From Pseudomonadota bacterium (GTDB lineage: Bacteria; Pseudomonadota; Gammaproteobacteria; Burkholderiales; Ferrovaceae): a DNA stretch of 64,000 nt. This document shows positions 1-64,000 of the stretch, in pieces. Numbering within the stretch: position 1 is the first letter of the stretch; the number at the start of each line of letters is the position of its first letter. The stretch covers positions 1 through 64,000 of the forward strand of contig JAKABO010000008.1 in NCBI GenBank assembly GCA_021796835.1, in the 5' to 3' direction. A program made the position numbers and the translations under genes. The notes beneath the pieces are model-generated. The model had not been told where the DNA came from. It made no database searches and was given only the letters and a program-made list of their open reading frames with translations.

Positions 1-357
1 AATATCGATTCAATCGAAGATTCGATCTGGCAGCGATGGTGCCAAGACTTGCCGTGGCGCTCACGAGTGCAACTCCTTGTTCTGGAAAGAAACTGATGAT
101 GCGCACTGAGATAGAGACATAATCAGGGAATTGATTGTGCATCAAGATAACGTGGAATTAATGCCATGAGCGAGTGGTAAGTGATTTTGTGTATTTGGCG
201 ACTGTCCGTTATGTCTCGGGAACAGAACTTCATGACGGTCTGCTTCCGGGCCGCGAAAATTTAAGTTCCGATCAAAAAATTGGATGCCGGATAGCTGACC
301 TTCGGGAATAGCAGGAATCGAGACTAACCTGCTATTGGTATTGCCGAATTTAGTAGG

Positions 358-386
358 GTGGGCAAATGGTTTTATCGTTAGCCCAC
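358..386. repeat. Imperfect palindrome, GTGGGC arms
   Basis: Arms GTGGGC (358-363) and GCCCAC (381-386) are perfectly complementary and separated by 17 nt. It lies 23 nt before a second, stronger inverted repeat, which suggests a REP-like pair of dispersed palindromes; that is inference. Confidence 0.4.
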
Positions 387-409
387 GCGGTTGGCTCGTC
401 ATGAAGTTA

Positions 410-439
410 CCGGGTGGGCACAGAAGCGTGCACACCCGG
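410..439. repeat. Strong 11-bp hairpin, possible terminator of the leftward nuclease gene
   Basis: The arm CCGGGTGGGCAC (410-421) pairs with GTGCACACCCGG (428-439): 11 of 12 pairs match, with one G-A mismatch, around a 6-nt loop. It lies 66 nt beyond the stop codon of the leftward gene ending at 506, so it could end that transcript. No T-run follows on the minus strand, so a repeat element is as likely as a terminator. Confidence 0.45.
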
Positions 440-505
440 CTTTAACGGTATTTATCCGTCGGGAGCTACTACGCTCAAACGTTTTAAATTCCTACCACTA
501 CGAAT

Positions 506-2296
506 CTATGCGGAAAGATCGACTTTGGTAAGCGGCCATGTTTTTACTGCGAACTTCGCAAGATCTGAGCTGCGACTAAGGATTGCGTCCCTGGAATAGG
601 CCGGATTGGCATTGGCATTTTTAGCTGCCAAGTTCTGAACAAGCTTGAATTGCGAATCCTTGTACAGCTTCTTGTCGCGCATCTTAGTTTCTGCAGAGCT
701 ATTGCTGCACGCGCTGTTGATGCGCCTCTCAAGAGGGAGAAGGTTGCCGATAAGGTGGATGTGTTCCAAGTAAGCATCCTCGCTGTGAAACTTGTACAAT
801 TTGATCCCGAAAGATGGCTCCTGCGGCAGGATGTGTTCAACTGTTAAACTTGCCTTGTTGATCTCCACCATATCCTTGATGGCAAGCGCAGCCTCGCCAG
901 CTTCGGCTCTTGCTGCGTTCTCGGCCTCCAGCAAAATGCGGACACACCCTGGGTTTCTGAACATTTCATCTTCCGCCAGTCTTGATTTGAACTTGGCACT
1001 CGGCATGAAGCGGTGACAGAAATTGATCAGCCGTACGGCAATTCCATTCTTGTCGAGGTGGCTGAAATCCCGCATCAGGGTTGCCATGTCAGCCTGCGGG
1101 TTCGTTCCCTGCAACTTGAAGACGCGCAGGTCGGCCAGTTCCACAAGGCCGAGCAGCGTGTAATCCATGCATTCGTCCCCATCCACCTTCTGCTCCAGCA
1201 TATTCAGTGTAAACAGGCGGATGACCAGCGGATACAGCGTTGAGGCAAGATCCTGGACGACCATCAGCATGTAGAGTTCGCGATTATTACGGGTGGCCTC
1301 GACCAAGCCAAGCAAGCCCTTGAAAAACGATTCAAGATCGCTGACGTAGTCCTCAATGAACCTCTTCAACTTGTCGTTGTCGTTGCGCATTGCCTTGAGA
1401 GATGGTTTTAGGAAGGACTCCAATACCGTTTCGGAATTCGCGTTGTAGTCGGCTCCGCATTGCACACCGTGCGGTTCGCCGTTGAAGGCGAAGTAGTGAT
1501 AGCGCAGAACATCGTCTTCGCGGAATGGATCTCGGTTGATCACACGAATCTGGTAGCCCGGCTTGGCAGCCAGTGCCTTCAGCCTACTGAAACACCGGAA
1601 CGCCTCGCCAAACTTATCGGCAATCATAGAATCGAGTTCGCCATCCAAAAACCGATTTGAGTAATAGATCAGCAAGCTCTTGGCGATGTCCATTCTCGCC
1701 AGTGGCACACCTCGATCGTTAACCGTCTGGAACATGCGAATGGCCTTGCCTTCATTAGATTCCGTGAACTCCAATACTTCCAGATGACTAATACTCAAAA
1801 GCCATTGTTTGATGGCATCCTGCCCTCCTGCGGCCTTGATGGCAGCAACACGACTGCGAATCCATTTGTCGGCATCCAGAAGGCGTTGTTGCCCGTCAGA
1901 AACCGGATTTGGCTTTCCGCCATTTAATAGTTCATTGAAGAACTCCTTATTTGCTCCGAGCACAGAGAACTTCGGGCCTTGCACCGGGTGATTGATGTAC
2001 ATTCCCCGGTAGTGATCCTTGATTACGGACTCCTCCACTGCAGCCACCAAGGCATTGAGCAGCATAGTTAGCGTGGTCAGTCGCTGCTGTCCGTCTACCA
2101 CATTGACCGGCGCAGTTTTATTGGTCTGGGAGAGTATGAATGTACCCAGATAGTGGTCACCACCCAACTCCATTGTTTCTTCGATATCCTCAAACAGATC
2201 ATCAATATTGGTGGTGGCCCAAGCGTAGTCGCGCTGATAAGCCGGAATAATCAGAGTTTTCCCGGTAAAGAACTGCTCGATCGTTTGAGTTGCCAT
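506..2296 (-). CDS. DUF262/DUF1524 protein, GmrSD-like (type IV restriction-related)
   Basis: The 596-residue product begins with a DUF262 domain, with the typical DGQQRLTTL motif near residues 66-74. It ends with a DUF1524 HNH-like domain whose VEHILPQ motif lies near residue 487 and is followed by HLIGNLLPL. In the GmrSD family the DUF262 part (GmrS) is a nucleotide-dependent ParB-like domain and the DUF1524 part (GmrD) the nuclease that attacks glucosylated hydroxymethylcytosine phage DNA. A single-chain fusion of both is common. The substrate here is unknown. It stands alone on the minus strand in the island, with no methylase beside it, which fits a type IV, modification-dependent role in phage defence. 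The start gives the expected N-terminus, TIEQFFTGK, of the family. Confidence 0.85.
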   Translation of the reverse strand: MATQTIEQFFTGKTLIIPAYQRDYAWATTNIDDLFEDIEETMELGGDHYLGTFILSQTNKTAPVNVVDGQQRLTTLTMLLNALVAAVEESVIKDHYRGMYINHPVQGPKFSVLGANKEFFNELLNGGKPNPVSDGQQRLLDADKWIRSRVAAIKAAGGQDAIKQWLLSISHLEVLEFTESNEGKAIRMFQTVNDRGVPLARMDIAKSLLIYYSNRFLDGELDSMIADKFGEAFRCFSRLKALAAKPGYQIRVINRDPFREDDVLRYHYFAFNGEPHGVQCGADYNANSETVLESFLKPSLKAMRNDNDKLKRFIEDYVSDLESFFKGLLGLVEATRNNRELYMLMVVQDLASTLYPLVIRLFTLNMLEQKVDGDECMDYTLLGLVELADLRVFKLQGTNPQADMATLMRDFSHLDKNGIAVRLINFCHRFMPSAKFKSRLAEDEMFRNPGCVRILLEAENAARAEAGEAALAIKDMVEINKASLTVEHILPQEPSFGIKLYKFHSEDAYLEHIHLIGNLLPLERRINSACSNSSAETKMRDKKLYKDSQFKLVQNLAAKNANANPAYSRDAILSRSSDLAKFAVKTWPLTKVDLSA

Positions 2297-3046
2297 AATT
2301 AAAACTCCATTTATCAGGAAACTGCTTCAACAAAGGCGAGGAACGTCGCATTATTGAAGGAAGCCGACTGTTCGTTATCAGCGATGTTCAGTATAGCAGC
2401 ATGACATGTGCAATTGTCGTGTCGTATTCCAGTGGCCGGATTAAGTCCTCATCTGCTCGATAGTTTTTTTGGGGCGACCGTCTCTTGAATGGCATACTTC
2501 TGCCGTCACGCATTGCAGATGCCAAAGTCCGCCTCACGTCTCATTGCAGCCATTCAAATGCCCCATTTCCTATAACCGCTTTTGGCACATTGTACTCGAT
2601 CAGAATCTCGAATTGCCTGCTCCGAAGCGGTCGCTCAAAGTTAATTGAGCATAGACGGGCGTGACCGTCAGCATTGGCCGAGGACCTGTCCGTCATGATG
2701 ATCGCTGCGAATGGCGGGACGTCGTTTTTATGGAAAGCTTTCCATAAGGCCGAACTGCTGTCCGTCCGTAGCCACACCGGGTGGCTGATCTGTCCTGATT
2801 CTTGCCATTTAACCTCGGAAGACTCGACAGGCACAGCTCAGGGTGACTGTGTGAGTTTTCCAAAGTCCGCAATCGGCCAGCTCAATTTTTCGGTCTTTGA
2901 CAGAAACACTGAAGACTGAGGACGGAAAAATTCGACAATAATTTATCATGGTGGGGTTATTCGATTTACAATGATGTTTGGGCGTTTTAGGTAGAATTGG
3001 AAAAAGTACCGGGTACTTGGGTTTGTCAGGAAAGGGAGGAATGGAA
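2297..3046. other. About 750 nt without a supported gene
   Basis: Upstream of the nuclease gene I see no frame with a known domain or a good start. A 97-codon minus-strand frame at 2541-2834 and an overlapping plus-strand frame have no recognisable content. The stretch may be decayed sequence plus the promoter of the nuclease gene. Confidence 0.4.
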
Positions 3047-3193
3047 ATGATGATCGATGATTTTACGCTGGGGTGCATTGCCGCCGTTACCAGTGTTTTT
3101 GTTGCTCTCATTATCAGTGTTTTCATGGTCCGGTATTTGAACCGGCAGACACTTGAACGAAAACTTAAGAATGGGATTCACGGTTCCATTTGA
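3047..3193 (+). CDS. Small single-pass membrane protein, unknown function
   Basis: A GGGAGGA ribosome binding site at 3034-3040 stands seven nt before ATG codons at 3047 and 3050, which is why I prefer this start to the in-frame ATGs upstream. The 48-residue product has a short acidic head (MMIDDF), one hydrophobic helix from about residue 8 to 28, and a basic tail with YLNRQTLERKLKNG. This gives an N-out, C-in type membrane peptide. I do not recognise a family. It lies just upstream of the group II intron remnant and may be a stray island gene. Confidence 0.45.
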   Translation: MMIDDFTLGCIAAVTSVFVALIISVFMVRYLNRQTLERKLKNGIHGSI

Positions 3194-3342
3194 CACGGAA
3201 GATATTGCGCGGCAGCGCGAGAGGGTGTGTTAAATGAGAAGCGTGCTTCAGGAATCCCAATGGCGTGGTCAGCGGTTATTGAGGGACTTCCAAACACTGT
3301 TTGGCCAATAATGCTTTTTGTCTTTGCTGGCTTGGACGATAG
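3194..3342 (+). other. Probable truncated group II intron body
   Basis: This sequence leads directly into the intron domain V on the same strand. It is too short for a domain I and carries no reverse-transcriptase frame. It contains a small GCGC-GGCA-GCGC hairpin near 3208. I interpret it as what is left of the intron interior after a deletion, though part could be flanking DNA. Confidence 0.35.
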
Positions 3343-3416
3343 GAGCTGTATGAATCGAGAGGTTCACGTACAGTTCTGGGAGAGCGTCGGGGTGTGATTC
3401 CCCGGCGCCACTCGAC
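3343..3416 (+). ncRNA. Group II intron 3' end: domains V and VI, orphan
   Basis: Positions 3343-3376 are exactly 34 nt and fold as a domain V. They start with the catalytic GAGC, have a GAGA tetraloop at 3357-3360, and end ACGTACAGTTC with the usual two-nt bulge. A domain VI hairpin follows at once: a nine-pair stem of 3384-3392 with 3400-3408 and a 7-nt loop. The end CACTCGAC is like that of bacterial group IIC introns, so the 3' splice junction is about 3416/3417. No intron-encoded protein is visible anywhere nearby, so this is a truncated relic that cannot splice by itself. Group IIC introns often sit behind hairpins or in attC sites; neither is obvious here. Confidence 0.7.
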
Positions 3417-3689
3417 CTACTTTACCCCAAACTGTTTGTTGTTTAAAACTTTAAAAACCAAATAATCTACCCATAGCGGGGGCGTGTACTTCAGCCTAAA
3501 TTGTTCTGGCAGCATAATCGGCAGAATTCCTCTTGTGCCGGGTTTTGGCACGCGCTGCCAGGTCATCGGTGATCCCGTCCAAACACCTCCTTTGCCGCCT
3601 TTACCCCCTTTAATCCGGCCAGTTGCGAAAACTGTCATGCAAACATCGGCAGGATTCCGCTTTTGCCGGTTTTTAGGACGCGCCAACAT
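3417..3689 (-). CDS. Small ORF containing a KGGKGGKGGV repeat, unknown function
   Basis: This 90-codon frame begins 15 nt downstream of the TubC-like gene on the same strand, so it could be the last gene of that operon. Residues about 18-37 (MTVFATGR, then a Gly/Lys-rich run) are encoded by one copy of the 64-bp repeat. The rest (TWQRVPKPGTRGILP and on) matches no family I know. The stop codon lies right at the 3' boundary of the intron remnant, so the original C-terminus may have been lost. There is no good ribosome binding site for either possible ATG (3689 or 3638). It may not be expressed. Confidence 0.3.
   Translation of the reverse strand: MLARPKNRQKRNPADVCMTVFATGRIKGGKGGKGGVWTGSPMTWQRVPKPGTRGILPIMLPEQFRLKYTPPLWVDYLVFKVLNNKQFGVK
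3581..3644 (-). repeat. KGGKGGV repeat element, copy A (64 bp)
   Basis: Read on the minus strand this begins GTTTGCATGACAG and ends GGCAAAGGAGGTGTTT. It is 62/64 identical, in opposite orientation, to copy B at 4353-4416; the two flank the TubC-like gene. It contains an ATG followed in frame by codons for TGRIKGGKGGKGGV and a perfect AAAGGAGGTG Shine-Dalgarno sequence. Confidence 0.8.
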
Positions 3690-3704
3690 GTAGCAGTAGC
3701 ATTT

Positions 3705-4331
3705 TCAGGAATCGGCCCATGCACAGCAAAGTTCCAGAATCTTTAGTTGACACTCCACCAATGTCATCGTCCCCCTCGGTACCAGTATGGTGAATGTCCC
3801 AACGCCGCGCCGCACTACGCAAATTTCAACGTCAGGACTATCATCGCTCGGTAACGCAACCTCAATAGCGTAATTCAACGCAGGCTTCTCGTCCAACTGC
3901 GCCCAAAGGCGATCACGCCACGGCTCAATGTTGATATCTGGCGGACTGAATGCCTTGACTGGTTTCGGTTCGCATGGTGTTGCTATGGTGCTATCAGGTC
4001 GTCCGTCTAGAACTTCGCTCATCGTAGCCGGTGGGGAACAGTAAACCTCGAATGATTTCCGTCCGGCTTCTGTCACAAACCAACAGCGCGCTACTGTTGC
4101 CCCCTTTTCACCCTGGAGCGTAGAATTCGTGAGAGTCGGTTCAAACTTGGCGCGCTTGCGCTTGCGCTCGCGCTGTAGTTCACACAGGATGCCTGGCTTG
4201 TTGTCGCGGATTGTCGGCAGCCATTTATCCACTGCCGACTGTGCGCCCGTTGCCGTGATAGTGCCCCCAGCGGAAAGCTCGAGAATCACACCATCCGCAG
4301 TTGCCCGTTCAATGATTTCCACGGGAGTCAT
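3705..4331 (-). CDS. TubC N-terminal docking-domain-like protein
   Basis: The first 50 or so residues of this 208-aa protein (MTPVEIIERATADGVILEL, then G-TITATG and VDKWLP-IRDNKPGIL) resemble the TubC docking domain known from megasynthases. The same fold is found as a stand-alone N-terminal domain in proteins of proteobacterial mobile elements. A basic linker follows (RERKRKRAKF, about 54-63), then about 140 residues I do not recognise. The gene starts inside the stop codon of the primase gene (ATGA overlap), so the two are translationally coupled, and no peptide-synthetase gene is near. I infer a protein-protein interaction role linked to element replication or regulation rather than natural-product synthesis. 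Confidence 0.6.
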   Translation of the reverse strand: MTPVEIIERATADGVILELSAGGTITATGAQSAVDKWLPTIRDNKPGILCELQRERKRKRAKFEPTLTNSTLQGEKGATVARCWFVTEAGRKSFEVYCSPPATMSEVLDGRPDSTIATPCEPKPVKAFSPPDINIEPWRDRLWAQLDEKPALNYAIEVALPSDDSPDVEICVVRRGVGTFTILVPRGTMTLVECQLKILELCCAWADS

Positions 4332-7075
4332 ATCACCAGACTCACATTCGCGGTTTGCATGACAGTATTCGCAACCGGCCGGATTAAAGGGGGTAAAGGC
4401 GGCAAAGGAGGTGTTTTTGCTGGAACCACACGCCAGGCGGTCCGGCCGTCTGCAGTCGATTGCTCGAACACCAAACCGCCGACGTTCCGCCCTGCATTCT
4501 TTTTCAGCAGCCAGCCCAACTTCGAGCGATTGATCCTGCCTCTTTCTTCAACAGGAAATTCGCACATTGCATCGCGCAGGTCATGTGCCCCGAATTCAGC
4601 TCTATCAACTGCTTTGCGTACTGTCACTGATGCCGAGCCGAATGTAGCCATCCATTCAGTCATCAGCCCCGCGAGTGAAACCCCGTCTGGGTCGTGCTTG
4701 ACCTGTTCCAGCAGCGCCGTTGCCGGATCGGGATGCCCGAGCCACATTAACGGGTGCCTGCAATAGTCTGACCAAGCACCGCCAAAGGTGACAATGCTTT
4801 CAACGTCAGCACGCGGTGAACCCGCCTTGCGCCAAGCCAGTATAATGGTCAGTACCGCGGCGACATAACGCCCGCGTTGCTTGCGCACCTTATCGACCGG
4901 AAAGCCTTTGTAAGTCATTGTGGCCGGTGTCGCACATCGCGGGTCAATGTGTATCGTCAACACACGCCTCAGCAGATCGCGCACCGGCCCAACATTATTT
5001 CCTGAACCTAGAAACAGGGTGCGTGTGCTGACCGTCGCCGTTTTGCTCACCCCCAGAATCCGGTCGGTAATATGCTCGGCTGTCAGCATTCGCTTGATGG
5101 TGCCGTGCGGTATCCAGTCGGTGTCCATGTCATCAAATTCGATGACTGCGGGACTCGTCAGCAGCAAGGACAGTATCACCTTGGTAGCTTCCTCCGAGGT
5201 TGTTGGATAGCTCACCTTGGCATTACCGGCAGGCCCGGCGAATGCGCCGATCAACTCGCACAGATAAGTTTTTCCGCTGCCGAAAACCGGCGCTTTCGCG
5301 TGAAAGCCTGGCGCATACGGCAGAGACGGGCGCACCACGGCGGTAAAGATCGCCGATAGTGCTGCGGCTTTATCGGTGTTTGCGACGAAGTGAAACTCGG
5401 TAAGCAACTCCTCAAGCAGGGTCAGTGCCGCTCGTGCGGCCTCAGGCGTCGGATCAGGTATGACAAATTGCCGAGCATCGAAAACGCCAAAACGCTGCGA
5501 TGTTTTGTCATACCCTGCTTGCGTAATCAGCTCTCCGTCTGACTCACGAAAATACGGCTGCCGCACTACACCTGCCAGTGGCGGCAAATGCTGGAAAACC
5601 TGCAAGTCGTAAAGAATTGCGGTGTGCCGCGTGGGTGGATCACAGCGCAACCAGTCTTCTGAGCGTGCGTCGTACTTCTCCCATGTCGCTGCGATAGAAA
5701 GTTCGCGTGTCAACGCCGGTGCGCTGGTTGGAACAACCGAAGGATCTCCACTTGTCGGGTCGGTCGATACCGAAACAATCAAACCGCCCGACTGATAATG
5801 CCGACCACGATTGGCCAATTCTTTTTCAGCCGCAGCCACAACGCGGTGCAGGTCACCGGCAACCACACGGATTACCGGCTTGTGTCGCGCCTCGGCGTTG
5901 CGCACGCCCAGAAATTCCAACAACTGCCGGATGTGAAACTTCTCACGATGCGAGTGCTGGCAACAGAATCCACCTAGGGGATACAGTTCGTCCGGTTCAA
6001 AATACGCCGCACCGCTGTCCAGCCCATCGGTATGTTCTTGCGACAAGGGGCAACTGACATCGTGCTTGCCTGAACCCAGAGGCGTTTTGTAGAGGCCGCG
6101 CGACTTGAGCGCACTCACGACCGGGTTTTCCGCAGCCCTCGGCGTCAACACATCGTCGGCATCATTCCCTATGCTGCGCGGATTATCCGCAGCAGACTTA
6201 GTTTCTTTCTTCGGACGCCCAGCCGGTGCCAACTCAAGTTGCAAACCATCTACAATTTCTTCTGGCGTGTAACGTTTATCAGGTCGCCATTCGACTAGGC
6301 GGCAGCGAAATGGCACACCGGCTTGGTCAACATGTTTTGGTTTACCATTGATTGCAACTGGGAGACGCGACCAGCGGCTTAATGGCCCGGTAGCGCCAGG
6401 ATCACAATACCCAGCATCAATTACGGCGTTGAGCAACCGCACGGCCACATCGCTATCAGCAATCGGTTCGGCGAGAATGATGCCGCCTTGATGGTTTCCG
6501 GGGCTAGTCTCGATCAGCCATGACAACTCAAAATCGGCCAGTCGCTCTAATGGCACTTTGGTGCCAAGGTCATCAAGCATCAAGAAATGGTACGCGGCAA
6601 ACTGCGATTTACGCGCCTTGAACGAACCATCTTCGCCTAGGTAGAAACTCGAACAGCCGAGGAAGTTGTTCTGCGCGGCGGAAAGATTTTCGCTTGATGA
6701 ATCGGCACGGATCGCTATCCATCCGCCCACGCCAGGATCACCAGTTTTGGAACAAACAGCAGCAAATGCGCCCTCGGGCAACTGCGGAAATACCGCAGCG
6801 ACAAATTCAGCATTCGTCATCATAAAAACACCTCCTTTGCCGCCTTTACCGGCTTCATTCGGCTCGGTATCGGAAACTGTCAGAGTAGTAGCGGTCAAGG
6901 CAATTCCCTCAGGCCGCAGCTCTGCTGGCGTTTCTGCTGATGCGCTTAGACTGTTTACAAAGTCGTTTACGCTTTCAGCTGAGTGGGCTCCCAATACCGC
7001 CTCTAGAATCGATTGTTTTGCCGGTGTTGGGATTGAAAGTTCTTGCAGTTCGCTGTGAGTCAAATCCAGTCTCAT
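4328..7075 (-). CDS. RepB-type primase / P-loop helicase of a mobile element
   Basis: The 915-residue frame contains a RepB-like archaeo-eukaryotic primase region at roughly 90-260 (WLIETSPGN-QG, LSRWSRLPVAINGKPKH). A P-loop ATPase follows in the last third, with Walker A GSGKTYL and Walker B VIEFDDMD, then a sensor-like GSGNNVGP. Such fusions prime and unwind DNA for replication of plasmids, phages and integrative elements. The annotated ATG overlaps the upstream regulator stop (ATGA). However, a perfect AAAGGAGGTG sits five nt before the codons for MMTNAEFV at about residue 84 (near 6824), so a shorter product starting there is likely too. The C-terminal tail (TPPLPPLPPLIRPVAN) is encoded by repeat copy B. 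Function is inferred from motifs only. Confidence 0.65.
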   Translation of the reverse strand: MRLDLTHSELQELSIPTPAKQSILEAVLGAHSAESVNDFVNSLSASAETPAELRPEGIALTATTLTVSDTEPNEAGKGGKGGVFMMTNAEFVAAVFPQLPEGAFAAVCSKTGDPGVGGWIAIRADSSSENLSAAQNNFLGCSSFYLGEDGSFKARKSQFAAYHFLMLDDLGTKVPLERLADFELSWLIETSPGNHQGGIILAEPIADSDVAVRLLNAVIDAGYCDPGATGPLSRWSRLPVAINGKPKHVDQAGVPFRCRLVEWRPDKRYTPEEIVDGLQLELAPAGRPKKETKSAADNPRSIGNDADDVLTPRAAENPVVSALKSRGLYKTPLGSGKHDVSCPLSQEHTDGLDSGAAYFEPDELYPLGGFCCQHSHREKFHIRQLLEFLGVRNAEARHKPVIRVVAGDLHRVVAAAEKELANRGRHYQSGGLIVSVSTDPTSGDPSVVPTSAPALTRELSIAATWEKYDARSEDWLRCDPPTRHTAILYDLQVFQHLPPLAGVVRQPYFRESDGELITQAGYDKTSQRFGVFDARQFVIPDPTPEAARAALTLLEELLTEFHFVANTDKAAALSAIFTAVVRPSLPYAPGFHAKAPVFGSGKTYLCELIGAFAGPAGNAKVSYPTTSEEATKVILSLLLTSPAVIEFDDMDTDWIPHGTIKRMLTAEHITDRILGVSKTATVSTRTLFLGSGNNVGPVRDLLRRVLTIHIDPRCATPATMTYKGFPVDKVRKQRGRYVAAVLTIILAWRKAGSPRADVESIVTFGGAWSDYCRHPLMWLGHPDPATALLEQVKHDPDGVSLAGLMTEWMATFGSASVTVRKAVDRAEFGAHDLRDAMCEFPVEERGRINRSKLGWLLKKNAGRNVGGLVFEQSTADGRTAWRVVPAKTPPLPPLPPLIRPVANTVMQTANVSLVI
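4353..4416 (+). repeat. KGGKGGV repeat element, copy B (64 bp, inverted)
   Basis: On the plus strand this runs from GTTTGCATGACAG to GGAGGTGTTT and differs from the reverse complement of copy A at only two of 64 positions. It overlaps the 3' end of the primase gene, where the opposite strand supplies the Pro/Leu-rich tail of that protein. A plus-strand frame starting at its ATG (4359) is antisense to the primase gene and probably not real. Confidence 0.8.
6826..6880 (-). repeat. KGGKGGV repeat element, copy C (diverged), with internal ribosome binding site
   Basis: Read on the minus strand this aligns without gaps to 55 nt of copy A with 44 identities; the last 23 nt are identical. The matching end holds AAAGGAGGTG, and the next codons after TTTTT are ATG ATG, near 6824. 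That makes this copy a very strong translation start inside the primase frame. It encodes GKGGKGGVF in the longer product. Confidence 0.75.
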
Positions 7076-7362
7076 GATGGGCTCCCCTTTCTTGGGCGGC
7101 CCCTACCTCTGACTCCTACATCCTTGGCAATTTTTGGCTCAGCAGGTTGTGGGTCAACTTCGCAATCGGTAACCCTAGCGATGTCTGCCATGAAAACTCT
7201 TTTGTGCTGACCCACTAACCTGATGGGTACCGGGAACCGATTTCGTGAGATTAAGTTCGATGCGGTCTTGCTGAGTTTTTGCCTAGAACCTGACCAGCCC
7301 AACAAAATCAGGGCATCTACTGGTGTTACTGCGAGTGGGGTAAGTGATTTTTCCTGGGGCAT
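7072..7362 (-). CDS. AlpA-like helix-turn-helix regulator of the island
   Basis: The 96-aa product (start MPQEKSLTPL) has the layout of AlpA/phage-type DNA-binding proteins: a helix-turn-helix near residues 20-40, a SRNRFPVPIRL segment typical of the wing, and a basic RGRGRPRKG tail resembling an AT-hook. I chose the ATG at 7362 because GAGG lies nine nt before it; an upstream TTG at 7380 lacks such a site. It overlaps the primase start by four nt and is the first gene of the operon. AlpA-like proteins commonly control excision or early genes of integrated elements; that role here is inference. Confidence 0.6.
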   Translation of the reverse strand: MPQEKSLTPLAVTPVDALILLGWSGSRQKLSKTASNLISRNRFPVPIRLVGQHKRVFMADIARVTDCEVDPQPAEPKIAKDVGVRGRGRPRKGSPS

Positions 7363-7996
7363 ATTTTCTGACCTCGTCAAAACTGATGACCAAGGATTGC
7401 ATATTTTTTTTAGAAAATCAAGGAAATTATTTGTTCAACTATATGATTATTAAGGAAAATAAAACTCAAGACAAACCTCCCCCAACCCCCTCAATTCCTG
7501 GATGTGGCCTGATTCCAGGAAGGGCGCAAATTGCGAATTCGCGCGGTCGCTCCGAAGTGACCTTTGCAAGTCAGAAGAGCCGACTACGGAGATGTTGTTT
7601 TGCACGGATGTGTAATCAGCCGAATTTGGGTGTTTTTGGCAGTTTCGTGAAAATATTTTTTATGCAAGACAGATCGGAGACCGGTTGAAGGTGCGATATC
7701 TATCCTATTAGGGCAAAATGGGGACTTGGGGAGTTGAAAATGAACGATGGGACTACTGCGTCGGGCAGGGCAGGGCTGGTGGGGGCGATTATTCCCGTGA
7801 TGCAATATGGTCGTGTCCATCTCGAAAGTTTTGACACCCAGGGTCATCTTCAAACAGTTGCGCCCTGAAAATCCTAGGAATTTGCATCTATTTCCAAGAA
7901 GATGCTGACATTAGATCAAATGCTGACTTGACTTACATGCGTCAATTCTGGCGATGGAGTAAAATTGTGCCTCGTGAGTCATATGGGAGGAACAGA
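7363..7996. other. 634-nt divergent intergenic region, AT-rich at its left end
   Basis: This lies between the leftward replication operon and the rightward toxin module, so it should hold both promoters. The part around 7380-7460 is AT-rich. A C-rich tract at 7476-7492 puts two runs of five G on the minus strand. An 8-bp inverted repeat TTCCTGGA (7495-7502) and TCCAGGAA (7514-7521) could be a regulator site. No gene is supported; the possible frames have no recognisable domain. Confidence 0.4.
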
Positions 7997-8230
7997 ATGT
8001 CGGCAGTCGCTCATACCCAAATAGAATCCTTTCTTTCTTCTCCCGGTTTTGAAGCTGCTCTTACGAATGATGACGGCTTGGCAGCCCGGCAACATCTTTC
8101 TGCCGGTCGGCCCATCTACTTTGGTGATCCGCGATACCCTGAAGGATTGGTAAAAAAATACCCTGATGGTCGTAAGCAACTTGTTGCAGTTAATAGTGCC
8201 GGGGAAGTGTCTATCATTCGGGACATCTGA
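7997..8230 (+). CDS. Small putative antitoxin paired with a zeta-like toxin
   Basis: GGGAGG at 7985-7990 lies six nt before the ATG at 7997, which decides this start over an in-frame ATG at 7928. The 77-aa product has an acidic, Ala-rich first half (AHTQIESFLSSPGFEAALTN) and a second half with YPDGRKQLVAVNSAGEV. It shows no helix-turn-helix and no similarity to the epsilon antitoxin that I can see. Its stop overlaps the toxin ATG by one nt (TGATG), the usual arrangement of an antitoxin gene before its toxin. Function is inferred from this position. Confidence 0.6.
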   Translation: MSAVAHTQIESFLSSPGFEAALTNDDGLAARQHLSAGRPIYFGDPRYPEGLVKKYPDGRKQLVAVNSAGEVSIIRDI

Positions 8231-8808
8231 TGCCACAGCTCTGGATCGTTGCCGGCCCGAATGGAGCTGGCAAGACCACCGTTGCGGATCGCTGGCTCGC
8301 TCCTCGGATACCGGTCATTTCCCCGGATACCATTGCTATGTTGCATGGAAACAGCCCAATTCAAGCGGGTAAAGCAGCCATAATTGAACAAGAGCGATTA
8401 CTGGCTATGGGTGCCAGTTTCGGTTTGGATACCACATTCTCAGGAAATCGTGAACTCACCCTGATGAAGCGAGCTATCGGAGTCGGTTACAAGATAAATT
8501 TTGTTTTTGTCTGTGTCGAAAGTCTTGCGTTGTGCCAAGTTCGCATCCTTGAACGGGTTGACAGCGGTGGGCATGCCGTGCCCGCAGAAGATGTGTCACG
8601 GCGTTACAGCAGAAGTCTGCATAACCTCGCTTCAGCTTTTGACTTGTCAGAACGGGTATTCATCTTGGACAACACGGGAGAAAAACGCCGCTTACTCCTA
8701 TCTGTTGAGCATGGCCGCGTGAAGCACTTTTCCAGTAACCTGCCCCAATGGGCAAAAGATGCAATACCGGATCGTTTCATTCACCCTGAGCGGAATGAAC
8801 TGATTTAA
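8230..8808 (+). CDS. Zeta-toxin-family P-loop kinase
   Basis: The 192-aa product has a Walker A motif GPNGAGKTT at residues 9-17 and a PVISPDTIA segment typical of zeta toxins. An LDTTFSGN motif near residue 65 matches the ETTLS-type substrate strand, and a conserved RILERV-SGGHAVP-EDVSRRY region supplies basic and Arg residues. Zeta toxins phosphorylate UDP-N-acetylglucosamine and block peptidoglycan synthesis; family members without epsilon partners may have other targets. The gene is translationally coupled to the small upstream gene. In an island this pair would stabilise the element or act against phage. Confidence 0.8.
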   Translation: MPQLWIVAGPNGAGKTTVADRWLAPRIPVISPDTIAMLHGNSPIQAGKAAIIEQERLLAMGASFGLDTTFSGNRELTLMKRAIGVGYKINFVFVCVESLALCQVRILERVDSGGHAVPAEDVSRRYSRSLHNLASAFDLSERVFILDNTGEKRRLLLSVEHGRVKHFSSNLPQWAKDAIPDRFIHPERNELI

Positions 8809-8989
8809 GGGCAAATATACGCCAGACGGGAAATAGCATCCCCGCTATTGTCACCAACTGCTGATATTGCCGCCCTGGATGCCGTCCTTGAATCGATCAC
8901 CACCCCACCACCGCCAGTCCAATATAATTCGGAAGTTTCTCGGCCAGTCGTGAGGTAGCTTCATGTCTTAGGCCATGGAAAGGTGGCCG

Positions 8990-10039
8990 CTACTCCAGTT
9001 TCTTGGCCAGATCCTCTGCCCGTGGGTGGTAGTATCGAAAGACCATCTTCGAATCTTTATGACCCGTCACTTTCATCAATTCGTGCATCATAAATCTTGC
9101 CGCCAACCGCGAGGTTCCTTCGTGCCTGAGGTCATGCCAATGAAGATCGAGTAGCATAGCGTCCACGGCAATTTCCATTTTGGTTTTACCGGCAATTATC
9201 ATTTCCTTTTCGTAATCAACCCGTGCCCGTTTAATTGCGTGCCCCCATGATTGGACAAGGGCTGACTTGGTAAGCCTTAACACTTTTCCTTCAATCGAAT
9301 GGGGTAACTCTGATAATGTTTCGAGGGCACGGGGTGACAGTGGGATTGTGCGAGATGTCCCGTTTTTGGTATCTATCAAGTGAGCCGTCTTGTTTTTCAA
9401 ACTCACATTCTGCCACAGCAGGTCAAGCGATTCCCCTTGACGCATGGCCGTTTCACAAGCCAGGATGAATGCGGGTAGTATCCAAGGATTTTTGCACTGT
9501 TTAAGTGCGGCGACAATACGGACTTCTTCACCGTCAAGTAACCGACGGTCGCGGCTGTTGTCCTCTCTAGGCAAGGTGATCTTGCGAATCGGATTGTCTA
9601 CTGGGATTCCCCATTCTTTGTTTGCCAGGTTGAACAGGTGGCTGATAGGGGCTAAATCCAGCCTGATGGTTGCGGCAGATACTCCAGCCTTTTTTCTTTC
9701 ATCACGAAATTTTGCGAAGTTTCCAGGTGTAAGGGCCAATAGGGACACTTTTGCCAATTTGCTATTCTTCCATGTCAGCAAACGGTTTTTTTCCTGTATC
9801 GCACTTTTCTTGTTGGGGGTGACCTCGTCCAAGTAGCGATCTATGGCATCAGCCAAGGTGGTCTTTTCGGCTTCGCTCTGATTAGTGTAATCCCCTCTAT
9901 CTATCCTGAACTCAATGCTGCGAGCCCATTTCTCCGCAGCCTCCTTGGTCGGAAAAGTTTTTGATACCGTCTCATTCCCTTTGCGCCTGACCCTTGCCTG
10001 CCACCAGTCATTTTCTCGCTTCGTAAATGTCGCCATCAT
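8990..10039 (-). CDS. Tyrosine site-specific integrase
   Basis: The 349-aa protein shows the whole catalytic set of tyrosine recombinases: R200 (ETAMRQGE), K225 (DTKNGTSR), H302-x-x-R305 (WHDLRH), H327 (TGHKD) and the nucleophile Y336 (RYYHP). The N-terminal part has a small DNA-arm-binding domain (WWQARVRRKG) and a SAM-like core-binding domain at about 60-150. GAGGGG lies directly upstream of two consecutive ATGs. The gene is adjacent to the tRNA-Asn fragment that marks the island end, so it is the probable integrase of this island. A good promoter lies at 10082-10110. Confidence 0.92.
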   Translation of the reverse strand: MMATFTKRENDWWQARVRRKGNETVSKTFPTKEAAEKWARSIEFRIDRGDYTNQSEAEKTTLADAIDRYLDEVTPNKKSAIQEKNRLLTWKNSKLAKVSLLALTPGNFAKFRDERKKAGVSAATIRLDLAPISHLFNLANKEWGIPVDNPIRKITLPREDNSRDRRLLDGEEVRIVAALKQCKNPWILPAFILACETAMRQGESLDLLWQNVSLKNKTAHLIDTKNGTSRTIPLSPRALETLSELPHSIEGKVLRLTKSALVQSWGHAIKRARVDYEKEMIIAGKTKMEIAVDAMLLDLHWHDLRHEGTSRLAARFMMHELMKVTGHKDSKMVFRYYHPRAEDLAKKLE

Positions 10040-10081
10040 TTCCCCTCGTTGGCACGGATTTGGTCCCGTAATTCAGAGGAT

Positions 10082-10110
10082 ATTGTATATTTCCAAATAG
10101 AAACAGTAAA
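10082..10110 (-). promoter_or_regulatory. Sigma-70-type promoter of the integrase
   Basis: On the minus strand a -35 box TTTACT (10110-10105) is followed by exactly 17 nt and a -10 box TACAAT (10087-10082). The integrase ATG follows about 45 nt further on. It lies between the gene and the attachment site. Confidence 0.55.
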
Positions 10111-10128
10111 GTATATATAAAACAATTT

Positions 10129-10177
10129 CGGACTGTTAATCCGCAGGTCCCAGGTTCGAGCCCTGGTCGGGGAGCCA
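10129..10177 (+). other. attR: displaced 3' fragment of a tRNA-Asn(GTT) gene
   Basis: The 49 nt start with the 3' part of an anticodon arm (CGGACTGTTAATCCG, anticodon GTT). They continue through the variable loop, a T arm with CCAGG-TTCGAGC-CCTGG, the acceptor 3' strand TCGGGGA, discriminator G and encoded CCA. The 5' half (acceptor strand TCCCCGA, D arm) is absent, being replaced by AT-rich sequence. This is the classic mark of integrase-mediated insertion into a tRNA 3' end. Confidence 0.8.
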
Positions 10178-10321
10178 CAAACACATTGAAAATAAAAAAT
10201 TTCAATTCCAATATTTTTACAACACGATGTGTGGACAGTTGGTGTTGCCTACAAATTCTGACAGACACCTGCGAGATTCTGGAATCTGTGACGGGTCGGC
10301 AGAATTGGGGGAACCGTTGCC

Positions 10322-13300
10322 CTATTCCATCGCAGTGGGCAGCCCCAATCTCGGGAGCAAGAATTTTAATAGTTGCACCGTCATGGCGCTGGTGAATTTA
10401 TAATCTGCCGCATAGGGTTCGTGAACGTAGGCCGTGACGGTACCGAAGAAGCGGTCACCGATCAAAAACACGAAAGTGGCGGAACGATTCACGGCCCGCG
10501 AGGCGATCAACTTGCCGTTGGGTGCGTAGGTGACGAAACGCTGATCTCCCGTGCCCGTTTTTCCCCCCATCTCGATGACTTGGCCATTTTTTTGCGCCAA
10601 TGCGTCCTTCAGGCGGATGCCCGTCCCATCCTGAACCACACCGATCAGGGCGCGCCGCACAACTTCGGTCAACTCCTCAGGAAGTACCCGGATTCCGGCG
10701 GCAGGTCGATTGACAAAGTGAGTTTCATAGGGCGTTCCCTTTGCAAACTGCAAATCCTGGAATGCCACAGTCGGCATCAACAGTCCCTGATTGACAATGA
10801 TTCCCATCAATTCTGCGAGCGAATCGGGGCGATCACCGGAGGCGCCCAATGCGGTGGCGTAGGAAGGGGTCAAGGCTGCGAACGGGTAGCCCAGGTGACG
10901 CCAATCGGCGGCGATCATCTGGAAAGCTTCCAGTTCCAGCATCTGATGGATGCGTGACTCCTGAACTCTTTTATTATGACTTTTGAACAGCCATTGATAG
11001 ACTTCCTGGCGTTGCTGGGTACTGGCTCCGACCAGTTGCGTCTGGGTCGCTGTGGGGTGGTGAAAAAGATAGCCGACCAACCATAGTTCCAGAGGATGGA
11101 TTCCGGCCAGATAACCCCGGTCCATAAGGGAGTATTTTTCAACGGCAAACTTGTCGTAGAGAATCTGCAGGGAGTTTTCACCAAGTTCCGCTTCGGGTAA
11201 TTGCTTGTGCATGAAGGCCGTGAACTGCAAAAAACTGGCCTCAGGTTCGATACTTCGAAATAACAGAGCCAAACTCTTCGGCTTGGCACGGACCCCGTCG
11301 ATCAAGGTTTGCATCATCTCGTCAGGGGTTTTTCCCTTGTATTTCTTGTAAAACCGAAACAGGAATTCGCGCCCTTCATGGTCTGCAAAAAGTGACAGTT
11401 GGGCTTGTCGGGACGCATTCACTGAAACTTCGGCCGCACCGGTTTCTGCTGTGGCATTGTGCGTTGAGGGAGTGGTTTTGATCAGACCCACCAGGCTCGC
11501 ACTCAAGGTCTGTGTTTCATAATGATGTACGATGTCCCGCATCAAGCGCACAAATACCAGGTTGACAGAATGTTGAAAACCTTCTTGTACCGTCATGATG
11601 CCATTGTCTTTTTCGGGCTCGAAGTTTTCGAATCTCTGTAACCCGCCGCCAGTAAAAAACGCTTCCGATGGGTTCCCGGAATAGGTTCGTCGCATGGCGG
11701 CCTCAAGCATATCCTGCAAACGGCTGTTGGGGTTTTCGGAAAAATAGGTCAGCGCCCAACGGGTCAGCGTATCTTGCGATCCTGCCAGAATTCTCATCAA
11801 ATCCTGTCGGCTCATGCCTGCATAGGTCTGATGCAGTTGGGTCATGATTTCCAGGTAGGTGATCAGGGTACGCAGTTTGGAGGTCGATCCAAGGTTCAGG
11901 CGCGCTCCGCTATTGATATCAAAAGGCTGATCCAGATTGTCGGTTTGCACCCGCAGCAGATTTGCCCCGGGGCTGCGCTCGAACAGGGTAAAACTGAAGG
12001 ACAATCGCTGGGGATCGTCATTTTCCCCCAGCATATTATGGCCATACAATCCGGCAGTTCGGGCGCCGTCAGAACTTTGCACCTGGCGCAACAAGTCCGT
12101 GACAGCGCGCTGTGCATCGCCATCAAGGGTTGTCTGGACATTCAGATCGAGCCTGTCCAGCGTATATAGATTAGGTATGCGAAGCAGGGAGAGCAGACCA
12201 TTGCGTAGCAGGTTTTCAGCTTTTTGGGATACAAAGGAATTCACCTGCGGCACCAGCGGACCCTGGTTCAAGTGAAGCGGTTGCGAAAGTGCCGTCCTTT
12301 CCAAAGCGGGCGGGATGAGATGAGCCGACCCCAATAGTCTCAAATAATGGTTCGTCATGCGCATCAGCGCAGGCGAGTCCTTCTGTAAAAAGTAAGAAGG
12401 CCGGCGCTGGGCAATGATGAGGGACAAAGCCTGTTTGTAGACTTCAGCTCGCTGCTGCAAAGATTCGTCATCTTGCCTCCGCAATAGGTGATTGAATTCG
12501 TCAAAGTTGCGACCGTACCACGTCCACATGCCGTCGCCCAATCCGTTGACTTCACCATAGCCCATCCTTGCCGTCAGGGGCACCGTGTTCAAGTAGGCCA
12601 CCACGATCTGGCGGCGGTCTGCCATGTTGTCCCTGCCATGCAGATAGGACCGGATCGAGGCCGCATCCATCTGCAAAAATTTTTCGTGAATGGACGACGT
12701 GCGACCCTCGGGAGAGTGCCGGTATTTCTCTATCTGGGTGACCAGGGTACTGGCACCCGGCGTGTCATGCTGACGATGAATGACGTGAAGAACCTGATCG
12801 AACAGCGCCCGATCCAGTCGGCTCCAGTTGACGGCAGGATTGCGTGTCGGATAGCGGCTGTCGAGCAATTCCTTGTCCTCAACGAACAGCAGGGTGTCGA
12901 CCAATATCTCTGGAATGGCATTGAAATTCGTATAGACCCGTGTCGGGGACAGGAATGCATAGAGCAATCGCTGATTGTGGTCCAACAGCGTCAACCCAGC
13001 CTGATCTTTTTCCGCATAGATCGGCGACAGCGGCGATTCAAGCAAGGCGGACGACATGCGGACCTGTTCGGCGACGATAAACCCGTGAGACATCAGTGCG
13101 TTGGTGTATTCAGGTATTTTGTTGTATCCCAGGCGTTCGTCATAAGGACCTGATGTTGGAAAACGGATCGAAGGGCTGGGGCCTTTTTCCAGTTTGTAGT
13201 TGAGCCGGCTTGCAAGCCTGACAAAATAATGGGCTTGAAGCCAGGAAGTGCGTAGTTCATCGATGACGATCCAGCCTGTCGCTGCCACCAGTAGTATCAG

Positions 13301-13387
13301 CAAGACGAGCAGGGATCGACTTTTTAGAGCATGGAAAAGGGACACCGTGTTTACTCGTGAGATATTGTCAAATGATCCTCCGCCCAT
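10322..13387 (-). CDS. Divergent class A penicillin-binding protein (GT51 plus transpeptidase)
   Basis: The 1021-aa product has a short cytoplasmic tail, one membrane helix (about 25-42), then a GT51-like glycosyltransferase region and a penicillin-binding transpeptidase region. GT51 signs are FVEDKEL (Glu170-Asp171), GASTLVTQIEK and RRQIVVAYLN. The usual HxG after the ED motif is missing and the region is long. Transpeptidase motifs are STSK near 497-500, SVN near 603 and KTGT near 944. Such enzymes polymerise and cross-link peptidoglycan in the periplasm. It is longer than the usual 750-850 aa of PBP1a/1b, with an insertion between the last two motifs. GGAGG lies just after the first ATG, so the start could be at a later GTG; the N-terminus is uncertain. 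Confidence 0.8.
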   Translation of the reverse strand: MGGGSFDNISRVNTVSLFHALKSRSLLVLLILLVAATGWIVIDELRTSWLQAHYFVRLASRLNYKLEKGPSPSIRFPTSGPYDERLGYNKIPEYTNALMSHGFIVAEQVRMSSALLESPLSPIYAEKDQAGLTLLDHNQRLLYAFLSPTRVYTNFNAIPEILVDTLLFVEDKELLDSRYPTRNPAVNWSRLDRALFDQVLHVIHRQHDTPGASTLVTQIEKYRHSPEGRTSSIHEKFLQMDAASIRSYLHGRDNMADRRQIVVAYLNTVPLTARMGYGEVNGLGDGMWTWYGRNFDEFNHLLRRQDDESLQQRAEVYKQALSLIIAQRRPSYFLQKDSPALMRMTNHYLRLLGSAHLIPPALERTALSQPLHLNQGPLVPQVNSFVSQKAENLLRNGLLSLLRIPNLYTLDRLDLNVQTTLDGDAQRAVTDLLRQVQSSDGARTAGLYGHNMLGENDDPQRLSFSFTLFERSPGANLLRVQTDNLDQPFDINSGARLNLGSTSKLRTLITYLEIMTQLHQTYAGMSRQDLMRILAGSQDTLTRWALTYFSENPNSRLQDMLEAAMRRTYSGNPSEAFFTGGGLQRFENFEPEKDNGIMTVQEGFQHSVNLVFVRLMRDIVHHYETQTLSASLVGLIKTTPSTHNATAETGAAEVSVNASRQAQLSLFADHEGREFLFRFYKKYKGKTPDEMMQTLIDGVRAKPKSLALLFRSIEPEASFLQFTAFMHKQLPEAELGENSLQILYDKFAVEKYSLMDRGYLAGIHPLELWLVGYLFHHPTATQTQLVGASTQQRQEVYQWLFKSHNKRVQESRIHQMLELEAFQMIAADWRHLGYPFAALTPSYATALGASGDRPDSLAELMGIIVNQGLLMPTVAFQDLQFAKGTPYETHFVNRPAAGIRVLPEELTEVVRRALIGVVQDGTGIRLKDALAQKNGQVIEMGGKTGTGDQRFVTYAPNGKLIASRAVNRSATFVFLIGDRFFGTVTAYVHEPYAADYKFTSAMTVQLLKFLLPRLGLPTAME

Positions 13388-13746
13388 TCAAAATCGGGCA
13401 AATGGATTGAATCTCCTGTCTTGAATTTGCGACGCAAATGTGAAGGTTGCCTAATACTCTGAATGAAAAAAACTGTCTACACCCACTGGCCCGTACCAGT
13501 TGATTATATAGGCAGAATTCGAGCTGGTCTGGAACTTTTGGACATGCTCTCTCATATCAGCACGAGGCACAGTCACAGCCGAACTCTCCTCAAAACGAAT
13601 CATCCGTTGGTCGCATTTATTAATTGCGTGTCGCGAGCGCGATTGTTCCGATATGTTTGATACCGTACAGACTGCGTTTGGCTTTACGCCTATATTTCAC
13701 GCAGCGGTTCAGACTAATGCAACTTAATGCGGCGCAGGGAGGCGGT
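13388..13746. other. 359-nt divergent intergenic region
   Basis: This lies between the leftward penicillin-binding protein gene and the rightward small membrane protein gene and should hold both promoters. No frame with a recognisable product or a good ribosome binding site is present, and I see no clear operator. Confidence 0.35.
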
Positions 13747-13938
13747 ATGCCACTGATTCAGTTGGTGATTGTATTAATTGTTGTTGGGGTGGTTCTCTGG
13801 CTGATCAACACCTACATACCAATGGAAGCCACAATCAAGAAAATCCTGAATGCGGTGGTCATCATCGCGGTGATCCTCTGGCTATTGACTGTATTCGGGG
13901 TAGTGAATTCCCTTTCCGGGATTCGTGTCGGACGATAA
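13747..13938 (+). CDS. Small two-helix membrane protein, Thivi_2564 type
   Basis: GGAGGCGGT just before the ATG at 13747 sets the start. The 63-aa product has two hydrophobic helices (about 3-20 and 34-52) around a polar turn, NTYIPMEATIKKILN. The pattern VLWLINTYIPM...VIIAVILWLL is that of the Thivi_2564 family of short inner-membrane proteins, whose function is not known. The end RVGR is basic and probably cytoplasmic. Confidence 0.7.
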   Translation: MPLIQLVIVLIVVGVVLWLINTYIPMEATIKKILNAVVIIAVILWLLTVFGVVNSLSGIRVGR

Positions 13939-14037
13939 ATGGTGCATCATCCTGACAGTCTGGAGAGTGTGACAGACTCGATAAGTCGGGGAATTACAGG
14001 ATGGGCATTTTTTATCGCCGTTGAAAGGAGGTGTGAC

Positions 14038-14535
14038 ATGAAATTTCCTGCGAAACTGGCCATTGGCCTGCTCTCCTTCGTCTTGTTCTCGGGTATGGCA
14101 ACAGCCGCCGACTATAACGGGAATGCGACTGAACAAACCCATGAAATGGGCTGTGATGGAATGGGCATGAAACAGGGGGCTATGATGAGCGAACCGGTAG
14201 CCACCGTTCACAACCACCTGAGCGAATTACAAGCAAACCTCAAACTTACAAAAGATCAGGAACCCGCTTGGAAAGTGTTCTCCAGTCAACTCACCACACA
14301 AGCCGAAAATATGGCGTCGATGCACAGCAAGATGAAAGAAGATATGCAGAACACGTCCATGACCGCGCCTGAGAGCATGACGATGAAAGCAGACGTGATG
14401 AGAGACCTTGCACAGAACATGGCCAAGATGGCTGATGCTGTAAAGACATTCTATGCGACCCTCACGCCGGAGCAAAAGGGTGTTTTTGACAAAATGCACA
14501 TGAACCACATAAGATGCATGGACCGCATGAAATAA
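14038..14535 (+). CDS. Spy/CpxP-like periplasmic protein with LTxxQ motifs, Met-rich
   Basis: A perfect GAAAGGAGGTG lies six nt before the ATG at 14038, which overrides upstream ATGs in the frame. The 165-aa product has a signal peptide of about 22 residues ending ATAA. A Met/Cys/His-rich stretch (EMGCDGMGMKQGAMM) follows. The body is an all-helical Spy/CpxP type with LKLTKDQEPAW and TLTPEQKGVFDKM, the two LTxxQ motifs. Spy and CpxP are periplasmic chaperones or stress sensors. The Met-rich N-terminus suggests that this member binds copper or a similar metal, which is inference. Confidence 0.75.
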   Translation: MKFPAKLAIGLLSFVLFSGMATAADYNGNATEQTHEMGCDGMGMKQGAMMSEPVATVHNHLSELQANLKLTKDQEPAWKVFSSQLTTQAENMASMHSKMKEDMQNTSMTAPESMTMKADVMRDLAQNMAKMADAVKTFYATLTPEQKGVFDKMHMNHIRCMDRMK

Positions 14536-14646
14536 CTTCGTGTCACCCATTCAGATGCCGTAAGGATGAGCGCCGGGTAGACATTCAACAGACCCTTTGT
14601 TTTTGAGCAGGATACGCGTTCGGCCCTGATTCTCGAAACTCGCTTG

Positions 14647-14673
14647 ACCGGTAGAGAAGATGCCGGTTTTTTT
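14647..14673 (+). terminator. Rho-independent terminator-like hairpin
   Basis: ACCGG (14647-14651) pairs with CCGGT (14663-14667) across 11 nt and is followed by a run of T. The stem is short. It lies 112 nt after the Spy-like gene. Confidence 0.45.
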
Positions 14674-14849
14674 ATCGAAAGAATTTTTATAGAATTAAAA
14701 AATGGATATATTGTGTTGATTTTTGTAAAAAACATAAGATCACCCCTAATTCCGTTCGTGAAACGACAGGTCGGGGAAATAACTCGCCGTTGGCATATCG
14801 GTGTACTTTCTCTGAACATTGTCATATCCATCGATCACTGATCTTTGTT

Positions 14850-15272
14850 ATGGCTACCAATGGCTTGTTGCGGCACCAGATGATCGAAAATCTCATGGCC
14901 CGGCACACGGAAGGAGTTGTGGATGGCGCAATTGTCTTGTGGGAGCAGTTGGCAACTCACATTATTTCGATCATCGGTGAAAGTGGTTTCAATTCTCTTT
15001 ACGCAAGAAGTGTGTTCCTTGCCCAGTCAACCTTTCCCTGGCTCGTCGCCACTTCAATCTCACCGCAGACTGATCACAGATTTGCGGGATTAAGAATTTC
15101 TTTTGACGGGCAAACGCGCATGCAAACCAGAGAGGCGAACAGATTGCTACTGATCATTTTTACCGACATCCTGGCATCGCTAATCGGCGAGCAATTGACG
15201 ACCCAAATGGTACGATTGGCCTGGGGCAATAATATCCAAGATAGATCCGGCAAGGAGTTTTCAGATGAGTAA
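14850..15272 (+). CDS. Uncharacterised 140-aa protein coupled to a KaiC-like ATPase
   Basis: The product is soluble and mostly helical, with a conserved-looking core: IIGESGFNSLYARS, TFPWLVATSI, a stretch around RLLLIIFTDILASLIGEQL, and TTQMVRLAW. Proteins with this pattern occur beside KaiC-domain genes, but no function is known to me. The frame overlaps the KaiC-like gene by eight nt, so the two are translationally coupled. The start is uncertain: ATG at 14850 or 14880, neither with a good ribosome binding site. The upstream 314 nt (14536-14849) hold a terminator and AT-rich sequence, probably the operon promoter. A partner or regulator of the ATPase is a reasonable guess. Confidence 0.6.
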   Translation: MATNGLLRHQMIENLMARHTEGVVDGAIVLWEQLATHIISIIGESGFNSLYARSVFLAQSTFPWLVATSISPQTDHRFAGLRISFDGQTRMQTREANRLLLIIFTDILASLIGEQLTTQMVRLAWGNNIQDRSGKEFSDE

Positions 15273-16731
15273 GAAGGTTACCATACGCCGTCTGCCGACG
15301 GGCGTTCCTGGTTTGGACAACCTTCTGGGCGGTGGATTGCCGGAATTCTCGTTCAACCTGATTGCGGGTATGCCGGGAAGCGGAAAAACGACACTCGCCC
15401 ACCAGATCATGTTCTCACAGGCAAACTCGGACAATCGGGTACTGTTCTTCACGGTACTTGGCGAGCCTGCCTTGAAGATGCTCAGGTATCAGCAGCAGTT
15501 TTCGTTTTTTGACATTGATAAAATCAATGATTCGATACGCTTCGTCAATCTGTCTGCTGACCTCATGGGAGGGAATTTCGACCGTGTATTGTCGCGCATC
15601 TCCGAAGAGGTGAAAAACTATACACCCAGTTTGGTATTTGTCGATTCCTTCCGATCGGTCGTGCAATCGACGAAGAATCAGGATACAGGTATGTCCGATT
15701 TGCAAAGATTCGTGCAGCAGTTGGGCATGCAAATGACAAGTTGGCAGACAACCTCGTTTTTATTGGGTGAATATTTGGCGCCGGAAGCAGAGTCCAGCCC
15801 TATTTTTACCGTGGCCGACGGCATCCTCTGGCTTTCGCAAAACATGCACCATAATTCAATGGTACGCAAGATGCAAGTGGTTAAAATGCGCGGTCAAGCT
15901 CAGGCTGCCGGTTTACATACCTTCCGTATCAGCGATGAAGGCATCCAGGTTTTTCCTCGCGCGATGGTCAAACCGAGCGGAGTGGTTGCGCCTTCTATCG
16001 AAGTTTCCGGCGGAGAGCACCGTATTCCTACGGGAGTACCGGGGCTGGATGAGATGATGGGCGGCGGCTTGCCCGCTGGCTATTCTCTGCTCCTGGTCGG
16101 ACCATCCGGTTCCGGGAAAACCGTATTAGCCACAGAATTTCTTGCTGAAGGGGCAGCCAGGGGGGAACCTGGTGTGATTGCAGCGTTTGAAAAGAGTCCG
16201 AACCAACTGCTGAGCAGAAAACTCAATACACTGATTCAGGCTGGGCAGGTTGGGGTGATCGACACGCGTTCTCTGGATTTATCGATTGATCAAATTCTGC
16301 ATGATCTGATCGAAATGATTACCAAAATGCAGGCAAAACGTGTTGTCATCGACTCCCTTTCCGGATTTGAACTGGCACTGGCACCCGAGTTTCATGAGGA
16401 TTTCCGGGGATCTCTGTACCGGATGATTGCCGAGTTGACCGGCATGGGCGTGACCATATTGATGACCTCGGAACTGGAAGACCGCTACACCGATTTGCGT
16501 TTCAGTCCCTTCGGGAGCGCTTTTCTCGCTGATGCAATCATCGTGCAGCGTTATGTTGAAATCGCGGGCCAATTCAAACGCGTCATCTCGGTCGTCAAAG
16601 TCCGTGGCAGCAGGCATAGCAAGGACATTCGGTTATACGATATTACAGATGAAGGCATCGTACTGGGGGAAACTTTGACTGCGTACGCTGGAATCCTGAC
16701 TGGCCGGCCGACTGGAGATCTCGTGGTATAG
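15265..16731 (+). CDS. Double KaiC-domain ATPase
   Basis: The 488-aa protein is two KaiC/RecA-like domains in tandem. Each begins with the family signature PTGVPGLD followed by LLGGGLP or MMGGGLP. The Walker A motifs are GMPGSGKTT (35-43) and GPSGSGKTV (about 279-287). It has the same architecture and nearly the length (519) of cyanobacterial KaiC, a hexameric autokinase-ATPase clock protein. The neighbours are not KaiA/KaiB. By hand alignment the two adjacent phospho-sites of KaiC (Ser431, Thr432) fall on Ala-Phe here, and the catalytic Glu pair of the second domain reads Glu-Lys (AFEKSP). An autokinase clock is thus unlikely; a signalling ATPase is more probable. AGGAG precedes the ATG. Confidence 0.85.
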   Translation: MSKKVTIRRLPTGVPGLDNLLGGGLPEFSFNLIAGMPGSGKTTLAHQIMFSQANSDNRVLFFTVLGEPALKMLRYQQQFSFFDIDKINDSIRFVNLSADLMGGNFDRVLSRISEEVKNYTPSLVFVDSFRSVVQSTKNQDTGMSDLQRFVQQLGMQMTSWQTTSFLLGEYLAPEAESSPIFTVADGILWLSQNMHHNSMVRKMQVVKMRGQAQAAGLHTFRISDEGIQVFPRAMVKPSGVVAPSIEVSGGEHRIPTGVPGLDEMMGGGLPAGYSLLLVGPSGSGKTVLATEFLAEGAARGEPGVIAAFEKSPNQLLSRKLNTLIQAGQVGVIDTRSLDLSIDQILHDLIEMITKMQAKRVVIDSLSGFELALAPEFHEDFRGSLYRMIAELTGMGVTILMTSELEDRYTDLRFSPFGSAFLADAIIVQRYVEIAGQFKRVISVVKVRGSRHSKDIRLYDITDEGIVLGETLTAYAGILTGRPTGDLVV

Positions 16732-16750
16732 GGAAGAAAGGGACATCGTA

Positions 16751-18436
16751 ATGAGTAAAAATGACAAAGGTCAAATTTCCGACCCCGGTGATTCGGTCTC
16801 TTCGGGCACGAATTCTGAGAGTGAAAGACAGTTCACTGTCCGCGGAAACGACAGAAGGCGAGGGGGAAGCATTGTCATTCACCCTCCCCCCCAAATCGAC
16901 CTTCTGCACCCCGAAGATTCGATCAGTGCGCGAGAAGATGCCGTGCGGTTGCGGGAACAGGATGTCAACCTGCTCGAGCAGGAAATTATTACTGCAGAGA
17001 CCACGCAGAAAACTTCCGACCCTCACCTGAAGGTATTGCAACAAGCGAACGCAAATCTGGTAATTGCTACCATCGAAGCGCATAAACTGGCCGAACAAAT
17101 CCAGATGTCTAAAACGCATCTGGATCATTTAGCCCATCACGATGGACTCACCGATTTGCCCAACCGAATGCTGCTGCATGACCGGCTTGGTCAGGCAATC
17201 GAGTCGGCTCGTCGTCGAGGCAGGAAACTTGCGTTGTTGTTCATGGATGTGGATCGATTCAAAAATATCAACGACTCTCTGGGGCATGTGATTGGAGATC
17301 AACTGCTGCAATCGGTGGCGAAACGCCTGGTTGAGTGCGTGCGTCATTCAGACTCCGTCTGCCGCCAAGGGGGGGACGAGTTCATTATACTGCTGGCCGA
17401 AATCGAGCACGCAGAAGACGCAGCGCTTTCTGCACAGAAGGTGCTTACAGCGCTCGCGATTCCTCATCGCATCGACCAGCACGACCTCTATATCAGCGTG
17501 AGCATCGGTATCTGCATCTACCCCGACGATGGTTCGGATGCAACTTCCCTGATCAAGGGTGCGGATATGGCGATGTATCATACCAAGGGAAACGGGGGTA
17601 ACGACTATACATTCTTCGAGCAGAGCATGAATACCCAGGCCGTCAAGAAGCTCTCCACTGAAACCGATCTGCAACTCGCACTGCAACGGCAGGAATTCGT
17701 GCTGTACTACCAGCCGAAAATAAATCTTCAGAGTGGCGAAATTGTCGGGGTAGAGGCGCTCATCCGCTGGCGTCATCCACGGCATGGACTGATCCTGCCC
17801 GGGCAGTTTATCCAGATCGCCGAAGACTGTGGCCTCATTGTGCCCATCGGCGCGTGGGTTTTGCGGGAAGCTTGCAAACAAGCCAAAGCCTGGCAAGATT
17901 CTGGTTTTCCTCCCCTCCCGGTGGCGGTCAACATCTCTGCCGCACAGTTCAGACGTAAGGATTTTCTGGAAAGCCTGGCGGGGATCCTGAAAGACACCGG
18001 CCTGGCAGCGCGCTATCTCGAACTTGAGTTGACCGAAAGCGTGCTCATGCAGGATGCAAATGTTACCGTCTCCATGCTCGAGGCGCTCAAAGCCATGGGC
18101 GCTCAACTTGCCATTGACGACTTTGGTACGGGTTTTTCGAGTTTGAGTTATTTGAAACGTTTTCCGATTGACACGCTGAAGATCGACCAGTCGTTTATGC
18201 ATGACATCACGAAGGCTATGGACAATCTGGATGATGCTGCCCTCGTGACCGCCGTGATCGGCCTGGGAAAAAGCCTCAATTTGTGCGTCATTGCCGAAGG
18301 TGTGGAAACGCATGAACAGTTGGTATTCCTGCAGAACCAGGGGTGTAGCGAAGGACAGGGGTTTTATTTCAGTCAGCCAGTATCTGAGAAAAAAATGACT
18401 ATGTTGCTTCGAACGGATCGCACGATACCTTTTTGA
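16751..18436 (+). CDS. GGDEF-EAL protein (cyclic di-GMP synthase/phosphodiesterase)
   Basis: The 561-aa product starts with a polar, low-complexity region and a coiled coil (about 55-120, RLREQDVNLLEQEIITAE). A GGDEF domain (GGDEF intact near 206) and an EAL domain (EALIRW near 335) follow. Both signature motifs are complete, so either activity is possible; the net effect cannot be told from sequence. There is no membrane helix or PAS domain. It follows the KaiC-like gene by 19 nt with a GGGA ribosome binding site, so the KaiC-like ATPase and c-di-GMP turnover are probably expressed together. The coiled coil may be the coupling surface. Confidence 0.88.
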   Translation: MSKNDKGQISDPGDSVSSGTNSESERQFTVRGNDRRRGGSIVIHPPPQIDLLHPEDSISAREDAVRLREQDVNLLEQEIITAETTQKTSDPHLKVLQQANANLVIATIEAHKLAEQIQMSKTHLDHLAHHDGLTDLPNRMLLHDRLGQAIESARRRGRKLALLFMDVDRFKNINDSLGHVIGDQLLQSVAKRLVECVRHSDSVCRQGGDEFIILLAEIEHAEDAALSAQKVLTALAIPHRIDQHDLYISVSIGICIYPDDGSDATSLIKGADMAMYHTKGNGGNDYTFFEQSMNTQAVKKLSTETDLQLALQRQEFVLYYQPKINLQSGEIVGVEALIRWRHPRHGLILPGQFIQIAEDCGLIVPIGAWVLREACKQAKAWQDSGFPPLPVAVNISAAQFRRKDFLESLAGILKDTGLAARYLELELTESVLMQDANVTVSMLEALKAMGAQLAIDDFGTGFSSLSYLKRFPIDTLKIDQSFMHDITKAMDNLDDAALVTAVIGLGKSLNLCVIAEGVETHEQLVFLQNQGCSEGQGFYFSQPVSEKKMTMLLRTDRTIPF

Positions 18437-18479
18437 TTTTGTATCACAAATCGCTGTCCGAATCGATGGTCAGAATTCA

Positions 18480-21400
18480 TCAGCGATGAGATAGCCATGT
18501 ATCAAATTGATTTGCGGGAAGAGGCTGGCTGAAATAAAACCCCTGACCCTCGTCACATCCCTGTTCACGCAGGAAAACCAGTTGCTCCCGCGTCTCCACG
18601 CCTTCGGCGATGGTTTTCAGGCCCAGGCTCTTGGCCATGCTGATGATGGCCGCAATGATGGCCCGATCTTCCTCAGCCGTGCTGATGTTCTGCACAAAGG
18701 ACTGGTCGATCTTGAGTTTGTACACGTTGAACTTTTTCAAGTAATTCAGTGAGGAGTAGCCCGTACCAAAATCATCGATGGACAAGCGGATCCCCTGTTT
18801 GGACAAACCGGCCATGATGGCAATGGCACTCTGGGGATCATGCATGGCTACACTCTCGGTCAGTTCCAACTCAAACAGGTGGGAGGGAACCGAAGCCTCC
18901 TGCAAAAGCCGTGAGATCAAATCGGATAGGCTGGAAAATAGAAACTGGACTGCCGACAGGTTGACAGCCATGATGACGGGGAGGGCGCCATGGTCCAGCC
19001 ATTGTTTGAGTTGCTGGATCGCCTTGCGAATCACCCATTCGCCGATGGGAATGATCAAACCGGTGTCCTCGGCAACGGGAATGAACTCTGCCGGCGATAT
19101 TTGACCCAGTTCAGGATGATTCCAGCGCAACAGTGCCTCTGCGCCGATGATCCGGTTGTTGACCAGTGAAATCTGCGGTTGATAATACAGGTCGAATTGG
19201 TCGCATTCCAACGCGTGGCGTAAGGCATTCACCAATTGCATGTTGCGTGTCGTGCGGGCCTGCATTTCGGGCGTAAAGAAGCGGTAACCGTTCCGTCCTT
19301 CATTCTTGGCGCGATACATGGCCGTATCGGCGCTTTTGGACAGCGTTTCCAGGTTGATGCCATCGCCAGGATAAACCGCAATGCCGATGGAAACCGTCAC
19401 GGAGAGTTCATACTGCTCGATCTGATACGGCGCAGCCACGATATCCAATATCTTTTGTGCCACCTGTGCGGCCCCTTGCGCATCACTGCCCGGGAGCATG
19501 ACGATGAATTCATCACCGCCCAACCGCGAAATGGTATCCTCTTCCCTCAACAGGCTTTGCAGGCGCCTGGCGACCATGACCAACAGGGCATCCCCAGTGC
19601 CGTGCCCCAATGAGTCATTGATTTCCTTGAAACGATCGAGATCGAGAAACATCAACGCCAGGTGACCATTGCTGCGCTTGGCCAGACTCAGGGCATAGCG
19701 GAGGTGTTCATCCAGTTGTGCACGATTTGGCAAACCGGTCAACACATCATAGTTGGCCAGGTATTGAATCCGTGCCTCATTGCGACGACGTTCGGTGATG
19801 TCCCGGGTAATCCCCAACAAGGCGGTAATATCACCTTTGGCATCTCTCAGTGGGGCCGCGTGGGTTTCCACTTGCCGCCGCGTGCCCTTCAATCCGACGA
19901 TCTCAAATTCCGCAATGGCATTTTGCCCCTGCATCACCTGTCGGCGCAGAGTTTCAAGGTTTTCATGAAATTCTGGCGGAATGAAATCCAGAAGGGAATT
20001 CTGTCTGGCTTCCTCGAGGGAAGAGACCTCCAACAATTTCAAACCAATGGCGTTGATGTCCATCAACTCTCCCTGAAGACCGATGACTTCGATACATTCT
20101 GGTTCGGTCTCGATGATGGTTCTCAGTCGTTGCTCACTTTCCCGCAAGTCCTCTTCCGCACGTTGACGCCGGGTTTCACGGTCAAAACTGGTCAGGGCAT
20201 AGTCTATGTCCAGTGCCATTTCGAGAAGGAGTGCCTGGATACTCTCATCAAAAGCGTGAGCGGTACCGGCATACAAGGCAAAGGTTCCAATGGGTTGGCC
20301 ATTACAGTGCAGGGGAATTGCGGCACAGGCTGCCAAACCATACTGGGTAGCGGTTTCCTGCCAGGGAACGGTCATGGGATCCCGTTTGAAATTCTGGCAC
20401 CAGACCGCGCGATTTTCCCGCAGAGCCGTACCCACGGGCCCACGCCCCGCGGGTTTGTCTGCTTCCACGGAGATGTTGAGCGTTTCCAGATAGTCCTGTC
20501 CGGCACCAAAAGACGCAACCGGGACGATCCGTTTCGTTGCATCATTCAGTATGCCGATCCAGGCCATTTTCAAGCCACCGAAATTGACGACATCACGGCA
20601 TACTTGCGGGAAGAGTTCGGCCTCACAGGTGCAACGCACGATGGCCTGATTGCATTGACTGAGTGCTGCGTAGAGTTGTGTGAGACGCTGTAATTTTACC
20701 TCTGCAGACTTGCGTTCGCTGATATCCCGCACCGTGGCCTGGATCAGACCATTGGGCCCAGGATTCATGCGGGTCAGCAGGACATCCGCAAAAAACTCGG
20801 TTCCATCGGTTCGCTTATGCATCCATTCAAAAAAATGCGTCCCCTTGTCGAGCGCCAGTTCCATCATTTCTCGCGCTTTTTCATACGAACCGCGACCATC
20901 CGGCTGAAATTCCGGGGAAGCGTCAGCGGGGGAGAGTGAAATGAATTCCGCTTCATCCGCGCACCTGAACAATGCGATGGCGGCTGGATTTCCACTGAGA
21001 AAGCCTTTGTCGATGTTCAGGGTCATGATGGCATCCCGTGAGGATTCAAACAGCCGCCGGAAGGCGGCTTCGCTCTCCCGCAGGGCTTCTTCCTCGTGCT
21101 CACGACTGATGGCGATGGATGCAATATGGGTGACGGTGTCCATCAGACGGAGGTGTTCATGGGTTGGAAGTTCTGGTTTGGCGTTATACAGGGCCAGGGT
21201 GCCCAGCACGCGTTTTTTTGCATCGATGATGGGGGTGGACCAATAGGCGTGAACTCCCTTTTTCAACGCAATATTTCTGTGGCCTTCCCAAGAGGGATCG
21301 ACGGCGATGTTTTCGACGAAGACCGGTTCCCCGGGAAGGATCTCGGTGTCGCATGAACCTGTCTGTGAACGGCTGGACTGTCCGTCCATGGCGGTGATCA

Positions 21401-21587
21401 GCGGAGAGGGCAGGGGGAAGGACGCACCATGGTAGACCTGTACCCCTTCCTGATCGAGCAATAAAATGGATCCTCGCACCCCCGGAGCCCGGGATTCGAG
21501 AAACTCAATCAAGGCGCACAAGGATTCCGACAAGGGAGCCCCCGTGGCCACCATTTCCAAAATTCTTTCGGTTTCATTGGGCAGCAT
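18480..21587 (-). CDS. GAF-PAS-GAF-PAS-GGDEF-EAL signalling protein
   Basis: The 1035-aa protein has, in order, a GAF domain (about 10-165), a PAS domain (about 168-290), a second GAF (about 310-460) and a second PAS with PAC (about 475-600). A GGDEF domain (RLGGDEF near 686) and an EAL domain (AEALLRW near 815) complete it. Both catalytic signatures are intact. No membrane segment is present, so it is a cytoplasmic sensor that sets cyclic di-GMP levels in response to ligands bound by GAF/PAS. It converges on the other GGDEF-EAL gene with 43 nt between stop codons and may serve the same process. Confidence 0.9.
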   Translation of the reverse strand: MLPNETERILEMVATGAPLSESLCALIEFLESRAPGVRGSILLLDQEGVQVYHGASFPLPSPLITAMDGQSSRSQTGSCDTEILPGEPVFVENIAVDPSWEGHRNIALKKGVHAYWSTPIIDAKKRVLGTLALYNAKPELPTHEHLRLMDTVTHIASIAISREHEEEALRESEAAFRRLFESSRDAIMTLNIDKGFLSGNPAAIALFRCADEAEFISLSPADASPEFQPDGRGSYEKAREMMELALDKGTHFFEWMHKRTDGTEFFADVLLTRMNPGPNGLIQATVRDISERKSAEVKLQRLTQLYAALSQCNQAIVRCTCEAELFPQVCRDVVNFGGLKMAWIGILNDATKRIVPVASFGAGQDYLETLNISVEADKPAGRGPVGTALRENRAVWCQNFKRDPMTVPWQETATQYGLAACAAIPLHCNGQPIGTFALYAGTAHAFDESIQALLLEMALDIDYALTSFDRETRRQRAEEDLRESEQRLRTIIETEPECIEVIGLQGELMDINAIGLKLLEVSSLEEARQNSLLDFIPPEFHENLETLRRQVMQGQNAIAEFEIVGLKGTRRQVETHAAPLRDAKGDITALLGITRDITERRRNEARIQYLANYDVLTGLPNRAQLDEHLRYALSLAKRSNGHLALMFLDLDRFKEINDSLGHGTGDALLVMVARRLQSLLREEDTISRLGGDEFIVMLPGSDAQGAAQVAQKILDIVAAPYQIEQYELSVTVSIGIAVYPGDGINLETLSKSADTAMYRAKNEGRNGYRFFTPEMQARTTRNMQLVNALRHALECDQFDLYYQPQISLVNNRIIGAEALLRWNHPELGQISPAEFIPVAEDTGLIIPIGEWVIRKAIQQLKQWLDHGALPVIMAVNLSAVQFLFSSLSDLISRLLQEASVPSHLFELELTESVAMHDPQSAIAIMAGLSKQGIRLSIDDFGTGYSSLNYLKKFNVYKLKIDQSFVQNISTAEEDRAIIAAIISMAKSLGLKTIAEGVETREQLVFLREQGCDEGQGFYFSQPLPANQFDTWLSHR

Positions 21588-21718
21588 GTCAGATCACGTT
21601 AAAATGGTTCATGGGCAAGTCCATCATTCGGTTTCCCGGATTTTTGAATGATGACAGCAAGTGTGCCAGAAAGCATCAAAACACTACAGAACCTGTTAAA
21701 TAATCTGGAGGGATCCGT

Positions 21719-22057
21719 ATGGGATTTTTTTCACACTTCATGGCCGCTGTCAGCGACCACAAGACTGACACCGAGTTGCCCGCCGATGCCCGGTTGATCG
21801 ACGTACGGACTCATTCCGAGTTCATTTCGGGACATATCGAAGGGGCCATCAATCTTCCGCTGGACCGGTTCAATCATGACATTCATCAGGTCATCAAGGA
21901 TAAAAGTACCCCTGTAATCCTGTACTGCCGCTCGGGCGCACGCTCGGGTCACGCCCTGTCTGTCATGCACCAACTGGGTTACACCCAGGTGTTCAATGGA
22001 GGCAGCGTGGGAAGTTTGGCCTTGCGCATGAAGAAGGAGGTCAAACGAGGCGTTTGA
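21719..22057 (+). CDS. Single-domain rhodanese
   Basis: The 112-aa product is one rhodanese domain with the active-site loop CRSGARSG (catalytic Cys70) and the preceding DVRTHSEFISGHIEGAINLP signature. Such proteins carry sulfane sulfur on the Cys. There is no signal peptide, so it is cytoplasmic. GGAGGGATCC lies before the ATG. It is divergent from the large GGDEF-EAL gene. The substrate is unknown. Confidence 0.85.
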   Translation: MGFFSHFMAAVSDHKTDTELPADARLIDVRTHSEFISGHIEGAINLPLDRFNHDIHQVIKDKSTPVILYCRSGARSGHALSVMHQLGYTQVFNGGSVGSLALRMKKEVKRGV

Positions 22058-22204
22058 AGGCGCCGAGGGGAATGCCGGCTTTTTCGGGTATGGCTATCTG
22101 TGCTAACATGGCACCAGTGACGGGCCTGTTTTGGTCATGACAAAAAACGGAAATTGACCTCTTAATCGATGCTCTGGCGGGTGCGTGTGAAGAAAAAAGG
22201 GTAT

Positions 22205-23005
22205 ATGCGCGCGCTCCTGTTGGCGTTTTTACTCCCTCTCCTGATGGATTTTGCCTGGGGAGAGGAGGCGGAAGGCGGCAGGGTTGTCGTACCCATTCTG
22301 CTCTACCATCGCTTTGGTCCCGTGGTTGCGGACTCGATGACGGTCAAAACTTCAGTCTTCGCTTCCCAACTTGAATATCTTCGGGTACAGGGTTACACCG
22401 TGATCCCCCTGCGCCGTCTGGTTTCCTCCCTTGCAGGAAAAGCGCCGCCCTTGCCCGATCGCTCCGTCGTGATCACCGTGGATGATGGCCATGAATCCGT
22501 ATTTACGGACCTGTATCCGCTGGTCCGCCGCTACCACATTCCCGTTACCTTGTTCATTTATCCTTCGGCCATCTCCAACGCCCGTTATGCCCTGACCTGG
22601 CAACAATTGCAGGAAATGAAGGGCAGTGGCCTCGTGGATATCCAATCCCATACTTATTGGCATCCCAACTTCAAAAAGGAAAAAAAACGCCTGACAGTTC
22701 AGGAATATGAGAATTTCGTACATCGTCAACTGCTCAGATCCAGAGAGGTCTTGCAAGAGAAACTGGGCGGGACGGTGGATATGCTGGCTTGGCCCTATGG
22801 GATCTATGACGACGAACTGATCGAGGATGCCAGGCGGGCAGGGTATGTCGCAGGATTTTCCATGGTGAGACACCCGGTTACCCGAGCCGATCCCATGATG
22901 GCCTTGCCCCGTTATCTGATGATCGACCCGGTTCAGGGCGTCTTGTTCGAAAAATTGCTCGCGGAATCTTCCCGTTTCCGGGAGGTAAGAGAGAATCGAC
23001 CGTGA
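22205..23005 (+). CDS. Secreted polysaccharide deacetylase (NodB fold)
   Basis: The ATG at 22205 follows AAAAAAGGG and gives a clean signal peptide (MRALLLAFLLPLLMDFAWG), so I prefer it to an upstream ATG at 22169. The 266-aa protein has NodB motif 1 (TVDDGH, with the metal and catalytic Asp) and motif 2 (SHTYWHP), then LAWPYG-YDDELI for the later motifs. These enzymes remove acetyl groups from N-acetylated glycans outside the cytoplasm. It is the first gene of a three-gene operon with four-nt overlaps, so it probably acts on the same glycan as the next two products, either peptidoglycan or an exopolysaccharide. Confidence 0.85.
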   Translation: MRALLLAFLLPLLMDFAWGEEAEGGRVVVPILLYHRFGPVVADSMTVKTSVFASQLEYLRVQGYTVIPLRRLVSSLAGKAPPLPDRSVVITVDDGHESVFTDLYPLVRRYHIPVTLFIYPSAISNARYALTWQQLQEMKGSGLVDIQSHTYWHPNFKKEKKRLTVQEYENFVHRQLLRSREVLQEKLGGTVDMLAWPYGIYDDELIEDARRAGYVAGFSMVRHPVTRADPMMALPRYLMIDPVQGVLFEKLLAESSRFREVRENRP

Positions 23006-24294
23006 AGAGCCTCAACCGCCGTGTTTCCCTTCTTTTCCTGCTTCTCTGGAGCATATCGAACTCCGTGTCCGCCCTGACGTCATCCTACGTAGGGACCGTA
23101 CTGGATGCCGAGACCCGGAAACCCATCGAAAACGCCTTCGTGACGCTTGGCGCCACTGTCGTACGAACCGATCCCAACGGAAGGTTCACCATCGATGGCC
23201 GTGGCGAGCAGTTGGGGATTCGGGCTTATGGACATGTCCGTCGTGAGGTCCCCCTGGTCAATTTCAACCGTGACAGGTCTGTGTTTACCCTGAGCCCTTT
23301 CATCCCCAAGGCTCTCTATCTTTCATTCTATGGAGTCGGGGATAAACGGTTGCGTCAATCTGCGCTCGGCCTCATTCAGCATACGCAAGTGAATGCGCTG
23401 GTGATCGACCTCAAGGGAGATCGAGGGGATGTCTCTTTCAAAAGCGTCATCCCCCTGGCGACACAAATCGGTGCACGAAAAATCACGACCATCAAGGATA
23501 TCAATGCACTGGTGAACGAATTGCACGCCAGGGGCATCTACCTCATCGGGAGAATCGTGGTGTTCAAGGATGATCCCCTGGCCAAGGCACGGCCTGATCT
23601 GGCACTCAGAACGACGGAGGGGGCCATCTGGAGGGACCGGGAGGGGCTGTCGTGGCCCGATCCATTCAACAAAACGGTATGGAACTACAATATCGATCTG
23701 GCAGAAGAGGCGGCGCGCGCAGGATTCGATGAAATTCAGTTTGACTATGTTCGCTTCCCGGATTCCATGGAACCGGTGTATCCGGTACCAAATACAGAAG
23801 AAAACCGGGTCAAGGCCATCACCGGGTTTCTCGCCTCGGCAAGGAAAAGACTCGTTCCCTATAACGTTTTTCTGGCTGCGGATATTTTCGGGTATGTGGC
23901 ATGGAATACCGATGATACCCATATCGGTCAGAAGTTACAGAATCTGGCCGAAGTCCTGGACTATCTGTCCCTGATGCTCTATCCCTCCGGATTCAAGTTC
24001 GGAATACCCGGGTACCTCGATCCCGTCCAGCATCCGCGTGAAATTGTCCTGCTTTCCCTGGAGAAAGCACAACAACGCAGCGGATTGCCGGCTCTTCGTT
24101 TTCGGCCCTGGCTTCAGGCATTCCGGGACTATGCATTTGACCGAAGATGGTTCCGGACACCTCAAATACGGGCACAGATCGAGGCAGCCGAGCATTTCGG
24201 CAGCGATGGATGGATGCTGTGGAACCCGCACAACCTCTATGGCGACGGTCTTCAGGACCAGCCAAACCCTGGGCGCAACGTGTTCACCCCATGA
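23002..24294 (+). CDS. DUF4015 putative glycosidase with carboxypeptidase-regulatory-like domain
   Basis: After a signal peptide (about 1-24) the 430-aa protein has a small beta-sandwich of the carboxypeptidase regulatory type (about 27-90: GTVLDAETRKPIENAFV). A DUF4015 TIM-barrel follows (about 105-415), with NALVIDLKGDRG, GRIVVFKDDPLA and FDEIQFDYVRFPDS as family signs. DUF4015 is related to glycoside hydrolases, but no substrate is proven to my knowledge. The start overlaps the deacetylase stop (ATGA), and the stop overlaps the next start the same way. I infer a periplasmic or surface glycan-cleaving role. Confidence 0.8.
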   Translation: MKSLNRRVSLLFLLLWSISNSVSALTSSYVGTVLDAETRKPIENAFVTLGATVVRTDPNGRFTIDGRGEQLGIRAYGHVRREVPLVNFNRDRSVFTLSPFIPKALYLSFYGVGDKRLRQSALGLIQHTQVNALVIDLKGDRGDVSFKSVIPLATQIGARKITTIKDINALVNELHARGIYLIGRIVVFKDDPLAKARPDLALRTTEGAIWRDREGLSWPDPFNKTVWNYNIDLAEEAARAGFDEIQFDYVRFPDSMEPVYPVPNTEENRVKAITGFLASARKRLVPYNVFLAADIFGYVAWNTDDTHIGQKLQNLAEVLDYLSLMLYPSGFKFGIPGYLDPVQHPREIVLLSLEKAQQRSGLPALRFRPWLQAFRDYAFDRRWFRTPQIRAQIEAAEHFGSDGWMLWNPHNLYGDGLQDQPNPGRNVFTP

Positions 24295-26645
24295 AAATTG
24301 CCGCCCTCATCTGGCTGGAGATCTTTCTCCTGTGGGGAACGGCGGCCTTTGCACAGAATCCCGGCCAGATCGATGCGACCGCACTGGATCCCATCGGGGC
24401 ATTGACCCAACGCGAAATTCAACTCGGACGAATTCCCGGCGCCGTGGTGTTGGTGGGCAACCCCGAGGAAATTTTATACCGGAAGGCATTCGGCCTGAGC
24501 GCCCTGAAACCGGAGCCCCGTCCGATGACGGTGGACACCCGTTTCGATCTCGCCTCCCTGACCAAGGTCGTGGCTACCACCACGGCCATCCTGCAGTTGA
24601 TGGATCAACAAAAACTCCGTCTGGATGATCCCGTCGCAAAATACTGGCCGGAATTTGGCGAGAATCACAAGGAATCCATCACCATCCGGCAGTTGTTGAC
24701 CCATTATTCAGGCTTGCGGGCCGATCTGGACTTGACCAGGGCATGGTGGGGTTATCCTGCAGCCCTGAGCTTGATCGCTGCAGAAAAACCTCTCGTACCG
24801 CCGGGCAGTCAATACCTGTATAGCGACATCAATTTCGAGATTCTGGGAGAACTGGTACGACGGATCTCCGGCATGCCTCTGGATGTTTATTGTGCCCGGT
24901 ATATTTTTCAGCCTCTGGGCATGAAGAACACGGGTTTTACGCCGCCCTTGACATCACGTCCGAACATTGCCCCGACCGAATATCTGAATGGGCGACTGCA
25001 CTGGGGTGAAGTACACGATCCCACGGCATACCGTATGGGCGGGGTTTCAGGGCATGCAGGGCTGTTCTCCACAGCGGATGATCTGGCAATTTTTGCCCGG
25101 ATGCTTCTCGACGGAGGAAGTGCGAAGGGGGTTCGAATTCTGAACCGGCGCACCGTGACGCAAATGACTACCCCTCAGTCGCCGCCGGGCATGACCGAGT
25201 TGCGCGGACTGGGTTGGGCATTGGCAGCCCCTTTTGCCACCAATCGCGAACAACTGCTTCCGCTGGGGGCTTATGGTCACCTGGGATATACCGGTACGCT
25301 CCTGCGGATAGATCCCGTCACCCGCACATTCCTCATCGTCCTGAGCAATCGCGTACACCCCCATGGAAAAGGCAACGCCAATCCCTTGCGCCGGGGGATC
25401 CTGGCCATCGTCTCTGCCGCGTTGGGACCACAAACCAATGAGCAGATACTTGCCGCCCGCCCAGGCGTGGCCGCTTACCGCCAACGAGCCGCCGCATACC
25501 CTGTGATTCATCCCGCCACACAAGTCGCCACCGGACTGGATGTTCTGAAAACCGAGAATTTTGCCCCTCTGAAGGGCTTGCGCGTTGGCCTCATTACCAA
25601 TCAGACCGGCGTGGATACGGACGGAAATCGCGGAGTGGATCTGTTATTCCACGCGCCCGGCGTCAGCCTCACCAAAATATTCAGCCCTGAACATGGTCTG
25701 CAGGGCAACCGGGATGGAAAAATCCCCTCGGAAAGGGATGCCGGTACGGGACTGCCGGTGTACAGTTTGTACGGCGAAACCCGGAAACCCACCGAAGGGA
25801 TGCTCCGGGATATCGATGCCCTGGTGTTCGATATTCAGGATGCCGGGGTCCGTTTCTACACCTACGCCACCACCATGGCCTATGCCATGGAAGCCGCTGC
25901 ACGCAGGAATATCGATTTTTATGTCCTGGACCGACCGGACCCCATTGCTGCAAACATTGTACAAGGTCCGATGCTGGAGGCAACCATGACCTCCTTCACG
26001 TCCTACTTTCCGCTTCCGGTACGGCACGGCATGACCATCGGCGAACTGGCCCGACTTTTCAACCAGGAAGGCCATATCGGCGCCAGATTACACGTCATTG
26101 AAATGCGCGGTTACCGACGGCGGGACTGGTACGATGAAACCGGCATTCCATGGATTCCTCCTTCCCCCAATCTTCGTACCCTGACCGAAGCGACCCTCTA
26201 TCCGGGCGTTGCGCTGGTGGAAGGCGCCAATGTCAGCGTTGGACGCGGCACCGATACTCCTTTCGAACTGCTGGGTGCGCCGTGGATCGACGGTCGGAAA
26301 CTGGCGGACGCCCTGAACCGGCGCGATATTGCAGGCGTGTTTTTCATTCCGGCAAATTTCACGCCTGACGACAGTCGCTACGTCCATCAACCCTGTCATG
26401 GCGTGCGCCTCCTGTTGACGGATCGACGCGAACTCGACTCGCCATTCCTAGGGATAGAACTGGCCAGCACCCTCCATCAACTTTATCCGGAACAGTTCCA
26501 CACGAAGGAAATCCTGAGCATGGTAGGATCCCCTTCGTGGGTGCAGGCGATTACCGACGGGAAAGACCCGAGATCCATCGCCCCCCAATGGCAGGAAGGC
26601 CTCAGAGAATTTTCCGCATTGAGGAAAAGATTTCTGCTTTATTAG
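24291..26645 (+). CDS. Serine hydrolase (beta-lactamase fold) fused to NamZ/DUF1343 exo-muramidase
   Basis: The 784-aa product has a signal peptide (MKIAALIWLEIFLLWGTAAF). A class-C beta-lactamase-like domain follows (about 30-385) with SLTK as the SxxK motif and YSD as the YxN-type motif, then a DUF1343 domain (about 405-784) starting GLRVGLITNQTGVD. DUF1343 is the NamZ family, exo-beta-N-acetylmuramidases (GH171) known from peptidoglycan recycling. The serine hydrolase part could remove a peptide or ester from the same muropeptide. I start it at the ATG at 24291 because it overlaps the previous stop and gives the signal peptide. Its last four nt overlap the convergent sodB gene. Confidence 0.85.
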   Translation: MKIAALIWLEIFLLWGTAAFAQNPGQIDATALDPIGALTQREIQLGRIPGAVVLVGNPEEILYRKAFGLSALKPEPRPMTVDTRFDLASLTKVVATTTAILQLMDQQKLRLDDPVAKYWPEFGENHKESITIRQLLTHYSGLRADLDLTRAWWGYPAALSLIAAEKPLVPPGSQYLYSDINFEILGELVRRISGMPLDVYCARYIFQPLGMKNTGFTPPLTSRPNIAPTEYLNGRLHWGEVHDPTAYRMGGVSGHAGLFSTADDLAIFARMLLDGGSAKGVRILNRRTVTQMTTPQSPPGMTELRGLGWALAAPFATNREQLLPLGAYGHLGYTGTLLRIDPVTRTFLIVLSNRVHPHGKGNANPLRRGILAIVSAALGPQTNEQILAARPGVAAYRQRAAAYPVIHPATQVATGLDVLKTENFAPLKGLRVGLITNQTGVDTDGNRGVDLLFHAPGVSLTKIFSPEHGLQGNRDGKIPSERDAGTGLPVYSLYGETRKPTEGMLRDIDALVFDIQDAGVRFYTYATTMAYAMEAAARRNIDFYVLDRPDPIAANIVQGPMLEATMTSFTSYFPLPVRHGMTIGELARLFNQEGHIGARLHVIEMRGYRRRDWYDETGIPWIPPSPNLRTLTEATLYPGVALVEGANVSVGRGTDTPFELLGAPWIDGRKLADALNRRDIAGVFFIPANFTPDDSRYVHQPCHGVRLLLTDRRELDSPFLGIELASTLHQLYPEQFHTKEILSMVGSPSWVQAITDGKDPRSIAPQWQEGLREFSALRKRFLLY

Positions 26646-27238
26646 AAGGGGATTCCCTTTCCAGCCAGATTGCGGGCCACGAAATCCCAATCGATCAAGC
26701 CCCAGAAAGCTTCGATATAACGGGGGCGTTCATTGCGGTAATCGATGTAATAGGCGTGCTCCCAGACATCGCAGGTCAGAAGCGGGATCTGATTCCATTG
26801 CAGAGGATTTTCGGCATCGTTGCTATTGCGAATGGCCAGTTTTCCATCTTCCATCTTGACCAGCCAGGTCCATCCTGCGCCAAACTTTGTGGCGGCAGCT
26901 GTTTTGAACTGCGTGGCAAATTGGTCGAAGGAGCCAAAATTCCTGTCGATGGCGGCGGCAAGTTCTCCGGCGGGTTTGTCACTTCCCTGGGGCTTGAGTC
27001 CATACCAGTAAAAGTTGTGATTCCATACCTGGGCCGCATTGTTGAAAGTCGGCCCCGTGGTTTTTTTGACCAGGTCGGACAAGGACAAACCTTCGAATTC
27101 GGTCCCCTTGATCAGTTCATTGAGTTTATTGACATAGGTTCGGTGGTGCTTGCCATGATGATATTCCAGAGTTTCCCTGGAAATATGAGGGGCGAGTGCA
27201 TCCATGGCAAAGGGCAGGGTCATGAGTTCGTGTGACAC
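26642..27238 (-). CDS. sodB: Iron-type superoxide dismutase
   Basis: The 198-aa protein has the Fe/Mn-SOD layout: an N-terminal hairpin with HISRETLEYHHGKHHRTYV and the metal ligands His (HHGKHH), His (WNHNFYW), Asp and His (DVWEHAYYIDY). The GAGWTWLV segment and the LKPQG/NHNFYWYGL pattern fit the iron form. It converts superoxide to peroxide in the cytoplasm. It ends in a four-nt overlap with the NamZ fusion gene on the other strand. An inverted repeat around a possible -10 box lies upstream at 27265-27299. Confidence 0.95.
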   Translation of the reverse strand: MSHELMTLPFAMDALAPHISRETLEYHHGKHHRTYVNKLNELIKGTEFEGLSLSDLVKKTTGPTFNNAAQVWNHNFYWYGLKPQGSDKPAGELAAAIDRNFGSFDQFATQFKTAAATKFGAGWTWLVKMEDGKLAIRNSNDAENPLQWNQIPLLTCDVWEHAYYIDYRNERPRYIEAFWGLIDWDFVARNLAGKGIPF

Positions 27239-27264
27239 TTGAATATCTCCAGGGTTGGTTCAGG

Positions 27265-27299
27265 ATACCCATAGCATACATCAATTTTAGAATGGGTAT
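27265..27299. promoter_or_regulatory. Inverted repeat at the probable sodB promoter
   Basis: ATACCCAT (27265-27272) and ATGGGTAT (27292-27299) are perfectly complementary across 19 nt. On the minus strand a TATGCT (27278-27273) that could be the sodB -10 box lies next to one arm, about 40 nt before the start codon. I know no regulator with this site. Confidence 0.3.
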
Positions 27300-27324
27300 A
27301 GACATTGAGAATCCCAGACGTAAA

Positions 27325-28548
27325 TCAGGCGTCTGATGCCTCTGTCATCACTTGAGCGAGGGCATCTACCACACGCCCGAGGTTCTGTTCGTTGAGTGCG
27401 GCAATGCAGATTCGCCCTGAGTCCACGGCATAAATAGAGAAGTCCTGACGTAGGCGCCGGACCTGCGCCAGATCCAGTCCCGAGAAGGAAAACATTCCTT
27501 GTTGTTCGGCCACGAACCCGAAATCCTGATCCGGAACGGTTTCCCTGAGACGCGAAACCAGTGCCAGGCGCATGGATCGAATGCGATTGCGCATGGCACC
27601 CAACTCATCTTCCCAGAGTTGGCGCAGGTTGGAGTCCTCCAGTACCGTGGCCACGATGGAGGCCCCATGGGTGGGGGGATTGGAATAGTTGGTGCGGATC
27701 ACGCGCTTCAACTGTGACTGGACCCGCTGGGCTTCTTCCCGACTGGCACAGATCAGGGTCAAGGCACCCACCCGTTCCCCGTAGAGCGAGAAGGATTTGG
27801 AAAAGGAATTGGCCACCAGGACGGGAATATCGAGTTCTGAAAAATGTCGGACACTGGCCGCATCCTCCTCCGTCCCCCGGGAAAATCCCTGATAGGCCAG
27901 ATCAAGAAAGGGGGTCAGGCCGCGCTCGACCACCACGGCACGAATGGCTTGCCACTGCGCCGCGTTCAAATCCACGCCGCTGGGATTGTGGCAACAGGCG
28001 TGAAGAACGACAATGGTGCCGCGCGGCGCACCCTCCAGCGCGTTCAGCAGTCTGGGAAAATCCACACCGTGGGTTTCCGGATCGTAATAAGGGTAAGATT
28101 TGACGGTGAATCCCGCAGCCTCGAAAAGTGCGCGATGATTCTCCCAACTGGGGTCGGAAATCCAGACTTCGGCGGCGGGATGAAACCAGCGCAGAAAATC
28201 GGCCCCCAGTTTGAGACCTCCCGTTCCCCCCAGAGACTGGACGGTAACCAGGCGGCCTTCCCGGAGGACGGGCGAGTTCTCTCCAAAGACGAGGGTCTGG
28301 ACCTGCCGGACATAGCGCCCCAACCCCTCGATGGGTAAATAGCCACGGGCGGATTTGAGGGTATTGAGCCGGTCTTCCGCCAATGCGACCGAATGCAGGA
28401 GGGGCAGTTTTCCTTGCTCATCCGTATAGACGCCTACCCCCAGATTGACCTTGTGCGGATTGGAATCCGCCTGGAAGGCCTCAGTCACGCCCAGAATGGG
28501 GTCTTTGGGAGCCAACGGAAGATGCGTCAGAAAGGAGGGAGCGGTCAT
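27325..28548 (-). CDS. Aromatic/aspartate aminotransferase, TyrB/AspC family
   Basis: The 407-aa product is a class I fold-type PLP enzyme, beginning FLTHLPLAPKDPILGVTEAF like TyrB and AspC. It has VNLGVGVYTDEQGKLP, the HACCHNPSGVD loop, the PLP lysine in NSFSKSFSLYGERVG, and a C-terminal GRICIAALN with the carboxylate-binding Arg. It moves amino groups between aspartate or aromatic amino acids and 2-oxoglutarate. Sequence reading alone does not separate the two specificities. I begin at ATG 28548, where similarity starts; the longer frame upstream runs into the uvrB promoter. It is divergent from uvrB. Confidence 0.88.
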   Translation of the reverse strand: MTAPSFLTHLPLAPKDPILGVTEAFQADSNPHKVNLGVGVYTDEQGKLPLLHSVALAEDRLNTLKSARGYLPIEGLGRYVRQVQTLVFGENSPVLREGRLVTVQSLGGTGGLKLGADFLRWFHPAAEVWISDPSWENHRALFEAAGFTVKSYPYYDPETHGVDFPRLLNALEGAPRGTIVVLHACCHNPSGVDLNAAQWQAIRAVVVERGLTPFLDLAYQGFSRGTEEDAASVRHFSELDIPVLVANSFSKSFSLYGERVGALTLICASREEAQRVQSQLKRVIRTNYSNPPTHGASIVATVLEDSNLRQLWEDELGAMRNRIRSMRLALVSRLRETVPDQDFGFVAEQQGMFSFSGLDLAQVRRLRQDFSIYAVDSGRICIAALNEQNLGRVVDALAQVMTEASDA

Positions 28549-28662
28549 GATGACAAAAGAAGAAATTAAAGGGTGCATTGTAGAGGTTTTTTGCCAACCG
28601 GGGGTACAATGCCACACTCGGGGTGGTCTGGTATCCATACCCTTGTCTTTCAGGAATTGCCA

Positions 28663-30681
28663 GTGCTCGTCACTTTTGAAAACAGCCCCTTTCGTCTGGT
28701 TCAACCCTTTGTCCCTGCCGGGGATCAACCCAAGGCCATCGCACAACTGACCGAGGGCGTGAATCTCGGGTTGCAATATCAAACCCTGCTGGGGGTAACC
28801 GGATCAGGCAAGACCTATACCATGGCTCAAGTCATTGCCCGCCTGGGGCGTCCTGCTCTGGTTCTGGCGCACAACAAGACCCTGGCCGCCCAACTCTATT
28901 CGGAATTTCGCGAGTTTTTTCCTGAAAACGCGGTGGAATACTTCGTTTCCTATTACGACTATTATCAACCGGAAGCCTATGTTCCAGCACGGGATCTCTA
29001 CATCGAGAAAGATTCCAGCATCAATGAAGCCATCGAACAAATGCGCCTGTCTGCAACCAAGTCCCTTCTGGAGCGCCCCGATTGCATCATCGTGGCCTCC
29101 GTTTCCTCCATTTATGGGATCGGTGATCTGGCCGACTACCATAAGATGGTTTTACACCTGAAGGAGGGGGAGAAAATCGATCAGCGTGCCATTGTGGGGC
29201 GTCTCGCCGTCATGCAGTACACGCGTAATGAGGTGGAATTCAAGCGCGGGGTATTTCGGGTGCGGGGAGACGTCATCGATGTGTATCCTGCAGAACACAG
29301 CGAATCAGCCCTGCGTATCACGCTGTTCGACGACGAGGTGGAACGGCTGACACTCTTCGATCCGCTCACCGGACGTCTGCAGAAACGCCTGGGGCGTTTC
29401 ACCGTATTTCCCTCCAGCCACTACGTGACCCCCCGTGATACTGTAGTGCGGGCCATTGAAACCATCAAGATCGAGTTGAAGGAACGGATCGATTTTTATG
29501 CCCGGGAACAACGCCTGGTGGAATTACAGCGCATCGAGCAACGGACCCGTTTCGATCTGGAGTTGTTGAATACCCTCGGTTTCTGCAAAGGCATCGAAAA
29601 TTACTCGCGGCATCTGTCGAGACGCCCGGCAGGTTCTCCTCCCCCCACCTTGATCGAATATCTCCCTTCTCATGCCTTGCTCTTCATCGATGAATCTCAT
29701 GCCACCTTGCCGCAGGTCGGTGGCATGTATAAGGGAGACCGGGCACGCAAGGAAAATCTGGTCAATTATGGCTTTCGTCTGCCCTCTGCCCTGGATAATC
29801 GGCCCTTGCGGTTTGACGAATTCGAGGGCCTCATGCCCCAGACCATCTTTGTGTCGGCCACACCAGGCGCCTATGAGCAAAAACATTCGGGGCAGGTGGT
29901 CGAGCAAATCATCCGCCCCACCGGCCTGGTGGACCCACCCGTGGAAATCCGTCCAGCCCTGTCTCAAGTGGATGATCTGCTGGGCGAAATTCGCATCTCT
30001 GTGGAACGCCAGCAGCGCGTCCTGGTCACCACCCTGACCAAGCGCATGGCAGAAACCCTGACCGAATTCCTGCATGAGCAGGGCATTCGTGTTCGCTATC
30101 TGCATTCGGACATCGATACTGTGGAACGTGTGGAGATCATCCGCGACCTGCGTCAGGGAAAATTTGATGTACTGGTGGGAATCAACCTGTTGCGCGAAGG
30201 ACTGGACATTCCGGAAGTGGCCCTGGTGGCCATTCTGGATGCAGACAAGGAAGGATTTCTGCGTTCGGAACGCTCCCTGATTCAAACCATCGGACGGGCT
30301 GCCCGGCACCTCGAAGGGCGAGCCATTCTCTATGCCGATCGAACCACGGATTCCATGCGGCGTGCCCTGGATGAAATGGCGCGCCGACGCAGTTTGCAGC
30401 AGGCGCACAATCAGGTACAGGGCATTATTCCGCGCGGCGTGGCCAAACCCATCGTGGATCTTCTGGAAGGCCTCTACACGGAAATTGAGATGTCGCCCCC
30501 TCTGAAAGTGGCAGAACCGGAAAGAGGCAGCGAAGCCATGACGGAAAAACAGCGTCAGGCCTTGCTTCAGCGCCTGGAAAAAGAGATGCACGGTGCTGCC
30601 AGCCAACTGGAATTCGAAAAAGCGGCAGCTCTGCGCGATCAGATCAAGAAACTGCAGATGCTGTGGCTGGCGCTGGGTTAG
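28663..30681 (+). CDS. uvrB: Excinuclease ABC subunit B
   Basis: The start is a GTG at 28663, seven nt after AGGA, giving 672 aa, close to E. coli UvrB (673). The domains are complete: Walker [12 protein letters not shown], the beta-hairpin region ([12 protein letters not shown]) that inserts in DNA, the DESH box ([13 protein letters not shown]), helicase motifs ([23 protein letters not shown]) and the C-terminal UVR motif ([17 protein letters not shown]) that binds UvrC. It loads on damaged DNA with UvrA. I see no LexA-type box in the 114 nt upstream. The gene ends in a four-nt overlap with a convergent oxidase gene. Confidence 0.95.
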
Positions 30682-32093
30682 GCCAGGATTTTTCCAGGGT
30701 TGAGCAGTCCCTGGGGGTCCAGAAGCATTTTGAGTTTTTTCATCAGGTCGAGGGCCACGGGGTCTTTGTAATGGACCAATTCCTGTACCTTCAACTGACC
30801 AATTCCGTGCTCTGCGCTGATACTTCCATCGAGTGTGCTGACCACATCGTGCACGATCCGGTTGACTGCCGGCGTTTGGGGAATCAGGGTACGATTGCGT
30901 TCGGGATCCGCAAAAGACAGGTTGTAATGCAGGTTGCCATCCCCCACATGACCGAAACACACCACCCGAATGCCGGGGAAAGCCGCTTCGAGATTCCTTC
31001 CGGCGCACTCGATGAATTCGGGGATCCGACTGACGGGGACACTGATGTCGTGTTTGATACTGATTCCTTCCCGTTTCTGAGCTTCGGAGATTCGTTCCCG
31101 CAAAGCCCAGAGGGCCTGGGCTTCGGCCAGACTCTGTGCCAGCACGGCATTATCCAGCAGACCTTCTTCCAGCGCCAGGACCAGGGCCTTTTCCAGTAAC
31201 CCTTGCAGGGGAGCCAGGGCATCAAATTCTTCCAGTTCGATCAGAACCGACCAGGCGGGGAGAGGATCGAGGGGGGCCTGGAACTGGGGAATATGGTGCA
31301 AAACCAGGGACAGGGCGGAATGAGAGATAAGTTCGAAAGCCGAAATCCGGTCTCCACATTGGGCGCGCAGAAAACGCAACAGGCCCACGGCCAGCGCGGG
31401 TGAAGGCACGGATAGCCAGGCCGTCACCCTCTGGCGGGGAAGGGGATAGAGACGCAGGACAGCACGCGTAATGATGCCCAGCGTTCCTTCTGCCCCGATG
31501 AAACATTGTTTGAGGTCGTATCCGGTATTGTCCTTGCGGAGTCCCTTCAACCCATTCCAGCAACGCCCATCCGCCAGGACCACTTCCAGACCAAGAACCT
31601 GAGAACGCATATTGCCGTAGCGCAGGACCGCCGTTCCCCCCGCATTGGTGGAAATCACCCCCCCGATCTGGGCACTTCCTTCTGAGGCCAGGCTGAGAGG
31701 AAAGAGAAAACCCGCCGCCTCTGCATGTTTTTGAACCTGGGCGAGGACTGCACCGGCCTCACAGACCAAGGTCGCATTTTCCGCATCCAGTTCCAGAATC
31801 CGGTTCATGCGGGACAAACTGAGAATGATTTCCGGATGGCCGACACGGGGCGTGGCCGCACCACATTGGCTGGTATTCCCTCCTTGCGGAACGAGGGGGA
31901 CGCCCGCGTTGGCACAGGCCTTGATCACATCGATGACTTGCGCCGTGGAGGCCGGTTGAACCACCCAGGGTGCGGTTCCCTGATAGCGTCCACGCCAGTC
32001 CGTATTATGGGCGGCGACGGCCAGAGGATCGGTCAGGAGTCCCGATTCCCCCAACCGTGCACGCAAGTCCGCATAAAGTGCCGAATGAACCAA
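30678..32093 (-). CDS. FAD-linked oxidoreductase, GlcD / D-lactate dehydrogenase type
   Basis: The 471-aa product has the PCMH/VAO FAD-binding domain first ([47 protein letters not shown]). The FAD-oxidase C-terminal domain follows, with [11 protein letters not shown] and [10 protein letters not shown]. These enzymes oxidise 2-hydroxy acids such as D-lactate, glycolate or 2-hydroxyglutarate. The start is probably TTG at 32093, two nt after the nadE stop and seven after GGAAG; longer frames run into nadE. There are no GlcE or GlcF genes beside it, so a single-subunit D-lactate or D-2-hydroxyglutarate type is likelier than glycolate oxidase. Confidence 0.85.
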
Positions 32094-32095
32094 AC

Positions 32096-34141
32096 TCAAT
32101 CTTCCTTTCGAGGTAGAGGGGGAGTTTCCGTGAGCAAGGACCGGACTTCCTCCTCCCACACGGTGGCGGCAGCATCACTGGGTGCACGCCAATCTCCGCG
32201 CGGCGAGAGCGACCCGCCGGACCCGATCTTGGGACCGTTGGCCAGACAGGAACGTTTGAATTGGCTGCCCTGAAAGAAACGGGTGACAAAGACTCCCAAC
32301 CAGTGACGGATTTCGGCAAAGGAATAGGGGGTTTCCCCCTGCCCCCAAGTACACCAGGCCATGTAAGCCAGTCGGCGAGGAGGGGAACCGAAACGCAGCG
32401 TGTGGTACAGGAAAAAATCCTGCAATTCGTAGGGCCCTACGGTAGTCTCGCTACGCTGCATCTGTCCCGCCTGGGCAGGGATCAGTTCGGGTGAGATGTC
32501 CAGAGCCAATACTTCCTCCAGCAGGGGACCCAGCGCCGGGGTCAACAGCGCGCGTTCCCGGGCCCAGCGCAATAAATGCTGGATCAGGGTTTTGGGAACG
32601 CTGGCATTGACGTGGTAATGCGCCATGTGGTCTCCCACCCCATAGGTAGACCAACCCAGCGCCAATTCACTCAGGTCGCTGGTTCCCACCACCAGCCCGC
32701 CATGATGGTTGGCCAAACGAAAAAGATGGCTGGTCCGTTCGCCCGCTTGTACATTCTCGAAAGTAATGTCATAACGCGCTTCTCCCCGCGCATAGGGGTG
32801 ATCGAGATCTTTCAACATCTGCAGGCAACTGGGTCGAATGTCGATTTCCTCTGCCGTGACCCCCAACACATTCATGAGACGGTGGGCCAGCGCCAGGGAA
32901 GCAGAGCCGGTGGCAAAGCCCGGCAGGGTATAGGCCCGCAGAGACTGACGGGGCAGTTCCAGTTGGTCCAGTGCGGCACAGCACACCAGCAGGGCGTGGG
33001 TTGAGTCCAGCCCACCGGAAACGCCCAAGACCAGGGTTTTCAAACCAGTGGCCCGCAAACGTGTGGCCAGCCCCTGAACCTGGATGTGAAAGACTTCGGC
33101 ACAGCGTTCATCCCGTTGGTCAGAGGCGCCGGGAACATAGGGAAAGCGGGTTGGAACGGGGTGTACCGTGAGGCAGGGGCGGGGGCCTTTCAGCGGGGCC
33201 AGGTGCACGGTATCGAAGGTTTCGAGTTCCTTTTTGTGATGAGAACAGGCCTGGGCAAAGGTATTCTGGCGCATCCGTTCCTGGTGCAGACGCAACAGGT
33301 CCAGATCGGCAGTGATCAACTGATCCGTGGGCGTGTAGCGGATACTTTCGGCCAGTATGTTCCCGTAGTCCACGATCAGACCGTGACCGTCCCAGGCCAG
33401 ATCGGTGGTGGATTCTCCACACCCTGCCGCACTATACAGGTATGCGCTCAGACAGCGGGCAGATTGGTTGGACACCAGTTGACGCCGGTAGTCGGCCTTA
33501 CCCACCGTGGCATTGGATGCCGAAGCATTGAGTTGGACCGTGGCACCGGCCAGCGCTGCCAGACTGGAGGGAGGAATGGGAACCCACAAGTCCTCGCAAA
33601 TTTCCACCGCCAACGTCGCCAGAGGTTGATCCTCACACTGAAAAAGCAAACGGGGGCCAAAAGGAACGGGCGGATGGGACTTCCATTCCAGCCACTCGGT
33701 ACGGATCGAGAGCGCAGGCGTGAACTGACGGGCCTCATAAAACTCCCGATAATTTGGCAGATAGGATTTGGGGACAATGCCGTGAATCGTCCCACCTCCG
33801 ATCAATGCCGCACAATTGAACAGATGACTGCGGTGGCGCAGAGGGAAACCCACCAGTGCAAACACCGGCAATTTCTCGCTGGCCTGGCGCACCTGCTCCA
33901 GCGCCTGGAGCGCGGATCTGAGCAAAGCCTCCTGATGAAACAAGTCGTCACAGGAATAGCCGGTCAGGCCCAGTTCTGGAAACACCACGATCCGTGCCCC
34001 CTGCGCCACGGCCCGGGACATGAGCGCCACGGTCCGCTGGGCATTGTCCAGGGGACGTGCCAGAGCCACGGTGGGGATGGCCACGGCTACCCTCAGATAA
34101 TCCTGAGCGTGAAGGTCAAAAAAAGGGGGAATCGCACGCAT
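32096..34141 (-). CDS. nadE: Glutamine-dependent NAD(+) synthetase
   Basis: The 681-aa protein has an N-terminal nitrilase-type glutaminase with the Glu-Lys-Cys triad (VVFPELGLTGYS, GIVPKSYLPNY, AVEICEDLWVP). The C-terminal synthetase has a PP-loop SGGLDST. It makes NAD from nicotinate adenine dinucleotide, ATP and glutamine-derived ammonia. The length matches the long two-domain type (M. tuberculosis NadE has 679). I chose the ATG at 34141 because the preceding gene ends at 34146; earlier ATGs lie inside it. It follows the efflux genes without a gap, so it is probably in their transcript. Confidence 0.92.
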   Translation of the reverse strand: MRAIPPFFDLHAQDYLRVAVAIPTVALARPLDNAQRTVALMSRAVAQGARIVVFPELGLTGYSCDDLFHQEALLRSALQALEQVRQASEKLPVFALVGFPLRHRSHLFNCAALIGGGTIHGIVPKSYLPNYREFYEARQFTPALSIRTEWLEWKSHPPVPFGPRLLFQCEDQPLATLAVEICEDLWVPIPPSSLAALAGATVQLNASASNATVGKADYRRQLVSNQSARCLSAYLYSAAGCGESTTDLAWDGHGLIVDYGNILAESIRYTPTDQLITADLDLLRLHQERMRQNTFAQACSHHKKELETFDTVHLAPLKGPRPCLTVHPVPTRFPYVPGASDQRDERCAEVFHIQVQGLATRLRATGLKTLVLGVSGGLDSTHALLVCCAALDQLELPRQSLRAYTLPGFATGSASLALAHRLMNVLGVTAEEIDIRPSCLQMLKDLDHPYARGEARYDITFENVQAGERTSHLFRLANHHGGLVVGTSDLSELALGWSTYGVGDHMAHYHVNASVPKTLIQHLLRWARERALLTPALGPLLEEVLALDISPELIPAQAGQMQRSETTVGPYELQDFFLYHTLRFGSPPRRLAYMAWCTWGQGETPYSFAEIRHWLGVFVTRFFQGSQFKRSCLANGPKIGSGGSLSPRGDWRAPSDAAATVWEEEVRSLLTETPPLPRKED

Positions 34142-34145
34142 CCTT

Positions 34146-35606
34146 TCAGTGTACCCCATCCTGCCGGGTTTGTTGCACAGGAGGTTCACCACTATCCCAG
34201 CCCCCTCCGAGTGCCGCAATGAGTTGGGCGGCGGCAACGAAGGCTCGTCCGCGCAGGGTGACTTCGCTGACTTGCCCGGTGAGCAAGGCAGTTTGAGTGA
34301 TGACGACATTGAGATAATCCACGGTCCCTGAGCGGTATTGCTGGTCCGTCAGAACGACGGTACGCGCCGCTGCCTTGACCGCACGTTGTTGCACCACGAT
34401 TTCCCGGGTCAGAATTTCCTCTGCCGCCAGATTGTCCTCGACATTCTGGAAGGCGGTCAGGACGACTTGGCGGTAGTTGGCCACGGCCTGATCAAAACCG
34501 GCACGGGCCTGATCCAGGTTGGCCAGGCGCAGTCCGGCGTCATACAGGGGCTGAAAAAGTTGAGGGCCGATCGACCAGTTTTGATTGGGCAGGGCAAAGA
34601 GGTTACTGTAAGCAGCGTTCTGATACCCGTAATTCCCGGACAAGGTCAGACTGGGATAAAAGGCTGCCTGAGCCACGCCGATATTGGCACTGGCAGAGGC
34701 GGCCTGACGTTCGGCCACGGCGATGTCCGGACGGCGCTCCAATAGAACCGACGGAATGGTCAAAGGGGGTTTGGGATAGCCATCGCCCAGCGGCAGTGAA
34801 GGAAGCCTGAACTCTGAAGGAACTTTTCCTATCAACACGGCAATGGCGTGTTCCATCTGACTGCGCTGAACTTCCACGTCGATAAGTTGAGCCCTGGCCG
34901 TTTCCAGTTGATTTTCGGCGAGAAGAATATCCGTATCCGCAGCCACCCCAAATTTTTTACGGTTGACGGTTAGATCCAGAGATTTCTGATAAGCCTTGAC
35001 CGCCTCCGTCAGGAGGGCCGATTCGGCATCATCGGTGCGTAGTTGGAAGTAGTCCACCGCCAACAGACTTTGCAAACTCAGCAACGTAGCGGCCACCTGG
35101 TTGGCATCGGCCTGCGCAGAGGCCTGGTTGGCTTCGATGCTCCGCCGCACCGAGCCCCACAGATCCGGTACCCAGTTGGCTTGCAGGGCCGCCATGTCAT
35201 TGTTGTAAATCAGGCCATTGCCCAGGACCACGCCATTGGCCGAAGCCCGGTTACGGGATTCGGCCGCGAACAAGCCCAGCGTGGGAAACAACCCGGCCTG
35301 AGTACTGCGCACCAATGCCTGGGACTGGCGCCAGGCCGCTTCCTGCTGGGCCACGGTCTGGTTGGCCTGGGCTACCTGAACCTCCAGTTGATCCAGAGTG
35401 GCGTCCTGAAACAGGGTCCACCAGCGCGCAGGAATGGGCGTCCCCTGCGTGGAGGCGACTTTCCAGCCCGCTGGCACCCGGAAACTACTGGCCGTGGGCG
35501 AGGTGGGTTTGACGTAATCGGGACCCACTTCGCACCCGGACAGTACCAGGATCAAAAAGGGAGCCAAGGAAGGCAGCGGCCAGAACCATCGATATGTATT
35601 TCTCAT
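34146..35606 (-). CDS. Outer-membrane efflux lipoprotein, NodT/OprM family
   Basis: The 486-aa product has a lipoprotein signal (lipobox LSGC, Cys25), then two repeats of the TolC-type outer-membrane factor fold, with the typical GPDYVKP start and helical NQTVAQQEAAWRQSQ segments. It forms the exit duct of the tripartite pump whose other parts are the next three genes upstream. The ATG overlaps the permease stop by four nt. Confidence 0.92.
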   Translation of the reverse strand: MRNTYRWFWPLPSLAPFLILVLSGCEVGPDYVKPTSPTASSFRVPAGWKVASTQGTPIPARWWTLFQDATLDQLEVQVAQANQTVAQQEAAWRQSQALVRSTQAGLFPTLGLFAAESRNRASANGVVLGNGLIYNNDMAALQANWVPDLWGSVRRSIEANQASAQADANQVAATLLSLQSLLAVDYFQLRTDDAESALLTEAVKAYQKSLDLTVNRKKFGVAADTDILLAENQLETARAQLIDVEVQRSQMEHAIAVLIGKVPSEFRLPSLPLGDGYPKPPLTIPSVLLERRPDIAVAERQAASASANIGVAQAAFYPSLTLSGNYGYQNAAYSNLFALPNQNWSIGPQLFQPLYDAGLRLANLDQARAGFDQAVANYRQVVLTAFQNVEDNLAAEEILTREIVVQQRAVKAAARTVVLTDQQYRSGTVDYLNVVITQTALLTGQVSEVTLRGRAFVAAAQLIAALGGGWDSGEPPVQQTRQDGVH

Positions 35607-38600
35607 ACCTCACTCGCGGCGGAATTGACCGGGATGACGCGTTTCCAGGCAAAACGTTTTCCCCAGCGCTGGCGAAAACGATCCAGATACAGGTAGACCA
35701 CAGGAGTGGTATACAGGGTCAGTAACTGACTCAAGGCCAACCCGCCCAGAATGGCCACCCCCAGGGGTCGACGTAATTCTCCACCGCTTCCCCAGTCGAG
35801 GGCAAGAGGTAGAGCACCGAACATGGCGGCCAGAGTGGTCATCAGAATGGGACGAAACCGTTTGACGCATGCCTTCAGGATGGCGTCTTCCGGAGACAGT
35901 CCTTCGTTCCGTTCGGCCTGCAGGGCGAAGTCGATCATCAGGATGGCATTTTTCTTGACGATTCCGATCAGCAGGATGACACCGATCAGGGTCATCAGGT
36001 TGAACTCCTGCCCCGTGATCAGCAAAGCCACGACCACGCCGACTCCGGCAGAGGGCAGGGTGGAAAGGATGGTCAGGGGGTGAATCAAACTTTCGTAGAG
36101 AATTCCCAGCACGATATAGACCACCACCAGTGCGCCCAGGATCAGAAGGGGCTCATTGGACAGGGAGTCCTTGAATACTTTGGCGGTTCCTTCAAAAGAA
36201 CCCTGAATGGAAGGCGGAACGCCCAACTGCTTGAAAGTCTGATGGATGGCATCCGTGGCTTGACCAAGGGAAACCCCGGGAGGAAGATTGAAGGTAATGG
36301 TGGTGGCAGGAAATTGTCCCTGATGATTGACGGTCAGGGAATCATTGCCCGGACGAATCTTGACGATGGCTGCCAGCGGCACCATGGCACCGTCCGCAGC
36401 GTAGATATAGGTTTGTTCGAGCATGGCAGGGGATTGCCAAAAAGGGGGGGCCGCCTCCATCACCACCCGGTATTGGTTGAGCGGGTTGTAGATGGTCGAA
36501 ATGATCCGCTGTCCATAGAGGTCATTGAGGACCTGATCCAGCGAACGCGGATCAACCCCCATTCGGGCCGCCGTATCCCGGTCGATTTCGAGCCAGGCTT
36601 CCAGACCCAATTCCTGCTGGTCACTGTTGACATCAGCCAATTCGGGTAATTTGGCCAATGCAATGCGGATCCGTCGTGACCATGTCCGCAATTCTTCCAG
36701 ATGATTGCCTTGAAGAGTGTACTGATACTGGGCATTGCTCACGCGTCCACCAAAGCGCAGATCCTGGATGGGTTGAAAGTAGAGGCTGGCCCCGGTCACC
36801 GCTTTCAACCGAGTGCGCAGACGGGCAATGACTTCATCTGAGGTGGCATGGCGTACCCCTTCCGGCTTCAGAACCACGAAAACGTTACCGGCATTGCGCG
36901 CTTCGCCTCCGGTAAAACCGATGACATCCTGGGCATCCGGATCACTTTTGCAGATCCGGATGAAGCGTGTCATTTTGTCGCGCATGGCCTGAAAGGAAAT
37001 GTTCTGGTCCGCCTGAACCCGACCGATCAGGCGCCCCGTATCCTGTTGCGGCATGAACCCCTTGGGGACAATGGAAAAAAGATAGAAATTCAGACCAATG
37101 GTCAGGAACAACAAAAACAGAACCAGACGTTTATGGTGAAGTGCGGTATCCAGAGTACGTTGATACCCTTTTTCGAGGCGCTGGAACAGCCAGACTCCCC
37201 ACTGTAAACGACGCTGCCAGGAGGAAGAGGGGGCTTCTGCCCGTTGCAACCAGCGGCCGCACAGCATGGGTGTGGTGGTGAGCGAGATCACCAGTGAGAC
37301 CAGTACGGCCGTGGACAGAACCACGGCAAATTCACGAAACATGCGTCCCACCAAACCGCCCATCAGGAGCAGGGGGATGAATACGGCCACCAGGGAAACA
37401 CTCATGGACACAACGGTAAAGGCCACTTCCCTGGCACCGATCAGAGCGGCCTGCAGAGGAGGAAGCCCACGCTCGATATGGCGGGTGATATTCTCCAGCA
37501 TGACGATGGCGTCATCCACCACAAACCCCGTGGCGACTGTCAGGGCCATGAGAGAAAGATTATCTAGGCTGTAGTGTCCCAGATAGAGGATACCAAAGGT
37601 TCCGATCAGGGAAACCGGAATGGCGATACTGGGAATCAACGCCGCACGAACCTTTCCCAAAAACAGAAATACCACCAGGATCACCAGTACCGTGGCAATG
37701 ATCAAGGAACGTTCCACATCATGCAACGAGGCTCGAATGGAAGGCGTACGATCCATGACCACCTTGAGATCGATGGAAGTCGGGATGGAGGCTTGCAGGC
37801 GCGGCAGGATGGCGCGAATACGATCCACCGTTTCGATGATGTTGGCACTGGGTTGACGACTGACGATGAGCAGGATGGCACGTTGCCCGTTGGCCAGCCC
37901 GAGCGTGCGCAGATCCTGAACGCTGTCCTCCACTTCGGCAATGTCCTGTAAACGGATCGGATTTCCATGGCGATAGGCCAGAATGAGGGGACGATATTCT
38001 TTGGCAGTCTTTGCCTGATCGTTGTCATCGACTTGCCACCGATTCTCGGTATTTTCTAATATCCCTTTAGGAATATTGACATTATTGTTGGATATTGCGG
38101 TTCTGATATGTTCCACGGAGAGGCCGTAACTTTGCAAGGCGGGCGCATTCAGTTCGACTCGTACCGCTGGCAGGGAACCGCCACCCACCAGAACCTGCCC
38201 GACCCCGTCGACCTGAGACAAACGTTGGGCGACAATGGTGGAGGCCGCATCATAGATCTCTCCGGGGGGCTTGGTCGGCGAGGTCATGGTCATGACCAGG
38301 ATCGGGGCATCTGCCGGATTGATCTTGCGATAAACCGGGTTGAAGGGCAGGGCAGGGGGTAACAGGCTGCGCGCCGCATCCAGTGCGGCCATGACATCGC
38401 GCGCCGCCCCATTGATATCCCGGTCAAGGTCGAAGAGCAAACTGAGGGAGGCCATCCCGGTGGCGCTCGAGGACGTCATTTCCGTCAATCCGGCGATTCG
38501 TCCTACCGTTCGTTCCAGGGGAGTGACCATGATGGCGGCCATGGTTTCCGGACTGGCACCAGGCAGCGCCACCTGAACATTGATGGCCGGGAAGTCGATT

Positions 38601-38716
38601 TGCGGCAAAGGGGCAATGGGCATGAGGGTAAAGCCTACCCATCCCGCCAGGGTAATGGCTGCTGTCAACAGGGTCGTCGCAATGGGGCGAGCAATGAATA
38701 TCCCGGTCAGGTTCAT
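35603..38716 (-). CDS. RND efflux permease, MdtC/MuxC-like
   Basis: The 1037-aa product starts [19 protein letters not shown] at an ATG overlapping the previous stop (ATGA). It has twelve membrane helices, two large periplasmic loops and the helix-4 proton-relay aspartates ([11 protein letters not shown]). The N-terminal [13 protein letters not shown] and [14 protein letters not shown] are those of the MdtB/MdtC and MuxB/MuxC group, which act as a heteromer. It exports drugs or similar compounds using the proton gradient. The other permease of the pair is encoded directly upstream. Confidence 0.92.
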
Positions 38717-41700
38717 GCCTGCCGACCTGTCAGCGTACGCAAACGGCCCACCAGTCGTTCCATGGTCAGGTAGATCACCGGAGTGGTAAAGAGAGTCAGT
38801 AACTGACTGACCAAAAGCCCGCCCACCAGAGTGAGACCCAGGGGTTGTCGCAACTCGGCACCGATCCCGGTGCCAAAGAGGAAGGGAAAAGCCGCAAAGA
38901 ATGCCGACAAGGTGGTCATCAGGATGGGACGGAAACGCAACAGACAAGCTTCCCGGATGGCCTGTTCCGGGGATAGCCCTTGGTGCCGTTGGGCTTCCAG
39001 GGCAAAGTCGATCATCATGATGGCATTCTTCTTGACGATACCGATCAGGAGTACGATGCCGATCACGCCCAGAATATCGAGATCGTGCCCTGTCAGGGAG
39101 AGGGCCAGCAATGCGCCCACGGCTGCGGAAGGAAGGGTGGACAGGATGGTGATGGGGTGTATGTAGCTTTCATAGAGGACCCCCAACACGATGTACATGG
39201 TCACCACGGCCGCCAGCAGGAGCAGGAGCGTGGAAGAAAGCGACTTCTGGTAGGCACGGGCAGCCCCCTGAAATTGGAGTTCCACGCTCTGAGGCAGGTT
39301 CAGTTCGCTGGCTGCCTGCTCTATGGCAGCCACGGCCTGACCCAGGGACTGGTGAGAAGCCAGGTTGAAGGAGAGGGTGGCCGCGGGGAATTGTCCCAGA
39401 TGATGAATCGACAAAGGACCGGTCGTTTCCCGGATATGGGCCAGTTGATCCAGGGGCACCTGTGCGCCGTTGGCGCCGGGAACATAGAACAAGTGCAACT
39501 GATCCGGATTCTGACTGAATTCAGGTCCGCTTTCGAGGATCACGCGGTACTGGTTTGACTGGGTAAAAATGGTCGACACGATTCGTTGGGAAAACGCGTC
39601 GTAGAGCAGATTATCCAGAGCTGCGACGGAGACCCCCAGGCGCAGGGCGTTGTCCCGGTCGATGTCCAGAAAGACCCGTTTTCCCTGGTCTTGCTGGTCG
39701 CTGGCGACATTACGAAGCGAGGGAAGATGGCGCATCTTTTCAAGAAGAAGGGGAACCGAATGTTGAATCTCGGCGATCTTGGGGCTTTCCAGCGTCAATT
39801 GGTATTGGGTTCGGCTCAGGGTGTCTTCCAGCGTCATGTCCTGGACGGGCTGGAAATAGACTTCCAGCGCACTGTGGCTTTGGACCATGGTTTCGTGCAG
39901 ACGATGCATGATCGCCTGGATGGACTTATCATCTCCACGTTGGGCAAAGGGTTTGAGGTTGATCATCAAACGTCCCGAATTGATCGTGGTATTTGATCCA
40001 TCCACGCCGATGAAGGAGGACAGGCTTTCCACAGCAGGATCCTTCAGAATTTTTTGTGCCAATGAAAACTGTTCTCGACGCATGGCGCCAAAGGAAATGG
40101 TTTGAGGACCCTGAGTAATGGCTTGCAGGATACCCGTGTCCTGAATAGGAAAAAATCCTTTGGGAAGATAAAGGTAGAGGGCTGCGGTGAGTATCAGGGT
40201 GAGTAGGGCCGTGAACAATACCAGTCCCTGATGGTGCAGGGCGATGTCCAGCCAACGCGCGTAGGACTGGATCAGGCGGTCAAGAAATTGTTTCCAATGA
40301 AGGCGCCACCCTGTTTCCGCTGCTTCCTTGCCTCCGAGCATATGGGCACAGAGCATGGGCGTGAGCGTCAGGGAGACAAATGCCGAAATCAGGATAGTGA
40401 CGGCCAGGGTCACGGCAAACTCCCGGAACAGGCGCCCGATGACATCCGACATGAACAGCAGGGGGATGAGTACGGCAATCAGGGAAAAGGTCAGAGAGAG
40501 GATGGTGAAACCAATCTGACGGGACCCGGTAAAGGCGGCTGTGCGGGCATCTTCGCCCATTTCCCGATAGCGGGCGATATTTTCAATCATGACGATGGCA
40601 TCGTCCACGACAAACCCGGTGGCAATGGTCAGGGCCATCAGCGTGAGATTGTTGATGCTGAAATTGGCCAGGTACATGACGCCCAGAGTGCCGATCAGGG
40701 AAACCGGCACAGCAAAGGCAGGGATCAGGGTGGCGGGCAAACTGCGCAGAAACAGAAAAATCACCATGACCACCAGGGCAATGGCCAGCATCAACTCAAA
40801 CTGAATCTCATGGACGGAGGCGCGGATGGTGGTGGTACGGTCAGACAATAATTCGACCTTGACACTTTCAGGCAAGGAATTCTGCAACTTGGGAAGCAGC
40901 GCCTTGACCCGGTCGGACACCTGGATGACATTGGCTCCAGGTTGGCGCTGGATGTTGACGATGATGGCAGGGGTATCGTTTCTCCAGGCCGCCAGATGGA
41001 CGTCTTCGGCATCATCCACCACTTCGGCCACATCTCCGATCCGGACCGGAGCACCGTTCAGGTAGGTGATGACGACTTGACGGTAGGACGCGGCATCGTG
41101 CAACTGGTCATTGGCATCCACCGTCACCGAGTGGTTGGGACCATCGAAACTCCCCTTGGGGATGTCGACATTGTTATTGATGATCGCGGTGCGCAGATCC
41201 TCGAATCCAAGGCGGCGCAAGGCCAGGGCCGTGGGATTGCCCCGAATCCGCACGGCCGGGCGCAATCCCCCGCCCATGCTGACCATACCCACGCCGGAAA
41301 CTTGAGAGAGTTTTCCTACCAGACGGGTTTCGACCCAATCCTGAAGATGGGGCAGGGACATATGGGGGGAGGTCACCGCCAGGGTCAGAATGGGCGCATC
41401 GGCAGGATTGACCTTGTTGTATAGGGGCGGCATGGGCAGATCTGTGGGTAGGAAAGTTCCAGCGGCATTGATGGCTTCCTGAACCTGCTGCTCCGCCACA
41501 TCGATAGACTGGGACAAAGAAAACTGAAGGGTGATGACGGAGGCTCCCCCTGAACTGGTGGAGGCCATCTGGGTCAGGCCGGCCATTTGTCCGAACTGAC
41601 GTTCCAGGGGGGCAGTCACGGTTCCGGCCATCACCTCGGGTCCCGCCCCGGGATAAAGCGTCGTGACTTCGATGGTGGGGTAATCCACTTCGGGCAGCGC

Positions 41701-41805
41701 AGACAGGGGCAGTTGGCGCCAGGCAATCAACCCCAACAGCAGGATCGCCACCATCACAAGGGAGGTGGCGATCGGACGATCGATAAAGGGGCTGGAAAAA
41801 TTCAC
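38713..41805 (-). CDS. RND efflux permease, MdtB/MuxB-like
   Basis: The 1030-aa protein is the first of two adjacent RND permeases ([19 protein letters not shown], then [15 protein letters not shown]). Helix 4 carries [11 protein letters not shown] with both Asp residues. Two different permeases in tandem after one adaptor gene are the mark of the MdtABC type, in which the trimer is mixed. It overlaps the genes on both sides by four nt. Confidence 0.92.
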
Positions 41806-42998
41806 TGGGAAACGGCGGGGTTGGAAGAGGCGCGTTGAGCGAGGGTGACGGTCATCCCTGAACGCAAGTTATCAACCCCTTCGGTCACGACCCGTTCTCC
41901 CGGACGAACGCCGCTCAGTATGGCAATTTCATCTCCATTGGCTGGACCGGCTTTGACCTTGCGAATGGATACTTTCATGTTTTTGTCCACCACGAACACG
42001 AAGGGACCTTGATCCCCCTGTTGCACCCCAGCCACCGGAATGACGGTAGCATGAGGCAAGACCGCCACGCGGACCCTGGCGTTGACGAACTCGTTGGGAA
42101 AGAGTTCGTCGTGATGATTGTCGAACTGGGCGCGCAATTTGACCATTCCCGTGGTGATGTCGACCTGATTGTCCAGGGTTTGCAACTCACCTGTGGCCAG
42201 TAAATGCTGGTTGGAACGATCCCAGGCTTCTACCTTGAGGGGAGCCAGAGGACTGTTCATCCCTTGCTGAATGTCACTCAAATAATCCTGTGGGAGAGGA
42301 AAAATCACGGTAATCGGATCCAGTTGAGTCAATACCACCAGACCAATGTTACCGGCGGCCAGGATCATGTTGCCCTGATCCACCAGTCGAATGCCGAGAC
42401 GCCCGCTCACAGGGGCTGTGATATGGCAATAAATCAATTGGAGTTTGGCGTTATCCACCTGAGATTGATCCGAGGTGACCGTACCCTCGTATTGGTGCAC
42501 CAGCGCTTGCTGTGTGACCAACATCTGATCCGGAATGGCGCCCGTTTTGATTAGTTCCTGATACCGTTTCAGGTCGATCCGCGCATTTTCCAGCAAGGCC
42601 TGATCATGTACCAGTTGACCCTGCGCCTGAGCCAACTGTACCTGATAGGGTCGTGGATCGATCTCAACGATGGGATCCCCCCGATGAACCCGGTCTCCCT
42701 CCTTGAAATAGACCTTCATCAACTCGCCATCCACGCGACTTTTCAGGGTGACGGTATACACGGGCGTCACCGTGCCCAGTCCCGTCAACCAGACCGGAAA
42801 GTCGGCCTGATGGGCGGTAGCCAGGGAAACGGGGGTGGGCGCAGGTCCCTTGAGGGTTTTCTGATCGTGAGTTCCCTGGCGAAAATGTCGAAACAGGCCC
42901 AGCACCAGGAAAAAAACGATGAGGCCGATCAGCCAGACCCTTTTCTTTCCTTTGGTGAATTTGGGGGGCAAGGAGGGGGGGGCAGCAACAGTGGCCAT
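41802..42998 (-). CDS. RND periplasmic adaptor, MdtA-like
   Basis: The 398-aa protein has an N-terminal membrane anchor (about 19-36), a barrel-sandwich (lipoyl-like) domain split around a coiled-coil hairpin (about 95-205), and beta-barrel and membrane-proximal domains ([21 protein letters not shown]). These proteins join the inner-membrane permease to the outer-membrane duct. It heads the efflux operon, with 82 nt between it and the MlaF-like gene. Confidence 0.92.
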
Positions 42999-43080
42999 CG
43001 CAGTCGGAATCTCGATTCAATTGTGACGTGATGCAGGATGAAAAGCAGGGCGCAACGTCCCCTGGGAACGGGAAGGGAGA

Positions 43081-43890
43081 TCAGGACAACGGCGGTCGAA
43101 AATCCTGCTCCAGCGGGGGGGCAGGCCACTGGAAAGGCACGGGGCCATCGGCCTCGGCATGGATGAACTGGTAGGCATAAGCATCTTGAGTGTTCTGGCT
43201 GAGTGAGGACGGCGTACCCTGGCTGACGACGACCCCCTCGGAAAGTAAAAACATGTCATCCACGACCTTCAGAGATTCGCTGACGTCGTAGGTGACCACG
43301 ATCGATGTGATTCCGGTACTGTCATTTAGTTCCCGGATCAGGCGGGCTACGGCGTTGAGGGAAATGGGATCCAGCCCCGCAAAGGGTTCGTCATAGATGG
43401 CCAGCGTGGGATCCAGGGCAACGGCACGGGCCAGGCATACGCGTCGGATCATGCCGCCCGAAAGTTCGGCAGGCATGAGATTACGGGCACCGCGCAAGCC
43501 CACGGCTTGTAATTTCATGAGGACCAGATCACGAATCTGGCGGGGAGCGAGCCGGGTATGTTCACGCAGGGGGAATGCCACGTTTTCGAATACGGACAGA
43601 TCGCTGAACAGTCCCCCCATCTGGAACATCATGCCCAACTCGCGGCGCATGGCATAGAGTTCCCGGTCAGACATCTCGTGCACCACCCGTCCGCGATAGC
43701 GTACAGCCCCACGCTGGGGACGCAGTTGCCCGCCTACAAGGCGCAGAAGCGTGGACTTGCCCGAGCCGCTGGTGCCTAGAACGGCAGAAATCTTCCCTTC
43801 CTGGAGAGAGAGGTTGATTCCTTTCAGGAGCGGTCGTGCACCATCGTAACTGAAGTGCAGGTCTTCGATTTCAATCAGGGGTTGGGACAT
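43081..43890 (-). CDS. MlaF-like ABC ATPase without neighbouring partners
   Basis: The 269-aa protein has Walker A GTSGSGKS (39-46), signature LSGGM (143-147) followed by IRRV as in MlaF, and Walker B AIYDEPFAGLDP. MlaF energises retrograde or anterograde phospholipid transfer with MlaE, MlaD and MlaB. None of these is encoded on either side. The switch-loop residue that is normally His is Tyr here (IVVTYDVSE, Tyr201). The C-terminal tail is Pro-rich (VPFQWPAPPLEQDFRPPL) and longer than in most MlaF. The complex it serves must be encoded elsewhere, or it has another role. Confidence 0.8.
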   Translation of the reverse strand: MSQPLIEIEDLHFSYDGARPLLKGINLSLQEGKISAVLGTSGSGKSTLLRLVGGQLRPQRGAVRYRGRVVHEMSDRELYAMRRELGMMFQMGGLFSDLSVFENVAFPLREHTRLAPRQIRDLVLMKLQAVGLRGARNLMPAELSGGMIRRVCLARAVALDPTLAIYDEPFAGLDPISLNAVARLIRELNDSTGITSIVVTYDVSESLKVVDDMFLLSEGVVVSQGTPSSLSQNTQDAYAYQFIHAEADGPVPFQWPAPPLEQDFRPPLS

Positions 43891-44046
43891 GGGCGCATCA
43901 CTCCAGGAAACCCTGCCATGCTACCCCTCGTTCTGCCTTATCGCAACATCCCCGGAGGATACTTGGCACCAGATTGAATTTCATCATAGAATTGCGGGGA
44001 TGGATTACAAGATCATGACACGCTGGCCTCCTTCAGGACTTCTCAC

Positions 44047-47000
44047 TTGACCTCGACTTCCTCCGTTCCCCTTCCGGATGCCCCGATCCTGGATGTTCCG
44101 GATTCCGCGCGCAGTTTGTTGCGTTTGGTTTCTCTATCCTTTCTTTCCCTGACCAGAAATCAGATCCATACCCTCTGGGAAGTATTTTGTCAGCGCAGCG
44201 ACTTACCCGTCTCTGATGCGACTCCCTTGATCGAACATCTCCTCGAAAAAAATGAACTGACCCTGAATCAGGGTCGCTTATCCTGTTGCCCGGCCTTGAC
44301 CGAGATCATTCTCCGGAACCCGGAAGATGAGGCCCAAATCCAGATCGCATTGGAGACGGTGCGTCAGGTCTTCAAGATCGCCGATTATCGCTTTGGTTAT
44401 TTCGTACGCCAATTCAACGAAGGCGTGCGGGATTTGCGCCTCGCGCTGTATGCCCGCCGTTTTGAAGATTTTTCCAAACTGGCCCAGACACTGCAAAGTT
44501 ATTTCGCTTCCGAATGGCGCTTGCGCAATCCCTATCTGACCCTGTTTGACGATCCCTTTTCAGCCCGGCAATTCGATTCCCTGCCGCATGAAATTGCGCT
44601 CACCATCGCGGCGACCATCCTTGCGTTGCGAACCAGTCGCCTGGAACCCTGCAAAGGACCCCTTTCCTGGTTACGGGAACAGGCGCGTCTGGCGCCCGAG
44701 GAACAACGCCAATGGTTTGCCAGCGTTCTGTGCGAACCCATGATTTTGCGCGGGCATCTCGAAGAATCACTGGCCCTGGTACGGGGCCGTACTTTCCCTT
44801 TGGCACAGGCTATCGAAGGTCTGGTTCTGGTTTGGCGAGGACAGATGGAATCCGCACTTCCCCTGTTCGAGAAAGTGCTGAAGGAATGCCGGAAGCCGCA
44901 GGATTTGCGCAAACACGGCATGAGTGGATTGGGAGGAATCGCCTACGTGATTTCCCTGATTGCCAACGGTGATCCAAAAGCATTGGAGCGGGCCTCTCAG
45001 CATATTGCCCTGGTGATCCGCAATGGAACCGGCATGAGTTCCATCTATGCCTGTCTGGGCCAGGTCGCCCATGCAACCCAGTCCGTCCAGGCAAACCCGG
45101 CAGAAGACCGCACGGAAATAGGAGACAAGGAATCTCTGGCCCAGTTGTTTCGGGCCCTGGCTTGCTGGTGGGTGGATGGCGATGGCGAGCGTATCGACTC
45201 GATGCGGTTGATCGAACTGGCCCGCCGCGCAGAATCCCATGGATACCGCTGGATTGCGGCAGAAGCCTGGGAACTCCTGGAACGCATGCAACCCGGTGGG
45301 CCCGTGCATCATGCCACCCATTTGCACCAGGAAATGGGGTCGCTCACCCTGGTTCCTGCCATTCGCCGTCAACCCTTGTGGGAGCGAGCATTGGGCGCGC
45401 TGGAGCGACTGGGGGAAGAGTTGGGTGAAACCGCGACGCCAGTCCGGCAGCAGCGATTTTACTGGGCACTCAGTCGCCCTTCCAACGGCCGCACCTTTCT
45501 CATCGAAGCCCGTGAACAGAAGCGGCAGACCCATGGATCCTGGAGTGCCAGCAAAGCGATCACTTTTCAGCGTCTGATCAATGCGACCCAGGAACTGGAA
45601 GGTCTCACGGACCAGGATAAAACCGTGATCGCTTACCTGAGAAACGCCCTGGTAGACCAGAAGCCCCACGACAAACGTTTTTTTGCACCCCAGGCCCTGC
45701 GCCTGCTGATGGGACATCCGCTGGTATTCTGGGGACATGACCTTCAACGTCCCGTGGAACTCGTGGCAGGACGTTTCGTCCTGACCAGTGGGCATGACCG
45801 CCATCATTGGTACCTGCAACTGGAACCGCAGATTCCTGTAGGCGAGGATTTGTGGATCGAGCAAGAGTCGTCCCACCGGTTACGTCTCTATGCGTTGACC
45901 GATGAGGAAATCCGTCTGCGCGACATTCTGGGTGAGTTGGGACAACAGATCCCCGTCAATCAGGAGGAGCGCGTTGTCTCCCTGCTCAAGACCCTGACCA
46001 CCCGTTTTCTGGTGCAAGGTGATCTGCCCACGCCCGCCAACCTGTTTCTGTCGGACGCCTCCCTCCTGTCGCTCTACGCGTTGCTGTCTCCTCATCCCCA
46101 GGGGATACATCTGGCTCTGGTGGTCTATCCTCTGGGAGAATCCGGGGCCTCCTTCATTCCCGGAGCAGGGCATGCCTTTTGTATCGAAGGGGAGAGTGAC
46201 AGCGCGCTGAAAGGTGTGAGGCGTGCGCTGGATGAAGAGCGTCGTCGCGCCCAGGAGATCTTCGATGCCTGCCTTCCCTGGCTGGCTCCCGCCGACCTTC
46301 CTTTTACGGGGATCAGTCGTCACCCCGCAGCAGCCTGTGAAATCCTGACGTTACTCAAGGCGATGGGGGAATCCGCCGTGCATCTGCGCTGGCCAGCGGG
46401 AGAAAGTTTACGGATCCGGGGAGAAGCGCACCTTCCCCAAATGGCCCTCCAGATCCACACCCGGGGAGACTGGCTCAAGATTTCCGGGGGGGTACGTGTC
46501 GATGCCCATACCGTATTGGAACTCAAAACCCTCATGGCCGCGGCAAAACATTCAGACTGCCGTTTCGTGGCCTTGTCCGATGGTCAATTCATTGCGTTGA
46601 GTGAAGGCTTGCTGGATCGAATTCGGGGACTGGCCAGCCTGTCTCATGAAGAAGACGCTGGAGAACTTCAGATCCATGCCCTCGCTGCGCCGCATCTGTC
46701 CCAGTTGATCGAGCAGGAAAGCGCCGCAATCACCGACCAACGCTGGATCGAATTGCTGTCGAGGCATGAATCCCTGAGTCAATGGGAACCCCAGACCCCC
46801 CCCACCCTCCAGGCGGAATTGCGTGATTACCAACGGACGGGATTTGTCTGGATGGTGCGTCACGCCGAAGCAGGAGCGGGGGCCTGTCTGGCGGATGACA
46901 TGGGTTTGGGAAAAACGCTTCAGACCTTGGCCTTGCTCCTTTACCGAGCCCCATTGGGGGCAGCCCTGGTGGTTGCACCGACCTCGGTTTGCGGCAACTG

Positions 47001-48176
47001 GGTCCAGGAGGCCAAACGGTTTTCTCCTACTCTGGACCTGCATTGGCTCTGCGTAGGCGGAAAAAACCAACTGTCAGACCTGGGCCCGAATTCCCTGGTC
47101 ATTCTGAGTTACACCCTGTTCCAGCAAGAGATGGAGATGATCAGCAGTCACCATTGGGCCACTTGCGTGCTGGATGAAGCCCAGGCCATCAAAAACCCAG
47201 GCACCAAGCGTTCGCAGGCGGCCATGAAGATTCGTGCGGATTTTCGCCTTCTGACCACGGGAACCCCCATTGAAAACCACCTCGGGGAATTATGGAACCT
47301 GTTCCGTTTCATCAATCCTGGCCTGTTGGGAACCCTGGATACGTTTACGGAAAAGTTTTCCCACCCCATCGAGCGGCATGGAGATGCCGAAGCCCGGGAA
47401 CAATTGCGCCGCCTGATCCAACCTTTCATCTTGAGGCGTACCAAGTCCCAGGTATTGACCGAATTGCCCCAACGTACGGAAGTCACGCTGCAACTGGAGG
47501 CCACTCCTGAAGAACAGGCCATGTACGAAGCGGTCCGTCTCGAAGCGCTGGAGAACACCACTTTGCCGGGTGATGAACAACCCAATAGAATCAAGGTATT
47601 GGCAGGAATCATGCGGTTGCGGCGGGCCTGTTGCCATGGCGCCCTGATTCTCCCCGATCGGCCCTGGATCTCCACCAAGATTACCGCGCTCATGGAAATC
47701 CTGGAAGAGTTGAAGGAGAGTGGGCACCGAGCCCTGGTCTTCAGTCAGTTCGTGGACTATCTCACCCTGATTCGACAGGCCCTGGAAGAGCATCACATCA
47801 CCTATCAGTATCTGGATGGGTCCACCCCCTCCGCCGAGCGAAGTAAACGTGTCAAATCCTTTCAGGACGGCACGGACGACATCTTCCTCATCAGTCTCAA
47901 GGCCGGTGGGGTAGGGCTCAACCTCACCGCAGCGGATTACGTCATTCACATGGATCCCTGGTGGAATCCCGCGGTAGAGGACCAGGCCTCGGACCGCGCC
48001 CATCGCATGGGGCAGACTCGACCCGTGACGGTCTATCGATTGATCATCAAGGATTCCATCGAGGAAAAGATCGTCGCCCTGCATGAACGCAAGCGCAACC
48101 TGGCAGACAGTTTGCTGGAGGGCGCTGGGGAAACCAGCACCCTCAGCACCGAGGAATTGATCGGCCTCCTGCAGGA

Positions 48177-48198
<22 letters not shown>
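44047..48198 (+). CDS. Large SNF2-family helicase with long N-terminal region
   Basis: The 1383-aa product begins at a TTG (44047) with AGGA ten nt upstream; no better start is seen. The last 470 residues are a complete SNF2 ATPase: motif I DDMGLGKTLQT near 950, Ia VVAPTSVCGNW, II LDEAQAIKNP near 1041, then GVGLNLTAADYVIHMDPWWNP and DRAHRMGQTRPV. These are DNA translocases that remodel nucleoprotein complexes, and in bacteria they are often linked to transcription recycling or to defence. The first 850 or so residues are helical and I recognise no domain; a SWIM zinc motif is not seen. It converges on ettA, overlapping it by 22 nt. Confidence 0.85.
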
Positions 48199-49844
<1,646 letters not shown>

Positions 49845-49916
49845 AGAATTGAGATGCCCCTTTCCGAAAAGAGTGACAGATTACCATAGACGAAGTACAC
49901 GGAACCATTTCCTGCG

Positions 49917-49944
49917 GTTAAAGTCTACCCTCGCGAGTTATAAT
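49917..49944 (+). promoter_or_regulatory. Promoter of the glycine-zipper lipoprotein gene
   Basis: A consensus -10 box TATAAT lies at 49939-49944, 48 nt before the ATG. A weak -35, GTTAAA (49917-49922), stands 16 nt upstream of it. Confidence 0.45.
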
Positions 49945-49992
49945 CGCAGGTGTCCGAAGTTCCTGACCTATTCGTGAGAGAGATCAACCAAC

Positions 49993-50628
49993 ATGATGCA
50001 CAAACATTATCTGACAGTTACCCTGTGTTCCCTGACTTTGGCGCTTGTATCGGGCTGTTCCTCGCCGGGGCTGGGGGGCAGCGATTATACCAGCACGGAA
50101 GTGCGCGGTGAGCAGTCGGTCCGACTGGGGACGGTAGAGAGCGTGCGCAAGGTCCACATTCAAAGCAGTGAACCGGGCATATTGGGCGCTCTGGGCGGCG
50201 GTGTGGCTGGAGCCGCACTGGGAAGTACCATTGGAGGGGGCAACGGCAATGCGGCAGCAACGGTTTTAGGCGCACTGGCCGCCGGAGCGGCGGGCAACGC
50301 GGCTCAAAATGCCTTGTCCACTGAAAACGGAGTGGAAATCACGATTCGACTGGACAGCGGTTACGTGATTGCCGTCACTCAGGGAGCCGATGAAGTTTTC
50401 CATGTGGGTGATCGCGTTCAGGTATTGGGGGGAGGAGGGGCCACCCGGGTCACCAAATTGGACCCTCGTTCCGACCTGAGCCCGAGGTCCAGCGCACCCC
50501 CATCGGGGAGCGGCACGGCGCCGACCAGTGGAGGGCAGTCACAAATTCATTACTATTGCCCGGACAGCAACGCTTACTATCCTGCCGTTCCCACTTGCAA
50601 ATCCCCCTGGATGAAAGTGGTGCGCTGA
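49993..50628 (+). CDS. Glycine-zipper outer-membrane lipoprotein (SlyB/Pcp-like)
   Basis: The 211-aa product has a lipoprotein signal with lipobox VSGC (Cys22). A glycine-zipper membrane segment (about 56-105: GALGGGVAGAALGSTIGGG and on to GALAAGAAGNAAQNAL) and a small C-terminal beta domain follow. The Ser/Pro-rich tail, extending to CPDSNAYYPAVPTC, is longer than in SlyB (155 aa). Such proteins stabilise the outer membrane. It stands alone, with a promoter before and a terminator after it. Confidence 0.8.
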   Translation: MMHKHYLTVTLCSLTLALVSGCSSPGLGGSDYTSTEVRGEQSVRLGTVESVRKVHIQSSEPGILGALGGGVAGAALGSTIGGGNGNAAATVLGALAAGAAGNAAQNALSTENGVEITIRLDSGYVIAVTQGADEVFHVGDRVQVLGGGGATRVTKLDPRSDLSPRSSAPPSGSGTAPTSGGQSQIHYYCPDSNAYYPAVPTCKSPWMKVVR

Positions 50629-50672
50629 TCAATTCCTGTCTGGGTTGACCGCTCAGGGAGGGATTCCCGCAG

Positions 50673-50702
50673 GCCCCATCTGTGGATGGGGCTTTGTTGT
50701 TC
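50673..50702 (+). terminator. Rho-independent terminator
   Basis: GCCCCATC (50673-50680) pairs perfectly with GATGGGGC (50685-50692) around a TGTG loop, followed by TTTGTTGTT. It ends the lipoprotein transcript. Confidence 0.8.
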
Positions 50703-50727
50703 CGCTGTATTTAACATAATATACATT

Positions 50728-50744
50728 ATACGCAATGTGCGTAT
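50728..50744. promoter_or_regulatory. Palindrome upstream of rfbB, possible operator
   Basis: ATACGCA and TGCGTAT are perfectly complementary with three nt between them. The site lies just upstream of the presumed rfbB promoter and beyond the previous terminator, in AT-rich DNA, so it is likely a binding site for a dimeric regulator. I know none with this sequence. Confidence 0.4.
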
Positions 50745-50755
50745 GTGATGGGGTT

Positions 50756-50786
50756 TTGACGCGAAACGACAAGGTATTGGTACAAT
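50756..50786 (+). promoter_or_regulatory. Probable rfbBA promoter
   Basis: TTGACG (50756-50761) and an extended -10 TGGTACAAT (-10 box TACAAT, 50781-50786) are separated by 19 nt, longer than ideal. The rfbB ATG is 50 nt downstream. Confidence 0.45.
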
Positions 50787-50836
50787 GCACCTTCATTGTT
50801 CCCCATGTGCGAGAATCCCATGATTAAGGAGTCAGT

Positions 50837-51907
50837 ATGATTTTTGTGACTGGAGGTGCTGGTTTCATCGGTGCTAATTTCGTTTTGGACTGGCTGGATC
50901 TCCAGGATGAACCCGTACTGACCCTCGATAAACTGACTTATGCCGGAAACCGGGATAACCTGGCCAGCCTCGATCAGGATCCGCGCCATACGCTGGTGGC
51001 AGGCGATATTGGGGATACGGCCCTGGTCCGTGCCTTGTTGAAGTTGCACCGGCCCCGCGCCATCCTCAATTTTGCGGCCGAAAGCCATGTGGACCGCTCC
51101 ATTTACGGGCCGGCGGACTTCATTCAAACCAACATCGTCGGCACCTTTCATCTTTTGGAATCGGTACGCGCTTACTGGAATGAATTGGGGGGGGAAGAAC
51201 GCAAGAATTTCCGTTTCCTGCATGTCTCCACCGATGAGGTTTATGGTTCCCTGGCCCCGCAGGACCCCGCCTTTTCCGAATCCACGCCCTATGCGCCAAA
51301 TAGCCCCTACTCCGCCTCCAAAGCCGCTTCCGATCATCTGGTGCGTGCCTGGCACCATACCTATGGATTGCCCGTCCTGACCACCAACTGTTCCAATAAC
51401 TACGGGCCCTACCAGTTCCCGGAAAAGTTGATTCCCCTCATGTTGCACCAAGCCCTGACTGAAAAACCCCTGCCGGTCTATGGAGATGGCCAGAATGTAC
51501 GGGACTGGCTCCATGTCAGTGACCATGCCAGCGGCATTCGCCGGGTGCTCGAAGCCGGACGGGTGGGAGAAACCTACAATATCGGCGGCAATAGCGAATT
51601 GGCCAATCTGACCGTGGTCAAAGCCCTCTGTGATGCACTGGATCGACATCGCCCCTCGGCGCTGGGCACCCGCCGTCGACTCATACAATTCGTCACGGAC
51701 CGACCGGGGCATGATCGTCGCTATGCCATCGATGCCAGCAAGATTCGCCAGGAACTGAACTGGCAGCCTGCCCATACCTTCGATTCCGGTCTGGAACAGA
51801 CCGTGCATTGGTACCTGACCCATCAGGAGTGGAGCGAACGCGTGTTGTCTGGCGCTTACCGTTCCTGGCTGGAACAAAACTACGCGGAACGGAGGCAGGA
51901 AGCATGA
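50837..51907 (+). CDS. rfbB: dTDP-glucose 4,6-dehydratase
   Basis: The 356-aa protein is a short-chain dehydrogenase/reductase with the NAD-binding [11 protein letters not shown] at the N-terminus, [11 protein letters not shown] and the catalytic YSASK motif. VSTDEVYG carries the Thr-Asp-Glu of the dehydratase step. It makes dTDP-4-keto-6-deoxyglucose, a precursor of rhamnose and other deoxysugars of lipopolysaccharide. A ribosome binding site AAGGAG precedes the ATG. It overlaps rfbA by four nt; rfbC and rfbD are not in the window. Confidence 0.95.
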
Positions 51908-52782
51908 GAAAGGGCATCATTCTGGCGGGCGGTTCCGGGACCCGCCTCTACCCCGCCACCCAGGTCATTTCCAAGCAATTGCTGCCCGTGTACGACAAGC
52001 CCATGATTTACTATCCGCTGGGTACCCTGATGCTGGCGGAGATCCGCGACATCCTGATCATTTCCACGCCTCAGGATACCCCACGCTTCCAGCAGTTGCT
52101 GGGAGATGGCAGCCACTGGGGAATGAATCTCGAATATGCCGTCCAACCGGACCCCGGCGGATTGGCGCAGGCTTTCCTGATCGGGCGGGATTTTATCCGA
52201 CATCAGCCCAGTGCCCTGGTATTGGGGGATAATCTCTTCTACGGTCATGACTTCTCCATCAAACTCAGACAAGCGGGAAAACATCCCGAAGGCGCGACGG
52301 TTTTTGTTTATCCCGTCAGTGACCCTGAACGGTATGGGGTGGCGGAGTTTGATGATACCGGCCATGTCATCGGGCTGGAAGAAAAGCCCGCTCAACCCCG
52401 CTCTCGTTATGCCGTCACCGGTCTCTATTTCTATGATGCACAGGTTTGCGATCTGGCCAGTACCCTGGTTCCCTCGGCGCGGGGCGAACTGGAGATCACC
52501 GATCTCAATCGTCTTTATCTCGAACAGCAACGATTGCGCGTGGAAGTGTTGGGACGGGGATTTGCCTGGCTGGACACCGGGACCCACGATTCCCTGCTGG
52601 AGGCTGCCCAATATATCCAGACCGTGGAAAAACGGCAGGGACTCAAGGTATCCTGCCCCGAAGAAATCGCCTATCGTCAAGGCTGGATCGATGCAACCCA
52701 ACTGGAAAAACTGGCTCTTCCCCTGAGCAAGAATGGCTATGGTGCCTATTTGCGCCAGATCCTGAACGAACGGGTTTTCTGA
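51904..52782 (+). CDS. rfbA: Glucose-1-phosphate thymidylyltransferase
   Basis: The start at the ATG overlapping the rfbB stop gives 292 aa beginning [19 protein letters not shown], the nucleotide-binding signature; earlier in-frame ATGs lie in rfb[26 protein letters not shown] and VTGLYFYD are conserved in RmlA. It makes dTDP-glucose for the next enzyme. The length matches the E. coli protein (293). Confidence 0.95.
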
Positions 52783-53487
52783 TCATTCATGACGGATGAT
52801 CAAACTGTATCCCGTTCCTCGAATCGAACGGATCAGCGTATCGGCAGGATTGTACTGGCGCAACTTGCATCGGATGCTCGAAACGGTGACATCCACCGAA
52901 CGGTCTTCGGCATGCCAGGATCGTCCGCAGACCACATGGGACAGCGTATTGCGCCCCACCACCCGATTGGCGTTCTCCAGCAGACAGAGCAGCATGTCGA
53001 ACTCACGGTTGGTGAAATGGACTTTATTTCCCGAGGCAATCCACGTGACTTCCCGTTTTTTTCGATCAAGCCCAAATCCGGAAAAATTTATTCCCTTGTC
53101 CAGATAAAAGGAAGAAACAGTCAGACGTTCCAGTAAGCGCCGAATCCGAGCCATGAGTTCCCGGATGTCCACAGGCTTGACCAGAAAATCATCGGCACCC
53201 ATTTCAATGCCCAGAGCACGGTCCAGAGGCGAGGAATCTTCGCTCAGGATGATGATGCCGAGATCGGGGTAATGTTCGCGCATGAAGCGAATATATTCAT
53301 AACCATGACCGTTGCTTCCATGATCCTGATTGAGGATCGCCAGTTTAATGGGATGTGTGCGCAACAGTGATTTTGCATCCTCCACATGAGCCGCACGCAA
53401 GGTATGGAAAGAAGCAGGGATCAAATGGGATTCAAGGGTAACAGCGCGACGATAATCGGAATCAAGGATCATGATGCATGAATTCAT
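52783..53487 (-). CDS. OmpR-type response regulator lacking the phospho-acceptor Asp
   Basis: The 234-aa protein has a receiver domain (1-115) and a winged-helix OmpR/PhoB DNA-binding domain (about 140-232: HFTNREFDMLLCLLENANRVV, RSVDVTVSSIRCKLRQ, RSIRGTGYSLI). The acidic Asp9/Asp11 and the Lys104 are present, but the residue expected to be phosphorylated is Asn53 (LAILNQD), with an Asp two places later. It is probably an atypical regulator that works without a kinase; no histidine kinase gene is nearby. It is divergent from nadB and convergent with rfbA, 0 nt apart. Confidence 0.85.
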   Translation of the reverse strand: MNSCIMILDSDYRRAVTLESHLIPASFHTLRAAHVEDAKSLLRTHPIKLAILNQDHGSNGHGYEYIRFMREHYPDLGIIILSEDSSPLDRALGIEMGADDFLVKPVDIRELMARIRRLLERLTVSSFYLDKGINFSGFGLDRKKREVTWIASGNKVHFTNREFDMLLCLLENANRVVGRNTLSHVVCGRSWHAEDRSVDVTVSSIRCKLRQYNPADTLIRSIRGTGYSLIIRHE

Positions 53488-53655
53488 GCCGGCCTCGTCT
53501 TTTTATGAGTATGGGATAAAATACCTTGTTCTATCATTCGAGGCAATTCTAATGGATAAGTTTTTTCGTGACAACTCCCTTCATGTCCCAGCGGTCAGTT
53601 CGCCAGAGGATTTCTGCTATGCTTGTCCTCCGCATCACAATCAGATCGATGAACC

Positions 53656-55242
53656 ATGATGGAAGCCGTAAAATCTTTTGAAGCAATTGTCGTGGGCAGT
53701 GGCCTGGCGGGAGGCGTCACTGCCCTCGAGTTGGCAGACCATGGCCTTCGGGTTGCCCTTATCACCAAACGGTCTCTGGAGGACGGTGCCAGCCCTCGCG
53801 CTCAGGGAGGGATTGCTGCGGCACTGTCGAGTTTGGACAGCATCGATACCCATGTGCAGGACACCCTGATTGCCGGTGCCGGCCTGTGCGATCTCGAAGC
53901 CACTCATTTCATTCTCGAGCGGGGTGAAATGGCCATTCACTGGTTAACTCGCCGCGGTGTCCGCTTTACACGGGAAAATGGTGCGTTGCACCTCACCCGG
54001 GAAGGCGGACACAGTCAGCGGCGGGTAGCCCATGTGGCCGATGCTACCGGGGCCGCCATTCAGAACACACTGCACCCCCAATTGCGCCAGCATCCGCGTA
54101 TTCACCTATTCGAGCAGCATATGCTGGTCGATCTGATCACCAGTGAACGGCTCGCACTGCCGGGGCCAAGGCGTTGTGTGGGTTTGTATGCACTGGAGGA
54201 AACCAGCGGCGAAGTGCATGCCTTCACTGCCCCGCACACCCTGCTGGCCACCGGCGGTGCGGGCAAGGTCTACCTTTACACCACCAATCCGGACACGGCG
54301 ACGGGAGATGGCATCGCCGCAGGATGGCGGGCAGGCTGTACCGTTGCAAATATGGAATTCATCCAGTTTCATCCCACCTGCCTGTATCACCCCCATGCCA
54401 AGTCCTTCCTCATCTCCGAAGCCGTCCGGGGGGAAGGCGGCATTCTGCGTCTGCCTAACGGTCACCGATTCATGCCTGAGCACGATGACCGGGCAGAATT
54501 GGCCCCGCGCGACATCGTGGCCCGTGCCATCGACTATGAGATGAAGCGCCACGGACTGGATTGCGTTTATCTGGACATTACCCATCTGTCCCCTGAGTTC
54601 ATTCTCGACCATTTCCCGACCATCCATGAAAAATGCCTGTCCCTGGGCATCGACATGACCACCCAACCCATCCCGGTGGTTCCGGCAGCTCACTATACCT
54701 GTGGCGGGTTGCGTACCGATCTGCAGGGGCGCACCGATCTGGCCGGGCTGTATGCCATTGGCGAAACGGCCTGCACGGGTTTGCATGGCGCCAATCGTTT
54801 GGCCAGCAATTCGCTGCTGGAATGCGTGGTGATGGCCCGGGAAGCCAGCGCCGCCATTCTCTCCCAGCCACCCGCTGCACCATTGCCCTTCATTCCGCCC
54901 TGGGACAGCAGTCAGGTCACTGACCCTGATGAGGAAGTGGTCATCTCCCATAATTGGGAGGAACTACGCCGCTTCATGTGGGATTACGTCGGAATCGTGC
55001 GCACCGACAAACGATTGGAGCGGGCGGCTCACCGCCTGAAACTGTTACACGAGGAAATCCTGGAGTTCTATACCAATTTCCATGTCAGTCGGGACTTGCT
55101 TGAATTGCGTAACCTTGTGACGGTTTCCCAACTCATCGTCAATTCTGCCCGCCTGCGTAAGGAAAGCCGAGGGCTCCACTACAGCCGGGACTATCCGCTG
55201 AGTTTACCTTCTGCGCGCCCCACCCTGCTCACCCCTCCCTGA
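53656..55242 (+). CDS. nadB: L-aspartate oxidase
   Basis: The 528-aa flavoprotein has the FAD-binding VVGSGLAGGVTALELADHG, the succinate-dehydrogenase-like core (SPRAQGGIAAAL, EFIQFHPTCLY) and GETACTGLHGANRLASNSLLE. It oxidises aspartate to iminoaspartate, the first step of NAD synthesis, for NadA. Its stop is seven nt from that of nadA on the other strand, and a small hairpin (CCTGAA/TTCAGG, 55238-55254) spans the junction. Confidence 0.95.
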   Translation: MMEAVKSFEAIVVGSGLAGGVTALELADHGLRVALITKRSLEDGASPRAQGGIAAALSSLDSIDTHVQDTLIAGAGLCDLEATHFILERGEMAIHWLTRRGVRFTRENGALHLTREGGHSQRRVAHVADATGAAIQNTLHPQLRQHPRIHLFEQHMLVDLITSERLALPGPRRCVGLYALEETSGEVHAFTAPHTLLATGGAGKVYLYTTNPDTATGDGIAAGWRAGCTVANMEFIQFHPTCLYHPHAKSFLISEAVRGEGGILRLPNGHRFMPEHDDRAELAPRDIVARAIDYEMKRHGLDCVYLDITHLSPEFILDHFPTIHEKCLSLGIDMTTQPIPVVPAAHYTCGGLRTDLQGRTDLAGLYAIGETACTGLHGANRLASNSLLECVVMAREASAAILSQPPAAPLPFIPPWDSSQVTDPDEEVVISHNWEELRRFMWDYVGIVRTDKRLERAAHRLKLLHEEILEFYTNFHVSRDLLELRNLVTVSQLIVNSARLRKESRGLHYSRDYPLSLPSARPTLLTPP

Positions 55243-55249
55243 ATTTCGT

Positions 55250-56341
55250 TCAGGCAGCCCCCAAATGAGGCACCAGCCCTGTCGCCCGTGGCGCGCCGGC
55301 TTGTGTGAAGGCCAGCATCCGTTCGATGGGCAAACGGGCCCGATCGATGAGCGCAGGATCGATGGTGACTTCAGGTGTGCCCGAATCCAGGATGGCGCGC
55401 AGATTTTCCAGTCCATTCATGGCCATCCAGGGACAATGGGCACAACTCTTGCAGGTAGCCCCCGATCCGGCGGTCGGCGCTTCGATAAAGACCTTATCCG
55501 GGTAGGTTTGACGCAATTTATGAAACATGCCGTTGTCCGTGGCCACGATAAACGTCTCCACCGCCGGGTCACCTGCGGCTTCCAGGATGCCTCGTGTGGA
55601 ACCGACATAATCCGCCAATGCCAGAACCGACCTGGGCGATTCGGGATGGACCAACACCCTCGCCCGGGGCATTTTCATTTTCAGGTCCGCCAGTTCGGCG
55701 GCCTTGAACTCGTCGTGAACGATGCAGGAGCCCTGCCAGGAAAGCAGGTCAGCACCTGTTTCCTGAGCTACATAGTCCCCCAGATGACGGTCCGGCGCCC
55801 ACAGGATTTTTTGTCCCTGTTCGTGCAGGTGGCGAACCACGGCTACCGCACAGCCCGAGGTGACCACCCAATCGGCACGCGCCTTGACTGCGGCGCTGGT
55901 ATTGGAATACACCACCACGGTGCGGTCAGGATGGGCATCGCAAAACGCATGAAAGGCGTCACCGGGACACCCCAGGTCGAGGGAGCATTCCGCCTCATAC
56001 TCGGGCATCAACACGGTTTTTTCAGGAGACAGAATCTTGGCCGTTTCCCCCATGAAGCGTACCCCGGCCACCACCAGGGTTGTCGCTGGGTGCTGCTTGC
56101 CAAACCTGGCCATTTCGAGGGAGTCAGACACCAGACCACCGGTCTTTTCGGCCAGGTCCTGGAGATCGGGATGAACGTAGTAATGAGCCACCAGTACAGC
56201 ATTTCTCTGGGCCAGAAGACCTTCCAGTTCCGCCAGCAAAACCCGGCGCCGCTCCTGGGAAGGCTCTTCTGACACGTGTGCCCAGGCCGTGGCAAGCCCC
56301 TGAGGATTTTCATAATCTACTTTAATACTACAAGTTGACAT
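55250..56341 (-). CDS. nadA: Quinolinate synthase
   Basis: The 363-aa enzyme has three cysteines at 119, 206 and 303, with the same spacing as the [4Fe-4S] ligands Cys113, Cys200 and Cys297 of E. coli Nad[15 protein letters not shown] and [15 protein letters not shown] are typical. It condenses iminoaspartate and dihydroxyacetone phosphate to quinolinate. Its start overlaps the end of nadC by 14 nt, so the two are cotranscribed. Confidence 0.95.
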
Positions 56342-57200
56342 CCTTGAACCTCATGGAAAAATCGATAGATTTGATATCCTTGGTCAGACTCCCGATGGAA
56401 ATTCTATCCACCCCCAATTCCGCAATCTGACGCACCGATTCCAGACTTACTCCTCCAGACACTTCGACCCGTGCCCGCCCGGCAACCTGGGTCACGGCTT
56501 GTCGTTGCATCTCGTGGGACATGTTATCCAGCATGACCATGTTCGCTCCGGCGCTGAGCGCTTCCTCCAGTTGTTCCAGAGTTTCCACCTCCACCTGGAT
56601 GAACTTGTAACTTCCCCGGATGCTCTGGGCCAAGGTAACCGCCCGGGTGATGGAGCCCGTGGCTGCAATATGATTCTCCTTGATCAGGATGGCATCGTAA
56701 AGTCCCATCCGGTGGTTGGTTCCTCCCCCGACCCGCACGGCGTACTTTTCTGCCAGACGTAACCCCGGAATGGTTTTTCGGGTATCGACGATCACCGCCT
56801 GCGTGCCTGCCACGGCACGCACAAACTGGCGGGTCTGGGTTGCGACGCCCGACAGGGTTTGCAAAAAATTCAGCGCGGCCCGTTCGCCGGTCAGCAACGC
56901 CCGTGCCGGCCCATTCAGCGTGGCCACCACCTGGCCGGGCACGACTTCCGCGCCTTCAGCGACCTGCCATTCCACCTGCAACCGGGAGTCCAATTGTCGA
57001 AAGACTTCGTTTACCCAGGGTTGACCACACAGAACCGCGCTTTCACGAACCAGGATCCGTGCTTCAGAAACCACGGGTTCCGGAATCAGGAACGCGGTCA
57101 GATCCCCTGCCCCCACGTCTTCGGCCAGAGTTCGTTGTACCTGTTTTTCGAGGTGCAAGCGTTGTGCCGTGCTTTCCTGTTGCGTTTGATGGGATTCCAT
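56328..57200 (-). CDS. nadC: Nicotinate-nucleotide pyrophosphorylase (quinolinate phosphoribosyltransferase)
   Basis: The 290-aa product has [46 protein letters not shown] and [15 protein letters not shown], the signature set of NadC. It turns quinolinate and PRPP into nicotinate mononucleotide. AAAGGGA four nt before the ATG at 57200 decides the start; the frame is open further upstream but into the panD promoter region. It is the first gene of nadC-nadA. Confidence 0.93.
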
Positions 57201-57356
57201 CCATTCCCTTTCTTCCACCTCGCCTCCCTGATAAATGTACAGCGCAAAACTCCCATTGTCCCAAGGACTGCAGGGGCTTGCAATATGAATCCTGAGAAAT
57301 TGGGGTAAAATGCGGCTTTTGTTGATTTGAGAAAGCCTACCTGCTTGCCATTGCCT

Positions 57357-57737
57357 ATGTACCAAACCATGCTCAAGGCCAAACTGCACCGCGTCTCGGT
57401 AACCCAGTCCGAACTGGGTTATGAAGGGTCCTGTGCCATCGATGAAACTTTGCTGGAAGCAGCAGACATTCATGAATACCAGCAGATCGACATCTACAAT
57501 GTGAACAATGGAGAGCGCTTCACGACCTACGCCATTCGGGGCGCACGGAATTCCGGCATGATTTCCGTCAATGGCGCTGCTGCCCGCAAGGCTCAGGTAG
57601 GAGACCTATTGATCATTGCCGCCTATGCCGGTTACACCCCGGAAGAACTAAAAAACTTTTCACCACGCCTGGTTTATGTGGATGAACACAACCAGATCAA
57701 GCGCCTGGAACACGAGATTCCGCTACAAGGCGCTTGA
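57357..57737 (+). CDS. panD: Aspartate 1-decarboxylase
   Basis: The 126-aa pro-enzyme has the self-cleavage site Gly24-Ser25 (GYEGSCAID), which yields the pyruvoyl group. [20 protein letters not shown] is conserved. It makes beta-alanine for coenzyme A. The start [12 protein letters not shown] is the family N-terminus. The 156 nt between it and divergent nadC hold a TAAAAT -10-like box at about 57306. Confidence 0.93.
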
Positions 57738-57748
57738 ACCCGGGACGC

Positions 57749-58702
57749 TCATTTTTGAAGTGCCGCAGTCAATTCAGGGACCAGAACGTTCAAATCCCCC
57801 ACCAGTCCATAATCGGCCACAGTAAAGATGGGGGCATCCGGATCCTTGTTGATGGCCACGATAACCCGGGAAGTCTGCATGCCTGCCAGGTGCTGAATGG
57901 CGCCTGAAATACCGATGGCAATATAGAGGTCCGGGGCGACCACCTTACCGGTCTGACCCACCTGGACATCATTGGGCGCATACCCCAGGTCCACGGCGGC
58001 TCGGGATGCGCCCAGTGCAGCGTTCAACTCGTCTGCCAATGGCCCCAGCAAAGCCTCGTAATGTTCGGCACTTCCCAGACCGCGCCCACCGGATACCACG
58101 ACCCGGGCATTCTCCAGGGAGGGACGACCTTCCTGTACATGCGTGTGCACGGCAATTCGGGTTGACTGCGGCAGCGCTTCGGGACAAGGCAAATTTTCCA
58201 CCGCAACCGGATCCGCCCCCTCCCCCTCCACCCCCGGAAAAGCCGTGCTGCGCACCGTCACCAATTTGAGGGGTTCGGGACAGCATACCGTTGCCCAGAC
58301 GCTCCCGGCGTAAATCGGTCGGACAAAGGTATCCGAAGATTCCACGCCCACGATATCGCTGACCATGGCCACATCTTCCAGTGCCGCCAGACGCGGCATC
58401 CAGTTCTTGCCAATGACCGTCGCGGCAGTCAGGATGTGCGTATATTGACGCGCCAGCGGTTGCACCAGGGCGCAGAGCATTTCCGCCAGTCCATCCGCAA
58501 GAGTCGGCCCTACCCCATTCAGAACCCGACGAATCCCCGGTAAACGCCGGGCCTCGGCCACGGCGAAGGTTGTATCGCCCCCCCAGACCAGTACATCGAT
58601 CTCCCCTTCCAGGGATCTGGCCGCCGTAAGCAGAGAACGAATGGAGGATTTCAAATGACCTTCAGAACCCAATTCAGCGACCAGTAAAATTCGGTTTTCC
58701 AT
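57749..58702 (-). CDS. etfA: Electron transfer flavoprotein alpha subunit
   Basis: The 317-aa protein has the C-terminal FAD domain with VVSGGRGLGS, GASRAAVDLGYAP, VGQTGKVVAPDLYIAIGISGAIQHLAGM and NKDPDAPIF. With EtfB it takes electrons from acyl-CoA dehydrogenases to the quinone pool. It starts four nt from the etfB stop and is the last gene of a beta-oxidation operon. Confidence 0.95.
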   Translation of the reverse strand: MENRILLVAELGSEGHLKSSIRSLLTAARSLEGEIDVLVWGGDTTFAVAEARRLPGIRRVLNGVGPTLADGLAEMLCALVQPLARQYTHILTAATVIGKNWMPRLAALEDVAMVSDIVGVESSDTFVRPIYAGSVWATVCCPEPLKLVTVRSTAFPGVEGEGADPVAVENLPCPEALPQSTRIAVHTHVQEGRPSLENARVVVSGGRGLGSAEHYEALLGPLADELNAALGASRAAVDLGYAPNDVQVGQTGKVVAPDLYIAIGISGAIQHLAGMQTSRVIVAINKDPDAPIFTVADYGLVGDLNVLVPELTAALQK

Positions 58703-58705
58703 CGT

Positions 58706-59455
58706 TCAAATCACCTTGGCTTCATTTTTGAGACGCGCCAGCAACGCGGCAACGGAGTCCACCTTGATGCCGGCGGGGCGTTGCGGCGGTTCCTGGACGC
58801 GCAGAGTCTTCAGGCGAGGCGTCACCGTCACCCCCAGTTCCTCGGGGGTCAGGGTTTCGATCGGTTTTTTCCGGGCCTTCATGATATTGGGCAAGGTGGC
58901 GTAACGCGGTTCATTCAGACGCAGGTCCGTCGTAATCACGGCAGGCAAAAGCAGGCGCAGGGTTTCGGTTCCCCCATCTGTTTCTCGCACCACGTCGACC
59001 CTTCCCTCCCCCAACTGTATCTCAGCAGCATTGGTGGCCTGCCCCCAATTCAGCAGGGCAGCCAACATTTGCCCGGTCTGGTTTGCATCATCATCGATGG
59101 CCTGTTTACCGCAGATCACCAGAGTGGGCGCTTCGCGCAGGACCACTGCACGCAACAATTTGGCCACGGCCAGAGGTTGTAATTCTTCGCTCGAAGAGAC
59201 CCAGAGCGCCCGGTCAGCGCCCAGAGCAAGAGCGGTACGCAGCCCCTCCTGAACCGCCGCATCGCCGCAGGAAAGGGCGACCACTTCCGTGGCCTGCCCT
59301 GCTTCCTTCAGGCGAATCGCTGCTTCCAGGGCGATTTCGTCAAAGGGATTGAGGGACATCTTGAGCCCGGCCAACGCCACACCACTGCCGTCTGCCTTGG
59401 CTCTGGCCTTGATGTTGTAGTCCAGAACGCGCTTTACAGGGACCAGTATTTTCAT
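58706..59455 (-). CDS. etfB: Electron transfer flavoprotein beta subunit
   Basis: The start MKILVPVKRVLDYN, with AAGGAAA upstream, gives 249 aa, the usual size. NPFDEIALEAAIRLKE and CGKQAIDDDANQTGQMLAALL (AMP site) are typical. It forms the heterodimer with EtfA. The long upstream frame runs into the thiolase gene and is not used. Confidence 0.95.
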   Translation of the reverse strand: MKILVPVKRVLDYNIKARAKADGSGVALAGLKMSLNPFDEIALEAAIRLKEAGQATEVVALSCGDAAVQEGLRTALALGADRALWVSSSEELQPLAVAKLLRAVVLREAPTLVICGKQAIDDDANQTGQMLAALLNWGQATNAAEIQLGEGRVDVVRETDGGTETLRLLLPAVITTDLRLNEPRYATLPNIMKARKKPIETLTPEELGVTVTPRLKTLRVQEPPQRPAGIKVDSVAALLARLKNEAKVI

Positions 59456-59489
59456 GGAATTTCCTTGTACATGACAGGGCAGGATTCTA

Positions 59490-60674
59490 TCATACCCGTT
59501 CGAATAGTCCGGCAATCCCCTGCCCCATGCCCACGCACAGCGTCACCATGCCATAACGCCCGTTGGTGCGACGTAACCCATGGATCAACGTGGCCGTGCG
59601 AATGGCGCCGCTCGCCCCCAGAGGATGGCCAAGCGCAATTGCTCCCCCGAGTGGGTTGAGTCGAACCGGGTCGAAAGCCAGATTCTTCTGAACCGCCAAT
59701 ACCTGTGCCGCAAAGGCTTCGTTGAGTTCGATCCAGTCCAGTTGCGCAAGACTGACCCCATGCCGCGACAACAGGGGAGGAACGGCCTTGACGGGACCAA
59801 TCCCCATGATCTCCGGCGGCACCCCTTTGACAGAAAAACCCAGGACCCGCGCCAGAGGGGTCAAACCATGGCGGTGTACTGCGTCTTCGCTGGCCAGAAT
59901 GAGGGCGGCGGCTCCATCCGAGATCTGGCTGCTGTTACCGGCCGTGACACTCCCCCGAACATGGAAGGCTGGCTTGAGCCGGGCCAGAACCTCCAGACTG
60001 GTATCGGCACGAGGTCCTTCGTCCTGGCGCCACGTTCTCTCCTGTGGCGTCGTCAGTCCGGTACTCAGATCCAGAGAGTGCTGAAGCAGGGTGACCGGGG
60101 TGATTTCTGCCTCAAAAAAACCCTGGCGTTGTGCTTCCAGTGCGCGTCGGTGCGATTCCAGAGCCACCGTATCCTGTTCCAGTCGGCTGATGTTCCACTG
60201 ATTCGCCAGATTTTCTGCAGTCGCCCCCATTCCCCAGGCCAGTGGCGTGTGAAAAGGCGTTTCAAAAATCAGGGGACTGGGCGCAGGATGCCGGCCCATC
60301 ATGGGGATGCGGCTCATGGATTCCACGCCACCGGCGACCATGAGGTCTGCGCTGCCCAACTGGATGCGCTCCGCCGCCATCTGGATGGCAGACAATCCGG
60401 AGGCACAGAACCGATTGACCGTCATCGCACCCGCGGAGAGGGGTAACCCCGCCAGAAGGGCCGCACTGCGCGCAATATTGAGACCCTGCTCACCTTCCGG
60501 CATGGCGCATCCGATCACCACATCTTCGATCGCTTCCGGATCCAGCATGGGGACCTGGGCCAGGGCACCCCGTAACGCCGTGATGAGCAAGGTATCTGCC
60601 CGTACCTGGGCAAACTGTCCTCGCCCTTTTCCCACAGGGGTACGGGTGGCTGCCACGATATACGCTGTTTTCAT
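59490..60674 (-). CDS. Acetyl-CoA C-acyltransferase (thiolase)
   Basis: The 394-aa enzyme starts MKTAYIVAATRTPVGKGRG with GGGAG before the ATG. The acyl-carrying Cys90 lies in NRFCASGLSA, the His in LGHPLGASGA, and the second Cys in VTLCVGMGQG. It performs the last, thiolytic step of beta-oxidation. It follows the bifunctional enzyme by 13 nt and is paired with it as FadA is with FadB/FadN. Confidence 0.92.
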   Translation of the reverse strand: MKTAYIVAATRTPVGKGRGQFAQVRADTLLITALRGALAQVPMLDPEAIEDVVIGCAMPEGEQGLNIARSAALLAGLPLSAGAMTVNRFCASGLSAIQMAAERIQLGSADLMVAGGVESMSRIPMMGRHPAPSPLIFETPFHTPLAWGMGATAENLANQWNISRLEQDTVALESHRRALEAQRQGFFEAEITPVTLLQHSLDLSTGLTTPQERTWRQDEGPRADTSLEVLARLKPAFHVRGSVTAGNSSQISDGAAALILASEDAVHRHGLTPLARVLGFSVKGVPPEIMGIGPVKAVPPLLSRHGVSLAQLDWIELNEAFAAQVLAVQKNLAFDPVRLNPLGGAIALGHPLGASGAIRTATLIHGLRRTNGRYGMVTLCVGMGQGIAGLFERV

Positions 60675-60687
60675 GTCACTCTCCCGA

Positions 60688-63069
60688 CTAATTACGTACA
60701 GCCTTGCCAGTTTCCAGAAAAGACTGAATTCGTTCCCGACTTTTTTGAGTGGCCAGCAAAGGACCGAAATGTGCCCGTTCCAGGCCAAGCAGGTAGTCCA
60801 CATTGACCAGGGTTCCTGCGGGCAATTCTCCACCGCAGGCGACTGTGGCCAAAATACGTCCAATCTCGAAATCATGCGCCGAAATTTGCCCTCCCTGGCG
60901 CGCATTGACCAATCCCGCAAGCATCTGGGCCCGGCCTTCCACCCCACCCACCGGAAAGAGACGAGGCAGAGCAGGTGCATGACCGGATTCGGCCAGAGCC
61001 TGGGCTTGTGTCAGGGCCACGTGGAGCAATTCTTCACGGTTCGGAACGAGAACGTCGCCGCTTTCGAGCCAGCCCCAGGAACGGGCTTCCTGGGCGCTTT
61101 GGCTGACTGTACAGCGCAGGATGCGCGTCAGATCTTCCTGCAGGTAGTCAGCTACCTGCAGGGGCGATTGGGCAGCCAGGGCGCGCAGTCCGGCGCGCCG
61201 GGCAACTTCCGTCAATCCGCCGGCGCCGGGAAAGATCCCGACATTGACTTCCACCATGCCCAGGTTGGTTTCGGTGTGCGCAACCCGACGGGTACAGTGC
61301 AGCGTGACTTCACACCCCCCACCCAGGGCATAGCCCTGCAGGGCGGCCACGGTGGGTACTGCGCTGTAGCGCAAACGCTGAACCACATGCTGGAACCGCT
61401 CCTGAGCCAATGCCAACCCCGTCAAACCATGGCGGGTATAGGTTTCGATAAACCCCCTGAGATCTCCCCCCGCCGAAAAGTGTGGGCCGGGACTCCACAG
61501 AACCAGGGCGCGGAACTGGCTTTCGGCTTCGGTCAGCGCCTGATCCAGTGCTTCCAGCGCAACTTCGCCCAGGAGGTTCATCTTGGTGCGAAGGGACAGG
61601 ATCAATACCGCCTCATCCAGCGTCCACAGACGTGCGGCTTCGGATTCGGCCACGGTCCGTCCCGCGCTGGCCGGGTTGACTCCCCCCTCGCCCAGCAGGC
61701 GCAAGGGGAAGTGCTGACGTTTCAGCCAGGGCTGGGAAATACGAGGGCTGAGGGTGGCACGGGCCGCCGACCAGGAACCCTGAGGCGTATGAACGACCTG
61801 GCGTTGGGGGTCCATGGCCCAATCCGGCAAAGGAAGGTCGACCAGGGTTTTTCCCGCCTGCCGATCTTCCTCGATCCATGCCGCGACCTCCGCCCAACCT
61901 GACAGTTGCCACTGTTCGAAGGGGCCGAGAGCCCAACCAAAGCCCAGTCGCAATGCCGTATCCACCTCACGGGCCGAGGGCGCCATGTACGCCAGGTGAA
62001 GGGCACAGTAGTGGAACAGGTCGCGATGAATGGCCCACAAAAACTGAGCCTGGGGGTGGGCACTGGCACGCAGACTGGCCAGTCTGCGCGGCGGCGAAGC
62101 GTCCAGACAAGCCCTTACCTCTGCCTCCGCCTTGGCCCCGCTGGGCACATAGGAACGAGTCATGGGGTCCAGGCGAAGAATCGTCTTGCCTTCCTTGCGG
62201 TAAAAACCAGCGCCGGTCTTGGCGCCCAGCGCCCCTGCGGAAATCAGCCCCTCGAGGAGAGGGAAAGGGGCAAACAGGGCGCGAAAGGGATCGTCCGGGA
62301 CCTGGGTATAGGTCGTATGGATGACATGCGACAGAATGTCCAGGCCGACCAAGTCCGCAGTACGGTAAGTGGCGGAACGGGGCCGTCCCAAAAGAGGACC
62401 GGTCAGGTCATCCACCAGATCACAGGACAACCCAAAATTCTGGGCCTGGTGAAAGGTGAATACGGTCGCGGCAACCCCAATCCGATTGGCCACGAAATTC
62501 GGCGTGTCCAGGGCATGAATGACAGTCTTGCCCAGACGGGTCGTGATGAAGGATTCCAGAATGGCGATACTGTCCCGATCCGTTCGTGCCGTGGGGATCA
62601 ATTCCACCAACGCCATGTAACGGGGGGGATTGAAGAAATGCATGCCACAGAAGCGCGGTTGGCGATCCTCGGGCAGTGCGGTACTGAGTTCTTCCAGAGA
62701 CAGGCCGGAGGTATTGGAGACCAACCAGCCCTGGGGAGCCAGGTGAGGCAAAATACGTGCATAGAGTGCCTGTTTCCAGGCCAACTGTTCACCGATGGCT
62801 TCAATAACCAGATCACAGGTGGAAAGCCGGGGCAAATGTTCGTCATAATTGGCTGCTTCGATCAGGTCTGCCCGTTCGGGTTCGACCAGAGGCGGCGGAC
62901 TCATTTTCTTCAATCCCCGGATGGCCTGCAGAACCCGTCCATTCGGGGCTCCCTGGTCAAGGGGCAGATCATAGAGCAGAACAGGAATGTCCAGGTTGAC
63001 GAAGTGCGCTGCCAATTGCGCCCCCATGACCCCGGCCCCCAACACGGCCACGCGCTGAATCTGAGTCAT
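60688..63069 (-). CDS. 3-Hydroxyacyl-CoA dehydrogenase / enoyl-CoA hydratase, FadN-type
   Basis: The 793-aa protein begins with the NAD-binding domain (RVAVLGAGVMGAQLAAHF) and catalytic His in GMHFFNPPRYM. The dehydrogenase C-terminal domain follows. The crotonase domain comes last (WSPGPHFSAGGDLRGF, LQGYALGGGCEVTLHC). That domain order is the reverse of E. coli FadB and is that of FadN. It does the hydration and oxidation steps of fatty acid breakdown. GGGAGGAGAGG precedes the ATG. It is the first gene of the operon with thiolase, etfB and etfA; no acyl-CoA dehydrogenase is in view. Confidence 0.92.
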   Translation of the reverse strand: MTQIQRVAVLGAGVMGAQLAAHFVNLDIPVLLYDLPLDQGAPNGRVLQAIRGLKKMSPPPLVEPERADLIEAANYDEHLPRLSTCDLVIEAIGEQLAWKQALYARILPHLAPQGWLVSNTSGLSLEELSTALPEDRQPRFCGMHFFNPPRYMALVELIPTARTDRDSIAILESFITTRLGKTVIHALDTPNFVANRIGVAATVFTFHQAQNFGLSCDLVDDLTGPLLGRPRSATYRTADLVGLDILSHVIHTTYTQVPDDPFRALFAPFPLLEGLISAGALGAKTGAGFYRKEGKTILRLDPMTRSYVPSGAKAEAEVRACLDASPPRRLASLRASAHPQAQFLWAIHRDLFHYCALHLAYMAPSAREVDTALRLGFGWALGPFEQWQLSGWAEVAAWIEEDRQAGKTLVDLPLPDWAMDPQRQVVHTPQGSWSAARATLSPRISQPWLKRQHFPLRLLGEGGVNPASAGRTVAESEAARLWTLDEAVLILSLRTKMNLLGEVALEALDQALTEAESQFRALVLWSPGPHFSAGGDLRGFIETYTRHGLTGLALAQERFQHVVQRLRYSAVPTVAALQGYALGGGCEVTLHCTRRVAHTETNLGMVEVNVGIFPGAGGLTEVARRAGLRALAAQSPLQVADYLQEDLTRILRCTVSQSAQEARSWGWLESGDVLVPNREELLHVALTQAQALAESGHAPALPRLFPVGGVEGRAQMLAGLVNARQGGQISAHDFEIGRILATVACGGELPAGTLVNVDYLLGLERAHFGPLLATQKSRERIQSFLETGKAVRN

Positions 63070-63155
63070 CCTCTCCTCCCTTCCTGTGGATTTATTTGTT
63101 CATTCTAACCGAATCTTCCCGACATACTGTATCGCCAGGCTTTAAAATCCGTCAC

Positions 63156-64000
63156 ATGAACATCCTCCTTGATTTTGCCGAATGTCCGGGGCTGCGCCTC
63201 CGGCGCGTCTTCCGCTCGCCCCGCCAATGTCTGGTCGCCCATTCGCTGGCGGAGGTACGTCCCGTGTTGCGTCAGGTAGCCCATGCCTGTCAGGCAGGTG
63301 CCCATGCGGCTGGTTTCGTGGCTTATGAAGCCGCCGCAGCTTTCGATACGGCCGCCCTCACCCATTCGCCCCTGAAGGATTTTCCCCTGGCCTGCTTCGG
63401 GATATACGATGCGCCCCTTCCCGGATGGGACGAAGAAGACGCTTCTCCTTCGGCGGAATTCCGTGGCCCCTGGCAACCTGACCTGACGCTGTCCGCCTAT
63501 ACCCAGGCGGTACAAACCTTGCGTCAGGCCATTGCGCAAGGGGAAGCCTATCAGATGAACCTGACGTTACGCCTGGAAAGCACGTTCTCCGGTTCATCCC
63601 GTCACCTCTACGAGCACCTGCGCCAGGTCCAGGACGCAGACTTCAGCGCCTGGCTGTCCTGGACCGACGGAGCCCTCCTTTCGCTTTCGCCGGAACTGTT
63701 CTTTGAAACCCACGGCCGCCGGATTCTGACTCGTCCCATGAAGGGCACTGCTTCCCCGGAAGACGCCGAAAATCTGGCCCAATGTCCAAAAAACCGGGCT
63801 GAAAACATCATGATCGTCGATCTTCTCCGCAATGATCTGGCGCGCATCGCCCTGCCCGGCTCGGTCAACGTCAGCGATCTCTGTCGGGTAGAGACCTATC
63901 CCACCGTACATCAAATGACGTCCACGGTGGCAGCCACGTTGAAACCCGAGGCCGATCTCGAAGCGATTTTCTCTGCCCTTTTTCCTTGCGGATCGATCAC
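63156..64000 (+). CDS. pabB: Aminodeoxychorismate synthase component I, partial
   Basis: The frame is open from the ATG at 63156 to the window end (281 codons). It shows the chorismate-binding family motifs QGEAYQMNLT, RPMKGTA, ENIMIVDLLRNDL, TYPTVHQMTSTV and FPCGSI. The short N-terminal part and the YQMNLT motif fit PabB rather than TrpE. Some bacteria fuse it to PabC; that part would be beyond the window. It makes aminodeoxychorismate for folate. It is divergent from the beta-oxidation operon with an 86-nt gap. Confidence 0.88.
   Translation, partial: MNILLDFAECPGLRLRRVFRSPRQCLVAHSLAEVRPVLRQVAHACQAGAHAAGFVAYEAAAAFDTAALTHSPLKDFPLACFGIYDAPLPGWDEEDASPSAEFRGPWQPDLTLSAYTQAVQTLRQAIAQGEAYQMNLTLRLESTFSGSSRHLYEHLRQVQDADFSAWLSWTDGALLSLSPELFFETHGRRILTRPMKGTASPEDAENLAQCPKNRAENIMIVDLLRNDLARIALPGSVNVSDLCRVETYPTVHQMTSTVAATLKPEADLEAIFSALFPCGSI

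Follow-up and report, generated by a model that had tools for sequence, protein, structure and literature searches.

Two inverted copies of a bipartite DNA element lie in the 5' and 3' coding ends of a primase-helicase gene in the window, the whole 64,000-nucleotide stretch analysed here, and related genes carry the same arrangement. The element is a DNA signal, and selection acts on it at the DNA level. Our best explanation, to which we assign a probability of about 0.62, is that the copies are iteron-type sites at which a PrimPol/SF3 initiator binds, split and inverted within its own gene; the element would then probably be a docking site at which the replication enzyme of a mobile element starts copying.

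Results

Three copies of the element surround and enter a primase gene

The first-pass annotation had described three copies of the element (A, B and C; Table 1), and all three are real: a profile that drew on other genomes only and excluded the window recovered exactly A (E 2.9e-13), B (5.5e-13) and C (4.1e-15), with no further match below E 0.04. The inverted orientation of A and B and their identity at 62 of 64 positions were confirmed, as were the gene positions, and copy C, claimed to align at 44/55, came close to that value with 81% identity to A over 57 nt and 81% to B over 59 nt. The window contains four occurrences of AAAGGAGGTG, where 0.10 would be expected, and three of these fall within the copies. 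Genome-wide, a scan of the 2.15-Mb genome returned A, B and C only. The claim that the element encodes KGGKGG does not hold for the primase at copy B, where the KGGKGG frame is antisense and the primase frame reads TPPLPPLPPLIRPVANTV. Since B and C are inverted, the DNA encoding the N-terminal region of the protein (TVSDTEPNEAGKGGKGGV) is almost the reverse complement of that encoding its C-terminus (TPPLPPLPPLIRPVANTV).

Table 1. Positions of the element copies and of neighbouring features in the window
Feature	Position	Strand	Basis and remarks
Left copy of 39-bp direct repeat beside copy A	3517-3555	+	33/39
Copy A	3581-3644	-	Downstream of the 3705-4331 gene; pairwise comparison and profile search
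Right copy of 39-bp direct repeat beside copy A	3645-3683	+	33/39
Downstream gene ("TubC-like" in the first-pass annotation), between B and A	3705-4331	-	ATGA overlap with primase stop
Primase-helicase, 915 aa; predicted PrimPol, D5/SF3-like AAA+ and C-terminal winged helix	4328-7075	-	RepB_primase Pfam match; AlphaFold, Foldseek
Copy B (C-arm)	4353-4416	+	In 3' coding part of primase (TPPLPPLPPLIRPVANTVM); place conserved in relatives
C-terminal winged-helix region of primase, adjoining the C-arm; candidate element-binding domain	4425-4700	-	Structure prediction; analogy with SaPI Rep, Cch2 and P4 alpha
Copy C (N-arm): box TGACAG, spacer and 9-bp units	6824-6882	-	In 5' coding part of primase (TVSDTEPNEAGKGGKGGV); place conserved in relatives, frozen wobble
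AlpA-like regulator upstream of primase	7072-7380	-	By position and sequence; ATGA overlap
Tyrosine integrase of the mobile element	8990-10039	-	Phage_integrase PF00589; PHROG integrase

The primase lies in an integrase-bearing mobile element and is preceded by the AlpA-like gene. The gene content may be of the PICI type, with integrase and primase recognised by Pfam; the AlpA-like gene has no Pfam match in the window, and its equivalent at locus L057 matches Phage_AlpA (PF05930). The gene between B and A matched neither Pfam nor PHROG. Near the integrase are a GmrSD-type restriction enzyme (PF03235/PF07510; 506-2296) and an AAA_33/zeta-toxin-like ATPase (8230-8808), both likely cargo.

Foldseek searches with the AlphaFold model of the primase returned poxvirus D5/E5, AsfvPrimPol, NrS-1 and SaPI PriRep1, and the model has the D5/PriRep-like architecture of a PrimPol fused to a D5/SF3-type helicase with a C-terminal winged helix. 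The winged helix is predicted confidently, but its fold is generic and common: a Foldseek search restricted to the C-terminal domain had no hit below E 0.001, and VIA-align gave generic winged helices only (Z at most 6.5). The primase-helicase is the likely initiator binding the element.

Copy A is a third set besides the two arms. It lies ~700 bp beyond B, oriented as the missing half of a SaPI/PICI-like 3' pair would be, and the boxes of A and B face each other; among the mapped loci only L056 has a third copy at a comparable place. The annotation had considered an inverted pair allowing inversion of the downstream gene. This switch was rejected, as most relatives with that gene lack copy A and its ATGA overlap with the primase is retained. 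The 39-bp direct repeat bracketing copy A is absent elsewhere in the genome. Just left of this region, a match to group II intron domain V/VI (3341-3416; Rfam RF00029, 51.6 bits) is probably an intron remnant.

The arms are conserved at both ends of related primase genes

Direct DNA searches were nearly empty. The exact pattern of the window's version had no match in genome_contigs or viral_contigs, queries of 60-100 bases found almost nothing among plasmids and 100 relatives, and the strict element pattern was absent from 369 genomes of the class; the element must therefore be sought via the primase. A scan with the primase alignment yielded 80 named genome loci and a few viral contigs, the loci being 45-88% identical in the best segment. 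These loci were assigned to Pseudomonadota, Acidobacteriota, Verrucomicrobiota, Nitrospirota, Thermodesulfobacteriota and others, individual assignments being unsure as most loci come from metagenome bins.

For a model-free test of the arms, the sequences before and after the primase core were compared in inverted and direct orientation and against 50 shuffles. The inverted score exceeded the direct score in 72 of 81 testable loci (mean 21.1 vs 10.6) and all 50 shuffles in 65 of the 81. The arms occupy fixed positions, from about -62 to -5 upstream of the core and from about +8 to +65 downstream of it. When mapped with the arm profile, 58 loci read exactly '+ primase -' and the window and L056 '+ primase - +', while '- primase +' alone was found at none of the mapped loci. 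Tandem units were absent from the primase core on both strands in 70 loci and rare in their 1.5-kb flanks, and no AT-rich melting region was found on average beside the arms. In the more distant relatives L012-L024 (30-37% identical; minus-strand loci scanned as they lie), the flanking inverted pair did not rise above shuffles, L012 and L024 scoring about level with their own, so that primases of this kind do not all have the feature.

Unit type follows the primase clade

The element consists of a TGACAsTTTT box and, after ~17 bp, three units of 9 bp each, in phase with the codons. In the KGG type the consensus is TGACAGTTTTctCAACCG, a variable stretch, and AAGGCGG-AAGGCGG-AAGGCGGTG at 9-bp steps; in the second (ACCG) type it is TGACAcTTTT, a variable stretch, and AAACCGAyg three times. 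The units change with the primase clade, to AAAGGCGGT or AAACCGAYR, while the box persists; more distant relatives have AAACCCACT or AAACCCCTA, and further variants occur in Legionella and IMG/VR relatives. Unit type tracks the primase tree (3 label changes vs 23-27 when shuffled), and the two ends of a gene share one type and switch together. L034, flagged as a mixed-type exception, was discarded because the flagged match was a chance one in the spacer. The change of units with clade may be simple common descent. Concerted evolution of the arms was rejected as the main cause, since the excess similarity of arms from one locus is slight in KGG loci (unit match 0.782 vs 0.777 with arms of other loci; n=40, p 0.23) and moderate in ACCG loci (0.790 vs 0.736; n=24, p 0.0002), where subclade structure may explain it. 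In L106 (8448-8540; AAACCGACT) and L066 (8480-8581; AAAGGCGGT) the C-arm has grown to about 7-8 tandem units, so unit number varies.

Selection acts on the DNA rather than on the peptide

The units are in codon phase and mostly open, as would be expected if the KGG/PPL linkers were ordinary conserved coding sequence whose similarity is driven by the protein. This reading is refuted, and we give it practically no weight. Across 32 aligned KGG loci, codon identity at the N-arm Gly positions was 0.67-1.00, compared with a core mean of 0.39 (95% quantile 0.57), and the Lys and Glu codons of the units reached 1.00, compared with 0.64 and 0.61 in the core. The C-arm persists in many loci although a stop codon precedes or interrupts it (at +9 in L103 and L106, at +15 in L080), and the N-arm of L076 is frame-broken and lies just 5' of the start codon. 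Elsewhere the element is intergenic, as head-to-head pairs flanking the gene on both sides (L063, L064, L065, L069 and L074) or as a head-to-head pair upstream of it (L060 and L072). The frozen wobble positions, the stops before the C-arm, the L076 arrangement and the intergenic copies together exclude ordinary protein conservation, and the reverse-complement relation of the N- and C-termini also argues against it. The first-pass annotation would have been refuted by an element confined to this genome, or by copies that were plain coding sequence with synonymous variation; relatives carry the element, and its synonymous sites are frozen.

The annotation's idea of a mobile translation-start cassette found no support either, as AAGGAGGT is present in just 3/40 N-arms and 5/40 C-arms. 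With a perfect Shine-Dalgarno sequence in only three of the 40 N-arms, the motif is incidental in most cases, although individual loci, L076 among them, may use the element as a ribosome-binding site. Neither the perfect ribosome-binding site nor the KGGKGG peptide is more than a by-product.

Origin-like pairs lie beside homologues on plasmids

A distant homologue of the primase is the sole recognisable Rep of the Psychrobacter plasmid pA32H2 (6,547 bp). Directly 3' of it are decamer arrays (L114:6370-6524), with three AGGTAGGGAT, 93 nt and three inverted copies. Just 3' of the gene, Azospirillum AZO_p2 and Methylobacterium pMt-1 carry inverted 9-bp units, AAACCCACT and AAACCCCTA respectively, with inward CTGTCA/TGACA boxes. 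Of the earlier suggestion of a replication or recombination site, it is the replication half that gained support, from these plasmid pairs and from the arms at both primase ends in relatives.

Discussion

In our proposal, the initiator binds the element as an iteron-type site located in its own gene. By analogy and from the predicted structure, the PrimPol-helicase probably binds the repeats via its C-terminal winged helix. The initiator would load as one oligomer per set and then unwind and prime the excised mobile element. With one set in the 5' coding end, the inverted other in the 3' coding end and the 2.4-kb gene between them, the two could cooperate by looping, as is thought for P4 ori/crr, or could act as an origin plus an autoregulatory site. 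By analogy with SaPI/PICI-type origins, the window C-arm would correspond to the gene-proximal half, the other half having its place at the 5' end of the gene.

PICI origins comprise two iteron sets 3' of pri that flank an AT-rich region (PMC6092414), and in SaPI Rep and SCC Cch2 the C-terminal domain binds the 3' iterons (PMC7581432). The pri-rep-ori module of SaPIs and Gram-negative PICIs resembles the window in having a primase-helicase initiator within an alpA/int element (PMC6092414, PMC7581432). Two inverted sets of short direct repeats at the gene are common to both, as is a C-terminal DNA-binding domain, a putative one here. In contrast to the known origins, in which both sets lie immediately 3' of the gene around the AT-rich region, the sets in the window and the 58 loci occupy opposite coding ends, 2.4 kb apart, and no AT-rich region was seen.

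P4 alpha is a primase-helicase with a C-terminal origin-binding domain, and its two distant iteron sites, ori and crr, are needed together. It is a Toprim primase with other iterons, unlike the window element, and we know of no description in which the two P4 sites form an inverted pair embedded in the alpha gene at either end. Primase-helicase, C-terminal winged helix and two distant iteron sites are nevertheless features that P4 has in common with the system described here. The winged helix of P4 alpha has been described, as has ORF904 of pRN1, which joins PrimPol, SF3 helicase and C-terminal winged helix and has an origin element directly 3' (PMC4234260). The domain order and the 3' origin element of pRN1 are alike; unlike the arms, that element is a stem-loop without iterons and is found 3' of the gene only. 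The lambda ori is a single mid-gene array that lacks an inverted counterpart at the opposite end of the gene, and O is not a primase-helicase. Its position is inside the coding region of O, an initiator gene (PMC6022878), as that of the presumed origin here would be. An origin inside an initiator gene (lambda O) and paired iteron sets (SaPI/PICI) are thus already known, and among open-access papers we found no description of the element or of split inverted embedding in both coding ends.

We consider it unlikely that the element is mainly an operator, bound by the primase, AlpA or another HTH protein to control alpA-primase transcription. Operators of iteron plasmids are often related to iterons, the N-arm occupies the 5' end of the gene, and the phage contigs L117 and L118 have single sets 5' of genes; the equal inverted copy at the 3' end in most loci, the plasmid pairs and the absence of the element upstream of alpA in most loci all speak against it. 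RNA pairing, in which Shine-Dalgarno-like units at the 5' end of the primase mRNA would pair with their 3' complements to control translation, appears very unlikely. The arms are indeed complementary within one transcript, and in the window a perfect Shine-Dalgarno sequence in the 5' arm is matched by its complement in the 3' arm. However, this perfect match is rare among N-arms, intergenic pairs occur in several of L060-L074 and on plasmids, and in KGG loci own arms are no better matched than foreign ones; the better match in ACCG loci may again reflect subclades.

It is also quite unlikely that the arms are recombination boundaries, either exchange sites for replication modules or the ends of a small primase-carrying transposon. 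DNA similarity between loci does often stop at the outer arm edge (157 of 405 alignments end at +60..+75, and 96 of 405 start at -75..-60), and the ends read TGACA...TGTCA. Downstream genes differ between loci, being a terminase small subunit, an HTH protein, HsdM or a 3705-4331-like gene, and L029, L030 and L057 form a mosaic in which L057 matches L030 over 6 kb upstream and L029 over 2 kb downstream, the change occurring close to the primase arms. Taken together, these boundaries, the mosaic and the varying downstream genes show that the replication module is shuffled near the arms; homologous exchange at conserved sites would account for this just as well as a dedicated role in recombination. 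Against the latter, a conserved site with variable neighbours yields the same boundary pattern, the arms diverge vertically with the primase, and the upstream AlpA gene and gene orientation are kept. There is no transposase between the arms and, in the window, no target-site duplication at their outer edges, so that a transposon of its own is not indicated there. At L076, a terminase small subunit gene (PF03592; 8538-9056) follows right after the C-arm, ATGA-coupled to the primase in a satellite-like order.

Only a minority of integrative elements with PrimPol-type primases have a known origin. The iteron-type reading would supply a compact, searchable putative origin signature, a box plus 3x9 bp inverted at both gene ends in loci assigned to several bacterial phyla, which explains the odd KGGKGG/PPLPPL and ETDKTD/GFIGF termini of these primases. 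More tentatively, it is possible that these loci represent a widespread class of replicons whose initiator gene lies between the halves of its own bipartite origin and consists of them in part; to fire, the initiator would have to bridge its own gene. If so, inverted iteron sets 2.4 kb apart would code for the residues at either end of the initiator, recombination could not part gene and origin, and the two would be inherited as one inseparable DNA unit. The clade-wise unit changes would then be a natural test of initiator-iteron specificity.

Single KGG-type copies also occur in three phage contigs (L117:2058-2121, L118:961-1022 and L119:590-653) in which no related primase was detectable, and another protein may therefore bind the element. 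In L118 the copy forms the leader of a small gene, which is immediately followed by a terminase-like gene. Such lone copies could be a titration site or an exchange site between phage and satellite.

Follow-up and report, generated by a model that had tools for sequence, protein, structure and literature searches.

Across related loci, one small protein almost always precedes a KaiC homologue, and the different enzymes encoded behind it carry one unusual helix, which suggests an exchangeable-output mobile switch rather than a clock. We lean towards reading the operon as a KaiC-based, ATP-dependent signalling switch, with the small protein as a dedicated partner and with outputs that would dock via the shared helix. 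The operon lies in the window (the whole stretch of 64,000 nucleotides that was analysed) and has the following features.

14850..15272, forward strand: small protein gene, 140 aa (ORF list, family-supported start)
15265..16731, forward strand: two-domain KaiC homologue, 488 aa (ORF; PF06745 twice)
15367..15393, forward strand: CI Walker A motif GMPGSGKTT, KaiC residues 35-43 (KaiC column counts)
15451..15468, forward strand: TVLGEP, KaiC residues 63-68, at the position of the CI catalytic glutamate pair (column counts)
16099..16122, forward strand: CII Walker A motif GPSGSGKT, KaiC residues 279-286 (column counts)
16189..16191, forward strand: E309, the CII catalytic glutamate, retained (80/80 rows, best 80 of 103)
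16516..16521, forward strand: S418-A419, position of the S431/T432 phosphosites (column counts and alignment)
16751..18436, forward strand: GGDEF-EAL protein, 561 aa, the output gene (ORF, Pfam, closest PDB entry 5m3c)
17018..17122, forward strand: linker helix DPHLKVLQQANANLVIATIEAHKLAEQIQMSKTHLD in the GGDEF-EAL protein (motif scans, profile)
17132..17602, forward strand: GGDEF domain (Pfam)
17666..18379, forward strand: EAL domain (Pfam)

The small protein and its KaiC neighbour

The ORF coordinates agree with a preliminary description, which had reported a 140-aa uncharacterised protein, a two-domain KaiC and a GGDEF-EAL protein, with an overlap of 8 nt between the first two genes (15265-15272, ATGAGTAA) and a gap of 19 nt before the third (16732-16750). 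The longest open reading frame of the small gene starts at TTG 14790 (160 aa) and has the same end (15272); the family alignment favours ATG 14850 (140 aa) as the probable true start. Of 78 rows inspected among the best 80 of 103 relatives, 57 have a KaiC start codon positioned for an 8-nt or 4-nt overlap (L099 and L112 were left out; L112 nevertheless has the small gene).

The small protein of the window has no match in Pfam, and its family has neither a counterpart in Pfam or NCBIfam nor a relative in the PDB; stray matches came from 1-2 of the 59 members (best 0.001). No description of such a partner was found in the open-access literature searched. The protein appears to represent an undescribed family, in whose alignment (59 rows) G43, R53, and G113 are invariant. 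The AlphaFold2 model is all-helical, with six helices (pLDDT 83, pTM 0.78), and searches with Foldseek and VIA-align yielded no clear relative, with no match at E <= 0.001 in one and, in the other, a best Z of 5.2, which ordinary helical bundles also reach. Globins are among the weak fold matches, and an internal repeat in the family is suggestive only (hhalign P 4e-4, probability 35%; reversed control 0.28). A function as a chaperone, or yet another one, is conceivable for the protein as well, which counts against the switch model.

The survey of relatives was seeded with the KaiC of the window and is therefore biased toward close relatives; several of its records (MAGs of Rhizobium, Afipia, and Marinobacter) may be misbinned. 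The small gene is located directly upstream of the clade KaiC in 79 of the 80 named loci (best 80 of 103), so the arrangement is not due to chance. All 24 copies of the clade KaiC in 399 genomes of the order likewise have the small gene immediately upstream. The association is nearly exclusive: the small family occurs in 25 of these genomes and the clade KaiC in 23, each of which also has the small family (Fisher 2e-35, relatedness ignored). The small protein is thus a near-obligate neighbour of this KaiC clade, and the gene order is retained in records of Pseudomonadota, Myxococcota, and Gemmatimonadota. The possibility that the genes are not neighbours in other genomes, which the preliminary description had raised against its own proposal, did not arise; 29 of the 80 loci (best 80 of 103) have a GGDEF-EAL gene at most about 2.5 kb further downstream, with L115 counted as adjacent because of its broken KaiC frame. 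A Crp-like regulator was excluded from the module as a fourth component, because it occurs in just 14 of the 80 loci (best 80 of 103) and is absent from the window.

The KaiC homologue and the clock question

By the curated cut-off of PF06745, the second protein is a KaiC superfamily ATPase with two copies of the domain (two stretches, 254 bits versus a cut-off of 26.6; 1e-75). Both Walker A motifs are intact, and the CI columns G35, P37, G38, G40, K41, T42, and T43 are kept in all 79 readable rows (best 80 of 103, with L115 dropped for its short frame). The CI glutamate pair is lost and replaced by L-G in the same rows (L65 in 78/79, G66 in 79/79; best 80 of 103); the solved KaiC sequences align FEE where TVLGEP stands here. 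E67, kept in 79/79 readable rows (best 80 of 103), may substitute as the glutamate of the changed site, whose ATPase activity could then persist, a point against the switch model. The first CII glutamate (E309) is present in 80/80 rows and the second in 2/80, the S431 position is occupied by Ser or Thr in 61/80 (S418 in the window), and the T432 position by Ala in 78/80 (A419 in the window; all from the best 80 of 103).

A circadian clock was rejected as the main account because of these losses (CI glutamate pair and T432) and the missing partners. Neither KaiA (PF07688) nor KaiB (PF07689), both already listed as absent in the preliminary description, could be matched in the genome to which the window belongs (99.5% complete as given); both positive controls match in Synechococcus elongatus. 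Pfam detects nothing in residues 1-127 of the window's GGDEF-EAL protein; a helical linker stands there instead of the KaiB-like (thioredoxin-type) N-terminal domain of SasA-type KaiC-reading proteins. The report cited below as PMC3164672 is presumably that of De Luca et al. 2011.

The homology to KaiC, and a KaiC hourglass without KaiA and KaiB that PMC3164672 proposes for Ramlibacter, would fit a KaiC timer of the circadian or hourglass type with daily rhythms of c-di-GMP or kinase activity as its output. However, the same paper argues that a KaiC that cannot phosphorylate two residues is probably incapable of sustaining a cycle, and the residue changes and missing partners given above are joined by scores far under the curated circadian cut-offs (TIGR02655, 160 versus 546 bits; NF006799, 246 versus 408 bits), which makes a timer very improbable. 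An anti-phage defence system was rejected as well; PADLOC gives generic ATPase matches for KaiC only and nothing for the other two proteins.

Interchangeable outputs with a common helix

Judged by its domains and motifs, the output of the window is a GGDEF-EAL c-di-GMP enzyme (Pfam: GGDEF 3e-52, EAL 7e-74; closest PDB entry 5m3c, 1.5e-129), with the catalytic motifs of both domains retained. Among the best 80 of 103 relatives, 74 loci have enough sequence after the removal of six at contig edges; the gene following KaiC encodes a histidine kinase in 29, a GGDEF-EAL protein in 17, and a GGDEF-kinase or GGDEF protein in 11, and an adjoining output gene is lacking in 17. On the KaiC tree, the output labels require at least 19 changes versus 39 when shuffled. 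The preliminary description had proposed a signalling module in which the ATPase gates c-di-GMP turnover. A conserved signalling module is borne out, but the emphasis on c-di-GMP is not: the third gene varies, the histidine kinase is commoner than GGDEF-EAL, and c-di-GMP is one output among several, which means that the module is no dedicated c-di-GMP gate.

The 17 output-free loci (of 74; best 80 of 103) belong mostly to one Oxalobacteraceae clade; the output is therefore dispensable or located elsewhere, an observation that speaks against the switch model. Together with the varying outputs behind a constant small-KaiC pair, these loci suggest that the core may serve a function of its own. 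Information might then flow in reverse, with the state of c-di-GMP or of a phosphorelay setting KaiC, and KaiC acting on another target. This direction appears rather improbable, because the varying proteins have complete catalytic domains behind a common helix, where effectors are usually found.

This helix (LQQANAxLVIATIEAxKLAEQ) is shared by the kinases and the GGDEF-EAL proteins of the module. The motif was scanned first with a strict and then with a relaxed pattern; the relaxed pattern is present in 68 of the 73 output genes within 2.5 kb (loci from the best 80 of 103), those of L062 and L074 match only the strict pattern, and the motif is missing from L061, where the frame is broken, and from L089 and L092, at a distance of about 1 kb. 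In the 399 genomes of the order, the linker profile found 25 places in 22 genomes, 20 of which also have the small family; 20 of the 25 places are within 3 kb of KaiC. A further place (G003) ends at the 3' end of KaiC, two (G194 C33 and G172 C55) begin at contig edges, one (G410) follows the small gene, and the one in G200 is the sole clear orphan. The genome of the window has 23 GGDEF matches versus one linker match. Where kinase and GGDEF-EAL protein occur in the same operon (13 operons), their N-termini are 57% identical, compared with 44% when different operons are compared and 43% for kinases with one another. The helical (coiled-coil) N-terminal region, through which the preliminary description had routed the signal, is indeed the module-specific part of the GGDEF-EAL protein.

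Two other observations stand against the switch model. Five of the 25 small-positive genomes among the 399 have no linker match, and the linker resembles ordinary signalling helices, with a marginal match in a PAS-GGDEF-EAL protein of G481. Residues 1-290 of the GGDEF-EAL protein, folded without alignment, gave a model too poor for use (pLDDT 40).

In G410 and G404, small and output genes also occur together without KaiC, which likewise counts against the switch model. Along with L094, these cases would fit an adaptor or sensor role in which the small protein itself binds the linker helix directly, with KaiC acting on the small protein and not on the output enzyme. In G410, a linker kinase comes after a full small gene, and KaiC is missing both between the two and from the rest of the genome (no match at 1e-60); in G404, a second small gene, shortened at its C terminus, overlaps a linker-GGDEF gene in a unit without KaiC; and in L094, a second small copy adjoins a reverse-strand kinase with the motif. 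Such cases number three, one of them truncated, and the copy of G410 sits on a 5.9-kb contig, whereas small-KaiC pairs without an adjoining output are far commoner (17 of 74; best 80 of 103). We regard the adaptor role as unlikely.

Horizontal movement, proposed mechanism, and known systems

The module moves horizontally. It was not found in seven genomes of the same genus, G003 has a site without it, and copies occur on plasmids. These features would also be expected of a mobile cargo cluster, in which genes are carried along jointly but share no function; however, the small-KaiC order is kept across three phyla and one N-terminal helix in two enzyme families is unexpected from hitch-hiking; mere cargo is extremely improbable.

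In the switch that we favour, translational coupling would yield the small protein and KaiC together as the core of the system. KaiC is probably a two-tier ring that hydrolyses ATP, the putative input, in CII and mainly binds it in CI. As KaiA and KaiB do in cyanobacteria, the small protein probably binds this ring and determines its state. The output, which is the GGDEF-EAL protein in the window and a histidine kinase or GGDEF-kinase fusion in other loci, would dock via the common helix and transmit the state of KaiC into the catalytic domains, altering c-di-GMP turnover in the present case. A more tentative extension is that these KaiC rings have given up the clock and that the module, in moving between classes and on plasmids and swapping outputs, offers them as a universal socket for any enzyme (kinase, diguanylate cyclase/phosphodiesterase, or both) that gains the helix, with one dedicated small regulator matched by none of the searched databases.

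If true, the switch would supply, for KaiC homologues beyond cyanobacteria, a testable partner, a sequence tag for predicting the enzymes under the control of a KaiC, and, behind a single input, a natural series of exchanged outputs. KaiC as an ATP switch would be set apart from KaiC as a clock, and a link would be made with the control of c-di-GMP in bacteria that oxidise iron, sulfur, or methane.

KaiC genes beside kinase or GGDEF/EAL genes were reported already in 2011 (PMC3164672), and the module resembles those proteobacterial contexts in the absence of KaiA and KaiB and the proximity of histidine kinase or GGDEF/EAL genes. According to its passages, Ramlibacter co-transcribes KaiC and kinase, and a common N-terminal region of the kinases was proposed as a KaiC-docking module; that region (RtaNt), however, is KaiB/SasA-like and belongs to a different KaiC group with two phosphosites, and the passages describe neither an upstream small partner nor a helix common to kinases and GGDEF-EAL proteins. 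As in the cyanobacterial KaiABC-SasA clock, the ATPase state of KaiC would be read by the next enzyme of the pathway, but here KaiA and KaiB are missing, the CI site is changed, T432 is lost, and the output has no SasA-type domain. Archaeal KaiC-like ATPase hubs (Makarova et al. 2017, as cited in PMC5847659) are likewise signalling centres with varied partners, whereas the present module is bacterial and combines one fixed small partner with a constant output helix. The output of the window shares both catalytic domains and their motifs with tandem GGDEF-EAL enzymes (the "motility regulator" 4rnh and 5m3c) but differs from them in having the linker of the KaiC module in place of their N-terminus.

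Conserved pairing of a small gene with KaiC

The preliminary description had proposed a c-di-GMP signalling module made up of a KaiC-like ATPase, a GGDEF-EAL enzyme and a partner of 140 aa. ORF and sequence inspection located all three genes in the window, in the claimed arrangement:

14850-15272, plus strand, small gene (140 aa)
15265-16731, plus strand, kaiC
16751-18436, plus strand, GGDEF-EAL gene
17018-17122, plus strand, linker helix preceding the catalytic part of the GGDEF-EAL protein

The end of the small gene overlaps the start of kaiC by 8 nt (ATGAGTAA), and a gap of 19 nt separates kaiC from the GGDEF-EAL gene. Pfam assigns two KaiC domains to the second protein and GGDEF and EAL domains to the third, but no family to the first. 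KaiA and KaiB, described as absent, were found nowhere in the window's genome (completeness given as 99.5%). The module faces a convergent gene for a 1035-aa GAF-PAS-GGDEF-EAL protein (18480-21587, minus strand). Just 5' of the module lies a 93-nt stretch (14577-14670) with copies in the same-genus genome G003 (contig C127, 93%) and on contig C36 of the genome to which the window belongs (80%).

The adjacency claimed for the window extends to its relatives. One genome per species was scanned with the window's KaiC, and the best 80 of 103 relatives were taken. A single-sequence search detected a small-family gene at 78 of these 80 loci; inspection and a profile added L118, so that the small gene adjoins kaiC in 79 of 80, in each case immediately 5' and on the same strand. 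It is broken or short at three loci (L049, L050, L052) and cut by a contig end at L054; L099 is the single case among the best 80 in which a KaiC of this clade has no small gene. The start codon giving the 8-nt overlap is present in 36 of 78 rows, and that giving a 4-nt overlap in 21.

In an independent test, KaiC and the small family were searched separately in 399 genomes of the order. KaiC (E <= 1e-60) and the small family each occur in 25 genomes, and both in 23. The two genomes with KaiC alone (G148, G280) encode a different kind of KaiC (32-33% identical); of those with the small gene alone, G057 has it at a contig end, and G410 lacks KaiC. All 24 clade-KaiC copies have an adjoining small gene (within 104 nt, by match edges). 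The small family occurs in 4 of 398 genomes of the phylum; the relatives extend to records labelled as Myxococcota or Gemmatimonadota (L080, L117, L118) and to an alphaproteobacterial plasmid. In genome G188 (L136, 2183-5052), transposon ORFs, which we take to be IS66-like, lie inside the small gene 5' of an intact KaiC, with a second copy of the transposon about 6 kb further on.

Members of the small family have about 140 residues, with G43, R53 and G113 invariant in a 59-row alignment of sequences from the window and other genomes. They have no consistent match to a Pfam or NCBIfam family, and their profile found no relative in PDB. AlphaFold2 predicts, at good confidence (pLDDT 83, pTM 0.78), a protein of six helices; Foldseek returned nothing at E <= 0.001, and the top VIA-align match (Z 5.2) is little informative for a helical bundle. 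Two helix-Gly-helix segments (residues about 21-50 and 91-120) of the window's small protein are similar and may have arisen by internal duplication.

An exchangeable output gene and a shared helix

The third gene of the module is exchangeable. The best 80 of 103 relatives were classified by whichever output gene came first in the next 400 nt; with six contig-end loci excluded, the remaining 74 loci comprised 29 with a histidine kinase, 17 with a GGDEF-EAL protein (including L115), 8 with a GGDEF-kinase fusion, 3 with a GGDEF protein in which no second domain was found, and 17 with no output gene. At twelve loci, a kinase gene is followed by a GGDEF-EAL gene; L058 has the opposite order. On the KaiC tree, a quick tree with many weak branches, the minimum number of changes for the five output labels is 19 (mean after shuffling, 39), and strongly supported branches by themselves impose no fewer than five on the kinase label. 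The preliminary description is confirmed as an observation and passes its neighbourhood test; its c-di-GMP part is one output among several. A gene for a Crp-like regulator is located near the module at 14 of the best 80 of 103 loci, seven times on the same strand and a few hundred nt 5', but not in the window.

Nearly every output protein carries a segment resembling LQQANAxLVIATIEAxKLAEQV ahead of its catalytic part (70 of 73 output genes, two patterns combined), in many cases preceded by REdAvxL-type repeats. A profile of this linker (45 rows, 35 positions) matches 25 places in 22 of the 399 genomes of the order, 20 of them within 3 kb of KaiC. Four more fit the module: in G003, the contig terminates in the last codons of KaiC; contigs G194 C33 and G172 C55 start within the operon or with its output gene; and in G410, the linker is immediately 3' of the small gene. 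The one orphan is in a PAS-GGDEF-EAL protein (G200). The window's 2.15-Mb genome has 23 GGDEF matches and one linker match. Among 319 genomes of the phylum, the profile has three matches; a marginal one (G481, 9e-4) falls in an ordinary PAS-GGDEF-EAL protein, which illustrates how similar the linker is to signalling helices in general.

Thirteen operons encode both a kinase and a GGDEF-EAL protein, and the N-termini of the two share 57% identity within an operon. The corresponding values are 44% when different operons are compared, 43% for kinases with one another, 52% for GGDEF-EAL proteins with one another, and 24% with shuffled sequence; the within-operon value may in part reflect origin from one genome. 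On a Paracoccus liaowanqingii plasmid (L147, 4047-7165), a divergent small protein (profile match at 1.5e-14) and KaiC are accompanied by an HWE kinase, the first segment of which resembles a diverged linker, and a response regulator.

The most economical account is that KaiC and its small partner would form a core whose state would be read by whichever protein bears the helix; that ATP is the input, that a ring forms, and which way the signal runs are what we infer from the family. Alternatively, the small protein rather than KaiC may contact the helix. Small genes paired with KaiC without a neighbouring output are common, whereas small genes followed by an output without an intervening KaiC are rare but exist: one precedes a linker kinase (L131, 1752-3955, G410), and one, shortened at its C-terminus, a linker GGDEF gene (L133, 6494-8051, G404). 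A KaiC of this clade lacks the small gene once in 80 loci. The small protein is therefore the most constant element of the module, and may be what meets the helix in place of KaiC.

Mobility of the module

The small-gene search had no match in any of the 7 same-genus genomes. G003 has nevertheless retained the linker GGDEF-EAL gene, on a contig ending at KaiC, and its small gene and KaiC have probably collapsed and been lost in assembly. Two contigs, C20 (L138, 8.4 kb) and C46 (L129), share this end point at the 3' end of KaiC, and the small-gene start is a further end of one of them; C20 encodes what are presumably replication-initiator-like, resolvase-like, and toxin-antitoxin-like ORFs. Together, these features suggest a plasmid copy and a collapsed repeat of the small gene and KaiC. 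On contig C35 of G003 (L137, 1024-1657), the genes flanking the window's module (14554-18475) are 633 nt apart vs 3.9 kb, separated by a spacer with other small ORFs and no module.

Among the best 80 of 103 relatives, KaiCs 80-84% identical to the window's come from other families and also from gammaproteobacterial records. Plasmid carriers include Caballeronia, Paracoccus, and Polaromonas (the last with the small gene only). The window's genome may be that of a relative of Ferrovum. According to the available parts of one report, most short variants in Ferrovum are in mobile-element proteins and KaiC (PMC8899612), which would fit a multi-copy KaiC.

Catalytic residues and comparison with known systems

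KaiC positions were set by alignment to solved KaiC. Among the best 80 of 103 relatives, all 79 readable rows have Leu/Ile-Gly instead of the CI glutamate pair of circadian KaiC, and a Glu at the next position (TVLGEP); in CII, E309 is retained in 80 of 80 rows and the second Glu in two. Ala occupies the T432 place in 78 of 80, and 61 of 80 have Ser or Thr at the S431 place. Because E309 is kept, the CI pair replaced, and the T432 place Ala, CII looks competent for ATP hydrolysis and CI altered, and a two-site phosphorylation cycle looks impossible, as judged from sequence. In the parts of the literature covered, the CI pair of circadian KaiC is described as catalytic (PMC5520375), and a KaiC unable to phosphorylate two residues is judged probably unfit to sustain a cycle (PMC3164672). 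The window's GGDEF-EAL protein aligns with solved tandem enzymes across both domains and keeps both motifs.

The portions of the KaiC literature searched contain no description of the small partner, the shared helix, or the clade-wide CI change, and those of PMC6627678, PMC10359499, and PMC13001216 do not touch on this module; according to the last, cyanobacterial KaiC is not a direct target of c-di-GMP in vitro. The module offers a good handle for experiments. KaiC-like ATPases have been summarised as archaeal hubs (PMC5847659, in part). The position of kaiC beside kinase or GGDEF/EAL genes is already known: the parts of a 2011 study consulted here report that non-cyanobacterial kaiC genes adjoin kinase, receiver, or GGDEF/EAL genes, and propose an N-terminal docking region in the kinase, but for another KaiC group (PMC3164672).
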